From assembly GCA_028819075.1 (NCBI GenBank), contig JAPPMM010000037.1, positions 1 to 64,000 on the forward strand: a stretch of DNA of 64,000 nucleotides. The letters are read 5' to 3'. Of this stretch, positions 1 to 64,000 are shown in pieces. The position numbers were made by a program, and so were the translations under genes. The DNA comes from Gammaproteobacteria bacterium (GTDB lineage Bacteria; Gemmatimonadota; Gemmatimonadetes; Longimicrobiales; Gaopeijiaceae). How positions within the stretch are numbered: position 1 is the first letter of the stretch; each line of letters opens with the position of its first letter. The notes under the pieces are model-generated. The model worked only from the letters and a program-made list of their open reading frames with translations. It had not been told where the DNA came from and did not search any database.

Positions 1-24
1 TGTAAACCATTGGCATAGAGTGCT

Positions 25-707
25 TTACAAGAGAATATATGGTTCCGGCGGGATCGGACCCGCCAGCGCGTTGGCGCGCAGGTTCAGCGACGTCAGGCCC
101 GAGAGGCTCCCCAGTTCCGGCGGGACCGGGCCCCGCAGGCCGTGCCGCAGCCACTCGCCGGTTTCCCCCTCCCGGCGGCCGCCGAGGTCCAGGCGGGCGA
201 CCCGGCCGAAGGCGTCTGTCTCCACCCCACGCCACTCCTCCAGCGGCCCGTCGCCCAGCCAGTTTTCGTCGTCGGCCCAGTTCGGCCCGTCCGTCGCCGC
301 GTGGAGCGCGGTCAGCACCGCCCGGTCCCCATGCTCCACCGCGACCGTCACCGTCGCCGTGCCCGCCACCGCGCCGACCGTCGCCGCGACCGTGGTCGTC
401 CCGTTGCCGGCCGCCGCCACCAGCCCCGACGCGCCGACCGTTGCGACCTTGGGGCGCACGCTCGTCCAGATCACCACCGCCCCGGACATCGTCCGCCCGT
501 TGCCGTCGAGCACGCGCGCGTTCAGTTGCGCGGTCGCGTCCGGCGCTGTGAGCGACGCGGCCTCGGGCGTGACCGTCACGCTGGCCACGCGAAGCGTCTC
601 GGACGGAAGGCGCGTGGCGTCGTCGCCGCACCCCGACGCCCACGACGCGGCCGCGCAGATCGCCAACAACGGGATGCGAGTCCGCGTGTGGTCGTTCGAA
701 GCGCCAT
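25..707 (-). pseudogene. Remnant Ig-like / leucine-rich-repeat lipoprotein
   Basis: The reading frame encodes a lipobox (ASGC followed by GDD), a Big_2-type Ig-like domain with the usual 'VTVTPEAASLTAPD...' opening, and the beginning of a plant-type leucine-rich repeat (motif GPIPPE). The repeat breaks off at about position 41, where the DNA turns AT-rich and a stop follows after five unrelated residues. The 5' end is also doubtful. The signal peptide has no ATG or GTG in its own frame, while an ATG at 707 in another frame would give a normal signal peptide after a one-base shift. Intact relatives would be surface lipoproteins. I read this as a gene cut at its 3' end and perhaps frameshifted at its 5' end. 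A TTG start at 669 is the alternative. Confidence 0.6.
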
Positions 708-1105
708 CGCTCTCTCGTTCCGTGCCTGCGGGATGAGTCGGCCCCGGCTCCGCGGCGGGGCCCGGGCGTCGTTCGACGAACCGCGGTCCTCCCCGACCGG
801 GATTGGGTTGTTGTCGCCATTGCTGGTGTCTGCCTGCCCGCCTCGACGACCGCGGGACGACTCGCCGCGATTTCTTCCGCCGTTCGCCGTTGCCGTCCAC
901 GCAGCATCGAGTGGGTAGGCGCCGTTTGGGTGTCACGTTCCGCGTTGACACCGACCGTCGTGTTGACTTCGACGACCATGGCGTACGGGAGGAACACCGG
1001 CCCATTTCCTCCCGGTCATCACGGAGCGAACCCCCGCCCGGCGAACCGGACGGGGGGTTGCCGCCACCATCGGTCGGGCCGATGGGTTGGAGGGTTGGTT
1101 CGCCA
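708..1105. other. Intergenic stretch without a supported gene
   Basis: About 400 bases between two gene remnants. Frames are open on both strands, as expected at this GC content, but none shows a recognisable domain, a ribosome binding site with a sensible start, or a repeat. I see nothing else here. Confidence 0.5.
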
Positions 1106-1570
1106 TCAATCAATGGGTGCCGCGGTGTGCTTCACCCAATCGCCACCCGTCCACTTTGGTGTCGACGCGAAGCTCGGCCACGGCCTTCAGCATGGCCAGG
1201 GTGATCGTGTATGCGGCAACACCGTCATCGTCCTCCCATGCGCCGGTGACCTTCAGGGTCCTCGCTGGAACCGTCAACGCTGGCCGGGAGGTTGATGTCG
1301 AACGCCGCCGAGCTCCACCGGCCGAAGCCCGCCGTCCCTCGGCAACGCTCCCTGCCATGGTGGGCTGGCCGTGTGGAATCATTGGCATTGCCCGGGAACA
1401 CGAGTCATTCCCACTTCCTTCTCGGTGGCGTCCACCGGGACGTTGACAGGGCGATTCGGTGCTCCAGCGCCGGGCCGCCCGGGCCGAACCACTTAGGGGA
1501 AGGGCCACGGGGCGGAATCGGAGCGTTGCATGGCTGGACTCCACGGTGCTCTCGGTAAATGCGCCCCCGC
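1106..1570 (-). pseudogene. Frameshifted duplicate of the neighbouring adhesin's C-terminal region
   Basis: Translated in shifting frames, this stretch follows the middle of the large adhesin-like protein encoded at 1707-7016. Matching pieces are GPGGPALEHRIAL (adhesin: GPGSPALEHRIAL), GFGRWSSAAFDINL (DFGQWKMGGYNL), AELRVDTKVDG (RALRVDTRVDG) and, after a frame change, GGDWVKHTAAPID followed by a stop (GGEWMKHAATSSID). At least two frame changes are needed to read it, so no intact protein can be made. It is probably a decayed partial duplication or the tail of a former paralogue. The homology is visible by eye; the exact limits are approximate. Confidence 0.65.
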
Positions 1571-1658
1571 CAGAGTCCTTTCCCTCGGGCTCGTGGATCC
1601 AGATTCGTGGATCTCGGCCCGCGCCTCGCGGCAACGGGAGACTCTGACGGGGGTGGTT

Positions 1659-1699
1659 CCCCCGGCCTGATCGGAAGCGTGATCCGATCAGGCCGGGGG
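1659..1699 (-). terminator. Strong GC-rich hairpin downstream of the adhesin gene
   Basis: A perfect 16-bp inverted repeat (CCCCCGGCCTGATCGG and its complement) with a 9-base loop lies 7 bases beyond the adhesin stop codon. It has no run of T residues after it on the minus strand, so it is not a textbook intrinsic terminator. Its position suggests transcription termination or mRNA 3'-end protection. Confidence 0.55.
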
Positions 1700-1706
1700 G
1701 TTGGGG

Positions 1707-4700
1707 TTAGGAGCTTGCGGGGGTTGCCGTGGCGGACGCCACAGTACCCTCACCGGCGGCACTCACTGCCCGAACCTCCACGGTGTACTCCGTGGCGTTC
1801 ACCAGAGAGGGTGTGCCAGTAGCCGTCGTGACCGTCGTGATGGCCTGGGGCGAGGTCGCCGACTTCCAGCCTTGGGTCGCCGCGTCTGCTGCAGGAGCCC
1901 CGTCCGAGGTCACGTAGGTGCGGTACTGGTAGCCGGTAATAGTTGATGTTCCGGGACTCTCCGGGATGATCCAGTGCGCAGTGATTGATGCGTCACCCGC
2001 ATCCAGCGTGAGATTCCTCACCGCACCGGGCACCTCGTCGTCATCCGTGATGGTCAGGTCGGGGGCAGCGACCGGGTCCCGACCGGCGGCTTCTGACTCA
2101 GCCAGCATCATGTCCACCACGATCGTCTTATCGCCATCGGCCACATCGTCTACTGCCGTAAACTCGATCGTTGCGCTGGGGGCGGTGGTGGGGCCCGCCG
2201 GTATTTCGACTTCACTCTGGAACATCACCGCGTCGGCGTTACCCTCTTCGCCGTCGCCGTCCACCGAGACCGAGACTCTCACCGTGAAGCCGCTTGTTGT
2301 CGTACCGGATGCCGTGATGGTCAGGGTAGACTCGCCGCCATCTTCGTCAATCGTGCCGGCGCTCCATGTACCCGTAACCGTCGGCCACGGCGTTCCGCTG
2401 ACGCTTACCGCTTCGCTAAACACATCGCTTCCGTCGGTCGGGTCCGTTGCCTTGGCGCGCACCCAGTACGTGTACTCCGTTCCGTCCGTCCCGACAGTCG
2501 CTGCGTGCACTTCGTGCATGTAACCTGTTGTGACGTCCGTCCAAGTTTCCGTGTCGTCGGCGCGGATCTGGTAGCCGAGGGCCTGCAGGCCGGCCTCTAT
2601 GGTCGCCGAAGGGCTCCAGCCAACCGTCAGCTGTCCCGATCCGGACGACGTCGCATACAGACTTCGCGGGACGCTCAGCCGTACCGTGCCCCGCGTCACC
2701 GTCACCGTGTAGGTCTTGGTGGCGGATCTGTCCTCGGAGGTCAGCTTAATCTCGATTACGTTGGAGCCGACAACCAAATCGACCACATACACGCCGTTGG
2801 CGCCCGTCAAGGAGAGGCGTCCGTCGGCGGTGATCCTGGTGACTTCGATAGTGGCCCCAGTAGGCGTCCCCAGCCCCATCATGATGCTGGCGACATCGTT
2901 GCCGACGTTAGCCGTGTACGTCCCCACAGTGCTGCTGAACGCCGGGGTCAGCGTTCCTTGACTCAGCGTCAAGCTGCCCAGCGAGGCGTCACTTGAGGGT
3001 TTGTACGGCTTGCTCGTCCTATCGATGCTTGACGTCGCGGCATGCTTCATCCACTCGCCGCCGTCGACTCTGGTGTCGACGCGGAGGGCGCGCACGTTCC
3101 TCAGCTGCTCCACGCTGAGCTGGTAGGTATCACCCGAGTCGTCGTCAGGCCATCTGCCACCGCCGCTGCTGAGGTTGTATCCCCCCATCTTCCACTGGCC
3201 GAAATCGGTTTTTCCTGGGGTAGTGTTTCTCGTTATGCCAGGCTGAGCATGGGGGCTGCCATCGAAGACGACCCATTCCCATGTTCCCGTTGTGGCAGGG
3301 ACTTGGACTTCCAGGGCGATCCGGTGCTCCAACGCCGGGCTACCCGGTCCGGACCAGGAAGCCGTGATGGTATGGGCATTGGGGGCGCTTGAGCCTGAGG
3401 TTTCGGTGACGTTGATAGCCGCCTTGAGGCCCGTGACACCCGACGGCACGGCGGCGAGGTCCACCTTGGCGCTGGTGGCGGTGGCGGAGGTTCCGTCCGC
3501 CCCATTCACGGAGATTCCGACCTTGACCCCGATCTTGCCATAGTCCTTGGCGCGAGTAGCGGGGATGGTGTACGTGGTCGTCCGTTTGTGCGTTACGCTC
3601 ACGCCGTCGGTCGCCGTCGTTGTGGCGGCCGGTGTGGAGGCTTCGCCGCTGGCATCAGCGCTGGTTGTCAGGGTGGGCGCCGCACCAGCACCACCTGCGG
3701 CGGAGTACGCTCCGGAAGCACTTCTGGTGTCGTGCTCCCACTTCACCTCGACGACATTCGTCGGCTCGCCGTTGACGAGGGAGCCAACATAGGGGTCCGT
3801 CACCTTCTTCCGCGTCACGCTGTTGATCCTCGGCTGGACGCTGTGCCCGCTGAAGGTGCCGAACTGCAACACCTGTCCGGGGATGACGGCGATCGCACCG
3901 CCGGGTCTGGTTGCCGGCGCATCGAACCAGACGTAGTTCATCGCGTCCAGCAGATTCTGGTAGTTCGTAGTGGAGTAGTCCGCCTGCTTGAGTGCCCGAG
4001 GCTCGGCCTCGAGGTAGACCGTGCCGCTAAGCGTCGGCACGAAGACGCTGAACGTCCCGGTCTCCGTGGTCGTCACGGCATACAGGGAATCCTCCTTCTC
4101 CATGGCCGGGTCGTCGTACGCCGTGACCGTAACGTCGCTCATGGACACGTTGCCGCCCGGAGCAGTCACCCTGCCGGTAATCTCGGTGGCCGCGTAGCCT
4201 GTGAAATTGGCGGTCGGGTTTGTGCTAGCCAGAGCCGCTACGGGCGTCGATGGCGGGATGAAGTGATAACCGGACTTGCTCGCACTCACCGTCACGAGCG
4301 GGTCGTTGTTCGGCTGGATTGGGACAAGCGCCGTGTAGGTGCCGTCGTCTCCCGTCAGGAGCTGCCCCTTCCTGGAACCGCTCGGCAAGCCGTTGAGCGG
4401 ATTCTTGCCGTCCACCTTGATCCGCACGCCCTTGATTGGTGCGTTGGTCCCGGATTCCGTGACCGTGCCGGTGATCGCGACGGTGTTGTTCGCGCCGCTG
4501 AGAGCGAAGTCCCATCGACTGACCGAGTTGGCCGCGAACCCGGGGACTTCCGTGTCCGGGTTGTTCGTGGAATCCGCCTTGGTCTCCGGGTATCCCGCCC
4601 TCGCGGTGTTCACGAAGAGCTGCCTCCGCACGTGGGAGATGCCGGACACGATGTAGCGGCCCAGGTGGTCGGTGGTGGCCGTCATGCCGTTCACGGTTAC

Positions 4701-7016
4701 GGTCACGCCCTCCAGCCCGGCGTTGTCGATGTTGCGGACGAAGCCGTAAAGGGTGGCGGTCGTGGGCCTGACGTCGATGTGGACGTCCGTGCCGTGGCCT
4801 CCCGCCCCAAGCGGGCTGAGTGGGCCGCTGTCGCCGCTGGCGCTGGCGCGCGCGTCACCCACCATGCCCGCCCATCCATCCGGAAGACCGAGCGCGTAGG
4901 CGCCGGCCGCCATGGTGCCGAAGTTGTGGTCCGTGCGCTCGTCGATTTCTGTCGTCGGGTCGTTGCTCGACGCGGTGGTGAACTCCCGTCCGACACCCGC
5001 GAGGTTCTTGCCGTCGACCGGGTCGAGGCTGACGGTGATCCCCGATTGACGCACGTCGCTGGGGTGGTTCTCACGGAACCCGACGCCCGACTTCCTGACA
5101 CCGTTCTTCGACACGTTCGCGGTCACACCGTGCGTGGTGACCACTGCGAACGAGCCGCACTTGCCGAAGTCCTGGCCCGTGGGCTCGACCTCCGTCAGCG
5201 GACAGAGCGTCACCGTGTGCCCCGAGCCGCCCATCGCGCCGAACGCACCGCCCATCACGCCGTTCTCTTCCATGTTGCGATAGGTGTCGATCCGGTCGAG
5301 ATCCAGCAGCATGTAGCCGTCCCGGGCGTCCGCCCGAACGACGATGTCCATGTTCGCCGGCAGGTGCGAGAAGGTGTACGCGCCCCTGCTGCCGCCCGAG
5401 TTCGCCCTGGCGTCCCAATCATCGCTGGAGATCGGACTGGTGAACCTGCCGCCGCTCCCGGTCGCGTGCCGGACCTCGAGATCGACCAGCCCTGCCGCCC
5501 TGGCGTCGCCGCCCAGGACGTTGCCCGTGTAGCCGCGGACCTGGTCGCGCTCGTGGTGCACGTAGACCTTCAGCGTCTGCGTCGTGTAGGTCACCACGAT
5601 CGGGTCGGCGTCCATGTTGCCCGCCAGCGAGAGGCCGGTGTGCACGTACCCGCCGCCGGACGACTCGTACATTTCGCCGCCGTCCAAGGCGTCGTCCTGG
5701 TCGTCGGCGACCGCGAACGAGAAGCTTGCCGGGACCGCATCAACGGTGGTCGTGAACGTCACGGTGCCGTCGTCGCCCAACTCGTCCGGGCCATCGCCCA
5801 TCAAGGCCCAGCCGGCGAGCGGTTCGCCGCCGCCGTAGTCGCCACGATCGACCGTCGCGCCGCTGATGCTCACGTCGACGTTCAGGTTGACGATGTCGTT
5901 GGAGTTCGCACCCGCGGTCGCGAACATCTGCGGATCCCACGATACGGCCGTCATGCCGTCGGCCACATCGTAGCCCTCAGCGGAGACGCCCGCGTTGACC
6001 ATGTTCCCGCTGGTCATGGCGCGCGCGACCTTGATCACCGCAGAGCCGTCGTCGTCGGTCGTGCCGCTGCCGACGTTGGCGCCGCCCGTGCCGTAGAGCG
6101 TGACCATGGCGCCGGGAAGCGCGTCACCCATCTCGTCACCGCTCCTCAGCGACACCGAGAAGTTGACCGTCGTGTGCGTGATGTCGAACGGAACGGCCTG
6201 CGACTTGCGCTCGCCAACTCCGAGGGCGAAGGCGTAGCCCGTCCCCGGTCCGCCGTACGCAACGTCGTTGGCCGCGAGCGCGGCTGCAGCCGTGGCGTCG
6301 ATCGGCACGACCAACTGGTAGGAGCCGGCGCGCAGACCCGGGAATGAGAAGGAGCCATCCGGGCCGGTCGCGCTCAGCCGCTGGTCATTGACACCCGGGC
6401 CCACCAGCGCCACCGGAATATTGGCTGCCGGCAACGGGTGCTCGCCCGCGTCCATCATGTCGTTCTTGTCCAGCTCGTCCAGGAACGCCTGACCGGAAAC
6501 GCTCGCGGTGCGCGCGTGCTGGCCCTCGAAGTTCACAATCTGTGAATCGTCGTCGCCGACCGTCCTGTCCTGGCTCATCGAGTCGAACACATAGGCGGGG
6601 TCGTCGACCGCGATCGTGACCGTGTAGTCGCCCGCCGCTAGGCCCGAGAAGGAGTACTGGCCGCCCGCGTCGGTCGTCTTGGTGCCATCGGCCGCGCCCG
6701 ACAGCGTGACCGCGATGCCGTCGAGGCCCATGCCCTCGACGCTCACCCGGCCGCTGATGCCGGAAGTGCGGAGGAGGACGCCCGTGAACGACACCGTGCC
6801 CGTCTCGTCGAGATCCACGCTCACATCCTGGGACGTGGCGGCGAACTCGTAGTCGCGGGTGTCGAAGTCCGAAATCGAGACCGTGTAGTCGCCGGGGCGC
6901 AGGTCCTCGAACCTGTACATGCCGTCGGCGTCGGTCATCATGGTGAAGTTCTCGTCCGAGGGACCGCCGATCAGCGTCACTGTAACGCCGGCAAGGCCCT
7001 CGCCCTCGATGACCAC
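1707..7016 (-). CDS. Large multi-domain adhesin-like surface protein, 5' end missing
   Basis: The 1769-residue ORF is a string of beta-sandwich modules. The N-terminal part has repeated Cna_B/SdrD_B/carboxypeptidase-regulatory-like units, such as 'ISGRVSVEGMGLDGIAVTL'. Around residues 1290-1390 there is a cadherin-like beta-sandwich (LGSLTLSQGTLTPAF). A fibronectin type III domain, a Calx-beta-like segment (GTIDEDGGESTLTI) and a final fibronectin type III domain follow. Such proteins are normally exported and act in adhesion. No signal peptide is present. The first start is a GTG inside a repeat unit, and the frame continues upstream as RTSAVEGQ, which matches the next unit, to a stop near 7090 without an ATG, GTG or TTG. 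The true N-terminus has been lost or lies elsewhere. A 16-bp hairpin follows the stop. Confidence 0.75.
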   Translation of the reverse strand: MVIEGEGLAGVTVTLIGGPSDENFTMMTDADGMYRFEDLRPGDYTVSISDFDTRDYEFAATSQDVSVDLDETGTVSFTGVLLRTSGISGRVSVEGMGLDGIAVTLSGAADGTKTTDAGGQYSFSGLAAGDYTVTIAVDDPAYVFDSMSQDRTVGDDDSQIVNFEGQHARTASVSGQAFLDELDKNDMMDAGEHPLPAANIPVALVGPGVNDQRLSATGPDGSFSFPGLRAGSYQLVVPIDATAAAALAANDVAYGGPGTGYAFALGVGERKSQAVPFDITHTTVNFSVSLRSGDEMGDALPGAMVTLYGTGGANVGSGTTDDDGSAVIKVARAMTSGNMVNAGVSAEGYDVADGMTAVSWDPQMFATAGANSNDIVNLNVDVSISGATVDRGDYGGGEPLAGWALMGDGPDELGDDGTVTFTTTVDAVPASFSFAVADDQDDALDGGEMYESSGGGYVHTGLSLAGNMDADPIVVTYTTQTLKVYVHHERDQVRGYTGNVLGGDARAAGLVDLEVRHATGSGGRFTSPISSDDWDARANSGGSRGAYTFSHLPANMDIVVRADARDGYMLLDLDRIDTYRNMEENGVMGGAFGAMGGSGHTVTLCPLTEVEPTGQDFGKCGSFAVVTTHGVTANVSKNGVRKSGVGFRENHPSDVRQSGITVSLDPVDGKNLAGVGREFTTASSNDPTTEIDERTDHNFGTMAAGAYALGLPDGWAGMVGDARASASGDSGPLSPLGAGGHGTDVHIDVRPTTATLYGFVRNIDNAGLEGVTVTVNGMTATTDHLGRYIVSGISHVRRQLFVNTARAGYPETKADSTNNPDTEVPGFAANSVSRWDFALSGANNTVAITGTVTESGTNAPIKGVRIKVDGKNPLNGLPSGSRKGQLLTGDDGTYTALVPIQPNNDPLVTVSASKSGYHFIPPSTPVAALASTNPTANFTGYAATEITGRVTAPGGNVSMSDVTVTAYDDPAMEKEDSLYAVTTTETGTFSVFVPTLSGTVYLEAEPRALKQADYSTTNYQNLLDAMNYVWFDAPATRPGGAIAVIPGQVLQFGTFSGHSVQPRINSVTRKKVTDPYVGSLVNGEPTNVVEVKWEHDTRSASGAYSAAGGAGAAPTLTTSADASGEASTPAATTTATDGVSVTHKRTTTYTIPATRAKDYGKIGVKVGISVNGADGTSATATSAKVDLAAVPSGVTGLKAAINVTETSGSSAPNAHTITASWSGPGSPALEHRIALEVQVPATTGTWEWVVFDGSPHAQPGITRNTTPGKTDFGQWKMGGYNLSSGGGRWPDDDSGDTYQLSVEQLRNVRALRVDTRVDGGEWMKHAATSSIDRTSKPYKPSSDASLGSLTLSQGTLTPAFSSTVGTYTANVGNDVASIMMGLGTPTGATIEVTRITADGRLSLTGANGVYVVDLVVGSNVIEIKLTSEDRSATKTYTVTVTRGTVRLSVPRSLYATSSGSGQLTVGWSPSATIEAGLQALGYQIRADDTETWTDVTTGYMHEVHAATVGTDGTEYTYWVRAKATDPTDGSDVFSEAVSVSGTPWPTVTGTWSAGTIDEDGGESTLTITASGTTTSGFTVRVSVSVDGDGEEGNADAVMFQSEVEIPAGPTTAPSATIEFTAVDDVADGDKTIVVDMMLAESEAAGRDPVAAPDLTITDDDEVPGAVRNLTLDAGDASITAHWIIPESPGTSTITGYQYRTYVTSDGAPAADAATQGWKSATSPQAITTVTTATGTPSLVNATEYTVEVRAVSAAGEGTVASATATPASS

Positions 7017-7142
7017 CTGACCCTCGACTGCAGAGGTACGGATATAATGGCCGACACCGACTATTGGTAAATCACGATATCACAACGTTATACGACTATA
7101 CTCCTGGGGCGATTATCACTATGGTTATGCGCACACCCGCGG
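7017..7142. other. AT-rich junction between truncated adhesin and integrase
   Basis: A short AT-rich island with small palindromes (AACGTT, GATATC), unlike the GC-rich sequence on both sides. It lies where the adhesin frame loses homology and just beyond the 3' end of an integrase gene, the usual place for an attachment site. I found no tRNA gene or convincing direct repeat in it. Confidence 0.4.
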
Positions 7143-8294
7143 TCACCGCAGGTAGTCTGCCCATGCCTCCATTACCTTTCGGCGCCGCTCGAAGAGGTCG
7201 GATCGGAGGTATGCGCCTTCGACACCCTTGACCGCATGCGCAAGCGCGGATTCGGCGACCTCGCGGGGTACGCCGTGCTCGGCGCACCAGTCGCGGAACG
7301 AGGAACGGAAGCCGTGCGGAACGGCTCCGATTTCAAGGCGTCGGCAGAGCAGAGAGAGCGTGTTAGCGGTCAGCACGCGGCGGGCCGGGGAGGGGAATAC
7401 CAGGTCGGATCCGTTGCAGCGGCGGCGCGCCTGGGTGAGCACTTCGAGAGCACGTGAAGACAGCGGCACCCGATGCTTGCGTCCCATCTTCATGCGGTTG
7501 CCCGGCACGGTCCAGGTAGCGGCCCCGGCGTCGATGTCCGCCCACCTCGCATTCCGAACCTCGCCTGATCTGGACGCGGTCAGAACGAGAAACTCGAATG
7601 CCAGTTTCGTCAGGGGTTGTGACGTACTCGCACGCACTCTGGCCAGCGCCCGGGCAACCTGCGCGTGGGGCAGTGCAGGATGGTGGACGACCGGCACCCC
7701 GTTCTTCGGAAGTGCCGCCGCGATGGTGTCTCCGGCCGGATTCCCCTCCCGGTACTCCTTCGCGACGGCCCACCTCATCACCGCCGAAATCCGGTTGCGC
7801 ACCCGCGTCGCCGTCACCCGCTTCTCGTTCCAGATCGGCAGCAGGACGGCCATCACGTCCGTCGTCGTGATCTTGTTCACGGGCTTGTGCCCGATCTTCG
7901 GGTAGGCGTAGTCGCGCAGGCTGGTCCTCCACTGCTCCTCGGTGTCGCCACCCGGCTTCCAGTTCGCCCTGTGGATCGCGATCACCTTCTCGGCGGCTCG
8001 CGCGAAGGTCGGTATGCCGTCGCTCCTGGGGTCCATCCCCCGCGCCAGCGCCTGCCGATTCCCCAGCGCCTTGGCTCTCGCCTCCTTCAACGTCACCACC
8101 GGGTACGCCCCCAGACCCATGTTCACGGCCCTGCCGTTGATGTAGAGACGCTGCGCCCACGTCCTGCTGATCCGTCCCGTCGATGTGGGCTTGACCAGCA
8201 GCGACAGCCCGTAGCCTCCGCGTCCGTCCCCGTACCGGCCCGGTCGCCGGACGGTCTTTACGAAACCTGCGTTGAGCTTCCTGGGTCGTTCCAT
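7143..8294 (-). CDS. P4-type tyrosine integrase
   Basis: The 383-residue protein has the P4/CP4 layout: an N-terminal arm-binding domain (DUF4102-like, with TWAQRLYINGRAVNMGLGAY and 'TLKEARAKALGNRQALARG'), a SAM-like core-binding region, and a C-terminal catalytic domain. Catalytic landmarks are visible: the first Arg in TASRSGEVRNARW, the H-x-x-R box in HGFRSSFRDW, the later His in SALAH and the nucleophile Tyr in VEGAYLR. I chose the ATG at 8294 because the arm domain starts there and an AGGA lies upstream; the open frame further upstream has no domain. Enzymes of this family insert islands, usually at tRNA genes, but no tRNA is visible nearby. It may be the survivor of a decayed island. 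Confidence 0.85.
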   Translation of the reverse strand: MERPRKLNAGFVKTVRRPGRYGDGRGGYGLSLLVKPTSTGRISRTWAQRLYINGRAVNMGLGAYPVVTLKEARAKALGNRQALARGMDPRSDGIPTFARAAEKVIAIHRANWKPGGDTEEQWRTSLRDYAYPKIGHKPVNKITTTDVMAVLLPIWNEKRVTATRVRNRISAVMRWAVAKEYREGNPAGDTIAAALPKNGVPVVHHPALPHAQVARALARVRASTSQPLTKLAFEFLVLTASRSGEVRNARWADIDAGAATWTVPGNRMKMGRKHRVPLSSRALEVLTQARRRCNGSDLVFPSPARRVLTANTLSLLCRRLEIGAVPHGFRSSFRDWCAEHGVPREVAESALAHAVKGVEGAYLRSDLFERRRKVMEAWADYLR

Positions 8295-8536
8295 CTTGGT
8301 ATCCTGTCCGTTATCACGTTTTGGGGTTTGCACCATTCGGGCACAAACGCCCCGTGTCAATCGGCGCCAGGATGTCAGGCATGCCGTCGCCATCGAGCCG
8401 TCGCCCTCGGCGAGGGGTCGACAAGCGGATCTCCCGGCTTCGGTCGTCCTTGCAGGTTGGTGAGACGAATCGCTAACATCTCGCTCCCGTGATCGATTAA
8501 CTCGCGTTTTGCTCGCAATTATCAGCGTTTCGTGAC

Positions 8537-10771
8537 ATGAGTGGACACATTCTCCTTCGGTGGGGCGCGAGAGGACGGGAACGGCTGAGCGCGGGCTTCG
8601 CCATCCCGGGGATGGCCGTCGCGGGGATCGCCATGCTGGTCCTGTCTTGCGGCGATGGTGCCCTCGAGCCCCCTCCGCCACCGCCGGCTCCCGTGGCCAC
8701 CACGGTGACGATCAACCCGGCCTCCGCCACGCTGACCGCTCTGGAGGAGACGGCCCGATTCACCGCCGAGGTACGCGACCAGAACGGGCAGGTGATGGCG
8801 GGCACCGCGGTCGCGTGGGCGAGCAGCGACGCTTCGGTTGCGGCGGTAGACGCCTCCGGGCTGGTGACGGCCGTGGCCAACGGCACGGCCACGATGACCG
8901 CGGCATCGGGGAGCGCCCGGGGCACCGCCCGAATCACCGTCGACGCCCCACCCAACGTTCCGCCTTATCACGGGACCGTCTTCCTGGACCCGGATATCAT
9001 TGTTCCATCGGATCCGACGGATTTCGTGGGTCTCGAGGCGGCTGGCCGCGGCGAACGGCTTGTCTATGACCGACGGCCCGCGGCGTGGATCACGATCCAG
9101 GCCTACCTGTTCGACGCCACGTTCGCCAATGGCCTCTCCGCCGAGTTTCAAGTCAATCCGGAGTTCGGCACAAGGGCGGAGGCCGAAGCCGCAGCCCGCG
9201 AATACGCCTCCGCGATCGGCCAGATGCCGGCCGCACTGCGGGACGACGTGGACGCCGTCTGGATACATCGGGGCGATGAGGCGTTCGGAGGAGGAAACCG
9301 CTCCCTGCTCGTGCATACGGATCGCGGTGAACAATACCGGCAGCAGGGATTCCTCCCGGAGGTGTTCATACACGAAGGTGTCCATACGTCGCTCGATTCG
9401 ACGCATGCGGCCGCGCCCGGCTGGCTGGCGGCGCAAGCAGCGGACCCCACGTCCATCTCGACCTATGCGCGGGACTACCCGGGCCGCGAGGATCTGGCCG
9501 AGAGCTTCAGCGCCTGGTTGGCCGTCAGGCACCGCGGCGACCGCATCACCGCGGGCATGGCCGACACAATTGCGGCGGCGATCCCCCACCGGCTGGTCTA
9601 CTTCGACAGCCTGGACCTCAACCTCTGCCCCGTTGTCACCGGAGGCGCGTGCGGGGCGCGGGCGCGGTGGACGCTGTCAGGCACCGTCAGTCACGGATGG
9701 GCCGACCCCGAGTCGGGGCCCTCGGTGGCGAACCCCGGCGGCCGAATCGTCGGTGCCGTCGTTGAAGCCGTCGACGGGCCCGATGCCGGACGACAGGCGA
9801 CCACCGACGATCACGGTCGCTACGTGCTGGAATCCCTGGAGGAGGCGCAGTTCACCGTTCGCGCGGCGGCGGAGGGGTTTGCGTCGGTCGACCGAACCCT
9901 GGACATGGTTTCGGACACGGCTTTGGCGTTCGCCATCTCGCGTGAGCTATCGCCCCGGAGGCCCCCGGCCCCGTTCCCCGACACGGATCCCGAATGGCTC
10001 CAGACACTGTCCTCCGACTATCCGCACGTGCATCACGTCGCCAACGTGCGCGTATTCTCCGACATAAGCCCTACCTTCAGCGAGGAGCATGCGGAGCATC
10101 TGGGCCGGGTGTGGGACTTCTTCGACGCCCTCTACGCCGAGAACCGCGGCCGCTACATTGATGCCTACTACACAGCGGATTCGACCGTCTTCAAGAAGGT
10201 TGTGCCGCACTGTCCGACGATCTTCATCCCCGGCGCCAGAAACGTCACGGCCTGCTATCTGGACTACCCGCGCTGGTTCATCATGCCGTACCAGATCCCG
10301 GACCTGGGCACTCAGCTACATGAGGTGGGCCACGACTTCGTCTACGCGACATGGCCACAGGCGTGGGACACCTCCAAATGGTTTGTCGAAGGGACGGCCA
10401 TGTACTTCGAGGGCGGTGTGTTCACCGACGGCGGTTCGCTCCGGGTCCCGGCGCCATACTCCTGGTGCAACGTTCTCTTCCAGCGGTTTGACCGGGAAGA
10501 CCGTCTCATGTCCCTCGGACAGCTCCTTCGTCTCAGTGGCGATGCCTTCCTTGCGGACAACTGGCGCACCTACTCGCAGTCGTGCATGCTGTTCGACTAC
10601 CTGGAGCGCCATGAGCCGGGCGTTCTGTACGCGCTCATCCAGCGCATCAACGCTGGCCAGATTGCCTCCAACGACCAGTTGATCGCCGCACTCCTCGAAC
10701 TGACCGGGAACACGGTCAATGAGCTTGAGGAAGCCTACGAATCCTATGCGCGAATCGCCGGCGGAAGGTGA
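8537..10771 (+). CDS. Lipoprotein with Ig-like domain and two HExxH metallopeptidase-like domains
   Basis: The 744-residue protein begins with a lipoprotein signal (hydrophobic segment ending LVLSC), a proline stretch and a Big_2 Ig-like domain at about residues 50-135. A first zinc-protease-like domain has H279-E-G-V-H and a downstream EDLAESFSAW that could supply the third ligand. A carboxypeptidase-regulatory-like domain follows at about 370-460. A second protease-like domain has H595-E-V-G-H and WFVEGTAMYFEG, a gluzincin-like HExxH...E arrangement. It should sit on the outer surface or in the periplasm. Substrates cannot be told from sequence. The tandem pairing of two apparently complete metal sites in one lipoprotein is unusual. 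Confidence 0.8.
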   Translation: MSGHILLRWGARGRERLSAGFAIPGMAVAGIAMLVLSCGDGALEPPPPPPAPVATTVTINPASATLTALEETARFTAEVRDQNGQVMAGTAVAWASSDASVAAVDASGLVTAVANGTATMTAASGSARGTARITVDAPPNVPPYHGTVFLDPDIIVPSDPTDFVGLEAAGRGERLVYDRRPAAWITIQAYLFDATFANGLSAEFQVNPEFGTRAEAEAAAREYASAIGQMPAALRDDVDAVWIHRGDEAFGGGNRSLLVHTDRGEQYRQQGFLPEVFIHEGVHTSLDSTHAAAPGWLAAQAADPTSISTYARDYPGREDLAESFSAWLAVRHRGDRITAGMADTIAAAIPHRLVYFDSLDLNLCPVVTGGACGARARWTLSGTVSHGWADPESGPSVANPGGRIVGAVVEAVDGPDAGRQATTDDHGRYVLESLEEAQFTVRAAAEGFASVDRTLDMVSDTALAFAISRELSPRRPPAPFPDTDPEWLQTLSSDYPHVHHVANVRVFSDISPTFSEEHAEHLGRVWDFFDALYAENRGRYIDAYYTADSTVFKKVVPHCPTIFIPGARNVTACYLDYPRWFIMPYQIPDLGTQLHEVGHDFVYATWPQAWDTSKWFVEGTAMYFEGGVFTDGGSLRVPAPYSWCNVLFQRFDREDRLMSLGQLLRLSGDAFLADNWRTYSQSCMLFDYLERHEPGVLYALIQRINAGQIASNDQLIAALLELTGNTVNELEEAYESYARIAGGR

Positions 10772-10856
10772 GAACTACTGCGTTACTGCCAGCCCCATTC
10801 TGTGGCGGTTTCGGGCGTTGCAGGCCAGATTGGGGAACGCACCGGAGGCATGAAAC

Positions 10857-11144
10857 GTGATCGATTCCGATACAGCCAGAGCAGCCACCACATCCGCATG
10901 GATGAAGGACTGGGGACAGTTCGTCATGCTGCTGCTGGCGCTGGGAGGCTTCTACGGGTTCATCCGATCCGACCTCCGGGAGGGCCTCGCCCAGGTTCGT
11001 GGGGAGGTCGGTCAGCTTCGTGGGGAAGTCGCTCAGCTTCGTGAGGGCCTCGCTGAGGTTCGTGAGGGCCTCGCACAGGTTCGTGAGGATGTCGCTCACT
11101 TGGAGGGATACGTCCGTGGTCGGCTCGGTGACGAGCCAGGCTAG
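10857..11144 (+). CDS. Small membrane protein with heptad-repeat coiled coil
   Basis: This 95-residue protein has one hydrophobic segment (FVMLLLALGGFYGFI) followed by repeated seven-residue units of the type LREGLAEV/LREGLAQV, predicted to form a coiled coil. The GTG start is preceded by GGAGG at good spacing. The DNA behind the coiled coil is an imperfect 21-bp repeat. Proteins of the same build occur at 17437-17718, 17715-18125 and 52792-53007. The function is unknown. Its length and topology resemble small membrane-anchored coiled-coil proteins rather than an enzyme. Confidence 0.65.
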   Translation: MIDSDTARAATTSAWMKDWGQFVMLLLALGGFYGFIRSDLREGLAQVRGEVGQLRGEVAQLREGLAEVREGLAQVREDVAHLEGYVRGRLGDEPG

Positions 11145-11148
11145 GGGC

Positions 11149-12471
11149 ATGGACGTTTTCCGCCGATCGCTGCGGCATGGGAGGCTGATGGCGGGGCGTG
11201 GCTTCGGCGGTCGTCGGGCAGCGTTCGCGTGTGCGGTGCTGGCCGCGGTTTTCGTGCATCCCGGCGCGCGTGCCGCCGCCCAGGAGGCCTCCCCGGAGCC
11301 GATGGAGTACCGCCTCTACGTGGCCAACGAGTCGTCCGACATCGTGAGCCGGGTGGTGTTCCGGCCCGGCGCCGGCGCGGAGGTGGAGAAGGAGATCCCG
11401 GTCGGGATCATGCCGGCCGACAACGACGGGGCGCACGGGCTCACAGTCTCGCCGGACGGGGCCTTCTGGTACCTCACCATCGCCCACGGCACGCCCTACG
11501 GGTACGTGTGGAAGTTCGCGACCGGGGCCGACACCCTGGTCGCGCGGGCGGAGCTGGGGCTCTTCCCGGCCACCATGGGCGTCACCCCCAACGGCCAGTT
11601 CCTGGTGGTGGCCAACTTCAACCTGCATGGCGACATGGTGCCCTCGGACCTGTCGGTGGTCTACACCCCCACCATGACCCAGCTCTCGCGCGTCACCACC
11701 TGTCTCATGCCCCACGGCAGCCGGGTGAGCGCCTCGGGCGGGCTCCAGTATTCGGCGTGCATGCACTCCGACCAGTTGGTCGAGTTCGACCTGACCACCC
11801 TGGAGGTGAGCCGGCGCTTCTCGCTGGCGCCGGGCCGCGAGGGTCCGCTGGATGCCCGCGACCAGGGGATGGGCCGCCACGTAATGGTCATGAGCGGTGC
11901 GGAGGCCGCCGGCCCGGCGGGCGCTGCGGGTCCCGGGGCTGCGGGAACGGAGCCGGGACAGGCGTCGTCCATGCGCGACGACACCAGCATGGGGCGCATG
12001 GCGGGGATGGCCGACGCCGTGTGTTCGCCCACTTGGGCCGAGCCGGGCGCGGGCGCGCTCGCGGACCGGGTGGTCTACGTGGCCTGCAACCGCAACGACG
12101 AGATCCTTGAGATCGATGCCGGGGACTGGACCGTGCGCCGGCGGTTCTCCACGGGGACGGCCCCGTACAATCTGGACGTAACCCCGGACGGTTCGCTGCT
12201 GGTGGCCACCCTGAAGGGCGAGCAGGCCGTCGCCGTGATCTCGCTGGAATCGGGGGAGGAGCTTGCCCGGATTGCGACCACCCGGCCCATCACCCATGGC
12301 GTGGTGACGAGCCCGGACGGACGCTACGCCTTCGTCTCCAACGAAGCCATCGGCGCGACGCCGGGCACGCTCGATGTCTTCGATCTGTCGGCGCTCGAGC
12401 GGGTGGCGAGCGCCGAACTGCGCTACCAGCCCGGCGGGATCGACTTCTGGCGGGCCACGGCGGTCCCCTGA
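11149..12471 (+). CDS. Secreted YVTN-type beta-propeller protein
   Basis: The 440-residue product has an N-terminal signal peptide (AAFACAVLAAVFVHPGARAAAQ) and repeated propeller blades carrying phrases such as LTVSPDGAFWYLTI, MGVTPNGQFLVVANF, LDVTPDGSLLVATL and GVVTSPDGRYAFVSNE. These are typical of the 40-residue YVTN/Lgl-like repeats of extracytoplasmic binding proteins. A Gly/Ala/Met-rich insert interrupts the propeller near residue 255. The start could be 11149 or the ATG at 11188; both leave an intact signal peptide. It is followed after 18 bases by a small membrane protein gene and then the BNR protein, so the three may be co-transcribed. Confidence 0.75.
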   Translation: MDVFRRSLRHGRLMAGRGFGGRRAAFACAVLAAVFVHPGARAAAQEASPEPMEYRLYVANESSDIVSRVVFRPGAGAEVEKEIPVGIMPADNDGAHGLTVSPDGAFWYLTIAHGTPYGYVWKFATGADTLVARAELGLFPATMGVTPNGQFLVVANFNLHGDMVPSDLSVVYTPTMTQLSRVTTCLMPHGSRVSASGGLQYSACMHSDQLVEFDLTTLEVSRRFSLAPGREGPLDARDQGMGRHVMVMSGAEAAGPAGAAGPGAAGTEPGQASSMRDDTSMGRMAGMADAVCSPTWAEPGAGALADRVVYVACNRNDEILEIDAGDWTVRRRFSTGTAPYNLDVTPDGSLLVATLKGEQAVAVISLESGEELARIATTRPITHGVVTSPDGRYAFVSNEAIGATPGTLDVFDLSALERVASAELRYQPGGIDFWRATAVP

Positions 12472-12489
12472 AGCGAAGGAGCTGGCCGG

Positions 12490-12759
12490 ATGAAGCGTCT
12501 GATACCGATGGGCATCGCAGCGGCCATCCTCATCTTCCTCGGATACGTGATGTATTCGTCCATGGCCCCGGCCGACGTCACCTGCGAGGTCTGCCTGGTC
12601 TTCGACGGCGAGGAGGTGTGCCGCATGGGCGCCGGCCCCGATGCCGGGGCCGCGGCCAGGGTCGCGCAGGAAAGCGTCTGCGGGGGCAACGAAATGGGCA
12701 TGATCCTCGCCGAGCGGTGCCGGGCGCGCCCGCCGGCGCGGATGACATGCTCGCCGTAA
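12490..12759 (+). CDS. Small cysteine-containing membrane-anchored protein
   Basis: An 89-residue protein with an N-terminal membrane anchor (IPMGIAAAILIFLGYVMYSS) and a short domain with five cysteines (TCEVC, EEVCRMG, ESVCGG, ERC, MTC), which would suit disulfides outside the membrane. A GAAGGAG ribosome binding site precedes the ATG. It sits directly after the YVTN propeller gene. I do not recognise a named family. Confidence 0.65.
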   Translation: MKRLIPMGIAAAILIFLGYVMYSSMAPADVTCEVCLVFDGEEVCRMGAGPDAGAAARVAQESVCGGNEMGMILAERCRARPPARMTCSP

Positions 12760-12805
12760 CGGGGCTCGCGAGCGCACCGCGGGGGCGGGCGCCTTTCCGA
12801 CACGG

Positions 12806-15800
12806 GTGAGGCGGCTTCGCGCCCTTCCCGTTCTCGCGCTCCTGGCCTGGGCGTCGGCGGCCTCGGGCCAGCAGGACGATCCCGGCGGACGCTGGGAGTT
12901 CTTCCTCGAACAGCGCCGTTCCCCCGGCTTCCCCGGGTGGGGCGCCCGTCTCCAGGTGGCCCGTGAGAGCGTCCTCCGGCGGGCCGTGCTTCGTCTCCCG
13001 CCGGGCGCGGCCGCCGCGCGCCTGGGGGCTTCGGACGGCTGGGAGCCGCTCGGCCCCGAGATCATCGAGTCCTACGCCATCTCCACGGGACGCGTATCGG
13101 CGGTAGTCCTCCATCCCGCGAACATGGACGTGATCCTCGCGGGCGGGGCGCAGGGCGGGGTGTGGCGCACGGAGAACGCCGGCGCCGCCTGGCGGCCCCT
13201 CACCGACCGGGAGTGCTCGCTGGCGATGGGCGCCCTCGCGCTCGACCCGGTCGACCCGGACATCGTCTACGCGGGCACCGGGGAGCAGCACTTCTCCGCC
13301 GACAGCTACTACGGCTGCGGGATTCTGCGCTCCGCGGACGGGGGCGAGAGCTGGACCCGGCTGGGCGAGGGCGTGTTCACCGGCCCCATGGGCGGGACTA
13401 CCATCTCGCGCGTCGTGGTCGACTCGGCGACTGCGGGCACGCTGGACGCCACCACGGTCTACGCTGCCACCGAGGGCGGGCTGTTCATTTCGACCGATTC
13501 GGGGGTGGGCTGGACGCTGGCGCTCGACGGCGTGGTCACCGACGTGCTGGTGCATGCCGGCGCCCGCGAGACGATGTTCGCGGCGGTGGCCGAAGGGGAG
13601 GAAAAGCGGGGCCACGCCACCCTCCACTGGTCCGACGACGCCGGTTGGACGTGGCGCGAGGTCGATCCGGGGCTCGGCATGCTGCCCTGGCGGGCGCAGT
13701 TGGCGCAGTCGCGCTCGAATCCGGACGTCGTCTACCTGTCGGCCGGGGAGAGCGAGGCCGCGATCATCGCGCGCAGCACCGATGGCGGCGAATCCTGGAG
13801 CCGGATGCCGGCCGTGGGCCTGCGCTGCGGGCAGTGCTGGTACAACCAGTCGCTGGAGGTGCATCCCACCGACCCCGACGTGGTGTACTTCGGGGGCGTG
13901 ATGCTGTACCGATCGGACAGCGGCGGCGCGACCTTCTCGACCCTCGGCCGCACGGACATCCACGTCGATCAGCACGTCCTCACCGTCGATGCGCGCGCGC
14001 CCGACATGCTGCTGGTGGGCAACGACGGCGGCGTCTACCGGAGCCTGGACCGGGGCGACACCTGGGAGAGCCTCAACACCAACCTCTCCCTGACCCAGTT
14101 CTACGCCGGGGTCTCCATTCATCCGCGCGCGGAGGCGGTCTCGGTACTCGGGGGCACGCAGGACAACGGGACCATCGAGGGCGACGGCGACCTCTCCTGG
14201 CCGCAGGTGATGGGCGGCGACGGCGGCTTCACCGCGCTCGACCCGCGCTTCGACCGCAGGTGGGCCGAGACCCAGTGGCGGGGCGGGACCGGAGGGCCGA
14301 GGCGCTCCGACAACGGCGGCTCCTTCCGCTACCGCGGCCGCGGCATCGATCTCGGCGACGATGCGCTCTTCATCCCTCCGCTGGTCATGGATCCCTTCGA
14401 CCCGGACCTCCTCTACTTCGGGACCGAGCTGCTGTACCGGACGGTCGACGGCGGCGGACTATGGGAACCGATCGCGGAAGCCCCCGCGGGGAACATCTCG
14501 GCCATCGCGCCCAGCCGCTCCGATGCGCGCGTGCTGTATTTCGGGACGTCCGAATCGGACATCGTGGTGACCCGGGACGGGGGCGCGACGTGGCGGCCGG
14601 TCTCGGCGTCGCTGCCCATGCGCTACGTGAGCGACATCGCGGTGCACCCGCACGACCCCGCGACCGCCTACGCGGTGTTCTCGGGCTTCGGCACGGGCCA
14701 CGTCTTCGTCACCCGCGACTACGGCGCGTCCTGGGCCGATATCACCGGCGACCTGCCCGATCATCCCGTCAACGCGGTGCTGCTCGATCCCGCGGAGCTG
14801 TCCCGGATCTACATCGGGACGGACCTGGGCGTGTTTTCTTCGATGGGCGGCGGGGGCTGGGTCCGCCTGGGCGAGGGATTGCCGATGGTCGCGGTGTTCG
14901 ACCTGGCGGTGGAGCCGGCCGCGGGCGTCATGGTGGCCGCGACCCACGGCCGGGGCGCGTTCGCCCTGCCGGTGGCCGCGCCGCTGGTGGCGGAGACCCG
15001 GGGCGAGCGGCGCATCGTGGTCGCCCGGGGCGGCGACCCGGTGGAAGGCGGCGCGCCGGTGCGCATCTACGGCACCGGGTGGCCGGCGGCCCGCTGGGAA
15101 GCGCGCGCCGCGGACGGCGGGTGGCTCGAGCTGACGCGGGCGCAGGGCGGCGCGCTCGACTCGGTCGGATGGCGCATCGACCCCGGCGACCTCCCACCCG
15201 GGGAGTACGTCGATACGGTGACGGTGGTGGTGGCCGGGGCGGGGGCGGCGGCGGCAGTGGAGTTCCGGGGCGATGGCGCAGGTGGCGCAGGGGCTCGAGC
15301 CGGTGGGGCTGCGGGGGCGGCCGTGCTGCCGGTTCGGCTGGTCGTGCGGGCGGTGAACACGCTCGCGTTCTCTTCGGCGGGGCGCTACACCGAGGTTCCG
15401 GTGGGCGCGACCGGGGAGGTGGCCGATTCCGCCGAGGTGGCGGTCGCCGGGCCCGCGCCCGCGCAGGTGGCGTGGCGCGCGACCCATGGGGCGTCCGCGT
15501 GGCTTGAGCTGATCGACTCGGCCGGCACGGGCCCGGGTCGCGTCCGGTGGACACGGCGGGTGGAGGGCCTCGCGGCCGGCCTGTACCTGGACACCATCCG
15601 GGTCGCGGGAGACGGTCCGTACGTGACTCCCGCCACCCTCGTGGACTCGCTCCGGGTGGCGGCCGCGACCACCGTGACGGTCGCGGGGCGGGGCGGGGCG
15701 GCGGCCACGCTGGCGGGGGTCGCCCAGCCCCTGGTGGACACTCTGGTCGTGGAGGTGGGGGGGTACGGGTCGCGCACCGCCACCTGGACGGCCGTGCACG

Positions 15801-17263
15801 GAGGGTCGCCGTGGCTCGAGCTGGTCGTGGCGCGCGGGGTGGCGGGGGGCGGGGTGGTGGTGCGCCGCACCCCCGGCGACCTCGGCCCGGGCACATACGT
15901 CGACACGATCCGCATCCGGGTGGAAGGTGGCACCACCGCCCGGTCGGTCGTGGTGGTCGACAGCCTGCTGGTCGGGGAGGACCTCACGGTCGAGGCGGCC
16001 ATAACGGCCGTGTTCGGCGAACACGACCTGGACGAGGTGCAGGCCCGAGCGCTCGACCGCCTCGGAAACCGTGACCGAACCTACGACCTGGGTGATGCGC
16101 TCTCCTGGGTCGCCCGCTGCGGCCGCGGCGGGGCGGGGTGTGGGGTGGGGGGGACGGCCGCCGCCCCGCCCACGACGCTGCCGCCGAGCCACCGTTTTCC
16201 GCTCTCGCACATGCATCGCCGGTCGACGGACGCGAGACGAAACAGGTATCGATCAGCAAATCGCTTACAACAACTGTATCGATCACCAAAACGTTTACAA
16301 CAACTATATCGATCACCAAAACACTTACGTTTTCGGTATCGAACCCAATACCGTCTTACGCTCCTGCTCGCCGCCGCCATCGCCCTGGGGTGTGGCGGGG
16401 ACGACGTGGTGGAGCCGCCCGTCGCGACCAGCGCCGTGGTGGTCCCCGCCGCGGTGAACCTGGTCGCGCTGCAGGAACGGGCCGGCTTCCAGACGACCAT
16501 CCACGACCAGAACGGACAGGTCATGCCGGGCGCCCCAGTCACCTGGTCGACCAGCGACCCGTCGGTCGTCACGGTGGACGCTGCCGGCACGGCCGTCTCG
16601 GTCGGCAACGGGCGCGCCCAGATCGCCGCCGCAAGCGGGAACGCCATGGCATCCGCCTCCGTCGTCGTCGCGCAGCGCGGCGCGGTGGTCGAGGTCGACT
16701 GGGGTGGCCCCCGCCTCCTCCTCGGCGAGTCGGTGCAAGCGACCCTCCCGGTGGCGAACGACCCGAACGGACATCGCGTCGCCCCGGCCCGCATCGCCTG
16801 GACCACCAGCGACCCCGCGGTCGCGACCATCGACCCCGACGGATGGGTGCGCACCGTCGGGCCGGGACAGGTCCGCATCGAGGTCGACGTCGGCGGCTTC
16901 GTCGCCGCGCAGGACTACTCCGTGGAACTCGACCCCGGTTTTCTCGAAGTCGCACTGACCCTGCCACCGAACGCTCGCGACATCGGCGCCCATCTCAGCA
17001 TCGAAGCGCCCATCGACATCCCCGGCATCGAAGGCCCGGCCATCGACTCCGTACGCGCCGCGGACTATGAACTGTACCGCTCCCGCGCCACCGCTCCGAC
17101 CCAGGTCATCATCGCCGGGCCCCTCTCCTCGGGTCCGGTTCTCGAGTTCTGGGTGCCCCACCGTCCCCTCGTCGCCCAGTACCGCGTACAACTGTTGCAA
17201 ATAGCGGGAGAAGACTATGCCCTCAAGGACCTTGCGGGCTATTCCGCCCTCATCTCGCCCTGA
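12806..17263 (+). CDS. Exported BNR/VPS10-like propeller protein, fused in frame to an Ig-like lipoprotein
   Basis: One open frame of 1485 codons seems to hold two proteins. Residues 1-25 are a signal peptide from a GTG start. Residues 60-720 carry BNR/sortilin-type blades (SADGGESWTRLG, STDGGESWSRMP, TRDGGATWRPVS). Residues 730-1060 hold BACON-like repeats with the phrase 'GTYVDTIRI', ending in a dockerin-like 'LGNRDRTYDLGDALSWVA'. A second export signal then appears: a very basic stretch from an internal ATG at 16210, a hydrophobic core and the lipobox ALGC. Two Big_2-type Ig-like domains follow. No stop separates the halves, so either the fusion is genuine or a stop or frame change was lost. 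Two separate genes, ending near 16200 and starting at 16210, would fit better. Confidence 0.7.
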   Translation: MRRLRALPVLALLAWASAASGQQDDPGGRWEFFLEQRRSPGFPGWGARLQVARESVLRRAVLRLPPGAAAARLGASDGWEPLGPEIIESYAISTGRVSAVVLHPANMDVILAGGAQGGVWRTENAGAAWRPLTDRECSLAMGALALDPVDPDIVYAGTGEQHFSADSYYGCGILRSADGGESWTRLGEGVFTGPMGGTTISRVVVDSATAGTLDATTVYAATEGGLFISTDSGVGWTLALDGVVTDVLVHAGARETMFAAVAEGEEKRGHATLHWSDDAGWTWREVDPGLGMLPWRAQLAQSRSNPDVVYLSAGESEAAIIARSTDGGESWSRMPAVGLRCGQCWYNQSLEVHPTDPDVVYFGGVMLYRSDSGGATFSTLGRTDIHVDQHVLTVDARAPDMLLVGNDGGVYRSLDRGDTWESLNTNLSLTQFYAGVSIHPRAEAVSVLGGTQDNGTIEGDGDLSWPQVMGGDGGFTALDPRFDRRWAETQWRGGTGGPRRSDNGGSFRYRGRGIDLGDDALFIPPLVMDPFDPDLLYFGTELLYRTVDGGGLWEPIAEAPAGNISAIAPSRSDARVLYFGTSESDIVVTRDGGATWRPVSASLPMRYVSDIAVHPHDPATAYAVFSGFGTGHVFVTRDYGASWADITGDLPDHPVNAVLLDPAELSRIYIGTDLGVFSSMGGGGWVRLGEGLPMVAVFDLAVEPAAGVMVAATHGRGAFALPVAAPLVAETRGERRIVVARGGDPVEGGAPVRIYGTGWPAARWEARAADGGWLELTRAQGGALDSVGWRIDPGDLPPGEYVDTVTVVVAGAGAAAAVEFRGDGAGGAGARAGGAAGAAVLPVRLVVRAVNTLAFSSAGRYTEVPVGATGEVADSAEVAVAGPAPAQVAWRATHGASAWLELIDSAGTGPGRVRWTRRVEGLAAGLYLDTIRVAGDGPYVTPATLVDSLRVAAATTVTVAGRGGAAATLAGVAQPLVDTLVVEVGGYGSRTATWTAVHGGSPWLELVVARGVAGGGVVVRRTPGDLGPGTYVDTIRIRVEGGTTARSVVVVDSLLVGEDLTVEAAITAVFGEHDLDEVQARALDRLGNRDRTYDLGDALSWVARCGRGGAGCGVGGTAAAPPTTLPPSHRFPLSHMHRRSTDARRNRYRSANRLQQLYRSPKRLQQLYRSPKHLRFRYRTQYRLTLLLAAAIALGCGGDDVVEPPVATSAVVVPAAVNLVALQERAGFQTTIHDQNGQVMPGAPVTWSTSDPSVVTVDAAGTAVSVGNGRAQIAAASGNAMASASVVVAQRGAVVEVDWGGPRLLLGESVQATLPVANDPNGHRVAPARIAWTTSDPAVATIDPDGWVRTVGPGQVRIEVDVGGFVAAQDYSVELDPGFLEVALTLPPNARDIGAHLSIEAPIDIPGIEGPAIDSVRAADYELYRSRATAPTQVIIAGPLSSGPVLEFWVPHRPLVAQYRVQLLQIAGEDYALKDLAGYSALISP
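16246..16335. repeat. 30-bp tandem repeat, three copies plus a partial fourth
   Basis: Units begin at 16246, 16276 and 16306 with the core TATCGATCACCAAAA, and a partial unit starts at 16336. The array is AT-rich inside GC-rich DNA. In the open frame it encodes a ten-residue repeat of the type YRSPKRLQQL, making a very basic stretch just before a lipoprotein signal core. It could equally be a regulatory repeat in a disguised intergenic region. Confidence 0.8.
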
Positions 17264-17436
17264 GACCCGCCCCGATCATCCCATGCTCCCATGGCGCCGC
17301 CCGCGCCCCGGTGTCACCTTGGACTGCGAGGTGCCGCACACAAGGCATTGGATCGAGTTGGCTCTCTCGATCGGCGATCAAGGCTCTAGCACCTGCGTGA
17401 CTCCATCCGTCACTTGAACCTTGAACGGGAGGACGC

Positions 17437-17718
17437 ATGAAGCTGAGCCAGGAACTGATCGCCATTCTCGCCGTCGGCGCTGCCCTGATGGGCTTGCAGT
17501 TCATCCTGTTCGTCAGCCTGCGCGGTGACATGGCGAGCATGGAGACCCGCCTGCGCGGGGAGATGAACGACTTGCGCGACGAGATGCGCGGCGAGATGAA
17601 CGTCCTCCGCGAGGACGTCCGCCACGACATCGACGCCCTCAGGATCGACATCCAGGACATCCGCGAGGACGTCCGCCAGTTGCGCGACAAGCTGCTGGTG
17701 CCCGCGGGGGGCGTATGA
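17437..17718 (+). CDS. Small membrane-anchored coiled-coil protein
   Basis: A 93-residue protein with an N-terminal hydrophobic segment (ELIAILAVGAALMGLQFILFV) followed by 11- and 7-residue coiled-coil repeats (LRGEMNDLRDEMRGEMNVLRE). GGGAGG lies seven bases before the ATG. Its stop overlaps the start of the next, closely related gene (ATGA), indicating translational coupling and a recent tandem duplication. The function is unknown. Confidence 0.7.
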   Translation: MKLSQELIAILAVGAALMGLQFILFVSLRGDMASMETRLRGEMNDLRDEMRGEMNVLREDVRHDIDALRIDIQDIREDVRQLRDKLLVPAGGV

Positions 17719-18125
17719 AGCGCATGAAGCTGAGCCAGGAGCTGATCGCCATCCTCGCCGTCGGCGTGACGCTGACGGGCTTGCAGGTGACCCAGTTCGT
17801 CAGCCTGCGCGGCGAGATGGGTGAATTGCGCGGCGAGATGGGGACGATGGAGGCGGGCCTGCGCGGAGACATGGTGAGGATGGAGGCGGGCCTGCGCGGA
17901 GACATGGCGAGGATGGAGGCGGGCCTGCGCGGAGACATGGCGAGGATGGAAACGCGCCTGCGCGGAGACATGGCGAGGATGGAAACGCGCCTGCGCGGCG
18001 AAATCAACATCCTGCGCGAGGACGTCCGCCACGACATCGACGCCCTCAGGATCGACATCCAGGAGATCCGCGGGGACGTCCGCCAACTGCGCGACGCGCT
18101 GCTGGTGCCCGCGACGGGCGGGTGA
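17715..18125 (+). CDS. Small membrane-anchored coiled-coil protein, expanded copy
   Basis: A 136-residue paralogue of the preceding gene. The membrane segment and the C-terminal 'VRHDIDALRIDIQ' region are almost identical between the two. It differs by extra copies of an 11-residue unit (MEAGLRGDMAR), which lengthens the coiled coil. Eleven-residue periodicity suits a right-handed coiled coil. It overlaps the upstream gene by four bases. The function is unknown. Confidence 0.7.
   Translation: MKRMKLSQELIAILAVGVTLTGLQVTQFVSLRGEMGELRGEMGTMEAGLRGDMVRMEAGLRGDMARMEAGLRGDMARMETRLRGDMARMETRLRGEINILREDVRHDIDALRIDIQEIRGDVRQLRDALLVPATGG
17847..17978 (+). repeat. 33-bp tandem repeat within a coiled-coil gene
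   Basis: Four 33-bp units start at 17847, 17880, 17913 and 17946, with a fifth partial unit at 17979. Each encodes 11 residues (MEAGLRGDMAR). The near-identity of the DNA suggests recent expansion by slippage or unequal exchange, so copy number may vary between strains. Confidence 0.85.
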
Positions 18126-18164
18126 TGGCGCCTCCTGCGCCCCGCTGCCCGGCGAGCGTTCCCG

Positions 18165-18734
18165 CTAGCGGATGACGGTGCCCCCCGTCCGATCATCGGG
18201 CACGAAGCGGTCCCGATACGGCATCTCCACCGCCGGCAGCGTCTCGGCGTTCATCACCGCGTCCTCGGGCACGAGGTCGTTCAGGTAGAGGATGTACGCG
18301 ATCACGGCGTAGGTCTCGTCCGCGGTCATGGTGCCGGGGGTGAGCTGGGGCATCGCCTTTACGGTGTAGTCGTAGAGAGTGGTGGCGTAGGGCCAGTAGC
18401 CGCCGACGGTGCGGCCGGCGGGCCACTCCTCCCACGGCTCCTGCGTCACCAGCACATCGTTGGGCCCCTCGGTGCCGGTGGGGCCGTGGCAGGCGATGCA
18501 CTGCATGAGGTAGATCTGTTCGCCCTCGGCGACTGTGCCGCTTCCGGGCGGCAGCCCCTCCCCGTCGGGCTTCACGTCGATGTCCCACATGGCGACGCGC
18601 TCGGCCGACGCCGGGCTGCCGAAGCCGAAACGCTCCGGGGGCTCGGCGCCGTCAGCGGAAGCCCCGGCCGACGAAGACCCGGCGGGCGCGCAGCCGACGG
18701 CCAGAACCATGGTCGCCAGCGCGAGCCGCCTCAT
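18165..18734 (-). CDS. SoxD-like c-type cytochrome lipoprotein
   Basis: The 189-residue product starts with a lipoprotein-type signal (LATMVLAVGC) and has one haem-binding CIACH motif at about residue 85. A likely distal Met ligand lies in 'KAMPQLTPGTMTADE', inside a class I cytochrome c domain. Its ATG overlaps the stop of the SoxC-like gene by four bases, so the two are co-translated. The cytochrome is the natural electron acceptor for that molybdoenzyme, as in SoxCD or SorAB pairs. I chose the start at 18734 because it begins the signal peptide and makes the overlap. Confidence 0.8.
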   Translation of the reverse strand: MRRLALATMVLAVGCAPAGSSSAGASADGAEPPERFGFGSPASAERVAMWDIDVKPDGEGLPPGSGTVAEGEQIYLMQCIACHGPTGTEGPNDVLVTQEPWEEWPAGRTVGGYWPYATTLYDYTVKAMPQLTPGTMTADETYAVIAYILYLNDLVPEDAVMNAETLPAVEMPYRDRFVPDDRTGGTVIR

Positions 18735-19996
18735 ACCAGGTCTCCCAGGCCGAAGGTGACGGTGCCGTTGGACCCGACCTTCCAAACCCTCTGGTGATTG
18801 TGGTGGTACGACGTGCGCTCGCCGCGCGCCTCCCAGAGCTGCTGCACCGTGGGCTGCACGTAGCCGGTCTCGTCGACCGCGCGGCTAATCAGCAGGCTCT
18901 CGCTGCCGTCCCAGTTCCAGAGATGGCGGAATCGGACCGTCGACTTGGGCAGGATGGGCTCCTGAAGCTCGGCCTCGGTCCAGCTTTCGCCGCCGTCGGT
19001 GCTGATGTCGACGCGTGTGATGCGCCCGCGTCCCGTCCACGCGAGCCCCTGGATCTCCCACCATCCCGGCTCGGGCAGCGTGTAGGGATACGCGGGGAAG
19101 GTGATGGTGGACTTGGCGTCCATGAAGAAGCTGAACTGGCGGGAAAGTCCGCCCTTGAGCGGGTCGGTGTAGCGGGAGGTCTCGTCCCGGGTCATGGTCG
19201 GGCGGTCGGTTACCTCGATGCGCCGCAGCCACTTGACGCTGGCGTTGCCCTCCCATCCGGGCAGGAGCAGACGCAGCGGGTAGCCCTGCTCGGGTCGGAT
19301 GGCCTCGCCGTTCTGCCCGTAGGCGAGAAGGGCGTCGTCCATGATCTTCTCCATGGGCACGCTGCGCGACATGACCGCGGCGTCGGCGCCCTCGGCCAGG
19401 ATCCAGGTCGCGGCCGGGTCGGCGCCCACCTCGTTCAGGATGGTCTTGACCGGAACGCCCACCCACTCGCTGGTGCTGAGCAGCCCGTCGAGGGCCTGGG
19501 GGGTGATCTCGACCGGCATGCGCTCGCGATTGTAGGCCCCGCCCCCGTTCCCGGAGCACTCGAGGAAGTAGGTGCGCGCCACCGATGGGTAGCGCTTCAG
19601 GTCGGCCATCGAGAAGACCATCGGGCGCTCGACCATCCCGTGCACCAGCAGCTCGTGACGGCCCGCGCGGATGTCGGGGATGCCGGCGTGATGGCGCTCG
19701 AAGTGCAGGTCCGCCGGCGTGATGGTGCCCTGCAGCTCCTGCAGCGGGCTGCGCGACGAACTGGAGAGCGTCTGCGAGCGGGTGAGACGCCGAGGCCGCT
19801 CCTCGGGCGCGCGCACGCCCACCTCGGAAGTGAAGCGGCCCGGGACCTTGGTGGGGTCGTCGGGCGGTGTCGGGGCCTCCTGCGCCACCAGCTTGACGGC
19901 GTCGGCCTTCGTCTTGATCAGGCCCGCGGCCACGGCCCCGGAAGTGGCGGCGATCCAGGTGCGGCGAGAGATGGGGGAGCGGCTGTTCGATGCCAT
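18731..19996 (-). CDS. soxC: SoxC-like sulfite/sulfane dehydrogenase, molybdopterin subunit
   Basis: The 421-residue protein has a twin-arginine signal (SRRTWIAATSGAVAAGLI) for export as a folded, cofactor-loaded enzyme. The molybdopterin domain includes 'FLECSGNGG', whose Cys is the expected molybdenum ligand in the sulfite oxidase family, and the C-terminal Mo-co dimerisation domain has 'TRVDISTDGGESWTEAEL'. GGAGG precedes the ATG. The enzyme should oxidise sulfite or a sulfane-sulfur intermediate in the periplasm and pass electrons to the overlapping cytochrome. No other sox genes lie nearby, so sulfite or another oxyanion may be the real substrate. The SoxC name reflects the family, not a proven reaction. 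Confidence 0.85.
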   Translation of the reverse strand: MASNSRSPISRRTWIAATSGAVAAGLIKTKADAVKLVAQEAPTPPDDPTKVPGRFTSEVGVRAPEERPRRLTRSQTLSSSSRSPLQELQGTITPADLHFERHHAGIPDIRAGRHELLVHGMVERPMVFSMADLKRYPSVARTYFLECSGNGGGAYNRERMPVEITPQALDGLLSTSEWVGVPVKTILNEVGADPAATWILAEGADAAVMSRSVPMEKIMDDALLAYGQNGEAIRPEQGYPLRLLLPGWEGNASVKWLRRIEVTDRPTMTRDETSRYTDPLKGGLSRQFSFFMDAKSTITFPAYPYTLPEPGWWEIQGLAWTGRGRITRVDISTDGGESWTEAELQEPILPKSTVRFRHLWNWDGSESLLISRAVDETGYVQPTVQQLWEARGERTSYHHNHQRVWKVGSNGTVTFGLGDLV

Positions 19997-20208
19997 CTCA
20001 GGTTCCCTCCGAACGGTGGTTTGCGATGCGACAGAACCTCGTAAGCCAGCCTACGGCGGGACGGACGGGCAGGCAAGGAACCGGGGGGGTAGCTCCGCGG
20101 GGGTAGGCGACGGTGGCGCCCGCTCGCCGCTCCCACCTTGCGCCCCGCCCGCCACGTGCGAGCTTGCCAGGTGTCGCCCTGATTCATCGCGCACCCGGAG
20201 CCGGTTCC

Positions 20209-23200
20209 ATGTTTCGTACCCCTGCCGTCACCGCCGATCCCACGACGCGGAACGCCGCGCGCGTTAGCCCGCGCGCGCTTTCTTCCCGTTTTCGCATCCT
20301 GATGTCCTGCGCCCTGCTGGGAGCTGCGGTCGCCGCCGTCCCGCCGCAGCATGCCGCCGCCCAGGGCACCCGCTTCCTGCGCCAGCCGGACGTGAGCGCG
20401 ACGCACATCGTCTTTGTGCACGCCAACGACCTGTGGCTGACGGGCCGCGACGGGGGCGATGCGATGCGGCTCACCAGCTCCGAGGGCGCGGAGACCGACC
20501 CGGCCTTCAGCGCCGACGGGCAGTGGATCGCCTTTTCGGGACAGTACGGGGGCAACACTGACGTCTACCTGATGCCCGCCACGGGCGGCCAGCCGCGGAG
20601 GCTCACCTGGCATCCCGCGGAGGACTTGGTGCAGGGGTGGACACCGGATGGCGAGATCCTCTTCCAGTCGGGCCGGGACGCGGTTCCCACAAAGCTTTGG
20701 AAGTTCTACACGGTGCCGCCGGCGGGCGGGCTGCCGGCGCCGCTCGCGCTTCCGCAGGCCTACCTGGGCGGAATGTCGGCGGACGGGGAGTACATCGCCT
20801 ACCAGGAGATCGGTTACTGGGACCCGGAATGGCGCAACTACCGGGGCGGGCAGGCGCAGCCGATCGGCATCGTCTCGACCGCCGACTGGGAGCGCGCCAC
20901 GCCCTCGTGGGAAGGCGAGCGGCACATGGATCCGGTGTGGATGGACGGCGTGGTGTACTACATGTCCGAGCGGGACTGGGCCAGCAACGTGTGGTCGTAC
21001 GATCCGCGCACGGGGACGGAGCGCCAACTGACACGGCACGCCGACTTCGACGTGAAGTCGCTCGGGGCCGGCGAAGGCGTGGTGGTCTACGAACAGGCGG
21101 GGTATCTGCACGAGCTGGATCCCGCGTCCGGGCGCACGCGCGCGCTCGAAATTCACGTGGCCGGCGACATGAACTGGTCACGGGCGCGCTGGGAGTCGGT
21201 TCCATCCGCCCAGATGCGCGACGCCCGCCTTTCCCCGACCGGCAAGCGGGCGCTTTTCGAGTGGCGGGGCGAGATCTTCAGCGTGCCCGTGGAGGAGGGC
21301 TCGTGGCGCAACCTCACCCGCACCCCCGGAGTGGCCGACCGCCATCCGGTGTGGTCTCCCGACGGGTCGCGCATCGCCTGGTTCAACGACGCGGCCGACG
21401 AGTACGCGCTCGTGGTCGCCGAGCAGGACGGGGCGAACCCGCGCCGCATCCGGATCGCCGAGCCCTCCTTCTACTTCCGGCCCGAGTGGTCGCCCGACGG
21501 GAGCAAGCTGGCCTTCACCGACACCCACTACCGCGTGCTGGTGCTGGATGTGGAGTCGGGCGAGGTGGACCACGTCGACACCGACCGCTTCGCCCACCCG
21601 CAGCGCACCATGAACCCGGTGTGGTCGCCCGATTCGCGGTGGATCGCCTACGCGCGCCGGCTCGACAACCAGTTGCGCGCGATCTTCGTGCACGACTCCG
21701 AGTCGGGCGAGACGCACCAGCTCACCGACGGCATGTCCGACGCCATCACCCCGGTGTGGGATGAGTCCGGGAAGTACCTCTACTTCCTGGCCTCCACCGA
21801 CTACGGCCTGAACACCGGCTGGCTCGACATGACCTCCTACGACCGGCCGGTCACGCGCGCTCTCTACCTGGCGCTCCTGGACGAGGACGAGCCCTCGCCC
21901 TTCCTGCCCCGGAGCGACGAGGAGGCGGAGGATGACGAGGAGGGCGAAGAGGGCGGTTCGGGGGCCGGCGGCCAGGGGTCGGGTGACGGCGGAAGTGGCT
22001 CCGGGGGCGGTGCGTCCCGTTCCGGCCAGGACGCGCCCGCGGCCGTCTCGATCGACTTCGACGGCATCGCCCGCCGCATCATCGACGCGCCCGGACTGCC
22101 CCTGGAGGACTACGCGGGACTCGCGCCCGGGCCCGAGGGCACCGTGTTCGTAATGCAAGGCGGAGGCTTCGGAGGCGGGGAGCTGCTCAAGTACTCTGTC
22201 GAGGACCGCGAGGCCGAGGACTTCGTCGAGCAGGCGACTGCGGTCACGGTCTCCCACGACCGCGAGCACCTCCTCTTCCGGTCCGGCCCTGGTTGGCGGG
22301 TGGTGGGGACTGCCCGCGCTCCCGGCGGAAACGACGGCCGCCTCGACTTCGACGGAATGCGGGTGCGCGTCGAGCCCACCGCCGAGTACGCGCAGATGCT
22401 TCGCGACGGCTGGCGCTTCATGCGCGATTTCCTCTACGTCGACAACCAGCACGGGGCGCCGTGGGATGATGTTTGGGACTGGTATTCGGCGTGGCTCCCG
22501 GACGTACGCCACCGTTCGGACTTCAACCAGTTGTTGGACATGCTCTCGGGCGAGATCGCCGTGGGGCACTCGTATGTGCGCGGGGGCGACTATCCCGATC
22601 TCGACAACCCCCGCACCGGCCTCTTGGGCGCGGACCTGGAGGAGGACGGCGGCTTCTACCGCATCACCCGCATATACGACGGCGGTGACTGGACCCCCGG
22701 AACCGCCGGGCCGCTCTCCATCCCTGGCATGGACGTGTCGGAGGGCGACTACCTGCTTGCGGTGGACGGGGCGGAGCTGCGCGCGCCCACCAACCCCTAC
22801 GCGCTGCTTGAGGGCACCGCCGGACGCACCATCACCCTGACGGTTGGACCCTCGCCTGCCATGGATGAGACCCGCGACATCATCGTGGAGCCCATCGGCA
22901 ACGAGGGCATCCTGCGCCGCTGGACCTGGGTGGAGGCGAACCAGGCCCGAGTCGACGAGATGAGCGGCGGCCGGCTGGCGTACGTATGGCTCCCCAACAC
23001 CGGACAGGGCGGATACCAGTATTTCAATCGCATGTACTACGCCCAGCAGGATCGCGAAGGGGCGGTCATCGACGAGCGCAACAACGGCGGCGGCTCGGCG
23101 GCCGACTACATCGTGGACATGCTGGACCGCGAGCTGACCGGTTACTTCAACTCGCGCGCGGGCGACCGCAAGCCGTGGACGCAGCCGATGGCCGGGCTGT

Positions 23201-23598
23201 TCGGCCCCAAGGTCATGGTGATCAACGAGCGCGCCGGCTCCGGCGGCGACCTGTTGCCCTACCTGTTCCGTTTCAAGGACGTCGGCCCCCTGGTTGGCAC
23301 CAAGACGTGGGGCGGCCTTGTGGGAACCTGGGACACCCCGCCCCTCATCGACGGAGGCGGTTTCGTGGCCCCCCGGGGCGGCTTCTTCGACGTGAACGGC
23401 GAGTGGGCCGTGGAGGCGGAAGGCGTGGCGCCCGACATCGAGGTGCGCAACGACCCCGCGCCCGTGATCGCCGGCGGCGACCCGCAGCTTGAGGCCGCCG
23501 TGCATGAAGCCCTCCGCCTGCTCGAGACCGGAAAGGTCACCTTCGCGGACGAGCCCCCGCCCCCGGTGCGCTATCGGCGACCGGGGGGCGGCCAGTGA
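20209..23598 (+). CDS. Tricorn-type S41 protease
   Basis: The 1129-residue exported protein follows the tricorn layout. After a signal peptide (ILMSCALLGAAVAAVPPQHAAAQ), WD40/TolB-like blades occupy roughly residues 45-560 (AFSADGQWIAFSG, VWSPDGSRIAWF, VWSPDSRWIAYAR). A Glu/Gly-rich low-complexity linker lies near 570-610. The tricorn C1 helical domain, a PDZ domain (FYRITRIYDGGDW) and the S41 catalytic domain follow, with S1011 in NERAGSGGD as the likely nucleophile. Tricorn proteases degrade oligopeptides. The ATG at 20209 has GGAG upstream and begins the signal peptide. Its stop overlaps the MFS transporter start. Confidence 0.88.
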   Translation: MFRTPAVTADPTTRNAARVSPRALSSRFRILMSCALLGAAVAAVPPQHAAAQGTRFLRQPDVSATHIVFVHANDLWLTGRDGGDAMRLTSSEGAETDPAFSADGQWIAFSGQYGGNTDVYLMPATGGQPRRLTWHPAEDLVQGWTPDGEILFQSGRDAVPTKLWKFYTVPPAGGLPAPLALPQAYLGGMSADGEYIAYQEIGYWDPEWRNYRGGQAQPIGIVSTADWERATPSWEGERHMDPVWMDGVVYYMSERDWASNVWSYDPRTGTERQLTRHADFDVKSLGAGEGVVVYEQAGYLHELDPASGRTRALEIHVAGDMNWSRARWESVPSAQMRDARLSPTGKRALFEWRGEIFSVPVEEGSWRNLTRTPGVADRHPVWSPDGSRIAWFNDAADEYALVVAEQDGANPRRIRIAEPSFYFRPEWSPDGSKLAFTDTHYRVLVLDVESGEVDHVDTDRFAHPQRTMNPVWSPDSRWIAYARRLDNQLRAIFVHDSESGETHQLTDGMSDAITPVWDESGKYLYFLASTDYGLNTGWLDMTSYDRPVTRALYLALLDEDEPSPFLPRSDEEAEDDEEGEEGGSGAGGQGSGDGGSGSGGGASRSGQDAPAAVSIDFDGIARRIIDAPGLPLEDYAGLAPGPEGTVFVMQGGGFGGGELLKYSVEDREAEDFVEQATAVTVSHDREHLLFRSGPGWRVVGTARAPGGNDGRLDFDGMRVRVEPTAEYAQMLRDGWRFMRDFLYVDNQHGAPWDDVWDWYSAWLPDVRHRSDFNQLLDMLSGEIAVGHSYVRGGDYPDLDNPRTGLLGADLEEDGGFYRITRIYDGGDWTPGTAGPLSIPGMDVSEGDYLLAVDGAELRAPTNPYALLEGTAGRTITLTVGPSPAMDETRDIIVEPIGNEGILRRWTWVEANQARVDEMSGGRLAYVWLPNTGQGGYQYFNRMYYAQQDREGAVIDERNNGGGSAADYIVDMLDRELTGYFNSRAGDRKPWTQPMAGLFGPKVMVINERAGSGGDLLPYLFRFKDVGPLVGTKTWGGLVGTWDTPPLIDGGGFVAPRGGFFDVNGEWAVEAEGVAPDIEVRNDPAPVIAGGDPQLEAAVHEALRLLETGKVTFADEPPPPVRYRRPGGGQ

Positions 23599-24899
23599 GC
23601 CGGCGAGGAGGCTCAGGATCCCAGCCCTCCGCGATCAGCCGCGCCGAGCGGGATGAGGCAGAGTCGACGCGCCGCCGCCAGGTCCGCTCGTGGGTGCTGT
23701 TCGATTTCGCCAACTCCATCTACCCGGCGGTCATGACCACGGCCGTCTTCCCGATCTTTTATGTCGGCACTGTGGTGGGGGGTGAAGGCGGTGAGGGAGA
23801 GCTGTGGTGGGGTTCGGCGGTCTCGCTTTCCGCGCTGGTCGTAGCCTTCTCGGCCCCGCTCCTCGGGGGGATCGCAGACCGCTGCGGGCTTCGCAAGCGC
23901 TTCCTCGCCGTCTATGTGGCGGTCTGTCTCGTCAGCGTGTCCCTGCTTGCCACAGTCGGTCCGGGGATGGTGCTCGCGGGCTTCATTCTGTTCGTGATCG
24001 CCAACATCGGTTTCGAAGGGGGGCTCGTCTTCTACAACGCCTACCTTCCGGACATCACCCCGCCCGAGGAGCGCGGTTCCGTGTCCGGCTACGGCTTCGG
24101 CTGGGGATACCTGGGGTCCGCGCTGGGGCTGATTCTGGCCCTGATCTTTATTCAGGTCCTCTTCCCGGGCCGCATCGAAGCCGTCTGGTTCCTGGTTGCG
24201 GGCTTCTTCCTTCTTTTCTCCATCCCCGCCTTCCGGAATCTGCCGTTAGACCAGGGCGGCGACATGCGAGTACGCGAGGCGGCGGTCTGGGGAACGCGAC
24301 GCTTCCTGGTGACCGTGCGCGAGGTCTGGGCCCTGCGCGACATTCGTCGCTTTCTCACCTCGTATTTCTTCTACATTGACGGGATCCTGACGGTCATCGT
24401 CATGGCCGGGGTCATTGCCACCGCAACCTTCGGGTTCGACCAGACCGACACCATCATCCTCTTCCTCGTCGTACAGTTCTCCGCGATGGCGGGAGCGCTG
24501 ACGCTCGCGAAGCCCACTGACCGGCTTGGCCCGAAGAAGGTCCTCACCGGAGTCCTGGTCATGTGGGTGATAGCCGGGATCGCCGCTTATTTCGTTCAAT
24601 CGACCGCGGTCTTCTATGGGCTGGCCATCGTGGCCGGACTCGGCCTGGGTTCGGTGCAGTCGGCGAGCCGCGCCTATCTTTCCCTCATGATTCCGAGGGG
24701 CAGGGAGGCGGAGATATTCGGCTTCTACGCCTTCTGCGGGCGGACCTCGTCGGTGCTGGGACCCGTGCTCTTCGGCTGGGCCACCTTCCTCGCGGCAGGC
24801 AACCAGCGCCCCGGCTTCCTCGTGCTTACCGCCCTGATGCTGACCGGGCTTCTACTGCTGCAGCGGGTGCCGGATTCCCGGGTGGCGGGCCAAAGCTGA
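23595..24899 (+). CDS. MFS transporter of the UMF1/Atg22-like family
   Basis: This 434-residue membrane protein has about twelve hydrophobic segments. Family features include the opening 'SWVLFDFANSIYPAVMTTAVFP', the first-loop motif GGIADRCGLRKRFL and 'FYNAYLPDITPPEERGSVSGYG'. The GTG start overlaps the stop of the tricorn protease gene (GTGA), so the two are probably translated together. Bacterial members are often proposed to export amino acids or other small molecules. Coupling to a peptidase would fit peptide or amino-acid traffic, but that is inference. Confidence 0.8.
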   Translation: MSRRGGSGSQPSAISRAERDEAESTRRRQVRSWVLFDFANSIYPAVMTTAVFPIFYVGTVVGGEGGEGELWWGSAVSLSALVVAFSAPLLGGIADRCGLRKRFLAVYVAVCLVSVSLLATVGPGMVLAGFILFVIANIGFEGGLVFYNAYLPDITPPEERGSVSGYGFGWGYLGSALGLILALIFIQVLFPGRIEAVWFLVAGFFLLFSIPAFRNLPLDQGGDMRVREAAVWGTRRFLVTVREVWALRDIRRFLTSYFFYIDGILTVIVMAGVIATATFGFDQTDTIILFLVVQFSAMAGALTLAKPTDRLGPKKVLTGVLVMWVIAGIAAYFVQSTAVFYGLAIVAGLGLGSVQSASRAYLSLMIPRGREAEIFGFYAFCGRTSSVLGPVLFGWATFLAAGNQRPGFLVLTALMLTGLLLLQRVPDSRVAGQS

Positions 24900-25983
24900 G
24901 CCCGCCGATGTCGTACCAGTCGATGCCGCGGTCCGGATAGCCGTCCGCGTCACCCGGACCGACCGGCCGGTCCACGAGCACGGCCAGCGTCGACCCGAGC
25001 ACATCGAAGCCGACGGCGCGATGCCGCACGCGCACGGAACCCGCGAACTCGGTGCCGACGAAGACGTCGAAGTGCGAGAACTCCTCACGGTCGCGGTTGG
25101 TCAGCACCCAGAGACGGTCCTGGTCGTCGACCCAGTGGTGTTCGGAGTAGCGCTTGGGCGTGCTGCGATACTCCTCCAGTCGGCACGGTCCCCGGACGAC
25201 CAGGCTCGACGGCGGTCCGCAGTTCTCCAGGTAGCGTTCGATATCGCTCTCCGAGGGATATTCGATCGTGTACAAGGAGGACCGCATCACAGTGCCAAAG
25301 TCGTCGTCCCGGTCGGCCAGATAGAACATCTGCCCATCGCACAGGCGGAAATACATGCCGCCGGACGACAGTCTGACCGCGCCTTCCAGCCCCTCCGGAT
25401 AGGCGAAGCCCTCCGCGACCTCCGGCATCCGGCATCCGGTCCCTGCGGCCATGTCATTGGGGAATATCCTCTCCCAGACGATGTCTCCGGTCTGCACATC
25501 GACGTCCAGGTGCCGGTTCTCCCATGTTTCCCCTGTCCAGTTGAAGTCTTCGCTCGGCAGCACGGAGTCGAACGGCCCGGATGGCTGGAGACGGCTCGGC
25601 AGGCGAACATCGAATATCCAGTCCCCCGACGGTTCGAACACCAACATGTGACGCCTCACGATCGCTACCACGCCGATCGTCCCGTCGGGTCCTCGCACAA
25701 TGCTCGATGGTTCGCTCGGGAATTCCCCCGGGCCCTGGCCGCGCCGGCCGAAAACCGCGGTTCGTCCGCCGTCCCGCGCAATGCAATGAACACGATTGTC
25801 GTAGCTCTCGATCACGCACACGGTGCCCTCGGTCGGCAGCGCGATATCTCCACCGAGCGACAAGGGGGCTCGGGCGGACGCGACCGGGGTCAGTTCGGCG
25901 ACCTGGGCCTGTGCCCCGGACGTCCAGCCGAGGGCCGGGAACACGAACAGAGCGATCACCAGTTGGATGTTGAATGTCTTCAT
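24826..25983 (-). CDS. Exported six-bladed beta-propeller protein
   Basis: The 385-residue protein has a signal peptide (NIQLVIALFVFPALGWTSGAQAQ) and NHL-like propeller repeats. 'FGRRGQGPGEF' is the hallmark phrase of the six-bladed propeller family common in Gemmatimonadota and Bacteroidota. Its 3' end overlaps the convergent MFS gene by about 75 bases. It pairs with the related gene at 26047-27315 on the same strand. The ligand is unknown. Confidence 0.75.
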   Translation of the reverse strand: MKTFNIQLVIALFVFPALGWTSGAQAQVAELTPVASARAPLSLGGDIALPTEGTVCVIESYDNRVHCIARDGGRTAVFGRRGQGPGEFPSEPSSIVRGPDGTIGVVAIVRRHMLVFEPSGDWIFDVRLPSRLQPSGPFDSVLPSEDFNWTGETWENRHLDVDVQTGDIVWERIFPNDMAAGTGCRMPEVAEGFAYPEGLEGAVRLSSGGMYFRLCDGQMFYLADRDDDFGTVMRSSLYTIEYPSESDIERYLENCGPPSSLVVRGPCRLEEYRSTPKRYSEHHWVDDQDRLWVLTNRDREEFSHFDVFVGTEFAGSVRVRHRAVGFDVLGSTLAVLVDRPVGPGDADGYPDRGIDWYDIGGLSFGPPPGNPAPAAAVEARSASGR

Positions 25984-26046
25984 TTAATGCTCCCTCCTGG
26001 CCAGATCATCTCTTGGCCCGACCTTCCGGGGTCAGAACCCGATGGA

Positions 26047-27315
26047 CTACATCTCCTGGCGTTCGCACGTCCGGTCGACGCGGTATCGGTGAATATACGG
26101 CACGTCATACTCATCGTACGTGGTGCCCCATATCTCGTCGCGGCTCGCGAGGACGATCGCGAGACGAGGGCTCCAGGGTTTGAAGGAGCCGCGACCGTGC
26201 CCGATCTCGACCGTGCCATCGAGCCTGCCATCCGCATCGCGTATCTCCCAGACATCGACGCGGTCCTCACGTAGCTCCCGAAGCAGCCAGATTGTCCCGT
26301 CCGTCCCGGCCACCACCTGCCTGACCGGGGGATGATGCTCCGGAACCCGGAACGCACTGCGAACGGCGCGGCGCCTCCGTTCAAGCGTTGCTTCACTGAG
26401 CACAAGCCACCCGGGCCCGGTCGGGTTGTAGTCCCCGGCTTCCCATCCGGCCAGTTCGTCCGCGAGGCGGCGTTCCATCGCAGACGTTACCTCACGCGGT
26501 TCGTACTCGACCGCTCGATGCAGAAGCGTGTCCCCGTGGATCGAGATGACGAGAATGTCGAAGGTCGGCGGACTATCGTCTTCTCGAACGTTGCCGATCT
26601 TTAAGACTGCCGAGCCGTCGGGCGTGAGCGCTGTGAGGTATTCGCCGAGTCCGGGCGACGGGAGGTCCCTGAGCGGGTGAATCTGAAACCTCCGCCGGCC
26701 ACGGCCATCCTCGAACTCGACTGCGTTGTCCGGCCAATGGATGGTGGCGATCGTGTCGAGGACCTCTCCGGACCGCGACAGCCTGCGGAGCGCGAGCCCG
26801 GGGTCGGCTCCCCGGGCCAGCCAGGGTCCCCAGCCGGCAGTCCAGATGCGGCTGCCGATCAGAGTACCGTCCGCAAGCACACGACGCGGGGTCAGGAACG
26901 CTCCTTCCTCCGGCACGGTCAGGTTGAACCGGATGACCTCCTCGGGTACGACCTCGTCCGTGGTAAAGAGTTGGAGCCGGTAGGCGTCGGCTATCCAGAG
27001 AGTGTCGCCGAGCCAGCCCACATTTGTGGCCGCAAGCTCGAAATCACCGGGCCCCTGGCCCGCGCGACCGATCCGGCGAAGGACCTGGCCATCGAGAGAG
27101 AAGACCGTAATTGCGGGAACCAGGGCCTGAGCGACATATAGCGCGCTGTCGGGCCCGATCGCAAGATCCAGAACGCCGGTGACAAGGTCCTCGCTTTCCA
27201 CGGATCCGATGCGCAGGACTTCTTCCAACTGCCATGGCGTGGGGCAGGCGGTCTGCGCGTGGAGTGCCCCCGGCGTGCAGAGGAACAGGGCAGTCGCAAG
27301 AATCGATGGACGCAC
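26047..27315 (-). CDS. Exported six-bladed beta-propeller protein
   Basis: The 422-residue protein has a short signal peptide (ILATALFLCTPGALHAQ) and propeller repeats with 'IGRAGQGPGDFELAATNVG', the same family phrase as the next gene downstream. The two are separated by about 60 bases and were probably duplicated. They are divergent to the TonB-dependent receptor gene. The function is unknown; binding of a substrate or partner outside the inner membrane is the usual guess. Confidence 0.75.
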   Translation of the reverse strand: MRPSILATALFLCTPGALHAQTACPTPWQLEEVLRIGSVESEDLVTGVLDLAIGPDSALYVAQALVPAITVFSLDGQVLRRIGRAGQGPGDFELAATNVGWLGDTLWIADAYRLQLFTTDEVVPEEVIRFNLTVPEEGAFLTPRRVLADGTLIGSRIWTAGWGPWLARGADPGLALRRLSRSGEVLDTIATIHWPDNAVEFEDGRGRRRFQIHPLRDLPSPGLGEYLTALTPDGSAVLKIGNVREDDSPPTFDILVISIHGDTLLHRAVEYEPREVTSAMERRLADELAGWEAGDYNPTGPGWLVLSEATLERRRRAVRSAFRVPEHHPPVRQVVAGTDGTIWLLRELREDRVDVWEIRDADGRLDGTVEIGHGRGSFKPWSPRLAIVLASRDEIWGTTYDEYDVPYIHRYRVDRTCERQEM

Positions 27316-27488
27316 GCTGTCTCCGGTCGAGGTCGATGCCGGCTGGCGCCCAATCAGGCTCGACAGCCGCGAACAACGAAGCTAGCGAGCCTCTGCCCTA
27401 CCCCGCGAGCTTGTATCTTGCGGCCATCAGGCGCACAATCTCCCGCGCATCCCGCGAAACCCGGAACCAGCCGAGGCCTCCCAAGCCC

Positions 27489-30400
27489 ATGCGCAACTGC
27501 TCGCTCCCCCGCGCCGCCCCTGGTGCGTCCGCGCTCATGACAGCCCCGGTCACGTTTCTCGCCACGCTCGTCCTCGCCACCCCGCTCGTCCTCGCCGCCG
27601 CCTCGCTCCCGCTCGCGGTCGCCCTCTACCCCGCTGCCGCCTCCGCCCAGGCCGAGGCCACCACGGGAGTCGTGCGCGGCACGGTCCGCGATCCCGGCGG
27701 CGCCCCTGTCGCGGGGGCCGTGGTCGTCATCGAACACCGGGAGACCGGGTTTCGCACCACGGTGGAAACGACCGGCGAGGGCACGTTCGCCCGCACCCTG
27801 CTCCCGCTCGGCACCTACGACGTGATCGCGACCGCGCCCGACGGGTTCGGGACCGACCGCCGGGAGGGGCTGGTCCTTCGGGTCGGCGAGACGCTCCTGC
27901 TCTCGCTGGGGTTCGCGCCGGTGGAGCTCGAGGGCATCACCGTGACCCGCGAGCGCGACATCCTCCTCGACACCGAAGACGTCACCAGCTCGCAACGCTT
28001 CTCGGAGGAGGTCGTGGACGGCCTGCCCTCGAACGGCCGCAACTACCTCGACTTCACCCTGCTTACGCCGGGCGTGTCCATCTCCCAGGGGCCCGACGGC
28101 GACGAGCTCAACGTCAGCGGCCAGCGCGGCATCTTCAACAACTTCATCGTAGACGGGGCCGACTTCAACAACGCCTTCTTCGGCGAGCAGAGGGGCGGCC
28201 AGCGTCCCGCCTTCACCTTCAACCAGGATGCCATCGAGGAGATGGTGGTGGTGAACCAGGGCGCCACCGCCGAGTTCGGGCGCTCGGCGGGCGGATTCGT
28301 GAACGTCGTCACCCGCTCGGGCACCAACGACTTCACCGGGACGGCCCACTACTACGGCCAGTGGGACGCGATCTCGGCCGCGTATCCGGAGGCCCGCGGG
28401 GGCGGCAAGCCGGAGTTCGGCCGGGGGCAGTTCGGGTTCACTTTGGGCGGACCCATCGTGCGCGACCGGGCGTTCTTTTTCGTCGCCTACGATCAGCAGG
28501 ACGCCACGGAGACCAAGCAGCAGCGGCGCGTGGTCGCCAGCGAGGCCAATCTGCGCAAGCTGGACAGCTTCCTGAAGTCGCGCTGGCCCGGGCTCTTCGA
28601 TGAAGAATTCGGCCCTATCGAGCGCACCGACGACGCCCGCGCGCTCATCGCCAAGCTGGATATCAGCGCGAGCGAGCGCCATCAGGCATCCTTCAAGTAC
28701 AACTACACCTGGTCGGAACAGGTGAACGGCACTTTCGATGTAGATTCGTGGGGGCTCTCGTCGAACGGCATCGAGGGCGACTACTCGCATGCGGTCAACG
28801 CGAGCCTGCGGTCGCTGCTGGGCAACACGGTATCCAACGAGTTTCGCTTCCAGTGGGCCGGCGAGGATCGGCCGCGATGGTACGGGGGACCGCTCATCCC
28901 CGGGGCGCGGCTGCCCGGGCCGCCCCAGTTCGCGCGGCTGGGCGGGCGTCCCTTCCCCGACATCGGCATGGACTTCGCCGATGGCTTCCGCATCGGCCTG
29001 CCCTTCTTCCTGCCCATCGATCCGGGATACGACGCGCGGCTGCAGCTGGTCGACAACGTCTCCTGGCTGTCGGGCGCCCACCTGTTCAAGGGCGGCGTCG
29101 AATACAACCGCACCACGGTGGAACAGCAGTTCATCGGCTTCGCCAACAGCCGCTACATCTTCGATTCCGTAGACGGCTTCATCGGCTTCGCGACCCACGG
29201 CAGCAGCTACGTGACCTGCTCGGACGGCTCGGCGAGCATGAGCGGCGCGTGCCCGGGCGGGAGCTCGGTCACGGGCCCGGTGCTCCTGTACCTCCAGTCG
29301 GCGACCGTTCCCGGCGTGCCCGCCGACCAGCTCGGCCTCCAGTCCATGACCACCCACGAGCTGGCCTTCTTCCTCCAGGACACCTGGAAGCCGACCGACC
29401 GCCTGACGCTCAATCTGGGCGTGCGCTGGGAGGGGGCGTGGCATCCGGACGTCTTCATCCGGCCCGGGGAGGCCTTCTTCGCGCCGTACCTGAGCGACCC
29501 CGGGTTCCCGTCGGACGGCACCATTCCGGACGACCTCGACAACGTCCAGCCCCGTTTCGGGCTCGCGTGGGACGTGGACGGCGGGCGAACCGTGGTGCGG
29601 CTCAACGCCGGGGCGTACAACGCGCGCATCCCCGGGCTGGTCTTCGCCCAGTACCGCACCACCAACGGCGCCTTCCAGCAGATCCTCTTCCGGAGCAGCG
29701 CCGACGCGGCGGTGCTGGGGCCCGTGCCCGCCATCGACGAGCAGATCGACGGGTCCGCGGCCACGCCCTTCCTGCCCGACATCCAGGTCGCCGACCGGAA
29801 CCTGGAATTGCCGCGCACCTGGTCGTTCGGGGCGGAGGCCACCCGCGCGCTGAGCTCCGTCGTGACCGCGAGCGTCTCGTGGCAGCACGCGCGCGCCGAC
29901 GGCCTCTTCCGCTTCGTGGATCGAAACGCCGCGGCGCTGGGCTCGCCCTTCGGGATCGGCACGCATCCCTCTGGCGGCGGCATCAACGCCCTGACGGTAG
30001 GCGAATCGAGCGCCCGCTCTCGCTACCACGGGCTGACGCTGGGGCTGCGCGGCCAGGACGGCGCCAGCGGCTTCGCCTACGACGTCAACTACACCCTGGG
30101 CTTCGACCGCTCCGACGACGACAACGAGCGCGACCCCTTCACCTACCGCTACGCGGACCCGCGCCATCTGGACGCCGAGTACGGCTGGTCCGACCGCGAC
30201 CGGCGCCATCAGCTCAACGGCTACTTCGTTTTCTCGCTTCCGGGCGGCGTCCGCGCGTCGCACATGTTCCGCCTGCTGAGCGCGTCCCCGGTGTCCGCGA
30301 AGTGCGCCAGCCCGAGCGAGCGCGCCGCCGAGCCCGCCGACCGCATCTGCCCCGACGGCTCCGTCCTCCAGCGCAACACCCTGCGCCGCGACAACGAGTT

Positions 30401-30608
30401 CTTCACCTGGGACTTCCGCGTCTCCCGCGAATTCGCCCTGAGCAACGGAATGGTGCTCGAGCCCGTGTTCGAGGTCTTCAACGCCACCAACCAGGACAAC
30501 TTCCTCGATGCAGCCCAGGGCTCCCTCCTCTTCAACTTCGACGGCTCCATCAGGAGCGGCCTGGGGGATACGAGGATAGCGCAGGTGGGGATGCGGATGA
30601 GGTTCTGA
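27489..30608 (+). CDS. Oar-like TonB-dependent outer membrane receptor
   Basis: The 1039-residue protein has a signal peptide, a carboxypeptidase-regulatory-like domain (residues about 55-135), then a plug domain with 'NVSGQRGIFNNFIVDGADFN' and 'EFGRSAGGFVNVVTRSGTND'. The long beta-barrel ends in a C-terminal aromatic (GMRMRF), as needed for outer-membrane assembly. This is the Oar/CarboxypepD_reg TonB receptor class. The substrate is unknown; large Oar-type receptors often handle proteins or peptides. The start could be 27489 or 27537; both keep the signal peptide. Confidence 0.85.
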   Translation: MRNCSLPRAAPGASALMTAPVTFLATLVLATPLVLAAASLPLAVALYPAAASAQAEATTGVVRGTVRDPGGAPVAGAVVVIEHRETGFRTTVETTGEGTFARTLLPLGTYDVIATAPDGFGTDRREGLVLRVGETLLLSLGFAPVELEGITVTRERDILLDTEDVTSSQRFSEEVVDGLPSNGRNYLDFTLLTPGVSISQGPDGDELNVSGQRGIFNNFIVDGADFNNAFFGEQRGGQRPAFTFNQDAIEEMVVVNQGATAEFGRSAGGFVNVVTRSGTNDFTGTAHYYGQWDAISAAYPEARGGGKPEFGRGQFGFTLGGPIVRDRAFFFVAYDQQDATETKQQRRVVASEANLRKLDSFLKSRWPGLFDEEFGPIERTDDARALIAKLDISASERHQASFKYNYTWSEQVNGTFDVDSWGLSSNGIEGDYSHAVNASLRSLLGNTVSNEFRFQWAGEDRPRWYGGPLIPGARLPGPPQFARLGGRPFPDIGMDFADGFRIGLPFFLPIDPGYDARLQLVDNVSWLSGAHLFKGGVEYNRTTVEQQFIGFANSRYIFDSVDGFIGFATHGSSYVTCSDGSASMSGACPGGSSVTGPVLLYLQSATVPGVPADQLGLQSMTTHELAFFLQDTWKPTDRLTLNLGVRWEGAWHPDVFIRPGEAFFAPYLSDPGFPSDGTIPDDLDNVQPRFGLAWDVDGGRTVVRLNAGAYNARIPGLVFAQYRTTNGAFQQILFRSSADAAVLGPVPAIDEQIDGSAATPFLPDIQVADRNLELPRTWSFGAEATRALSSVVTASVSWQHARADGLFRFVDRNAAALGSPFGIGTHPSGGGINALTVGESSARSRYHGLTLGLRGQDGASGFAYDVNYTLGFDRSDDDNERDPFTYRYADPRHLDAEYGWSDRDRRHQLNGYFVFSLPGGVRASHMFRLLSASPVSAKCASPSERAAEPADRICPDGSVLQRNTLRRDNEFFTWDFRVSREFALSNGMVLEPVFEVFNATNQDNFLDAAQGSLLFNFDGSIRSGLGDTRIAQVGMRMRF

Positions 30609-30624
30609 TCAGTGCGAGGTTGGA

Positions 30625-31652
30625 TCAGTGCTCCGAGGACTCCTCCATGGCCTCCCGCGCCGCGGCCTCGATCTCCCATGGGATAGCTGAGTCGCGATAG
30701 AGGGCAGCCCCGTTCGACAGGATGGGATCCTTGCCTTTCGCCGGGGCTTGGGGATGAGCCGTTGGGACCGGCACGCTCGCGAGCGAAGTCTCGGCCGGGG
30801 CGCCGGGATGAACCGCTGGGACCGGCGGCAAGCCCGGTCTCTCGCCATCCCGAGCCGCTTTGGGTCTGCTCGGCGCGTCCACCAGCATCCTCCCCTTGGG
30901 CGTGAAGAACAGCACCGTCCCGTCACCGTTCACGGAGACCTTGACCCGCCCCTCGTGAACGGCTCGATGATGCCGCCGGCAGAGCAGCAGCGTGTTCCGG
31001 AGGCTCGTCTCGCCCCCGTCGGCCCAGTGCTTCACGTGATGGGCCTCGGTGAACTGGCAAGCACACCCGGGGAATCGGCATCCCCGGTCGCGCTCGTCCA
31101 GCGCCCGCCGAATGTGCGGCGGAATGGTGCGCGTGCGACGCCCCACGCTCAGCATCGACCCGTCCTTCGCGTGGACCATCGCGACCACCGCGGCATCGCA
31201 CGCCATGCGCCGCGACGTCTCCGCGGAAACGCGAATCCCGTCCAGGTCCGAGCGCCCCGGCTCGCCTTCGGCCGCGAGCGTCGCGGCGTCGCAATGAACC
31301 ATGACCTGGTAGCGCTCGACCCGAGTGCCGGACCCGACGCGGGCTGACGTGTTCGCCGCATTCTCCGCTTTGGGTCCCGGCGTTCCCACGGGCGCTCCCC
31401 GCAGGGCTGCATTGGACTCGGTGGTCTGAGCACCATCGAGTTCATCGAGGTCGCGACCCATCGTATTCCCATCGCCATCCGATTCACGGCGCTCGCCACC
31501 TCCGAACCCGGCGGCCAGCGCTCGGTCCGCCAGCAGCCCCACCGCATCCGCCCGGCGCTGCTTGGGCTCCGGGCGCGCATCGGCGGCCTCGCCACTGGCA
31601 CCCCTTCCACTTCGCGCCCCTTCTCGGGCATCGCCCTCGCGCCGGAACAGCG
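30625..31652 (-). pseudogene. 3' half of a DUF222-HNH endonuclease gene, split by a mobile element
   Basis: The translation runs from LFRREGDAREGA through the C-terminal part of a DUF222 domain to a zinc-type HNH nuclease motif (CRFPGC, AHHVKHWADGGE, NTLLLCRRHHRAVHEG) and a proline-rich tail. The matching N-terminal half lies about 18.4 kb away at 50089-50771 on the same strand. Both copies carry the 13-bp sequence CGCCGGAACAGCG in the codons for ALFRR. Joining them there gives one continuous frame of roughly 570 residues, normal for the family. The gene is therefore an interrupted host gene, not an independent HNH gene. Confidence 0.9.
31640..31652. repeat. Left attachment-site core (13-bp direct repeat)
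   Basis: CGCCGGAACAGCG, identical to positions 50089-50101. It lies within the DUF222 coding sequence, at the codons for ALFRR read on the minus strand. The sequence is the point where host homology stops on each side, so strand exchange by the element's integrase must fall in it. Confidence 0.88.
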
Positions 31653-32268
31653 GACTGGAGGTAGCCAGAACCCCGGCAGGAAGTCGTGTAAAGTCTTACG
31701 GGGCTGCACGATCTGCGTTTCCTGCCGTTGGACTGGACCCTGCTGGACCGTGCCGCGAAAGCGGGAAAACCGGATACGAATGGCGGGACCCAAAGCAGTG
31801 CGGATTGCCCTTTGTGGGCGAATCCACGGGATGTCCGAGGTTCCTCTCAATCAGCCTGTCCAACAAATGTGTGCCTCCGTCCCGGTTCCCTTGGGGCGTC
31901 TTGAGTCCCAAACCTCACCTTTCCCTATCCTCGCCGAGTTCTGGGGTTCCTCGTACGCGTGATGGTCGGCTCAACCTTCAACCACTGCCGCTCGGCGAGC
32001 GTGCAACCGGCAACGAGCAACCCCCTCATCCGATTCGTCCTTCATCTGTTCAATCTCGACATAAGAACCCTTCCCGACTACCATGATGGCGAGGGGTCAT
32101 CAGCCAAGTCGGAGCCTCGGTTTCTCGCATCGGAGCGAGCTTATCCCCGAAGATGTTCGAGCTGCTGCGGTGGTTGAACCGGAAGTCGAGTTTCCCTTCT
32201 GGGTGCATGACCCATGGATCAACCGGTCCTTGGCTGATGGGTGACGGTCACTTGACGCACGGGACGGC
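31653..32268. other. Left end of the element, no confident gene
   Basis: About 600 bases between the attachment core and the first cargo gene. One short frame (32083-32244, 53 codons, plus strand) reads as a plausible peptide ending PFWVHDPWINRSLADG but has no ribosome binding site. An 11-bp inverted repeat, CATCAGCCAAG at 32098 and its complement at 32229, brackets most of that frame. It may hold the promoter or integrase arm sites; I cannot show either. Confidence 0.4.
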
Positions 32269-34695
32269 ATGAGTACACGGCGCATCGGGCAACTTGCGGA
32301 CAGCCGCCTCCGCGCCATCCGCACGCGTTTCGTTCATCGCTGGCACGCGGCACAGACGATTGGCGAGTGGTTCGGGAACGACGACGTGGGCTACCGCTTC
32401 GAGGACATCAACCACGCACGTTCTCTCACGGAGTACATCTGGCGCTACGGAGCGTTCGCTGAGTCGCCGGATGGCACTGGGCGAGTGCCTGTCGAGGACA
32501 CGCATAGCCTGAGGAGTATCCTTAGACCGGTCGCCAAGAATGGCCACAGCCATTTCGAGAAGGCCGTCCGCTGCGCCGCATTGTTCGGAGGCGATCACCA
32601 CCGTGCCACTGCGCGGCCGCTCTCGCCCTCGCAACACCGTCTGCTCCGGTACGCCTCGGAGAACCCCGATGTAGCTGAGTTCGCGGTCCGGCTCGTCGGA
32701 CTTCACCGTGCGATGCTCCTCTACTACACCCAAATGCGCTACCTGACGGCGGCTGAGGCCGAGCGCTACAGGAGGGAAGGCATCCCGGTGTTGGCACCCT
32801 TCGGCAACGCTGACGGCTCGCGAAGGGACCGGCCGGAACATGGCGAGGCGTTGGAAGCGCTCGATGGGGATCTGGTCATCGCGCTCAGGAACGTCTTTGC
32901 CCGGAACATCTACAATGCACTCGCGTGTCGCGCCCGGAGCGAACTGTTCGACACCGTCACACGCCATCCCGATGGGAACCGTATCGCGTCGGAGACGCTC
33001 GATCCTACCCAGACACATGGCGTCGGCCCCACGGTGGCAGTGGTACGGGGCAGACGAAGACGCTTCGTGGTCCGCGACGACGCGCTGGCCTCCATGCTGA
33101 GCAGCATCTCCGAAGCGCCGATGCCGGGACTCATCCGATTCTTGGCCGCCTTCAAAACGGCTGTCTCGACGATGATCACCGCGATGCCAGTGTTCATCGT
33201 CAAGAACTTCTTCCGCGATACCCTTGCAGGCTTCGTGGCGGGCCGGTACTGGCAGCTTCCCTTCCTCGGAACGCTTCTTGGCGGCCTGCATGCAATGCAC
33301 GACCTGGCCACTGCGAGATCGCGCCGCCTGCGCGAGTACCTGCTGCAAGGGGGCTTCTACTCGGGCTTGGTCGAATCGGAAGTCCATCTGGGGGACGTGC
33401 GGGGCGAGAACCGGGACACGATCCAAGGTGGGGCGGCTCGGCGACGATGGACCCGTTTCGTCTATGTGTTGACACGGCCCGCGTGGATCGCTGAAGCGGG
33501 CACCCGGGTCGATCAGTTCGAGAGAGCTCGGAGGGCGGGCGCCACGAACTACATGGCCGCCCGGGCCGCACGCATGGTCTCCGCCGACTTCGCCAACATC
33601 GGGTCGTCCCGGGGATGGCGAATGTACGTCCACACCGTCCCATTCCTGAACGCCGCGATCCAGGGCTTCGATCAGCTCTACCAGATCGTCCGGTTTCGCC
33701 AGCGTGCCGCGAAGAGCGCCCCGCGGTGGGGACATGAACGGAGACGCCATGTCGTCAAGACGTTCGCATCGGGACTCTGCCTGTCGCTGCTGGCCGCAGC
33801 GGGCTGGTCGCACAACGATCTCTGGAACGCGCGGCGCGCCGAATACCAGAATCAGACCGATTACGAGAAGGCGTCCTGGGTGACGCTATACGATGCGTGG
33901 GGCGACACGGACCTCCGAATTCCGGTTCCCTTTCAGATCGGTGCCGTGTTCGTCAAGCTGCCCGAGGTCGCGTTGGACCTCGCGTTCGGAAGCGGCACGC
34001 AAGCGGGACCGAAGTTCGTCTGGTCGTTGATTCACGGCAACCTTGCGGTGGGTTGGATTCCGGCCGTCGCGCAGCCCTTCGTCGAGGTCCGCACCAACCG
34101 CAACTTCTTCGGGGAGGAGATCATCCCCGCCTACATGATGTACTGGCCCGCCGAGGAACGGTATTTCCACCGCAGCACTCCGCTGCCGTACCGGGCCATC
34201 GGATCAGGGCTGGGCGTGTCGCCGTTGCACGTCCAGACTTTCGTGCGAGGATGGACGGGCCATCTTGGCAACGCGGTGGTGGCGGTATTCGACGAGGAGG
34301 TGATGTGGGATACGAGGCGCAACGGCCCCAAGCCTTTTCCGAAGACCGCGCGTCTCCTGACCGGAGTCCACAGCCTGCAACCAACAAGACCGAGGACGTT
34401 CACGCGCACCAGCAACGAATTCTACGAACTGGCCGATTGGCTGGACCGACAGATCGCCGGGGCGTCCCGGAATCGTGCTCGAATCCCGGTAGCCATCCGC
34501 CGTGCGGACAATCGGAGCGAGCGAGCCCAGCGGCAAGCGTCACGCCTTCGCCGTCGAGGGGATGAGGCCCGCATCGACAGAAGCCTTACGGCCGGGCAAA
34601 AGGAGCGGCGGATTCAAGACCTGTACACCCGCATCGATGCGGTCCTGCGCGAAGCGCTTCCGACGATGCAACGAGCTTGGGAGTCCGCGCGATAG
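32269..34695 (+). CDS. LPD38-like polyvalent-protein domain protein
   Basis: An 808-residue soluble-looking protein. Several blocks match what I recall of the large polyvalent protein-associated domain 38 from phages and mobile elements: 'VKNFFRDTLAGFVAGR', 'RMVSADFANIGSSRG', 'VPFLNAAIQGFDQLYQ', 'NRNFFGEEIIP' and 'LGVSPLHVQTFVRGWTGHLG'. The C-terminus is a basic helical tail. In phages such domains sit in giant multi-domain proteins that are injected with DNA. Here it is a stand-alone gene at the head of the cargo. A decayed second copy lies at 36474-37686. The biochemical role is unknown, and the family assignment is from memory of motifs, not a profile search. Confidence 0.6.
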   Translation: MSTRRIGQLADSRLRAIRTRFVHRWHAAQTIGEWFGNDDVGYRFEDINHARSLTEYIWRYGAFAESPDGTGRVPVEDTHSLRSILRPVAKNGHSHFEKAVRCAALFGGDHHRATARPLSPSQHRLLRYASENPDVAEFAVRLVGLHRAMLLYYTQMRYLTAAEAERYRREGIPVLAPFGNADGSRRDRPEHGEALEALDGDLVIALRNVFARNIYNALACRARSELFDTVTRHPDGNRIASETLDPTQTHGVGPTVAVVRGRRRRFVVRDDALASMLSSISEAPMPGLIRFLAAFKTAVSTMITAMPVFIVKNFFRDTLAGFVAGRYWQLPFLGTLLGGLHAMHDLATARSRRLREYLLQGGFYSGLVESEVHLGDVRGENRDTIQGGAARRRWTRFVYVLTRPAWIAEAGTRVDQFERARRAGATNYMAARAARMVSADFANIGSSRGWRMYVHTVPFLNAAIQGFDQLYQIVRFRQRAAKSAPRWGHERRRHVVKTFASGLCLSLLAAAGWSHNDLWNARRAEYQNQTDYEKASWVTLYDAWGDTDLRIPVPFQIGAVFVKLPEVALDLAFGSGTQAGPKFVWSLIHGNLAVGWIPAVAQPFVEVRTNRNFFGEEIIPAYMMYWPAEERYFHRSTPLPYRAIGSGLGVSPLHVQTFVRGWTGHLGNAVVAVFDEEVMWDTRRNGPKPFPKTARLLTGVHSLQPTRPRTFTRTSNEFYELADWLDRQIAGASRNRARIPVAIRRADNRSERAQRQASRLRRRGDEARIDRSLTAGQKERRIQDLYTRIDAVLREALPTMQRAWESAR

Positions 34696-34839
34696 GTTCA
34701 GGAAAACCGAAGGCTTGCCCGGCATGGTTCTCGATCCCTAAGATGCTCGCACACGCCCTCATGATCCGGGAGCGGTCGGGCCGAAGGCGTTTCGCCCGCC
34801 AGTGATCGAAGGACGAAAGACCGCCTGCGGAGACGGGAA

Positions 34840-35883
34840 ATGAGAAGTCGCGACTTGGATCCGTACGAAGTCCTCGGCCTCGAAGAAGGGGCAACCTGGG
34901 AAGAGGTCCGGACGGCATATCGACGCCTGGCCAAGAAGCACCACCCCGACAAGAATCCAGGAGACAAGGCCTCTGAGTGGATCTTCAAACAGGTCGGCGA
35001 AGCTTACGAGCGCCTTCTTAGGTCCATCGAAGGGACGCGATCCCGGCGGCGGGAAGATCACAAGCATCGAGGACCGCAAGGCCCCCGACAACAACAACGC
35101 GAGCCGCAACAACGCGCGGAACATGATCGCCGAGCGCGTGAGCAGCGGGACAAAGAGCGGGCGCGAACTTCGCGCGACCAGCAAGACTCACAGCGCTCAC
35201 CGAGGACTTCCCACAGCGGCATCGGAGGTAACGGGCGGGCCGCTGGCCGGCGACATAGAGAATGGTTCTTAGCAATTCCGGCTGGATTGGTTGTGGCCGC
35301 AACGGTATTGGCAGCAAGAGAAGGATTCCGCGATGGAACGAACAACGCCGAGCCTGCTGTTGTGCACGACCGTGGTTCTTCCGCTGCGCCAAGGCAAAGC
35401 ACCCAACGCGATGAGCCGCTCGACACAGCGCGAATCCGCCGCTTCATGGAAGCGCGGGGTTTCTCCCCCGTCGAGATCGAGGAGGGGATCCAACGCGGCG
35501 ATCGCGCGCGTGCACGCGATCAGGTGACGGACGCGACCCCTTGGCCCCGGGCCGCGGAGCCTGTGAGCGGAGAGTTCGGCCAAACCCCCGCAGGGGGAGT
35601 GTACGGACGCGCGTATGGTGAGGAGCTTGCGTCCCAGCCAGCCACGGAGGAACTCCACTTCGAAATGCCTCCGCCCGGCACCGACCTGATCCTGTCCCTT
35701 CCGCAACTGAGGTGGTGCCTACGCGAGGATCGAATGATCGAGAGCTACCGTCCCAACGTATCGAGCGAATGGGATCATGATGCCTTCAACCGAGTACTGG
35801 ACCGCTACAATAATCGCTGCGGCAGTTTCCGATACCGGCAAGGGGATCTGGAGCGCGCAAGGCGCGAAGTAGGGGGACGGTAG
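34840..35883 (+). CDS. Membrane-anchored J-domain (DnaJ-like) protein
   Basis: The 347-residue protein opens with a canonical J domain (residues 6-60) with the H35-P36-D37 tripeptide needed to stimulate Hsp70 ATPase. A basic Gln/Arg-rich linker follows, then one membrane helix at about 142-159 ([18 protein letters not shown]) and a C-terminal domain at about 284-345 with C293 and C327. A near-identical C-terminal domain ends the protein encoded at 43859-45844. The positive-inside rule puts the J domain in the cytoplasm and the two-cysteine domain outside, where a disulfide could form. It probably recruits the element's own Hsp70 to the membrane. Confidence 0.85.
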
Positions 35884-36115
35884 CCCGTCAGCGACGGGAC
35901 GTTGCCCGCAAGCTCTTGGCCCGAGACATCGACCCGAGCGCCTACCCGAAAGCCCAGAAGCAGTCGGAACTCTTGTGCTGAAGGTCGCAGGTGGTAAGAG
36001 TTTTGGAGCGACCCTGAAGATTGGTCGGCAGGGTTGAGCGATTCGCCGAACGATTCCTGAGGTGGTTCGATCTGCGGGTACAACTCCGGCTTCGGGCTCG
36101 GTCGCTTGCGCTCGC

Positions 36116-36295
36116 TCAGGGATCCAAGTGCTCGCGGAAGTCTCTGAATTCCTGATAGTGGAGGTCGACCTTGTCGTTCAGCCCGTCGAACTTGCGATGA
36201 AGCGAGCCGAGGGAATCCTGAATCTCCCGCAACGGCCCGTTCATAAGCCGCTTCGTGATGGCCTCCGCCAACCGATCCACCTGTTCGTTGCTCAT
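36116..36295 (-). CDS. Small antisense-strand protein of 59 residues
   Basis: A compact, highly charged helical peptide starting MSNEQVDRLAEAITKRLMNG and ending REHLDP, with codon use like the neighbours and a GGGG stretch upstream of the ATG. It lies alone on the minus strand between the J-domain gene and the decayed LPD38 copy. It resembles small coiled-coil or regulator-type proteins. The sense-strand frames over it are poor. I do not recognise a family. Confidence 0.5.
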   Translation of the reverse strand: MSNEQVDRLAEAITKRLMNGPLREIQDSLGSLHRKFDGLNDKVDLHYQEFRDFREHLDP

Positions 36296-36473
36296 GCCAC
36301 GGCCCCAAGCGCAGGGGGTGTTTACCGTACACTACACACGAACATCGTAACGTTTCCCTACCTCGCGCAAGGGGCAGGGACAAGGGTCTACCCGCCCCGG
36401 TCCATCCGCCGCCGTTCGATGCGATCCCAGAACAGCAGGACGGGCACCCCGAGCACCAGAATGGTGACCCTAG

Positions 36474-37686
36474 GCGGCGCGAATGGTCTCCTCCGATTTC
36501 GCGAACATCGGTTCGTCGCGGGGCTGGCGGATGTACGTCCGCACCGTTCCGTTCCCGAACGCGGCGATCCAGGGGCTCGACCCGCTCTATCAGATCTTCC
36601 GCAGGCCGCGGCGAAGCGACCCGGCGATACCGCCGAGCAGCGTGCCCACATCCGCAAGGTGAGTTGGTCGGGGGCGTACCTGGCCGCCCTGCCGTGCGTC
36701 ACCTGGACGTTCAACGGACTCCACTCGCGCGCGCGAACTGGCTTATCGAGGGGAGACTGACTACGAGAGGGCGTCTGGGGTTACGCTCTACGATGTCGCT
36801 GGAGACGCGGACCTTCGGATCTCCGTCCCGTTTCAGATCGGGGCCGCGTTCATCAAGCTCCCCGCGGTCGCGTTGGACCTCGTCGCCGGAAGGGAACGTT
36901 GGCGGGGCTGAAGTTCGTCTGGTCGCTGGTCCACGGGAACCTCGCCGTCGGCTGGATCCCGGCCGTCGCCCAGCCGATCTTCGAGATCCGGACCAACCGC
37001 AACTCCTTCGGCGACGAGATCATTCCCCCTACATGGCCAACTGGCCAGCGGAACGCCGGTACTTCGACCGGTCCACTCCCCTGCCGTATGGCGGCGTGGG
37101 TGCGGCGCTCAACGTCTCCCCGCTGCATGTCCAAACCATCGTGCGGGGTTGGACCGGGCACCTCGGCAACGCGGCGGTTGTCGCGCTGGACGAAGCAATG
37201 TGGAACGAGCGGGTGAACGGGCCGAAGCCCTTTCCCAAGACTGCCCGGCTTCTTACGGGAATCTACAGCCTGCAACCTCCGAGGCCCCGGACCTATACCC
37301 GGTTCGGAAACGAGTTCTACGCCATCTCCGATTGGGCCGAGGGATATGCGCGGTCGGGCGCGTGCTCTGCCTCCAACCGCAATCGGCGCGTTCCCGCCGT
37401 GTGCCGTGCTCGCACCGTAGCCGGACGCGTACGACGGGAGGCTGCCGAACTTCGGCGTCAGGGGGACGACATTCGCACGGTCATCTTCCGGAGCCGTAGG
37501 GCGAAGGAGCGTGAACTGGAAGTCCTGTACGAGCAAATCGACGCGCAGTTCCGGCTGGTGCTGCCGGAACTGCGTGGGCTACGTAGGCGGGAGTTCGAAC
37601 TGGTGGACGCCCCGACGAGCGTTTCCTCCGACCGTAGGACCCGTCCGACACGGCCTCGTCGCCCGGCACGGCCACGACGGCGTTGA
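36474..37686 (+). pseudogene. Decayed second copy of the LPD38-like gene
   Basis: Reading through at least three frame changes recovers the C-terminal half of the 32269-34695 protein. The pieces are 'ARMVSSDFANIGSSRGWRM', 'VPFPNAAIQGLDPLYQI', 'ASGVTLYDVAGDADLRI', 'KFVWSLVHGNLAVGWIP' and 'LNVSPLHVQTIVRGWTGHLG', and a basic tail. The 5' half is missing. The copy diverges by many substitutions, so it is an old duplicate or a separately acquired relative. Frame errors from sequencing could add to but not explain the 5' loss. Confidence 0.8.
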
Positions 37687-37813
37687 CAGCGATGGTCAAG
37701 CCACCCAGTGTGGAATGCTCTATTGGGCGTACCGATCATCCGATCATCCGGCCGGAGGTGGACGGACCGTTCCAGAACCGGTACTTGGGAGATTCGATTT
37801 GTGGAGACACCAG

Positions 37814-39004
37814 ATGAGTGATTCAGGTCGGCGAGCGGCGCCATTCCGATGGCTGCTCGCGGCTACGCTCCTAGTGGTGTGCACGTTTGCGATGGATCCG
37901 TTCGGGCTGGTCGGTCAGCCGGTAGTAGGTCCTCTGGCTCGGTCCGACGTGGCGTCGCACTCGGTACCGATGCCAGCCCAACCACGTGACACGCTCGATG
38001 TTCTGCTGGAGCGGGTTCGGTCGCTTGAGACCGAAGTCGACGCCTTGCGCGCCGCCAGTGACTCTGCGCAGGTCCGCTACGCGGCGCTGGACAGCACTCT
38101 CACGCAAGAACGCCGTCTCTTCGTCGAGGAGCTGGCGGCGTTGCGGCAGAGCCTGATCCCGCTGATGGATTCGGTGGCGGCATACACCGCGGACGCGGTT
38201 CGGGTCGAATTGGCAAACGGGCTTCGCTCTATTCGTTCCGAGTATGTGCGCGGACGCGAAGCGCTGATGGCCCAAGTCGAGGGAACTGAGCGGTCGCTGG
38301 ACGCGCTCGAAGCGCGGCTCGGCTCGTGGGAGCCCGAGGTGCGAGACAGCCTGACTGCAACGGCGGGCAGGATCCAGTTGGAGCGGCAAGAGAGGCAAGC
38401 TGCGGACGGCCGGAGTCGGTTCCTTCTGGCGATTGCGACCGGACTCCTGGTGGTCGGGATTGCGGTGGTGTGGTGGAGTGGGCGGAGGCGGATTGCTGCG
38501 GTCCAACAACGGGTGGCGAGCCCCACAACGGTGGATGAGCGAATTGAGGAGGTCCGGCGAGAGTTGGGGGTGGAGGTCGGGCGCGAAGGTCAGCGGCTTC
38601 TGGAAGAGCAGTTGAAGCCGTTGGAAGGAATCAGCCGAATGTTGGCGAAGATCAGCGACGCGAGCGGGGGTGCCGCACCGGATCACGACTTGGCTCTGGG
38701 CGTCTGCAACGAAGTGAACCGAATCGAGAAGAATCTGGCAGCGATGGACGCGTCCGTGAGGGGCCACCGGCAGCTTTCCGGTTGCGTCCGGCGAGTGAAG
38801 GAGAACCTGCGGGTCCACCGCTACGACATCACGGAACTGCTTGGCAGGGACTACGACGGCGGGATGCACGTCGAGGCGGACTTCGTGGAAGACGAGGACC
38901 TGACACCGGGCCGTCAGGTGATAACGCGCATCAATAGGCCGGAGGTGCGCTACGCGGACAAGATCATTCAGAACGCATCGGTAAAGGTCTCGGTAGGATT
39001 CTAA
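37814..39004 (+). CDS. Membrane protein with GrpE-like C-terminal domain
   Basis: The 396-residue protein has membrane segments at about 13-33 and 202-222 (FLLAIATGLLVVGIAVVWW), separated by a long coiled coil. A cytoplasmic C-terminus at about 290-396 contains a helical part and a beta-wing like that of GrpE (DYDGGMHVEADFVED, then RYADKIIQNASVKVSVGF). GrpE is the nucleotide-exchange factor of Hsp70. The gene lies 12 bases upstream of the Hsp70 gene, and GGAG precedes the ATG. With two membrane spans, the coiled coil would be outside and the GrpE-like part inside. This would be a transmembrane exchange factor, an unusual form. The GrpE assignment rests on fold-level resemblance and context. 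Confidence 0.6.
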   Translation: MSDSGRRAAPFRWLLAATLLVVCTFAMDPFGLVGQPVVGPLARSDVASHSVPMPAQPRDTLDVLLERVRSLETEVDALRAASDSAQVRYAALDSTLTQERRLFVEELAALRQSLIPLMDSVAAYTADAVRVELANGLRSIRSEYVRGREALMAQVEGTERSLDALEARLGSWEPEVRDSLTATAGRIQLERQERQAADGRSRFLLAIATGLLVVGIAVVWWSGRRRIAAVQQRVASPTTVDERIEEVRRELGVEVGREGQRLLEEQLKPLEGISRMLAKISDASGGAAPDHDLALGVCNEVNRIEKNLAAMDASVRGHRQLSGCVRRVKENLRVHRYDITELLGRDYDGGMHVEADFVEDEDLTPGRQVITRINRPEVRYADKIIQNASVKVSVGF

Positions 39005-39016
39005 CCCCAAGGACAA

Positions 39017-41563
39017 ATGGCATCGGATCGAATCGACTACGGCATCGACCTCGGCACCACGAACTCGGTCATCGCGCGAATGGTGCGCGGTGAGCCTACC
39101 GTTGTCAGGAGCAACCGGTACGCCAGCGACACGACTCCCAGCGCGGTGGCCTTTGGACGCAGGGGGAGAATCCGCGTGGGAAAGTTGGCGTACACCCAGT
39201 TGAACAGGGACCGTCTTCACGCGCTGAAACAAGACGACCCGGACTTCCGGAACGTCTTCATCGAGTTCAAGAGAACGATGGGCACCGACCACGTGGACTC
39301 CCCGAGCGTGGACCCATCGATCCCCTTCACCTCTGAAGAGCATTCCGCCGAGATTCTCAAGGAACTCAGGCGTTCCGTTGTGGACGCATCGGTTGATGCG
39401 GCCGTTGTGACCATTCCGGCAGCATTCACGGTGCGACAGCAGCAGGCCACGCAGCGGGCGGCCGAGCTTGCGGGTCTCCGCCAATGCCATCTTCTCCAGG
39501 AACCCGTTGCGGCTGCGATGGCGTTTGGGTTGCAGACGGGCGAGGCGGACGAGAAATGGCTCGTCTTCGACTTCGGCGGCGGCACGTTCGACGCAGCGCT
39601 GGTCCTCGTCGAGGATGGCGTGATCACCGTAAGCGACACTGAAGGGGACAACTACCTCGGAGGCAAAGATCTGGACCGGGCGATCGTCGAACGGATCCTT
39701 CTGGAAGAGGTGGCCCAAGAGCACGACATCCACAGCTACATCGCGGAGGTCCCGGCTCGCAAGGAGTTGCTCCGGGACGCACTCATGACGTGGGCCGAGC
39801 AAGCCAAGAACGCCCTCAGCTCTCAAGAGTCGCATTGGGTAGAGTCCGATCTCAATGACATCACCCTGGCGAACGGAGACCAAATCGAACTCTGGTTCGA
39901 ACTCACGCAGGAACGCCTTCGCCCGGTGGTCGAGCCTCTGTTCCAGCGCGCCATCGACAAGGCGAAGACGCTCCTGAATCGTCATGGGCTTCAAGGTCCC
40001 GATCTTGACGAACTGATCCTCGTGGGCGGACCAACCTATTCGCCGATCCTCCGCGAAATGCTCGCCCATCAGATCCGCGCACCGAATACGTCGGTGGACC
40101 CCATGACGGTTGTAGCGCGCGGAGCTGCACTCTTTGCGAGCACCCGCCCGATCAAGGACCACGGAGCCGACAAGCCTTCGGTGGCCGTCCGTCTCGACCT
40201 GGGCTATGAAGCCACCACCGTCTCACACGACGAATTCGTCACTGTCAAGTGCCGGGATCTGGCCGACCTCCGTCGATTCGGGCAGCTCGAAGTCGAATTC
40301 GAGAGAAAGGAGACCGGGTGGAGCAGCGGCAGGCGGGCACTCGGCGAGGATGGTGCTCTATTCGAAGTCAAGCTAGAGGAGGGGCGGCCAAACGTCTTCG
40401 ATATCGTCGTGACCACGCCTCGCGGGGATCGCGTTGAGACCCACCCGAGTGAAATCACCATCTTGCAGGGTACGAAGGTGGGCGGCTCGCCGCTGACCAA
40501 CAGCTTGGGCGTCGCGGTGGAGGGTGAGGAGTATCTGTTCTTCCACCCCATGAAGGGTGCGGAAAAGGGCATGCCGCTACCGGTCACCGGAAAGCGAACA
40601 GGGCTGGCGACCAAGGAACAGATCAGGCCCGGCGTTTCATCAGATGGCTTGCTGATTCTGGTCTACGAGGGTGGTGTTGATGCGGTGGGAGTACCGGTTG
40701 CGCTCTGTCATCATGTGGAGGACTTCGAACTCACGGGAGATCAGGTGAACCGGGTAATCCCGAAGGGAAGCACGTTCGACTTGACGGTTGTCACTGGAGC
40801 AACCAGCAACGTACCGGAGACAGTGCGCGTCCTGTTCCCGGGACTCGATGACGAGGAATACGGACTCGTCATTCCCAGCAAGGGTTCGGCTGAACAGACC
40901 GGCTGGATCGACATCGAGCTTGCTGAGGCGCAGAAGCGAATCGGACGGATGCGGGTGCGCGGCGAGGTGGACGAAGAGACAATCGACTCGCTTGAAGCGA
41001 AGATTGTCGATGCCGCGGCCGGTGTTCGTCAGGCAGGTAGCGACCGAGGTGATCGGGATCAGGCGGTCGCGCTGCTCAAGGAGGCCCTTCGCGGGCTGTA
41101 CGGTCTCGTCGACGAATGGTCGGAGGCAGATGCCCATTTGGACGAGGCGTGGACGAACCTCACAGGGGCCAAGTCGGCGGGCGGATGCCCCAAGTGCGGG
41201 TCCGTCCTTTCCGATGCGCAGATGAGCGAGCTGGAACAGAAGCTCCGTCAGGTGAAGCAGGCGCACGATGTGTCCCTCGCTCGCCAGCTTGCCCAAGACA
41301 TGGAACACGCTTTCGTCTACCTGATGCGCTGCGAGTGGTCCAAGCAGATCATAAGCTGGGCGCGCGTGAACTTTCACCAAATCCAGTGGAAAGACACTGC
41401 GTCGGCGCGGATGGCTCTAGACGGGGGCCTTCGTGCGATTATGGGTGGGGAGCCCTGCCACGAACTGCTCGAATCTGGGAGGCGCATTCTGGACCTACAG
41501 GAACGAGGACCGGGCGATGGCAGCTCGCCGCAAGGCCCGCAACCCCCGGTCTTGAGCCTCTGA
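39017..41563 (+). CDS. Hsp70-family (DnaK-like) ATPase
   Basis: The 848-residue protein has the Hsp70 nucleotide-binding domain. The phosphate-1 motif is 'YGIDLGTTNSVIARM', the phosphate-2 motif 'VFDFGGGTFDAALV' and the adenosine motif LILVGGPTYSPIL. A diverged substrate-binding region follows at about 400-640, then a C-terminal extension with a single CPKC near residue 725 and long helices. It is longer than housekeeping DnaK (about 640) and its lid region is different, so it is a specialised paralogue. AAGGA precedes the ATG. It is coupled downstream to the kinase-AAA+ gene by a TGATG overlap and preceded by the GrpE-like gene, forming the core of the cargo. Confidence 0.9.
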   Translation: MASDRIDYGIDLGTTNSVIARMVRGEPTVVRSNRYASDTTPSAVAFGRRGRIRVGKLAYTQLNRDRLHALKQDDPDFRNVFIEFKRTMGTDHVDSPSVDPSIPFTSEEHSAEILKELRRSVVDASVDAAVVTIPAAFTVRQQQATQRAAELAGLRQCHLLQEPVAAAMAFGLQTGEADEKWLVFDFGGGTFDAALVLVEDGVITVSDTEGDNYLGGKDLDRAIVERILLEEVAQEHDIHSYIAEVPARKELLRDALMTWAEQAKNALSSQESHWVESDLNDITLANGDQIELWFELTQERLRPVVEPLFQRAIDKAKTLLNRHGLQGPDLDELILVGGPTYSPILREMLAHQIRAPNTSVDPMTVVARGAALFASTRPIKDHGADKPSVAVRLDLGYEATTVSHDEFVTVKCRDLADLRRFGQLEVEFERKETGWSSGRRALGEDGALFEVKLEEGRPNVFDIVVTTPRGDRVETHPSEITILQGTKVGGSPLTNSLGVAVEGEEYLFFHPMKGAEKGMPLPVTGKRTGLATKEQIRPGVSSDGLLILVYEGGVDAVGVPVALCHHVEDFELTGDQVNRVIPKGSTFDLTVVTGATSNVPETVRVLFPGLDDEEYGLVIPSKGSAEQTGWIDIELAEAQKRIGRMRVRGEVDEETIDSLEAKIVDAAAGVRQAGSDRGDRDQAVALLKEALRGLYGLVDEWSEADAHLDEAWTNLTGAKSAGGCPKCGSVLSDAQMSELEQKLRQVKQAHDVSLARQLAQDMEHAFVYLMRCEWSKQIISWARVNFHQIQWKDTASARMALDGGLRAIMGGEPCHELLESGRRILDLQERGPGDGSSPQGPQPPVLSL

Positions 41564-43347
41564 TGACCATCCGAACACGGACTCATCCCATCCCCGGATG
41601 GCGCGTCGTCGGTTCCGTCAAGCAGGCGGCAAATGCCGACACCTACCGGGTTGCGGACGACCGGGGCAACCGAGCCTTCCTGAAGGTGTTCCATCCGGAT
41701 CGCATCCCGGAACACCGTATCGGCACTGGAGGCAAGCTCCTCGAAGTCATGATCTTGGAATCTCTGCACCACGCCCGCGTACCGTCGGTCATCGAGTCGG
41801 GCGTGCTGGAAGGGGACAAGCGCCCGTATCTGCTGACCGAACTCATTCCGGGCGAGACTTTGGACCATCGACTCCAGCGCGAATTCGCACTCCGCACGGC
41901 TCCAGCCAAACTTCTCCTGGAGGCCCTACTGCGCGTTGTCGCCTACCTGCACGGACTTGACGATCCAGTAGTCCACAACGAGTTAGTCCCCTCGAACGTT
42001 GTACTGGACGGCCGCGACGAACGACCCTTCGTCATCGACTTCGGTCACGCCAGACGGATTAGCGACGGCAATCCTCCGCACCCGTCGGCCATCGATCCGT
42101 ATTACCTCCCCAACGAGTGCTATGAGGGTGGCGTATCCACACCCGCGAGCGATGTCTTCGCCCTCGGGGCCATCTACTTCCGCACCCTCTTCGGGATGCC
42201 TCCTTGGGACCTGCGCACGACCGAACCCGTCCGAGGCGACCTTCGCGAAGCACTCCAGAATGCACGGTCGAAGCCCTTGGCGGTTCCAGCGCGCACACTC
42301 GGCGGCGAGATCGACCCCCACACCTTGGCCGCAATCAAGAAGGCGTTGAGTCTTCGCCCCGAAGACCGGTTCCGCGATGCGGGGGCATTCCTCGCCGAGC
42401 TTACCCGCGAGTCGGCGTCAGATCGCCCCGCCGTTGGTGGTCAACCCACCGGTCGAACAGATACCACTGGTCCAGCCCGCTCCCTTCAGCTGGAACCCCT
42501 GAGACCTGTCGCTCCGCTACACCTCGGTTTCGCTGCGGTCGGCGGAATGGCCGAGATGAAGCGCACACTGACGGAAGAAGTCATCGGCCCGCTCCGCGAC
42601 CCTGCTCGGTACACCAAGCTCGGCCTTGGCATCCCTAACGGACTCCTGCTCTATGGCCCCCCCGGGTGCGGCAAGACATTCCTTGCGGAGCGATTCGGAG
42701 AGGAACTCGGGTACGCGTTCCGCAAGGTCACGCCCGCCGACGTGGCAAGCATCTACATCCATGGCACGCAGGAGAGGATCGCCAGTCTGTTCGACCGGGC
42801 CCGGAAGGACGCGCCCTGCGTACTTTTCCTTGACGAGGTCGACGCGATGATCCCGTCTCGTGAGCAATCGATCCACCATGGATACGCTAGCGAGGTCAAC
42901 GAGTGGTTGGCGCAGATGGACGAGTGCGGCAGAACCGGGGTTTTCGTACTCGCGGCCAGCAACCAGCCCGACCGCATTGACGCCGCCATCCGGCGCTCTG
43001 GACGGTTCGACAAGATTGCCTATGTCGGCCCCCCGGACCAAGACGCGCGCGCGGCGATCTTCGCGATCCACCTGAATGGACGTCCCTTGGACCCGGCCGT
43101 CGATTACGACGAACTCGCCCGTCTCACCAAAGGGCGGGTCGGGAGCGACATCAAGTTCCTGGCGGACGAGGCCGCTCGCGAAGTGTTGAGGACCGGAGAC
43201 GACGAGATCCACATGGAGCACCTCCGGAGCGCGATTCGGCGAAACGGGCCATCTGTCGGGGAGGAAGACTTGGCTCGGTACGAGCGGATGCACCGCAAGT
43301 TCGAGAGGGGGCGAGCGGGGGAGAAGCCAAAACGAATCGGGTTTTGA
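41563..43347 (+). CDS. Protein kinase-like domain fused to a FtsH/p97-type AAA+ ATPase
   Basis: The 594-residue protein starts at an ATG overlapping the Hsp70 stop. Residues 1-285 are a Ser/Thr kinase fold: beta-3 Lys in AFLKVFHP, catalytic loop HNELVPSN in place of HRDLKPxN, and DFG intact in VIDFGHAR. The catalytic Asp is thus Glu and the following Lys is Val, so activity may be weak or lost. Residues 330-590 are an AAA+ module with Walker A G365PPGCGKT, Walker B FLDEVD (D424, E425) and an arginine-rich sensor/RRSGRFD region like FtsH or Cdc48. It may act as an unfoldase or remodeller gated by the kinase-like domain. Confidence 0.85.
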   Translation: MTIRTRTHPIPGWRVVGSVKQAANADTYRVADDRGNRAFLKVFHPDRIPEHRIGTGGKLLEVMILESLHHARVPSVIESGVLEGDKRPYLLTELIPGETLDHRLQREFALRTAPAKLLLEALLRVVAYLHGLDDPVVHNELVPSNVVLDGRDERPFVIDFGHARRISDGNPPHPSAIDPYYLPNECYEGGVSTPASDVFALGAIYFRTLFGMPPWDLRTTEPVRGDLREALQNARSKPLAVPARTLGGEIDPHTLAAIKKALSLRPEDRFRDAGAFLAELTRESASDRPAVGGQPTGRTDTTGPARSLQLEPLRPVAPLHLGFAAVGGMAEMKRTLTEEVIGPLRDPARYTKLGLGIPNGLLLYGPPGCGKTFLAERFGEELGYAFRKVTPADVASIYIHGTQERIASLFDRARKDAPCVLFLDEVDAMIPSREQSIHHGYASEVNEWLAQMDECGRTGVFVLAASNQPDRIDAAIRRSGRFDKIAYVGPPDQDARAAIFAIHLNGRPLDPAVDYDELARLTKGRVGSDIKFLADEAAREVLRTGDDEIHMEHLRSAIRRNGPSVGEEDLARYERMHRKFERGRAGEKPKRIGF

Positions 43348-43364
43348 CTGGAGGTTCTACAGCG

Positions 43365-43862
43365 ATGAGCGCCCACCCCTTGCTTGCCTACTACCTGCGA
43401 GTCGCCTACGGCTGCATGGCCTGCGACGGCGACATCGATCCGTCCGAGGTCTCCTGCCTGCGTTCCATCGCGGTTCAAATGGGCCAACCTGTCGCCGAAG
43501 TGGACGCGACGCTCGCATCTATCCGCGAGGAGTTCTCCAAAGACCCTCGTGGCATGGTGGAACAGGCGTGGAACCGACTCCAGGCCACAGGGCTGCAGCA
43601 CGGCGACGCCCTCCTGCTTCTCGACATGCTGGTCCAGTTGGTCGAAGCCGACGGAGAGATTCGTCCCAACGAGACCCAGTTCGTCCGCGACTTGGTACAC
43701 GCGCTCGCGCTCGACCTGGCGAAGCTCCGTCAGGAGCATCCTGAGTGGCGTCCCTATCTCGCCGAAGTACTTCGCCCCGGCCCCGATCCGAGCTGGGCAA
43801 AGGCCCTGGCCGATGACTTCGGCGAATTGCCCGAGATCACTTTGGAGAAGCCGTCCAAGTGA
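43365..43862 (+). CDS. TerB-like protein
   Basis: The 165-residue alpha-helical protein shows the two-repeat TerB pattern of acidic 'DGDIDPSE' and 'DGEIRPNE' motifs after helices (CMACDGDIDPSEVSCLRS, QLVEADGEIRPNETQFV). TerB domains are linked to tellurite resistance gene clusters, membrane complexes and phage defence. GGAGG precedes the ATG at 43365. The stop overlaps the next gene's GTG start by four bases, so the product is made with the J-like membrane protein. Confidence 0.78.
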   Translation: MSAHPLLAYYLRVAYGCMACDGDIDPSEVSCLRSIAVQMGQPVAEVDATLASIREEFSKDPRGMVEQAWNRLQATGLQHGDALLLLDMLVQLVEADGEIRPNETQFVRDLVHALALDLAKLRQEHPEWRPYLAEVLRPGPDPSWAKALADDFGELPEITLEKPSK

Positions 43863-45844
43863 TCCTCGACAACCCGTTTCACGTCCTCGGCCTGTTGGCC
43901 GACTGTGGCGCCCGCGAGAAGGCACGGCGGGAAGCCCGGACCAAGGCGTATCTGACGATTGGGCAGCCGCTAGTCTTTCAGGACGACCTCTATTTTCAGG
44001 GTTGCCGACGTAATCAGGCCACCGTCGAGCGGGCGCTGTCGCAGTTGAATGATGCGCGAGACCGCATCGGGTACGGTCTGTTTTGGTTTACCGAAGGCGG
44101 TGTCCTCGACGGCCATGCATTGCCGAAACTCAGGCAGGGCAATCTGCAAGGCGCGCTCGCCGCATGGCAACGCATTGAAGACCGTCTCCCGACCCGCAAT
44201 TACGCTTCCTGCCTGAACAACCTCGGGACACTGTACCTCCTGATGGCCCTGAGCGGACCTGGGTCCGGCGAGCGCTGGCCGCACGCCTCGAAGGAACGTG
44301 TCGCGTATCTTGAACGCGGGATGCGGCTAAAGGCGCGCCTGGTTGGAATGCTCGGCGAACCGGAGTTGGCGGATTTCTGCCGCACCTTCAGCGACGGCCT
44401 TGTAGTCCGTGACTCGCAAGCGATTGTCACGGCTTTCGGGCGGTCCTTTTTCGAGACGATTGCCGAGGCCGAGAAGTATGGGATTGAGGTTGGCGCGGCG
44501 GCGATCGTTCAGATCCTGGAGTCCGGTGGTCCTCGAACGGCCGAGTTGACGGAAAAGCTGGTGTTGGAAGGCCGGGAGGCCGTCCAACGTGCGATCAATA
44601 CCTGTGCCACGGCGTACGAACACGACCCGTCACAGGCTGCGGCAGCCGCTGAGCAACTGATGGCCGTGACTCACGATAAGCTCCCGGAGTTCGCTGCGCT
44701 GGTTTCCAAGACCGACATCAGGTATACGTCGATCGCCGACCAGACTGCGGCGGCGATTCTGGACGCGGATGTCACTTACTTCAACTGGCGCTCCAAGACT
44801 GGGGAAATGTCGCAGGATGCGCTCAAGGCGTCGCTGCTATTGGCTGAGTACGCCGCCGAAATCGCCTGCGGAGCTGCGCTTCGACAACGGGCGCGGGAAA
44901 ACGTCGAAACTACTAGGCGCTTCGTCACTGAGCGCGAGCAGGTGGAGGCGATGTCGGGCGTCCGAGAAGGGATGGGAAGGTGGCTTGAGCGTGCCAACGA
45001 GATGGCGCGGAAGAAGCCCATCCCCCGCCACCGAATAGCATTTGCGGAAATTGCCCTCAAGAGATCCGCTGGAGTGCCAACGTCCGCGCTCGACTTGATG
45101 GAGGCGGTGCGGCTTCAGGGCATCAAGGCGTTTGGACCGAGCTTCCCACGAAGCGAAGAGATGGTCGGTCTAGGTTCGCTGGTTTGTCAGGTCCTGATGG
45201 GTTGTGTGATATCAGCCCACAACGACTCTTCCCAGCAATCGGAGAGAATCAGCGCAGCACGGATCCTTCAGGGCCTCCCGACACACTTCCAAGCCGTTTC
45301 CGGACCCTCGAACCGATCAGCCAATGCCCGTGTCCGCCACTACGTTGCCGACAGTGATGGTGCCGTCCACCCATCCCAGTTCCTCGTAAGTGACGAGTGC
45401 TTCCGGCGCCTGATGGAAAACGTCCAACTCAGCAGGACGACTGCCATTGCCACCTCCACTGCGAGTACTGCGAGCGGATCGGGACGCGGGTGTGCCCTGA
45501 CAGCGCTCGGCGGGATAGTCACCTTGGTTGTCCTTTCTCTGGCCGTCGATGCGGGCAGCGGACCCTCAGCTAGTAGCCCAGGTGCTGCGGCCGGGACCAG
45601 TCCTTTGGACTTCCGGGTCCCACCGGTCGCGGAAGGACGCGTGCTTTCCATGCCCGAACTACGGTGGTGCGTACGGGAGGATCGGCGAATCGAGCGCGAG
45701 CGTCTCGTGCCCGCGACCTCTCAGGCGGATGTCGACCGTTTCAACAGCCGCGTGGACAACTACAATTCGCGCTGTAGCAACTTTCGCTATCGCCCGGGGG
45801 ACCTGGAACGGGCGAGACGGGAAGTCGGAGCCGGTAGCCGGTAG
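43859..45844 (+). CDS. Membrane protein with degenerate J-like N-terminus and shared two-Cys C-terminal domain
   Basis: The 661-residue protein starts at a GTG overlapping the TerB-like stop. Residues 1-60 begin NPFHVLGLLADCGAREKARR, resembling the first helices of a J domain (compare [19 protein letters not shown]) but lacking HPD. A long helical, TPR-like middle follows. One membrane helix lies at about 540-560 (ALGGIVTLVVLSLAV) and the C-terminal domain (LSMPELRWCVREDRRIE, C604 and C639) matches the element's J-domain protein. It looks like a partner or decoy J-type protein that binds the chaperone without stimulating its ATPase. The function is inferred. Confidence 0.7.
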   Translation: MILDNPFHVLGLLADCGAREKARREARTKAYLTIGQPLVFQDDLYFQGCRRNQATVERALSQLNDARDRIGYGLFWFTEGGVLDGHALPKLRQGNLQGALAAWQRIEDRLPTRNYASCLNNLGTLYLLMALSGPGSGERWPHASKERVAYLERGMRLKARLVGMLGEPELADFCRTFSDGLVVRDSQAIVTAFGRSFFETIAEAEKYGIEVGAAAIVQILESGGPRTAELTEKLVLEGREAVQRAINTCATAYEHDPSQAAAAAEQLMAVTHDKLPEFAALVSKTDIRYTSIADQTAAAILDADVTYFNWRSKTGEMSQDALKASLLLAEYAAEIACGAALRQRARENVETTRRFVTEREQVEAMSGVREGMGRWLERANEMARKKPIPRHRIAFAEIALKRSAGVPTSALDLMEAVRLQGIKAFGPSFPRSEEMVGLGSLVCQVLMGCVISAHNDSSQQSERISAARILQGLPTHFQAVSGPSNRSANARVRHYVADSDGAVHPSQFLVSDECFRRLMENVQLSRTTAIATSTASTASGSGRGCALTALGGIVTLVVLSLAVDAGSGPSASSPGAAAGTSPLDFRVPPVAEGRVLSMPELRWCVREDRRIERERLVPATSQADVDRFNSRVDNYNSRCSNFRYRPGDLERARREVGAGSR

Positions 45845-45854
45845 AACCGATGTG

Positions 45855-45959
45855 ATGGTACGAAGGGGACCTCTCCCTCTGATCGAGAACGATTGGCCGT
45901 CGGCAATCATCGAGGAGTTCCACGGGCTGTTCGGTGAAGTCGATGTGCGCAGCCGCTGA
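45855..45959 (+). CDS. Possible short peptide (34 residues)
   Basis: A short frame directly after the J-like gene (MVRRGPLPLIENDW, ending FGEVDVRSR). It has good local codon use but no ribosome binding site and is short. It may be a vestige of a longer gene. Confidence 0.3.
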   Translation: MVRRGPLPLIENDWPSAIIEEFHGLFGEVDVRSR

Positions 45960-46850
45960 GGACCGTGGACTGACAGACACGGCATTCCGGCTCGCATTCG
46001 GAGTGACGGAATGACTAGCGAGGCGGATTCCCGAGAACTTGCGGGGGTGTTTTTCCGTGCCGCTGGCGGCGGTGTCCGCAGGGGTTGAGACCTCTTGGCA
46101 CAACCTGGAACGTTCTGGAACAGTAGGTAATTTCCGGCGGGTTGACTTGCTGGCGAGCGGTTCTCCAGCGTTCGGGCATGGAGACGCCGAAGCACCAGTT
46201 CGACACGCGGGGACACCTCCGCACCGTCTTCCACGGCATTCGCGGTGAAGCTCCCGATCCGAACCGTGTGGACGGTTCGGCCCCCGGAGGCTCTCGACAT
46301 GGGCAAGGATCGGCCTCCGCTGCCTTCGGCTCCGGGGCTGGATTGAAACCCACGGCGGATGAGACTCGTAAGATGCCGCCCTTCGGGTCACTGGAGGGTG
46401 AAGGGCGGCACGACCAAGCATCGAGGCGAAGAACCGGAGGAGTCGCAAGTAGTCAGGTTGATCCACCCCAAGGCGGAACCGGTGCCGGTGCCCAGCGCCA
46501 TGGGCGCTGGCGAGATCGTTCGCCGCTCCGGATTCCGGAGTGCATGGACGGCTCGGCACCGTCGGCCTTCGTCCGACCGCCAGCCGCGCCTCGCGAGGTG
46601 CGTCTGAACGGGTTTCCCGAAGCCCTCGCGGAGGTGCTCCGGCACCGCGTCGGCGACCGCGGTCACCGGGTTCCAGACCCGGCGCCCACGGGGGTGTTTG
46701 GCGCGGCTAAGGCCGGGAAGCCAGCATACCCCGGGTATAACCCGGGGGCTGGCGAGGGACTCCGCCCCTTCGATCCCCAACAGACCCGCGCTCCGGTGGA
46801 TTGCGCGGGCGGGGGCGTCGCCCCCCTTCCCCCCGTGACGGCGCAGCCCG
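45960..46850. other. Non-coding region ahead of the mobilization genes
   Basis: About 900 bases with open frames on both strands but no domain, no sensible start and no agreement between frames. It contains a GC-rich stem followed by a T-run near 46046-46069 that could end the cargo transcript, and the strong hairpin at 46720-46753. This is where an origin of transfer is expected in mobilizable elements of this type. Confidence 0.5.
46720..46753. other. Putative origin of transfer hairpin
   Basis: An inverted repeat with arms GCCAGC-ATA-CCCCGGG and CCCGGGG-GCTGGC around a TATAA loop, 97 bases before mobC. Relaxase recognition sites in MOBP/ColE1-like systems are inverted repeats just upstream of mobC. 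The nick site itself cannot be named from sequence. Confidence 0.5.
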
Positions 46851-47189
46851 ATGGCTAGGCGCCGCCCGGTCCTCGTCGCCGTCCGCCTCACGCCGGACGA
46901 GTCCGCCGACTGGCGGGCCAAGGCGAAGGCCGCCGGCGTGCCGCTCTCGGCGCTGATACGCCGGGCGATGGCGCGCACGCGGACTTGGACGGTCCCCGCC
47001 GCCGAGGTCGAGCGCGAGCGCACGCGGCAGGTCTCCCGCATCGGGAACAACCTCAACCAGATCGCCCGCTGGGCGAACACCCATAAGGGGGCGGTCGAGG
47101 CCGTCGAGGTGATCGGCCACCTCATCGCCATCAAGCGGGAGGTCGCGTCGCTGACTCTCACGGAGCGCACGGACGCGGATGCTGGTTAG
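46851..47189 (+). CDS. mobC: MobC-like relaxosome protein
   Basis: The 112-residue protein has an N-terminal ribbon-helix-helix-like part (VAVRLTPDESADWRAKAKAAG) and the MobC signature 'SRIGNNLNQIARWANTHKG'. It helps the relaxase open DNA at oriT. It overlaps mobA by 11 bases and sits just after the oriT-like hairpin. Confidence 0.85.
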   Translation: MARRRPVLVAVRLTPDESADWRAKAKAAGVPLSALIRRAMARTRTWTVPAAEVERERTRQVSRIGNNLNQIARWANTHKGAVEAVEVIGHLIAIKREVASLTLTERTDADAG

Positions 47190-48741
47190 GTTCCTCGCCC
47201 ACGGGACCGGATCGGCGCGGGGCGCGGCCAACTACCTCCTCGGGGAGCGGGACGCGGCTGGGAAGCCGCGCGAAGGCGTCGAGGTTCTGAGGGGAGATCC
47301 GAACGAAGTGGCCGCCTTGGCCGACACGCTGGAGTTCGAGCACAGGTACACCTCCGGCCTGATTGCGTGGGCGCCGGAGGACCAACCCACCGACGAGCAG
47401 ATCGGCGCGGTGCTGGACGCTTTCGAGCACACGGCCTGGGCCGGGCTCGAACCCGACCGCTACGCTTGGGCGGCCGTGCTGCACCGCGAGAAGGGCAGAG
47501 GCGCTCACGTCCATGTGCTCGCCGCGCGGTGCGACCTGGAGACCGGCCGCAGCCTCAACATTGCGCCGCCGGGCTGGGAGAAGACCTTCGGCCCGCTCCG
47601 GGATGCCTTCAACCACGAACACGGCTGGGCTCGTCCGGACGACCCGGCGCGGGCCAGGGTGGAGCAACCCGGCCACCGCGCCTACATCGAGGCGGCGCGG
47701 CTGCGGGCCGGGCTCCGGCTCGAAGCCTCACCGCGCGACCTGATCCGGGACTACCTGCTCCAGCGCGTCGAGCACGGCGTCGTGCGCAATCGTGCCGATG
47801 TCGTCTCCGCGCTGCGGGAGGCGGGTCTCGAAGTGCCGCGCCAGGGCGAACACTACCTCACCGCGCTCGATCCCGAGACCGGGGACCGTTGGCGGCTGAA
47901 AGGAGGACTGTATGGAGAGAACTTCGACCGCGAACGATTTGACCGACCGGCTGCGGAGGAGGCTGGAGAACGAACGCAGGGAGATCGAGGAGCTGACCGC
48001 GAGCGAGCTGAAGCGGCTCGGCGAGAACTCGCGGCGCGCCGCGAGGAACGCGCTGCGTACAATCGAGCGCGATACGGAGGAGGCGACCGGGAGGATGCGC
48101 GAATCGCTGGTCAAGGCGTGGCTTCGGCCCGTGATCGTCGGCCTGAGCCTTTGGCTCGGTTTCTTCGGCGGAAGCTGGGCGACGATGCGCTGGTTGGCGG
48201 GGAGCATCCAGAACCGGATCGAGACGTTGGCGACGGCGAACGCGCGAATCGAGGAGGCGCACGAGACACTGGCGGAACTGGAGGCGGACACCTGGGGGAT
48301 CGCGCTCCGGGAGATCGAGGGGGAACGATACGTGGTGCTGCCATTCGGGACACGGGCGGACCCGGGCTGGGAGGTGCGCGACCGTCCGGCCGTGAAGCTG
48401 TCGAACAGGTAAAGGAGCTTTATGAGCGAGTTGGAACGGCAGTTGACGGAGGCCTTGAAGAGGTTGTCCGAGCAGTACGAGCGGGAACAGCGGCGGCACT
48501 CCGGGCAGATCGAAGCCTTGCACGAGTACGCCGAAGTCTTGCGAGAATACGTCGAAGCCTTGAGGCAGCACGCCGAGCGGCAGAGCGGGGAGAGCGAAGC
48601 CTTGCGGACGCGGATCGAGTGGCTGGACGGGCAAGTGGAACGCTTGGCCGAGTGCTATCGAACGCTCGCCGCGACCTTGTGAGGATGGTGGCGGCGCTGA
48701 GTCGGCGCGCTCGGGACCGCGATCTTGGTCCGAGCCGCTGA
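47179..48741 (+). CDS. mobA: MobA-type relaxase
   Basis: The 520-residue protein has an N-terminal relaxase domain (residues 1-230, VirD2/MobA type) with the metal-binding GAHVHVLAARCDLETGR, followed by a long arginine-rich helical C-terminus. The relaxase nicks oriT and pilots the strand. The size matches ColE1 MbeA (about 517 residues). Two genes with perfect ribosome binding sites lie inside its 3' half in another frame, as in ColE1. Its stop overlaps an ATG of the integrase frame. Confidence 0.85.
   Translation: MLVRFLAHGTGSARGAANYLLGERDAAGKPREGVEVLRGDPNEVAALADTLEFEHRYTSGLIAWAPEDQPTDEQIGAVLDAFEHTAWAGLEPDRYAWAAVLHREKGRGAHVHVLAARCDLETGRSLNIAPPGWEKTFGPLRDAFNHEHGWARPDDPARARVEQPGHRAYIEAARLRAGLRLEASPRDLIRDYLLQRVEHGVVRNRADVVSALREAGLEVPRQGEHYLTALDPETGDRWRLKGGLYGENFDRERFDRPAAEEAGERTQGDRGADRERAEAARRELAARREERAAYNRARYGGGDREDARIAGQGVASARDRRPEPLARFLRRKLGDDALVGGEHPEPDRDVGDGERANRGGARDTGGTGGGHLGDRAPGDRGGTIRGAAIRDTGGPGLGGARPSGREAVEQVKELYERVGTAVDGGLEEVVRAVRAGTAAALRADRSLARVRRSLARIRRSLEAARRAAERGERSLADADRVAGRASGTLGRVLSNARRDLVRMVAALSRRARDRDLGPSR
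47912..48412 (+). CDS. MbeB-like mobilization protein nested in mobA
   Basis: The 166-residue protein is encoded entirely within the mobA 3' region in a different frame. AGGAGG stands five bases before its ATG, which argues for real translation. It is helical at the start (LTDRLRRRLENERREIEELT), with a hydrophobic helix (VIVGLSLWLGFFGGSWATM) and a coiled coil. This matches the MbeB/MobB family (membrane association and relaxase stabilisation) and its place in ColE1-type cassettes. Confidence 0.8.
   Translation: MERTSTANDLTDRLRRRLENERREIEELTASELKRLGENSRRAARNALRTIERDTEEATGRMRESLVKAWLRPVIVGLSLWLGFFGGSWATMRWLAGSIQNRIETLATANARIEEAHETLAELEADTWGIALREIEGERYVVLPFGTRADPGWEVRDRPAVKLSNR
48422..48682 (+). 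CDS. MbeD-like mobilization protein nested in mobA
   Basis: The 86-residue coiled-coil protein (MSELERQLTEALKRLSEQYE) begins 9 bases after the mobB-like stop with AGGAG before its ATG. It is also inside mobA, in another frame. The start resembles MbeD/MobD (MTELEKQL type) and the gene order C-A-B-D matches ColE1. MbeD is linked to entry exclusion or mobilization in those plasmids. Confidence 0.75.
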   Translation: MSELERQLTEALKRLSEQYEREQRRHSGQIEALHEYAEVLREYVEALRQHAERQSGESEALRTRIEWLDGQVERLAECYRTLAATL

Positions 48742-48833
48742 TGGCTACCCGCAGGGCTGGATCTGGCGCGGCCGATGCCGCTCCGCGAGGTTTCGGACGC
48801 GCAGATCGTGCAGTCCATCGCGAGAGGAATCGA

Positions 48834-49997
48834 ATGATGGCACGCACGAAACGTGACCGGCGCGCATACAGCGCCGGCGAATGGGGCCGGAACCGGGTGA
48901 GGGTCTTCCCTGACCCGAAGACCGGCTTCTTCCAGATAGAGTGGCGAGAGAACGGGCGCAGGCTCACCCGGTCCCTCAAGCACCGTGACTGGGCGCGGGC
49001 CAAGCGCCAGGCCGACGAGGCCGCCGCTGGCCTTGCGGGGCTGGGGCTGAATGGTCGGAAGGACGCCGAGCCCGAGCCGCTCACGCTGGGAGCGCTTTTT
49101 GAAATCTACGGTGAGGAGGTGACGCCCACCAAGGCGAAGCGGACGCGGGAGCACGACAGGGTCGCCACGCGGATGTTCCTCGACTTCTTTGGATCGCAGC
49201 GAAGGCCTGAGACACTCTCCCGGCGCGACTGGGACCGCTTCATCCGCGAACGGCGAGCGGGCAGGGTCGGCCCGAGCGGGAAGCCCGTGTCGAACCGGAT
49301 GATCGAATGCGACCTGAGGTTTCTGATCGCGGTCCTCAACTGGGCTGCCAGATCCCGGGACGAGCGGGGCCGCCTGCTTCTTGAGTCGAACCCGCTGAGG
49401 GGCCTGAAGACGCCCGTCGAGAAGAACCCGCTCCGGGTCGTGCTTTCCGACGAGGAGTACCGGGCGCTTCTGGAGGTGTCCCGCGAGGTGGACTGGCGGT
49501 TCCACGTCGCGCTCGTGGTCGCGCACGAGACCGGACACAGGATCGGCGCGATCCGCAAGCTGAGGTGGTCAGACATCGACGTCGGGGGCAGAACCATCCG
49601 GTGGCGTGCGGAGCACGAGAAGACCGGGTACGAGCACACCACGCCGCTGACCGACGAGGCGATCGCCGTCATCGAGGAGGCGCGGGAGCGGAACTCCGCC
49701 AGAGGCAACGCTCCGGTGCTGCCCTCAACGCAGGATCCCTCGGTGTTCGTCACGCGCTGGATGCTCGGCTACAGATGGCAGCAGGCCGAGAGGCTCGCCG
49801 GTCTGGAGTTCAAGCGGGGCAGAGGCTGGCACTCGCTGCGCCGCAAGTTCGCGTCCGACCTCATGGACCTCCCCCTCAAGGTCCTGTGCCAGCTTGGCGG
49901 CTGGAAGAACGCGAGCACGGTTCTGCGCTGCTATCAGCAGGCCGACGAGGGACAACTCAGGGAGGCTTTGGAAAGCCGCCGGAGGGTTCAGGCCTGA
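48834..49997 (+). CDS. int: Tyrosine recombinase (integrase) of the element
   Basis: The 387-residue protein has an N-terminal arm/SAM-like region and a catalytic domain with the Arg in ETGHRIGAIRKLRW, HSLRRKFAS (H-x-x-R), and LGGWKNASTVLRCYQQ with the Tyr nucleophile. The gene ends 92 bases before the right attachment core. I prefer the ATG at 48834, preceded by AGAGGA, over the one at 48741, which overlaps the mobA stop. It should catalyse insertion and excision at CGCCGGAACAGCG in DUF222-HNH genes. Confidence 0.87.
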   Translation: MMARTKRDRRAYSAGEWGRNRVRVFPDPKTGFFQIEWRENGRRLTRSLKHRDWARAKRQADEAAAGLAGLGLNGRKDAEPEPLTLGALFEIYGEEVTPTKAKRTREHDRVATRMFLDFFGSQRRPETLSRRDWDRFIRERRAGRVGPSGKPVSNRMIECDLRFLIAVLNWAARSRDERGRLLLESNPLRGLKTPVEKNPLRVVLSDEEYRALLEVSREVDWRFHVALVVAHETGHRIGAIRKLRWSDIDVGGRTIRWRAEHEKTGYEHTTPLTDEAIAVIEEARERNSARGNAPVLPSTQDPSVFVTRWMLGYRWQQAERLAGLEFKRGRGWHSLRRKFASDLMDLPLKVLCQLGGWKNASTVLRCYQQADEGQLREALESRRRVQA

Positions 49998-50088
49998 GAA
50001 TCCCTCTAGCGGGAGTCAAACAGCGGGAATCCGGTCGACCGAACTTCCAAGTTCAACTGTTACAACAAGATCCCAACCTGCCTGCACC

Positions 50089-50101
50089 CGCCGGAACAGC
50101 G
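50089..50101. repeat. Right attachment-site core (13-bp direct repeat)
   Basis: CGCCGGAACAGCG, identical to 31640-31652. Host homology to DUF222 resumes exactly here on the right side. Confidence 0.88.
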
Positions 50102-50771
50102 CATCCGACGCCGCCTCCACCGCCCGCATCAGCATCGCCCCGACCTCCGGCTCGAGCCGGCCCTTCACCACGTACATCCCGTCGCCGTCCACGAAGACCG
50201 AAAAGGTGCGACCGCGGCGCCGGGCCTGCTCGGCCGTCAGCTCGGCATCGCGCGACAACTTCTTCCACATGCGCACCGTCCGCTCCAGCTTCGCCGCCGA
50301 GCCCGCGCGCGCGAACTCGAGCAGCTCCGCCTCGCGCTCGGGGGTCGCAACCCGGGTGAGCGCCCGCACCTTGGCGTACGAGATGGTGCCGTGTTTCAGA
50401 GCGTCCGCGGTTTGAGGCAGGCGCTCGAGCGCGCGGGCGGTCCGCACCCGTTCGCGGGCCGTCCCGATCTTCGTGCCGGTCCTCCAGGCCAGCCATTCGG
50501 CGCAGGAGGAGTAGCCGCCGTCCTTCCACCCGCCCCGCCGGTCGAACTCGGCGATGAGGGTCATCATGCGCGCCTCGGCGGAGTTGATGCGGGCCGCCAA
50601 TTCGGCGATGCGCTCGCCCAGCTTGCGGAGTTCGTCGTCGTCTCCCGAGGGCTCGGGACCGGACGGCGCAGGGTTGGCGTCGAGCCGGACACCCGTCGGT
50701 TCCCGCACCATCGCGGGCCCCGGAAAAGACCTTCGGCGAGCGTCGCAGAAGGAGTTCGCCGATGCGATCAT
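50089..50771 (-). pseudogene. 5' half of the split DUF222-HNH endonuclease gene
   Basis: The translation gives the N-terminal DUF222 domain: 'ERIAELAARINSAEARMM', 'SSCAEWLAWRTGTKIGTARE', 'RTARALERLPQTADALKHG' and ending 'EVGAMLMRAVEAASDALFRR', the point of element insertion. Beyond it the frame runs 24 codons into element DNA and stops. GGGAGG precedes the ATG at 50771. Continuation of the gene is at 31652 reading leftward. The nuclease half is therefore separated from its own promoter. Confidence 0.88.
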
Positions 50772-51295
50772 CGGTCCTCCCAACGTGAAATTGGACAGTG
50801 ACTTACGTACAAATATAACGCTGCCGAAATCGGCCTTTCAGGATGCCCTGTAGTGGCCGAAGCGGGGTTGGGAGACCTTCGAAGGAGGAAGCCGCCTGCG
50901 AATGCCGTCAGCGAGTCCTGCAGCGCCTCTGGCGGGCCAAGGCGGATGGCGTCTCGGAGTTCGCCACATCGCGGAACCCAGATTCGTCAATGGCAAAACG
51001 GGACAGCTGAATGTGACTTCGGGCCTTCCTGGCTTCGGCCAGCGGGGAGTTGCGATATCCGGGCGTGTCAATGGCAGAACGAGACACGCGCATGTGATTT
51101 CGGGACGCGGCGCGGGCGGGCATCGCCGACCCTTGACGCCCAATTCGGGACACGGCGCGGGCCGGCCTCCGACCCCTGGCGAACAACACCGCCAATGGCG
51201 TGCGACCGCCCGTCAATGGCAGAACGGGACACGCGCATGTGAATTCGGGACGCGGCGCGCGGACGTCCCCGATCCATTGACCCGACGACGGCCCA
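50772..51295. other. Repeat-rich intergenic stretch
   Basis: About 520 bases without a supported gene. It contains the HNH promoter side and a set of dispersed repeats (see separate entry). It ends where a truncated oxidase gene begins. Confidence 0.6.
50987..51263 (+). repeat. Dispersed direct repeats with core GTCAATGGCAGAACGGGACA
   Basis: A roughly 50-bp unit occurs at 51068 and 51213 (nearly identical: GTCAATGGCAGAACGxGACACG followed by CGCATGTGA and GGGACGCGGCGCG), and a diverged copy at 50987. A partial piece with GGGACACGGCGCGGG lies near 51146. The wording GGGACAC with TCAATGGCA resembles ends of IS21/IS481-type insertion sequences. No transposase is present. Confidence 0.7.
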
Positions 51296-52573
51296 ATGGG
51301 CTATCCTCCGCTGATGGCCCATCCCCTGTTCTACATCGGGGCCGCGCTCGTGGTCGTGGGCTCGTGGGGCTGGTGCTGGGTGATGGCGCGCACCTGGATG
51401 ATCTGGAAGAGGGAGAATCCGGGGGTGCGCACGCCGCTCCCCGTGCACGGCATGCTCGCGACGATCATCGTCTGGGTGCTGGCCACCATCGGCGTGGCGG
51501 CCGAAGTGCTGATCCTGCTGATTCCGTGGTCGCTGGGCATCGTCGACACCATCGACCCCCTGCTGGCGCGCATCCTCTTCTGGTGGTTCGGCCACCCGCT
51601 GGTCTACTTCTGGCTGCTGCCGGCCTACGTCATCTGGTACACCATCACGCCGAGGATCGCGGGCGGGAAGCTGTTCAGCGATCCGCTGGCCCGGCTGGCG
51701 TTCGTGCTGTTCATCCTGCTGTCCACGCCGGTGGGCTTCCACCATCAGCTCGTCGACCCCGGTGTGTCGGCCGGCTGGAAGCTCTTCCACACATTCAACA
51801 CGCAGCTGATCCTCTTCCCCAGCTTCGTCACCGCCTTCACCGTCATCGCGTCGTTCGAGGTCGCGGGCCGCATGAAGGGCGCCAGGGGCCTGCTGAACTG
51901 GCTCGAGGAGCTGCCCTGGGGCGATCCGGCGTTTTCGAGCGTCGCGCTGGCCATGCTCATGTTCGCCGTCGGCGGATTCGGCGGGGCCATCAACGCGGCC
52001 TACGGCATGAACGCCATGGTGCACAACACCGCGTGGATCCAGGGGCACTTCCACCTGACGGTGGGGACCGCGGTCGCGCTGACGTTCATGGGGACATCGT
52101 ACTACCTCCTGCCCCGGCTGACGGGCCGCGAGCTCGAGCTGTCGCTGCTGGCGCGCATCCAGCCCTATCTGTGGTTCGGCGGGATGCTGCTCTTCTCCAT
52201 CGCCAACCATCTGACGGGGCTCGCCGGCATGCCGCGGCGCGTCTACGACGCCAGCTACGGAGGCAGCGAGATCGCGCAGCAGTGGGTTGCGGGCACGGGC
52301 ATCTCGGCGGTGGGCGGCATCCTGCTGTTCATCAGCGCCGCCTGCTACGTAGCCGTGATGCTCGGCACGGGCTTGGCGGGAAGAAGAATCGACCCCGAGC
52401 CCATCGAGTTCGCCGAACCGCTCCAGGGCGAAAACGGCAAGGCCCCCATCCTCGACCGCTTCGGCCTGTGGTTCATCGTCGCCGCCATCCTCGTCGCCGC
52501 GGCCTACGCATGGCCCATCGCCGAGCACCTGTCGATGGAGCGCTTCGGCTCGCCGGGGTTCCAGCCGTTCTAG
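51296..52573 (+). pseudogene. 5'-truncated ba3-type cytochrome c oxidase subunit I
   Basis: The 425-residue frame is a clear B-type haem-copper oxidase subunit I: 'WWFGHPLVYFWLLPAY' (CuB His and neighbouring Tyr), 'TPVGFHHQLVDPG' (CuB His pair) and 'NTAWIQGHFHLTVGTA' (haem His ligands), with about ten membrane helices. Family members have about 130 more residues in front, including the first low-spin haem ligand. Here homology starts at YPPLMAHPLFYIG, at the edge of the repeat patch. Without the first helices and haem ligand it should not work, so I call it a remnant. Subunits II or IIa are not next to it. Confidence 0.7.
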
Positions 52574-52758
52574 TCAATCCGCGGAGCCGGTTCCGCCCCG
52601 CTTCCTGAACTCCACAGCCGGTCCGATTCGCGCGGCACGGACGTGTCGATCCCGCGCAGAAACCCGCGCGACGCTTCGATGGGCTCGACGGGGATCAGTT
52701 CGATCCGCCCCTTGTAGCCGATGGCCTGAAGCTTCTGGCCCGGTTCGAGATCGAGATG
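52570..52758 (-). pseudogene. Truncated AbrB/MazE-type antitoxin
   Basis: The frame reads LPNDVREHLDLEPGQKLQ, then 'IELIPVEPIEASRGFLRGID', the second half of an AbrB-fold antitoxin domain. The first beta-strand (usually TxVTxKGQVTIP) is missing: a stop lies 10 codons upstream and only a GTG could start it. No PIN-type toxin follows. It is probably a broken antitoxin. Confidence 0.55.
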
Positions 52759-52791
52759 CTCGCGCACGTCGTTGGGGAGAGCGCAAGACGG

Positions 52792-53007
52792 CTAGACGTC
52801 CGCTTCCCGTTTCCCCTGCAGGAATCCCCCGAACCAGCCTTCGAGTCGGGCCATTCCCTCTTCCAGCCGAGTCATGCGCTCGCCGAGTTTGCCCATTTCC
52901 TGCCGCATCGCGCGCAGGCCCGGTACGAGAGCGGCAGCCAGCGCGACGGCGGCCGTGATGATGGCGAGGATGATCGTGGCAACCCCGAGAATGGAATCAA
53001 GACTCAT
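52792..53007 (-). CDS. Small membrane-anchored coiled-coil protein
   Basis: A 71-residue protein with an N-terminal membrane helix (ILGVATIILAIITAAVALAAAL) and a short coiled coil (MGKLGERMTRLEEGMARLEG). It has the same build as the proteins at 10857, 17437 and 17715. It lies directly upstream of the broken AbrB-like frame. Direct repeats of TTTGCGCCGATTC lie about 105-140 bases upstream. The function is unknown. Confidence 0.6.
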   Translation of the reverse strand: MSLDSILGVATIILAIITAAVALAAALVPGLRAMRQEMGKLGERMTRLEEGMARLEGWFGGFLQGKREADV

Positions 53008-53111
53008 CGTCGGTGCTCACTTGATCGGGATGGGCAGGCGAGCCTCGTTGCGGCGTGGTGAGGCGCTTCAACATCAAACATAGAGTGCTCCCGAGGTGAT
53101 TCAAATGGTGT

Positions 53112-53146
53112 TTTGCGCCGATTCCGTAGTGGATTTGCGCCGATTC
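53112..53146. repeat. Two 13-bp direct repeats, 22 bp apart
   Basis: TTTGCGCCGATTC occurs at 53112 and 53134. A 22-bp period equals two helical turns, as for paired regulator sites. It stands between two genes, upstream of the small membrane protein on the minus strand. Confidence 0.5.
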
Positions 53147-53167
53147 GGTCTAACGGCGCCGCCCCCC

Positions 53168-53926
53168 TCAAACCTCGACCACCATCCCGTCTTCCGCAGC
53201 CTCGAAGCCCTCGATGGGCAGCGCGGCGAGCACGTCGTCGCCCATGTGCGTGAGGATGATGCGTTCGCAGTCGATGTCCGAGCGCTGGGCCCGCAGCGTC
53301 TCGATGTCCAGGTGGACAGGGGCGCGCGGCCGCAGGCTCCAGGCCTCGCAAATGAAGATATCGGCCCCGGCGGCAGCATCGATGAGGTTGTCATCCCACG
53401 CCGTGTCGCCCGAGAAGACGATGACTTTGCCCTCCACCTCGATGCGGAGTGCGTGCGGGTTGGTCGCGGGGACGTGGGTCATGGGATAGCCGGTCACGGT
53501 CAGCCCGCTGGGCCAGGCGAGTGGCAGGGTCGTGGGACGGAAGGATGCGTATTCGCGAACTACGAGGTTGAAGCGGTCCGGGCGAGGCGACGCGCTCGGG
53601 AAGAGGTGGCTGGCCAGCCGTGGCAGGCGTCCGGCGGTGCCCTCGGGGCCGAGGACTCCAAGGGGTCGCTTCACCCCGGCGGCCGCCCGCTGGAGCGCCA
53701 GCCAGGGGATGCCGGCGTAGTGGTCGCCGTGCATGTGGGTGACGAGCACGGTGTCGATGGCGTTCGGATCCACGCCGAACTTTCTGAGCCCCACCAGCGC
53801 CGAAGCGCCGCAGTCGACCAGAAAGCGATCGGTGTCGGACTCGACGCAGAGGCAGGTCTGCAGCCGTCCGCCGCTGCCGAAGGCGTCGCCGCAGCCGATG
53901 AAGCGGATGCGAATGGGAGCTACCAC
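53168..53926 (-). CDS. Metallo-beta-lactamase-fold hydrolase (RNase Z-like)
   Basis: The 252-residue protein shows the MBL fold: 'GCGDAFGSGGR' near the start, the metal-binding THMHGDHYAGIPWL, FSGDTAWDD with the bridging Asp, and a final LTHMGDD His. This order is typical of RNase Z / PqqB-like members. It could process tRNA 3' ends or hydrolyse a small ester. The GTG start at 53926 follows GGAGG and overlaps the end of the AddA-like gene. Confidence 0.82.
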   Translation of the reverse strand: MVAPIRIRFIGCGDAFGSGGRLQTCLCVESDTDRFLVDCGASALVGLRKFGVDPNAIDTVLVTHMHGDHYAGIPWLALQRAAAGVKRPLGVLGPEGTAGRLPRLASHLFPSASPRPDRFNLVVREYASFRPTTLPLAWPSGLTVTGYPMTHVPATNPHALRIEVEGKVIVFSGDTAWDDNLIDAAAGADIFICEAWSLRPRAPVHLDIETLRAQRSDIDCERIILTHMGDDVLAALPIEGFEAAEDGMVVEV

Positions 53927-56900
53927 CGTTCCTCCTCCTCCATGGTCGTGAACAGGAGTGCCTTCTCCTTGACCGGTTCGCCTGTGACCCTCTCCCAGCA
54001 CTCCGCGTACAGGTCCACCTGGCGGCGATAGGCGCGGCGGCGGCGGGGGAAGTCGGGATCGTCGCCCACGTCGGTCTTGTAGTCCACGATCACCCAGCCG
54101 TCGGCCTCGCGGAAGGCCAGGTCGATCACGCCTTCCACGAGTCGGGGGATGCCGCCGTTCTCCGCCGGTCGCTCCACCGCGAAGGGCACTTCGGGCTGGC
54201 GCATGTCGGTGCGCTCGGCACGGCGCCAGAGTTCGGATGCGCGCACGCGCCCCACCAGCGACATGAGTTCATCCAACTCGGCGGGCGCGCCGCGTTCGTC
54301 CAGCGGACGCTCGTGCTCCACCAGAAGCGCCCGTGCCACGAACTCGAGCGCCTCGCCTTCGACTCCCTGGGCTGCGGCCGCCAGGGTGCCGTGCACGGCG
54401 CTGCCCCACGCGTAGCCGCGGAGGGTCGTGCGATCCGGGGCGGGCGGAGTTGCCGGGTCGTCCGGAGTGCCCGGGCCATCCGTCCGCCCCGGCTGCGCGG
54501 CGGCGTCCTCGCCACGAGCCTCGGCTGTGTCCGGCACCGCGGCTTCGCCCACTTCCCCTTCGCCGCCCTTCGCCAGCTCGGTGATCGACGCGAACTCGTA
54601 AGACGGCCGGGCCCCCTCGGCCATTCCGGTCTCGGCCGCCTCCGTCTCGGCCAGCAGGTCCTCGGCGCTTCGGGCCATGCGCTCCCGCGACTGCGGCACG
54701 TCCGCCGCCAGTTGCAGCACCTTGGCGTGCCGGTCCAGCCATCCGTCGAAGATGCCCCAGCAGGACTTCCCGTGCTTGCGCGCGACGACCAGTTCTTCGC
54801 GCGCGCGTGTGCACGCCACGTAAAGGATGCGCTGTTCCTCGGCCTCCAGGAACCGCACCTCCTCCTGCGCGAGCGCGGCCCATTCGAGCGGCTGCGCGAG
54901 CGTCCATGAACTGAAGGGGCCCGCGGGCGCGGTGACGGCCGCGAACGCTTCCGCCCCGCCTCTCGCGCCGCGGCGGGTGTGGGCATGCAGACGGCGCGTG
55001 TGGGAGACCGTCTGCGCGGGGTTGGCGAGCACGACGACGGTGGCCTGGAGGCCCTTGGCCTTGTGCAGGTTCATGACCCGCACGGCATCGCCGTGGCCAG
55101 GATCGAAGGGCGCTTCCGCGTCCTCCCACTCCAGCGCCGCCTGCAGCGCCTCGACGGCCCCGGCGAGCGACGCGTTGCCCCGCAGGGCCTCCGCCCGCAC
55201 CGAATCCAGCGCGTAGGCCATGATCCCGGCCCGCAGCGTGCCGAGGGTGCTGCTCGCGACGAAGGGCATCAGCCCCAGCCGGTCCACCAGGCGACCGATG
55301 ACGATGTCGGCGGGCTCCCGGCGGCTCTCCTTCCACCATTCGTGCAGCGTCGCGATCGCCTCCACCACCTCCGTCGCGGACGCGTCTCGAGGAGAAATGT
55401 CCTCGTCCCGGGGAGAAACATCCCCATCCCGATCCCGGGACCTGGAGGTGAAGTCGAATCTGCCTCCGGCCAGGGCATGTTGCGCGAGCTGCTCGTGGTC
55501 GAGGCCGAAGAAGAGCCCGGTGAGCACCGCCACGACGTTCACGGGGTTTCCCGGGTCGATGAGGGTCTCGAGCAGGAGGACGAGCTCGCGCAACTCCTCC
55601 TCCGGTCCCGCTTGCGCCCCTGAGACCTCGATGGTCACGTTGCGTTCCTCGAGCGCGCGGGCGTACGCGTCCAGGTGGGCCTTCTTCCGGGTCAGCACCA
55701 GGAAGTCGCCCGCCGTGCGTTCGCCGCTGTCGAGCCGCGCCCGGATCCAGCTCGCAAGCATCGCCGCTTCGAGCCGTGCCGCGTCCGCATTGCGCCGTGC
55801 CTTGGGCACGTGGTAGTGGAACACCCCCTCCGGCCCGTTGGGCGCTCTCGGGTAGGGCACCATGGGCGCGAAGCACGCCTGGCGGTCGGTTTCCTCCCGG
55901 GGGAAGCGGGCGGGATCGTCGAAGATGTCGTTGACCAGGTCGGCAACGGTCTGGCGCGAGCGGAAGTTGGTGATGAGCCGGAGGACCGCGCCGAACTCCC
56001 TGAAGCGCGTGCGCACCTGGTTGTAGACGGCGATGTCGGCGCGCCTGAAGCGATAGATGCTCTGCTTCGGATCCCCGACGACGAAGAGCGCGCCGGGGCG
56101 CGGAACCACGGTGTGCCAGTCCGCCGGCCGGCGTCCGGCATCCCCCGCCTGCGGCTCGGGCTCGGATGCGAGCAGGAAAAGCAGCTCCGCCTGTATGGGA
56201 TCGGTGTCCTGGAACTCGTCGATGAGGACGTACCGGTAGCGTTCCCCCAGATCCCGGCGCACCTCGGGATGCTCGCGAAGCAGCTGCGCCGTCAGCATCA
56301 GGAGGTCGTGGAAGCTGAGCAGCCCGATGCGCAGACGCTCCTCTGCGAACTCGAGGGCCGCCCGCCGCACCAGCCTGATCGCCATCGAATAGCGATGCGC
56401 CAGCCAGCGGTCGAGATGCTTGCGGATCGGGCCGTCTTCGCTTCCCAGGACAGCGAGTTCGTCCCTCAGCCGCTTGACCTCGGCCGAGCCTTCCGGGGTC
56501 GGCTGTGGCCAGCGGTTGAGCGTGAAGCCCTTTCCCGAGGACATCTTCTCGGCGGCATCGAAGAGCGCCGCGAGGTCGTCCCATCCGCGGAAACGGCGCG
56601 TGTAGCGGAGAGAGCGCACCATCTGCTGGGTCGCATCCCATCCGCGTTCAGGCTCATCATCCGGAATCAGGGCGAGGGCCCGGTCGAGCAGCTTCTCCAG
56701 CACGCGGCGCACTCCGCGCGCCTCCTCGGGTCCCGGCGCGGCAACAGGGTCGGCGGGATACTCGAGATCGAGGTTCTCGACCATCTGGTCGAAGGCCTTG
56801 CGCAACTGGTCCACCCGGAGCCCCACACGCGCCAGTTCCTCGACCAGGGGATCCGAGTCGGAGATGATGCGCTCGACGAAGCTCGTCCAGAAGCGTTCCT

Positions 56901-57363
56901 GCAGGAGCTGGGTCTCGGCCTCCTGCGCTTCCTGGAACTCCGGGTCGAGGCCGGCTTCGATGGGGCGCTCGCGCAGCAGACGCGCGCAGAAGGCGTGGAT
57001 GGTGCCCAGAAACGCGCGGTCGATGCCGTCGATTGCGTCGCGGAGCCGGGCCGCCCGCTCGCCTTCGGCCGGATCGGGGCGGGCCTCGCGGTAGCGACGC
57101 TCAAGCGCCACCTGGAATCGTTCCCGCAGCTCCGCTGCCGCCTTGCGCGTGAAGGTGACGGCCGCGATCCGGGCCACTTCCGCTTCACCGCTCTCGACCA
57201 GCGCCACCATCCGGTCGACGAGGAGCGTGGTCTTGCCGGAGCCGGCGCCGGCTTCGACCAGGAAGCTGGTGCGGAGTTCGGCGCGAACGCGCTGGCGCTG
57301 GTCTTCGTCGACCGGCGCAGGTCGCTGGTCCAGGTCCGCGCGGGAGGCTTCCGGCGCGTTCAC
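53920..57363 (-). CDS. addA: AddA-like UvrD-family helicase-nuclease
   Basis: The 1147-residue protein has the Walker A 'EAGAGSGKTTLLVDRM', 'VTFTRKAAAELRERF', LIDEFQDTDPIQ (Walker B), VVGDPKQSIYRFRRAD, 'VMNLHKAKGLQATVVVLANP' and a C-terminal RecB-type nuclease domain with LAFREADGWVIVDYKTD. It is the motor/nuclease subunit that processes double-strand ends for recombination. The GTG start overlaps the stop of the AddB-like gene (GTGA), and its own stop overlaps the MBL gene start. Confidence 0.88.
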   Translation of the reverse strand: MNAPEASRADLDQRPAPVDEDQRQRVRAELRTSFLVEAGAGSGKTTLLVDRMVALVESGEAEVARIAAVTFTRKAAAELRERFQVALERRYREARPDPAEGERAARLRDAIDGIDRAFLGTIHAFCARLLRERPIEAGLDPEFQEAQEAETQLLQERFWTSFVERIISDSDPLVEELARVGLRVDQLRKAFDQMVENLDLEYPADPVAAPGPEEARGVRRVLEKLLDRALALIPDDEPERGWDATQQMVRSLRYTRRFRGWDDLAALFDAAEKMSSGKGFTLNRWPQPTPEGSAEVKRLRDELAVLGSEDGPIRKHLDRWLAHRYSMAIRLVRRAALEFAEERLRIGLLSFHDLLMLTAQLLREHPEVRRDLGERYRYVLIDEFQDTDPIQAELLFLLASEPEPQAGDAGRRPADWHTVVPRPGALFVVGDPKQSIYRFRRADIAVYNQVRTRFREFGAVLRLITNFRSRQTVADLVNDIFDDPARFPREETDRQACFAPMVPYPRAPNGPEGVFHYHVPKARRNADAARLEAAMLASWIRARLDSGERTAGDFLVLTRKKAHLDAYARALEERNVTIEVSGAQAGPEEELRELVLLLETLIDPGNPVNVVAVLTGLFFGLDHEQLAQHALAGGRFDFTSRSRDRDGDVSPRDEDISPRDASATEVVEAIATLHEWWKESRREPADIVIGRLVDRLGLMPFVASSTLGTLRAGIMAYALDSVRAEALRGNASLAGAVEALQAALEWEDAEAPFDPGHGDAVRVMNLHKAKGLQATVVVLANPAQTVSHTRRLHAHTRRGARGGAEAFAAVTAPAGPFSSWTLAQPLEWAALAQEEVRFLEAEEQRILYVACTRAREELVVARKHGKSCWGIFDGWLDRHAKVLQLAADVPQSRERMARSAEDLLAETEAAETGMAEGARPSYEFASITELAKGGEGEVGEAAVPDTAEARGEDAAAQPGRTDGPGTPDDPATPPAPDRTTLRGYAWGSAVHGTLAAAAQGVEGEALEFVARALLVEHERPLDERGAPAELDELMSLVGRVRASELWRRAERTDMRQPEVPFAVERPAENGGIPRLVEGVIDLAFREADGWVIVDYKTDVGDDPDFPRRRRAYRRQVDLYAECWERVTGEPVKEKALLFTTMEEEERW

Positions 57364-60300
57364 GATGACGCGTTTCCGGGCTTGGCCCGGGCTTCGAGCG
57401 CGTGCAGGAACCCGGCCCCCTCGTGGTCCCAGTTGCGGATCGCGCGCAGTCCGGCGAGTTCGGGGGCGTCGCCGATGCGCTCCTTCACCCACTCCGCCAG
57501 CGGGGAGTTAGCGCCGAAGTCGGTTTCGCGCACACGGCAGATCGCCTGGTAGTTGCAGAACCGGCAGTCGCCGGCGTCGTCGGTGGGGAGGAAATGGCCG
57601 CCTGCGACCAGGTCGAGGAGGCGGGCGACGAGTTCGGGCCCGGCGATCAGGTCGTCGGCGGAGTAGGCGCGGGTCTGGTTCTCGCCCTTGCGCGTGGGGA
57701 AGTGGTATTCCATGGCCAGGGTCCGTGCGTCGTGCAACCGGCTCGCGACCGCCGAGTAGATGACATGCTGCAGCCGCCTCCCGCCGTCCCAGATGCCCCT
57801 CTTGCTGGCGAAGCTGAAGGTGCCGCCGGTCTTGTAGTCCACCACCCGCAGCCCGCGCGCCAGCCTGTCGATGCGGTCGATGGCGCCGCGCACCAGCACG
57901 TCGCCGGAGGGCGTCGGGAAGGGAAGCGGGTCCTCGCCCCTGAGCCCGAAGGCGCGCTCGGTGGCGATCCAGGCGGGCGGACTCTGCCGGATCATGTCGA
58001 TGAACGATTCCGCGTCGCCCGCCAGTGCCTCCAGTTCGCGCGCGCGCACGGCATCGCTTGGAGCCGGCACCTCGCGTACCGCGAGGCCAACCTCCTGGTC
58101 CAGGATCGCCGCGACCAGGCTCTCGAACGCCGGTTCGTGGTAGCCGATGTCCTCGTTGCGGGCCTCGGTCAGCGCCCGCTCATACACGCGGTGCAGGATG
58201 CTCCCGCGCCCCAGGGCGTCGAGCCAGCCCTCGGGGTCGTAGGCGGGATCGTCCGGAGGCCAGACGCGCGCCACGTAGCCGTAGAAGTAGCGCTTCGCGC
58301 AGGCTCCCAGCGCGGCCAGCGCGCTGGCGGATACCGCGAGTTCGGGATTCCTGCGCGGGTCGAGTTCCGGGCGCGGGGTGGTCTGGCCGTGGAAGGCGGT
58401 GACCACGTCGCCGGCCAGCGCGTCGCGCGCCCGCAATCCGGCCCCGAGGAGAGGGAAAGCCTCCCGAACCATCGCCTCGCCGTCCAGAAGGCGGCCATTC
58501 CTTTCGAGCGATCCCAGCCAGACATCGGTGGCGTCGAGGCGCACCGGGCGCCGGGGGACGAGACCGGCGCGCTCGCGCACGTGCGCTTCCAGGTCCTCGA
58601 ACGTGGCCGCGGGATCGTCCCGCATGAGCCGGAGGGCCTGCAGGAGTTCCGCGGACGGCGACACCGCGCGCGCCTCCGCCGGATCCCAGGCGGCGTAGCT
58701 CAGGCAGACGGAACCACGCAGGCGGGCGAGAAGCGCCGCCAGCCGGAAGCGCCGCTCGCGGACGCGGTCGGTGGAGAGCGGCAGGTCGGAGGCGGCCAGT
58801 TGCATGCGGTCGCGGTCGAGCAGGTAGGGGTCCTGGGTGGCCGAGCCGCCCAGGCGGTGGGCGTCGAGGCCGACCACGAAGGTGGCGCGCCGGCCCGTCC
58901 GGCCACCGTTGCCGATGTCGGTCAGGTAGAGCGCCCCACCCGCCGAACTCCACGGCGCGCTCCCCTCCGCGCGCGGGGCGGGCACGGGGAACGCGATGTG
59001 GCGGCGCACGATGGCGGCGGCGGCGCGGTAGTCGGTCTGGCGGACGAGGGCCGTCTCGATGCGCTCGAGGGTGTGGGTCATGCGCTCGAGCGCGGTGTCG
59101 TCAACGGAGGTCCCCGGGGATGTGCGGGCCAGGAAACGGCGGAGTCCGCGGGCCACCTGCGACGGCGACACCGGGGCGCCTCCCGCCCCGGAGTCCATGG
59201 AGACCGGGGGCGTGGCGGCGAGCGCGGGAGCCAGCAGGCCGCGCAATCCCCGGAGCTCGCGGCGGGTGCGCTGCTTGCGGCGTTCCAGCTGCTCGTCCGA
59301 TTCGTACTTTCCGGCCCGGTAGCCGTCGACCTCCGCCAGGGCCCGCTCGATGGCCGGGAGGTAGCGGTCGCGTCCCCACCCGATGCGCAGCGAACGCAGC
59401 CGGCGGGCGAGCGTGGCTCCGCGAATCCATTCGTTGGGCCGGGGCGCGGTGAGGTCGCTCGCGTAGAGCAGGGTGCGCACCACCCCGGCATCGAAGCCGC
59501 CCTCGATCCAGCGGAAGTACGCCGCCGCGACCCGGCCCGGGCGGGTCCGCTCCACCGGCAGTCCCGCGGCGAAGGTCACCGGGACGCCCATCCGCTCCGC
59601 GAGCGCGTGCAGCGCGGAGCCGTACACGCCCGGATCCGTGGCCACGATCTCGAGCTCGTCCCACCCCAGGCCCCGCTCGCGCGCCCGCCGCATCACCTCG
59701 CGCAGCTCGGCCTCGACGCTGTTGGCCACGAAGATGTCCAGGGTGGCGCCCGGGTCTGGCGAGTCGGGGGGCGCGTCCCCTTCGATGGTGGCCGGGGCTC
59801 CCTCCACGTCGTGCAGGTGAGACAGGTGACCGGCTCCCTCCCGGGCCGCGCGCCACACCATGGAACCGGGGACCGCCAGCCCCTGCACCGGATCCGCCTC
59901 CAGCACCTCCGCGCCCCGCCGCTGGAGCCTGGACAGGAAGCGGCCGGCCAGCCCGCGGCGTTCGATTCCGGGCACCAGGTAGACACGCTCGCCCGCGAGC
60001 GCGCCCGCCCGGTCGGCTTCAGCGCCAGTCCGGTCGGCCTCCTCGCCCGACCGCAGCACCCATGCCGCCGCCCGGTAGACGCCTGCCGTATCCGTGAGGT
60101 TGCGCTGCCGCAACCGCCCCTCGTACGCGGCCAGGACGCGGGACAGGATGCGCGCCTTGGCGGGATCGGCCAGCGGCGCGCCGGCGAGCTTCCGAGCCCG
60201 CACTCCGGCCAGTCGCAGGGTCGTCACCGCGCGCGCGAGCGCCCGCCGCATCCCCGCCCCCCGGGCCAGTCGGGCGTGTGCGTCCTCCTCGCCTCCGAGC

Positions 60301-60683
60301 AGCACTTCGTCGATGGCTTCGTCGAGCAGCCCCTCCTCGTCGAATGCGTCCGTGAGCCGGATTGCGCGCGCGGCCAGTGCGGGGCCGGCCACGGTGATCG
60401 CGAGCATGCGGGTGGTGGTGGCCTCGAACCCCACCCACGAGCCGGCGCGGAGGGCGAGCTGGCGCAGGAGTTCGCGGCCCTCACCGCCGGTCCGACACAC
60501 GATCACCTTGCGGTCAAGGGGGTGTCGGGCGGAGATGCGGGCGAGCGAGCGCACCAGGGTGGCGGCGCCGTCGAGGCCGGGGCGGCCGCCGGGGGAGAGA
60601 TCGGCCTCGTCGCGGATCGGCGCCCGCGCCAGTTCCCCTTCCAGATCGAACGAGAACTGTCCTTCCTTCCCGGCTGTGGTCAT
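57360..60683 (-). CDS. addB: AddB-like nuclease subunit with Fe-S staple
   Basis: The 1107-residue protein lacks the Walker motifs of an active helicase but keeps the inactive-helicase fold. It ends in a PD-(D/E)xK nuclease (GAIDRIDRLARGLRVVDYKTG) bracketed by the iron-sulfur staple cysteines: CAKRYFYGY on one side and CRFCNYQAICR on the other. This layout is diagnostic for AddB. It is co-translated with AddA (four-base overlap). The AddAB complex loads RecA after end resection. Confidence 0.87.
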   Translation of the reverse strand: MTTAGKEGQFSFDLEGELARAPIRDEADLSPGGRPGLDGAATLVRSLARISARHPLDRKVIVCRTGGEGRELLRQLALRAGSWVGFEATTTRMLAITVAGPALAARAIRLTDAFDEEGLLDEAIDEVLLGGEEDAHARLARGAGMRRALARAVTTLRLAGVRARKLAGAPLADPAKARILSRVLAAYEGRLRQRNLTDTAGVYRAAAWVLRSGEEADRTGAEADRAGALAGERVYLVPGIERRGLAGRFLSRLQRRGAEVLEADPVQGLAVPGSMVWRAAREGAGHLSHLHDVEGAPATIEGDAPPDSPDPGATLDIFVANSVEAELREVMRRARERGLGWDELEIVATDPGVYGSALHALAERMGVPVTFAAGLPVERTRPGRVAAAYFRWIEGGFDAGVVRTLLYASDLTAPRPNEWIRGATLARRLRSLRIGWGRDRYLPAIERALAEVDGYRAGKYESDEQLERRKQRTRRELRGLRGLLAPALAATPPVSMDSGAGGAPVSPSQVARGLRRFLARTSPGTSVDDTALERMTHTLERIETALVRQTDYRAAAAIVRRHIAFPVPAPRAEGSAPWSSAGGALYLTDIGNGGRTGRRATFVVGLDAHRLGGSATQDPYLLDRDRMQLAASDLPLSTDRVRERRFRLAALLARLRGSVCLSYAAWDPAEARAVSPSAELLQALRLMRDDPAATFEDLEAHVRERAGLVPRRPVRLDATDVWLGSLERNGRLLDGEAMVREAFPLLGAGLRARDALAGDVVTAFHGQTTPRPELDPRRNPELAVSASALAALGACAKRYFYGYVARVWPPDDPAYDPEGWLDALGRGSILHRVYERALTEARNEDIGYHEPAFESLVAAILDQEVGLAVREVPAPSDAVRARELEALAGDAESFIDMIRQSPPAWIATERAFGLRGEDPLPFPTPSGDVLVRGAIDRIDRLARGLRVVDYKTGGTFSFASKRGIWDGGRRLQHVIYSAVASRLHDARTLAMEYHFPTRKGENQTRAYSADDLIAGPELVARLLDLVAGGHFLPTDDAGDCRFCNYQAICRVRETDFGANSPLAEWVKERIGDAPELAGLRAIRNWDHEGAGFLHALEARAKPGNASS

Positions 60684-60709
60684 CGGCGGGCGCTACCGTC
60701 CGTCGGGCA

Positions 60710-61516
60710 TCAGCGACGCCACTTCACGAACGGATACACCAGCCGCGCCGCCAGCGAGCGCGGATACGTCTCCTCCATTCCCTCGAAGCCGAGCCGCTCG
60801 GGCTGCTCCTGGTCGGCCGGCCAGTAGGCGGTGCGGAAGATCCAGTCCCAAACGCTCAGCACGATGCCGAAGTTCTGACCGCCCCTTCCGTGCTGCACCA
60901 CGTCGTGATGCCACACGTGCATCTTCGCCGAGTTGAACAGGTACCGGAGCGGCCCCCAGTCGATGCGCAGGTTGGAGTGGTTGAGGTCCTGCATCAGCGT
61001 GCTCACGATGGCCATCAGCAGGATCACGGTCCCATCCACGCCCAGCACCACCAGCGGCAGGTACGAGAGCGTCTTGTAGACCACCACCTCGCCCCAGTGG
61101 AAGCGGAAGTTCCCGATCCAGTCCAGCTCCTCGATGCTGTGATGCAGCTTGTGGAACTCCCACAGCCACGGCGTCAGGTGCAGCAGCCGGTGGATATTCC
61201 ACTCCACGAAATCCTTCACCACGAAGAACACCACGAACTGGAGCCAGAGCGGCTGCGACGTCACCAGCGCCAGCGACTCGGGCACCGGCAGGCCCATCTC
61301 GAACAGCATTCCGTTGAAGGCCTGCACCAGCCGGCCCGTCACCATCGCCAGCAGCACCCCGAGGTAGTGCCCGTTGAACACGAGCCAGAACAGGTCCTGC
61401 CAGATGCCCCGCCGCAGCGCGCGCTGTTCCCTGCGCCAGGGCCAGAGCCGCTCGAGCAGGAAGCAGAACAGCGAGACGGCGATCAGCCAGAAGTAGTACT
61501 GAAGGTAGACGGGCAT
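60710..61516 (-). CDS. Sterol desaturase / fatty acid hydroxylase family protein
   Basis: This 268-residue membrane protein has four to five hydrophobic segments and the di-iron histidine motifs HRLLH, HKLHHS and HVWHHDVVQHG in the expected order. Members add oxygen to lipids or sterol-like molecules, or remodel ether lipids. Its 3' end lies 27 bases from the AddB-like gene start. The substrate is unknown. Confidence 0.82.
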   Translation of the reverse strand: MPVYLQYYFWLIAVSLFCFLLERLWPWRREQRALRRGIWQDLFWLVFNGHYLGVLLAMVTGRLVQAFNGMLFEMGLPVPESLALVTSQPLWLQFVVFFVVKDFVEWNIHRLLHLTPWLWEFHKLHHSIEELDWIGNFRFHWGEVVVYKTLSYLPLVVLGVDGTVILLMAIVSTLMQDLNHSNLRIDWGPLRYLFNSAKMHVWHHDVVQHGRGGQNFGIVLSVWDWIFRTAYWPADQEQPERLGFEGMEETYPRSLAARLVYPFVKWRR

Positions 61517-61607
61517 GGGGTTCCGTCCTCAGGGAATGATGGGGATGTACGACACATATTCCGGCAAGACCCGGCGGCACGGCAACAGGCTCGCGCCCAT
61601 CACTCGG

Positions 61608-62234
61608 TCAGGGCGCCGGCGTGTCGGTCAGGCGCCAGAGCACCCAGCTCGCCACCGACCGGAGCGGTTTCCACACCTCCGAGCGCTCCAGAACGGCCTT
61701 CGGTGCGGGCCGTTCGTCGAGCTCGTCCAGCCGGCGCAGGCCCTCCCGCACCCCGAGGTCGGTCGCCGGCATCACGTCCAGCCGTCCCAGCTTGAAGAGG
61801 AGGAACATCTGCGCGGTCCAGACGCCGATGCCGCGCACCTCGGTCAGCCGCTCGACGATGTCGTCGTCCGAAAGCCGCCAGACGCCGCGCAGGCGGAGCG
61901 ACCGGGACTCCACCCGGCGCGCCAGATCGGTGAGCGCGAGCATCTTGTTGCGCGACAGCCCCGCGCCCCTGAGCTCCTCTTCCGGCAGGGCCAGCAACTC
62001 CCCGGGAGTGGGAAAGTTGGGTCCGGGCGTGAGGGCGTGCACGCGTCCGTAGATGGTCTTCGCGGCGGCTCCCGCGAGCTGCTGGTAGATGATCGACCGG
62101 CACAGGTAGTGAAAGCCGGAGAAGCGGCGGGCGGTCCTGGAGAAGTCCGGAAACTCGGGCATCCGGGCCATCGCGGCCCCCAGGCGAGGATCGGCCTCGG
62201 CAAGGCGGGCCAACTGCTCTGAAGTGGGTTGCAT
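61608..62234 (-). CDS. DNA-3-methyladenine glycosylase II (AlkA/HhH-GPD family)
   Basis: The 208-residue protein has a helix-hairpin-helix (LTEVRGIGVWTAQMFLLFKL) followed by PATDLGVREGL with the catalytic Asp, and the N-terminal 'YLCRSIIYQQLAGAAAKTI' typical of AlkA-like glycosylases. It removes alkylated bases. The ATG at 62234 was chosen because it begins the recognisable domain. Confidence 0.85.
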   Translation of the reverse strand: MQPTSEQLARLAEADPRLGAAMARMPEFPDFSRTARRFSGFHYLCRSIIYQQLAGAAAKTIYGRVHALTPGPNFPTPGELLALPEEELRGAGLSRNKMLALTDLARRVESRSLRLRGVWRLSDDDIVERLTEVRGIGVWTAQMFLLFKLGRLDVMPATDLGVREGLRRLDELDERPAPKAVLERSEVWKPLRSVASWVLWRLTDTPAP

Positions 62235-62376
62235 GGGTGGCGGTCGGGGAAGAGGTAGCGGCCTGGCGTGCTCCAAGGTAACGCCGCCGCGGCGGGATGC
62301 CCGGCGGGGGACCACTATCGGCCCGTCCAGAGTAGGAAACGAACCCGCAGCCAGCCGTTCCGGACTCGGAGATGCC

Positions 62377-64000
62377 ATGCCCGTTCCAGCTCTCGCCTGG
62401 GTTCTCGCCCCAAGCCTTTGGTTCTTCGCGCCGGCAGAGACCGAACTCGCCCCCCTGAGTTTCGCGCGCGCGACCGTGTCGGGCCGGATCACCGATGCCG
62501 GCACCGGCGAGTCCCTGACCGGCGCCCGCGTGTTCATCTCGGGCCAGACGACCTCCGTCCTCTCCGGCGACGGGGGCGAGTACAGCTTCATCCTTCCGGG
62601 CGATGGCTGGGACGGACGCGAGGTGGAGGTGCGCGCCGAGATGCCGGGGTATCAGAGCCTGGAGCGCACCGTTCGCATCTCGGGCCCGGCCACCCGCGTC
62701 GATCTGGCGATGACTCCGGGCGCCGACATGACGTTCGTGCATGAAATGCGGATCGCACCGTCCGGACAACCTGCTCCACCGCCGCCCTCGGGCCAGCCGG
62801 CGGTACGGGAAGCGGTTGGCGTCGACGCCGCGAGACGGGTCTCCGGCGCGGGATTCGCACCCGTCGCGGCGGACGCGGGTCCCGTCCGGCCTCCCCGGCC
62901 GCCCTTCAACACCGAATCCTACACCCACATCGAGGAAGCGGACTTCCTGGGCGTTGAAGACAATCCCCTGTCCACCTTCGCGATCGATGTCGACCGGGCG
63001 TCGTACGCCAACATGCGGCGCTTCATCGAGAGGGGAATGCGTCCCCCCATCGACGCCATCCGCATCGAAGAACTGGTCAACTACTTCACCTACGACTACC
63101 CGTCGCCCAGGGGCGCCCACCCCTTCTCGCTCACCACCGAAGTCGGCACGGCGCCGTGGCAGCCGGCGCACAGGCTGCTGCGCATTGGAATCCAGGGCCG
63201 GGACATCGCCAGTGAAGATCTGCCTGCGAGCAACCTCGTCTTCCTGATCGACGTGTCCGGGTCGATGCAGCCGCCCGCGAAGCTCCCCCTGCTCAAGTCG
63301 TCCCTGCGCCTGCTGGTCGCGCAGATGAGGCCCGGCGACCGGGTCGCGATCGTGGTGTACGCCGGCCAGGCCGGGCTCGCCCTGCCTCCCACCTCCGGGG
63401 AGAACAGGAGCGAGATTCTGTTCGCGATCGACAGGCTGGAGGCGGGCGGCTCCACTGCCGGTGGCGCCGGACTGCGGCTCGCCTACGAGGTGGCGCGCGA
63501 GAACTTCAACGGGGAAGGGAACAACCGGGTGATCCTCGCCAGCGACGGCGACTTCAACGTGGGACCGTCCAGCGACGCGGAGATGATTCGCCTCATCGAA
63601 AAGGAGCGCGAATCAGGCGTCTTCCTCTCCGTGCTGGGCTTCGGCACCGGAAACCTGCAGGACTCGAAGATGGAGCAGCTGGCCAACCACGGGAACGGCA
63701 GCTACGCCTACATCGACGGCGAGCGCGAGGCGGCCAAGGTCCTGGTGAGCGAGTTCGCCGGCACCCTCTTCACCATCGCGAAGGACGTGAAGGTGCAGGT
63801 CGAGTTCAATCCCCGCGAGGTGCAGGCGTACCGGCTCATCGGCTACGAGAACCGTGCGTTGCGCGCGGAGGATTTTGCGGATGATCGCAAGGATGCCGGG
63901 GAACTCGGGGCGGGTCATACCGTCACCGCACTCTACGAGATCGTACCGTCCGGCATCGACGGCCCTGATGTGGCGGATACGCCCCCGCTGCGCTATCGCG
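62377..64000 (+). CDS. YfbK-like von Willebrand A protein, runs off the window
   Basis: At least 541 residues. It has a signal-like start, a carboxypeptidase-regulatory-like domain (residues about 30-115), a proline-rich linker, the VWA N-terminal domain ('LSTFAIDVDRASYANMRRF', 'IRIEELVNYFTYDYP') and a VWA domain with an intact MIDAS (DVSGSM, then ASDGDFNVG). It is related to E. coli YfbK. The ATG has GGAG six bases upstream. The frame stays open to the end of the sequence. Confidence 0.85.
   Translation, partial: MPVPALAWVLAPSLWFFAPAETELAPLSFARATVSGRITDAGTGESLTGARVFISGQTTSVLSGDGGEYSFILPGDGWDGREVEVRAEMPGYQSLERTVRISGPATRVDLAMTPGADMTFVHEMRIAPSGQPAPPPPSGQPAVREAVGVDAARRVSGAGFAPVAADAGPVRPPRPPFNTESYTHIEEADFLGVEDNPLSTFAIDVDRASYANMRRFIERGMRPPIDAIRIEELVNYFTYDYPSPRGAHPFSLTTEVGTAPWQPAHRLLRIGIQGRDIASEDLPASNLVFLIDVSGSMQPPAKLPLLKSSLRLLVAQMRPGDRVAIVVYAGQAGLALPPTSGENRSEILFAIDRLEAGGSTAGGAGLRLAYEVARENFNGEGNNRVILASDGDFNVGPSSDAEMIRLIEKERESGVFLSVLGFGTGNLQDSKMEQLANHGNGSYAYIDGEREAAKVLVSEFAGTLFTIAKDVKVQVEFNPREVQAYRLIGYENRALRAEDFADDRKDAGELGAGHTVTALYEIVPSGIDGPDVADTPPLRYR

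What the first reader, a model, noticed from the sequence alone, without database searches (positions are those of the whole stretch)
43859..45844. Shared C-terminal two-cysteine domain on HPD-containing and HPD-lacking J-type proteins
J protein residues 286-345 and J-like protein residues 596-658 align as LSxPxLRWCxREDRxIE ... [29 protein letters not shown], with cysteine spacing of 34 and 35. Both follow a single membrane helix, so the domain should be outside, where the cysteines could pair. One partner keeps HPD, the other has lost it, suggesting a stimulator/antagonist pair acting on one Hsp70.
Basis: partly seen in the sequence, partly recalled or inferred. Interest (0 to 1): 0.6.

Follow-up and report, generated by a model that had tools for sequence, protein, structure and literature searches.

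The report
Periplasmic tag of a mobile Hsp70 operon
The small two-cysteine domain shared by these two proteins is the membrane-outside tag of a mobile gene cluster, usually found among bacterial anti-phage genes, whose Hsp70 chaperone and J-like partner have both lost the contact by which Hsp70s are normally switched on.

Summary
The two proteins share a C-terminal domain of about 62 residues (63% identity; Cys spacings 34 and 35). AlphaFold predicts a confident three-helix fold (pLDDT 90) with no PDB match. Both cysteines are invariant in 52 of 52 copies, and 23 of 39 relatives with a long tail carry a peptidoglycan-binding domain after it, so the domain is periplasmic.

The stimulator/antagonist reading is not supported. 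In every assessable locus found with this domain (55 of 55) an Hsp70 operon lies beside it: typically GrpE-like exchange factor, Hsp70, AAA+ ATPase and HPD-less J-like protein. Thirty of 30 genomes tested carry one copy of the domain. The HPD-bearing partner occurs only in the window's species (two genomes) and is absent from a complete sister operon. All 52 operon Hsp70s keep the ATPase residues but have lost the arginine that HPD contacts (R167) and the VLLLD linker: a loss matching that of HPD.

Operon neighbourhoods are rich in known anti-phage genes compared with control regions of the same genomes. Best reading: an envelope-anchored, J-uncoupled Hsp70-AAA machine, probably for phage defence. 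Function is untested; no matching description was found in PADLOC 2023, Pfam, NCBIfam or the papers searched.

The parts
34840..35883 (+). J protein: HPD-bearing J domain, one TM helix, low-complexity linker, C-terminal two-cysteine domain; found only in the window's species
34858..35016 (+). J domain with HPD (PF00226)
35692..35874 (+). two-cysteine domain of the J protein (residues 285-345)
43859..45844 (+). J-like protein: HPD-less J-like N-terminus, long helical middle, TM helix, C-terminal two-cysteine domain
43859..44098 (+). HPD-less J-like domain (NPFHVLGL ... ARDRIGYGLFWF)
   Evidence: profile-profile match of the family to J domains, score 30.7 against a maximum of 16.6 in 100 column shuffles
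45491..45547 (+). transmembrane helix of the J-like protein (residues 545-563)
45644..45832 (+). two-cysteine domain of the J-like protein (residues 596-658); predicted three-helix bundle
39017..41563 (+). operon Hsp70: intact ATPase motifs; H at the R167 position, Q at N170, no VLLLD linker, divergent C-terminal half
41563..43347 (+). kinase-like domain (HRD replaced by HNE) fused to an FtsH/CDC48-type AAA+ ATPase
43344..43862 (+). TerB-fold protein, resembling the TerB part of DjlA; overlaps the genes on both sides
37814..39004 (+). two hydrophobic segments flanking a coiled coil, then a C-terminal domain weakly matching the operon's GrpE-like exchange factor
   Evidence: score 26.1 against a shuffled maximum of 18.5
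32269..34695 (+). LPD38 polyvalent-protein gene (PF18857, 2.3e-27)
36474..37575 (+). second, frame-shifted LPD38 copy lying next to the operon; the J gene sits between the two copies

Best explanation
The shared domain is the periplasmic anchor module of a conserved, mobile, membrane-linked Hsp70-AAA+ operon. Shown by sequence: the operon encodes a small GrpE-like exchange factor, an Hsp70 with an intact ATPase site, an AAA+ ATPase (in most members), an HPD-less J-like protein with a long helical region, and a single-pass membrane protein whose outer part is the two-cysteine domain, often followed by a peptidoglycan-binding domain. In the window's clade the J-like part and the anchor are one protein. 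Inferred: the Hsp70 is an ATP switch held at the inner membrane by the J-like scaffold. Because HPD and its arginine receptor are both missing, the J-like domain docks Hsp70 without triggering hydrolysis the usual way. The periplasmic domain (probably disulfide-bonded) fixes the complex to, or senses, the cell wall, and an envelope event such as phage entry is passed inward to Hsp70 and the AAA+ unfoldase. The likely role is phage defence. The HPD protein of the window is a lineage-specific extra that carries the same anchor; if active it more likely brings in the housekeeping DnaK than stimulates the operon Hsp70.
For: Hsp70 beside the domain in 55 of 55 assessable loci; the other 7 are cut by a contig end. 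One copy of the domain per genome in 30 of 30 genomes. Both further hits among 397 other Pseudomonadota genomes lie in the same operon. HPD-less J-like protein throughout; homology to J domains by profiles. GrpE homology of the small gene: score 41.6 against a shuffled maximum of 15.9. Hsp70: D8, T11, K70, P143, E171, D194, T199 and D201 in 52 of 52; R167 lost in 52 of 52; N170 to Q in 52 of 52; no VLLLD-like linker in 52 of 52. Role of R167 as HPD contact: PMC7289447, PMC8215388. Periplasmic side: PG_binding_1 in 23 of 39. Defence islands: 161 PADLOC families at 1e-10 or better among 117 neighbour genes against 28 among 117 control genes; neighbours include Shango SngB/SngC, Hachiman HamB, Hma and type IIG RM at 1e-180 to 0, control families shown no better than 2e-67. 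Mobility: relaxase, MobC and integrase beside the window operon, plasmids and a Tn7-like element.
Against: No functional data. Island residence is guilt by association; several operons also sit near ordinary genes. The J-like model is low-confidence and gave no significant PDB match. Net-charge counts around the TM helix were inconclusive (32 proteins against 27). The window's J-like protein has a second hydrophobic stretch that, if it spans the membrane, would put its domain inside. The collection scan used a short pattern, so remote uses of the domain outside the operon could be missed. Whether loss of R167 occurs in other divergent Hsp70s was not surveyed. About a quarter of loci, mainly the alphaproteobacterial branch, show no AAA+ gene.
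Confidence: 0.6

Rival explanations
1. One reading: a Pam18/Pam16-like pair. The HPD protein stimulates and the HPD-less protein restrains one Hsp70, the two held together by their shared outer domains.
For: Both are predicted membrane proteins with the same outer domain in one gene neighbourhood. Pam16 is a precedent for a degenerate J-like domain that binds a J protein and cannot stimulate Hsp70 (PMC5773037). The window Hsp70 has H at the R167 position, and R167H in DnaK suppresses DnaJ D35N (PMC7289447), so some J contact is conceivable.
Against: HPD partner absent from relatives outside the window's species, including a complete sister operon. Hsp70 lacks R167, N170, Y145 and the linker.
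Confidence: 0.12
2. The operon is an envelope stress or protein-quality machine (like DjlA/DjlC-HscC) carried as cargo on mobile elements, not a defence system.
For: Hsp70, exchange factor and AAA+ are the parts of a chaperone machine; the TerB protein resembles DjlA; DjlB/DjlC are membrane J proteins of HscC (PMC8215388).
Against: Strong concentration of known defence genes around the operon relative to the same genomes; rare, patchy distribution.
Confidence: 0.25
3. The domain is a general periplasmic wall-binding module with no special tie to Hsp70; the two window proteins picked it up separately.
For: It is fused to peptidoglycan-binding domains in many relatives.
Against: It was found only in Hsp70 operons (55 of 55) and not in phage records. 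All domain copies of the window's clade group together with support 0.96.
Confidence: 0.05

Closest known systems
Mitochondrial import motor Pam18/Pam16-mtHsp70-Mge1 (PMC5773037)
   Same: Membrane-held Hsp70 with GrpE-type exchange factor and a degenerate J-like protein.
   Different: Pam16 works with a true J partner on a J-responsive Hsp70. Here the HPD partner is missing in nearly all operons, Hsp70 has lost the J-coupling residues, an AAA+ ATPase is usually present, and the outer domain is unrelated.
DjlA/DnaK and DjlB-DjlC/HscC membrane J systems of E. coli (PMC8215388)
   Same: J-type proteins held in the inner membrane; the window's TerB protein resembles the TerB part of DjlA.
   Different: Those have true J domains and act on J-stimulated Hsp70s (PMC8215388); as far as I know none has the two-cysteine outer domain or a linked AAA+ gene.
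CoCoNuT systems with Hsp70-like CnuD (PMC11090510)
   Same: Hsp70-like protein inside a candidate defence operon.
   Different: CnuD goes with McrBC-type GTPases and is predicted to hydrolyse ATP very poorly. Here ATPase residues are fully kept and no McrB/McrC was seen in the conserved core.
IetAS and other AAA+ defence ATPases (PADLOC IetA)
   Same: The AAA+ part matches IetA models.
   Different: Hsp70, exchange factor and J-like partner are the constant neighbours instead of an IetS-type protease.

Membership tests
J-domain proteins (PF00226) | Recognisable J domain with HPD motif, J protein 34840-35883 | tested here: met
   PF00226 1.8e-17, HPD present
J-domain proteins (PF00226) | HPD motif, J-like protein 43859-45844 and its relatives | tested here: not met
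   No HPD in the J-like N-termini aligned; no Pfam hit
J-domain proteins (PF00226) | Homology of the J-like N-terminus to J domains apart from HPD | tested here: met
   hhalign score 30.7, prob. 80.6%; 100 shuffles max 16.6, reversed 7.8
J-responsive Hsp70 (DnaK type) | ATPase residues | tested here: met
   52 of 52
J-responsive Hsp70 (DnaK type) | R167 (HPD contact), N170 and VLLLD linker | tested here: not met
   Lost in 52 of 52
GrpE exchange factors (PF01025) | Pfam score over the curated cut-off | tested here: not met
   14.6 and 11.9 bits against 25.8
GrpE exchange factors (PF01025) | Profile match to the C-terminal (head) region of GrpE | tested here: met
   hhalign 41.6 against shuffled max 15.9
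Pam18/Pam16 pair | A J partner for the J-like protein, built alike, in each system | tested here: not met
   Absent from the G173 operon; no second copy of the domain in 30 of 30 other genomes
Pam18/Pam16 pair | J and J-like domains form a heterodimer | not testable with these tools
   No complex prediction available
Known anti-phage defence systems | Match to a described system in PADLOC 2.0.0 | tested here: not met
   Only generic kinase and IetA-type ATPase matches
Known anti-phage defence systems | Location in defence islands | tested here: met
   161 against 28 PADLOC families in paired samples
Known anti-phage defence systems | Protection from phage | not testable with these tools
   Needs an experiment

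The most novel reading that the evidence does not exclude
A so far undescribed family of envelope-anchored defence systems in which an Hsp70 and its J-like partner lost HPD and the HPD receptor together and became a J-independent, ATP-driven sensor or motor at the inner membrane, tied to the cell wall by a new two-cysteine domain and coupled to an AAA+ unfoldase.
Probability: 0.4. Interest if true: 0.85.

Novelty: new variant of a known kind. Interest (0 to 1): 0.66.

Why it matters
Hsp70s are taken to need an HPD J domain. Here a whole, widely transferred Hsp70 family appears to have dropped both halves of that contact while keeping a full ATPase site and its own exchange factor. That makes it testable how an Hsp70 can be run without J-domain triggering. 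If the operon is a defence system, it would add chaperones as core parts of a membrane-based immune machine, with a marker domain that makes the family easy to find.

Tried and rejected
A known Pfam or NCBIfam family for the domain: no hits. PDB and viral structure matches of the domain model: nothing below E about 1. PDB sequence matches for the domain, the J-like domain and the exchange factor: none credible. Whole J-like model against PDB: only weak helical-repeat hits, model too uncertain. Weak hits of the domain in other genomes of the window's phylum (E 4e-4 to 0.01) were treated as chance; most of the aligned matches lack a cysteine or the motif. G197 was a seeming exception: it holds only the second half of the domain, an LPD38-like stretch and no operon Hsp70, so it reads as a decayed remnant. 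Charge-based topology was inconclusive. Homogenisation of the two domain copies by recent gene conversion was considered: the DNA is well diverged and similarity ends just after the stop codons. Literature searches for Hsp70 in defence islands gave only CoCoNuTs and a DnaJ-dependent NLR-like protein as relevant.

Full report
OBSERVATION. The J protein (34840-35883, 347 aa) has a canonical J domain with HPD. The J-like protein (43859-45844, 661 aa) starts with a J-like stretch without HPD. They align over their last ~62 residues at 63% identity, with cysteines at 293/327 and 604/639. The domain is real, not chance: 56 loci in GTDB genomes encode it.

THE DOMAIN. An alignment of 52 copies has both cysteines in every row; 51 of 52 have no other cysteine in the core. 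AlphaFold2 with this alignment gives three helices, pLDDT 90, pTM 0.79. No solved or viral structure resembles it. In most relatives it follows one hydrophobic segment, and in 23 of the 39 with a long tail a peptidoglycan-binding domain is present, after the outer domain where I checked (L030); single cases have SH3_3 or cytochrome c. These are periplasmic partners, so the domain is outside. A disulfide is likely from location and invariance, but I could not measure the distance in the model.

THE OPERON. The neighbours of the domain are nearly constant. In 62 loci outside the window's species, 55 have an Hsp70 of about 840 aa within 10 kb, and the other seven are cut off by a contig end. Forty-three also have an AAA+ ATPase and at least 30 a ~118-aa gene directly before Hsp70. 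That small gene matches GrpE by profile comparison (41.6 against at most 15.9 for shuffled GrpE), though below Pfam's cut-off. A long protein with NPFxxLxxxxRDxRRxI...ARxxLTNPRxRLxAExxWLPG is the J-like component. Its profile matches a J-domain profile colinearly with the HPD stretch gapped (30.7 against at most 16.6 in 100 column shuffles). Either the outer domain is fused to it, as in the window, or it sits on a separate membrane protein beginning with a KGFAGLSSLVSD motif. Each of 30 genomes tested has exactly one copy of the domain.

THE WINDOW VARIANT. The order is LPD38 gene, J protein, broken LPD38 copy, coiled-coil membrane protein with an exchange-factor-like C-terminus, Hsp70, kinase-like/AAA+, TerB, J-like protein; the last four genes overlap or abut. 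G173, of the same family but another genus, has LPD38, coiled-coil protein, Hsp70, kinase-like/AAA+, TerB and J-like protein in one intact array with no J protein and one copy of the domain. G224, the same species as the window, has the J protein and a second, diverged copy of the operon. The J protein's domain groups with the window clade (support 0.96), so it is a lineage-specific addition, apparently tied to the LPD38 duplication (inference).

THE HSP70. Across 52 operon Hsp70s, eight catalytic positions (D8, T11, K70, P143, E171, D194, T199, D201) are invariant. R167, the arginine contacted by HPD (PMC7289447, PMC8215388), is A, S, G, H or T in all; N170 is Q in all; Y145 is A in 51; no VLLLD-like linker was found in any. 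Loss of HPD in the J-like proteins and loss of its receptor in Hsp70 go together. This is the strongest mechanistic clue and argues against an HPD stimulator acting on this Hsp70. One caution: the window clade has H at 167, and DnaK R167H suppresses DnaJ D35N (PMC7289447), so some J contact cannot be excluded there.

CONTEXT. The window operon lies beside MobC, relaxase and integrase genes. Relatives are on conjugative and mobilizable plasmids and beside Tn7-type transposition genes. To test island residence I took 117 neighbour genes (core genes removed) from 20 operon loci and 117 genes from 20 regions of the same genomes, called the same way. PADLOC families at 1e-10 or better: 161 against 28. 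Neighbours include Shango SngC and SngB, Hachiman HamB, HmaB/HmaC, a type IIG enzyme and HEC-05 with E from about 1e-180 to 0; of the control families shown the best is 2e-67. These are counts of families, not of genes, and one gene can match many related models. Pfam adds GmrSD, MmeI, BrxC/D and phage integrases, but also ordinary LysR and transport genes.

MECHANISM. Shown: composition, conservation, co-loss, periplasmic side, island context. Inferred: membrane scaffold without J triggering, wall anchoring or sensing by the domain, AAA+ as the remodelling effector, phage defence. I put about 0.6 on the overall picture and lower on the exact signal.

NOVELTY. No family in Pfam, NCBIfam, PHROGs or PADLOC 2023 covers the domain or the J-like protein, and the open-access papers searched describe nothing matching. 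Newer defence catalogues were not available here. I file it as a new variant of a known kind (Hsp70 machine), with a 0.4 chance of being a new defence family.

Noticed in passing
window 41563-43347: The kinase-like half of the AAA+ protein reads HNE where kinases have the catalytic HRD, in the window and in G173; it is probably a pseudokinase.
   Followed up: partly
window 32269-34695 and 36474-37575: Two LPD38 copies (71% DNA identity over 887 bases), the second frame-shifted, flank the J gene; an intact LPD38 gene also heads the operon in G173, so a polyvalent-protein domain seems to belong to this branch of the system.
   Followed up: partly
L100 (G224 contig 155): The window's species carries a second operon copy whose Hsp70 is 55% identical; its two-cysteine domain has a ~40-residue insertion between the cysteines.
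   Followed up: partly
L016, L032, L040, L042-L044: Some operons have a second KGFSGLSTLVSD-type membrane protein without a detected two-cysteine domain, a few genes downstream.
   Followed up: no
L037, L042, L044 and similar: In one branch the J-like protein begins with a zinc-ribbon-like stretch (CFKCGSxK...CxxC) before the J-like part.
   Followed up: no
L021 (JAPPJO010000153.1): This MAG is labelled Gammaproteobacteria, but it matches G224, the same species as the window genome, whose relative G173 is labelled Gemmatimonadetes; the label looks wrong.
   Followed up: no
L070:9608-10795: The region after the outer domain reads like a DUF1311/LprI lysozyme-inhibitor domain by eye (not confirmed by Pfam at 1e-4).
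   Followed up: no
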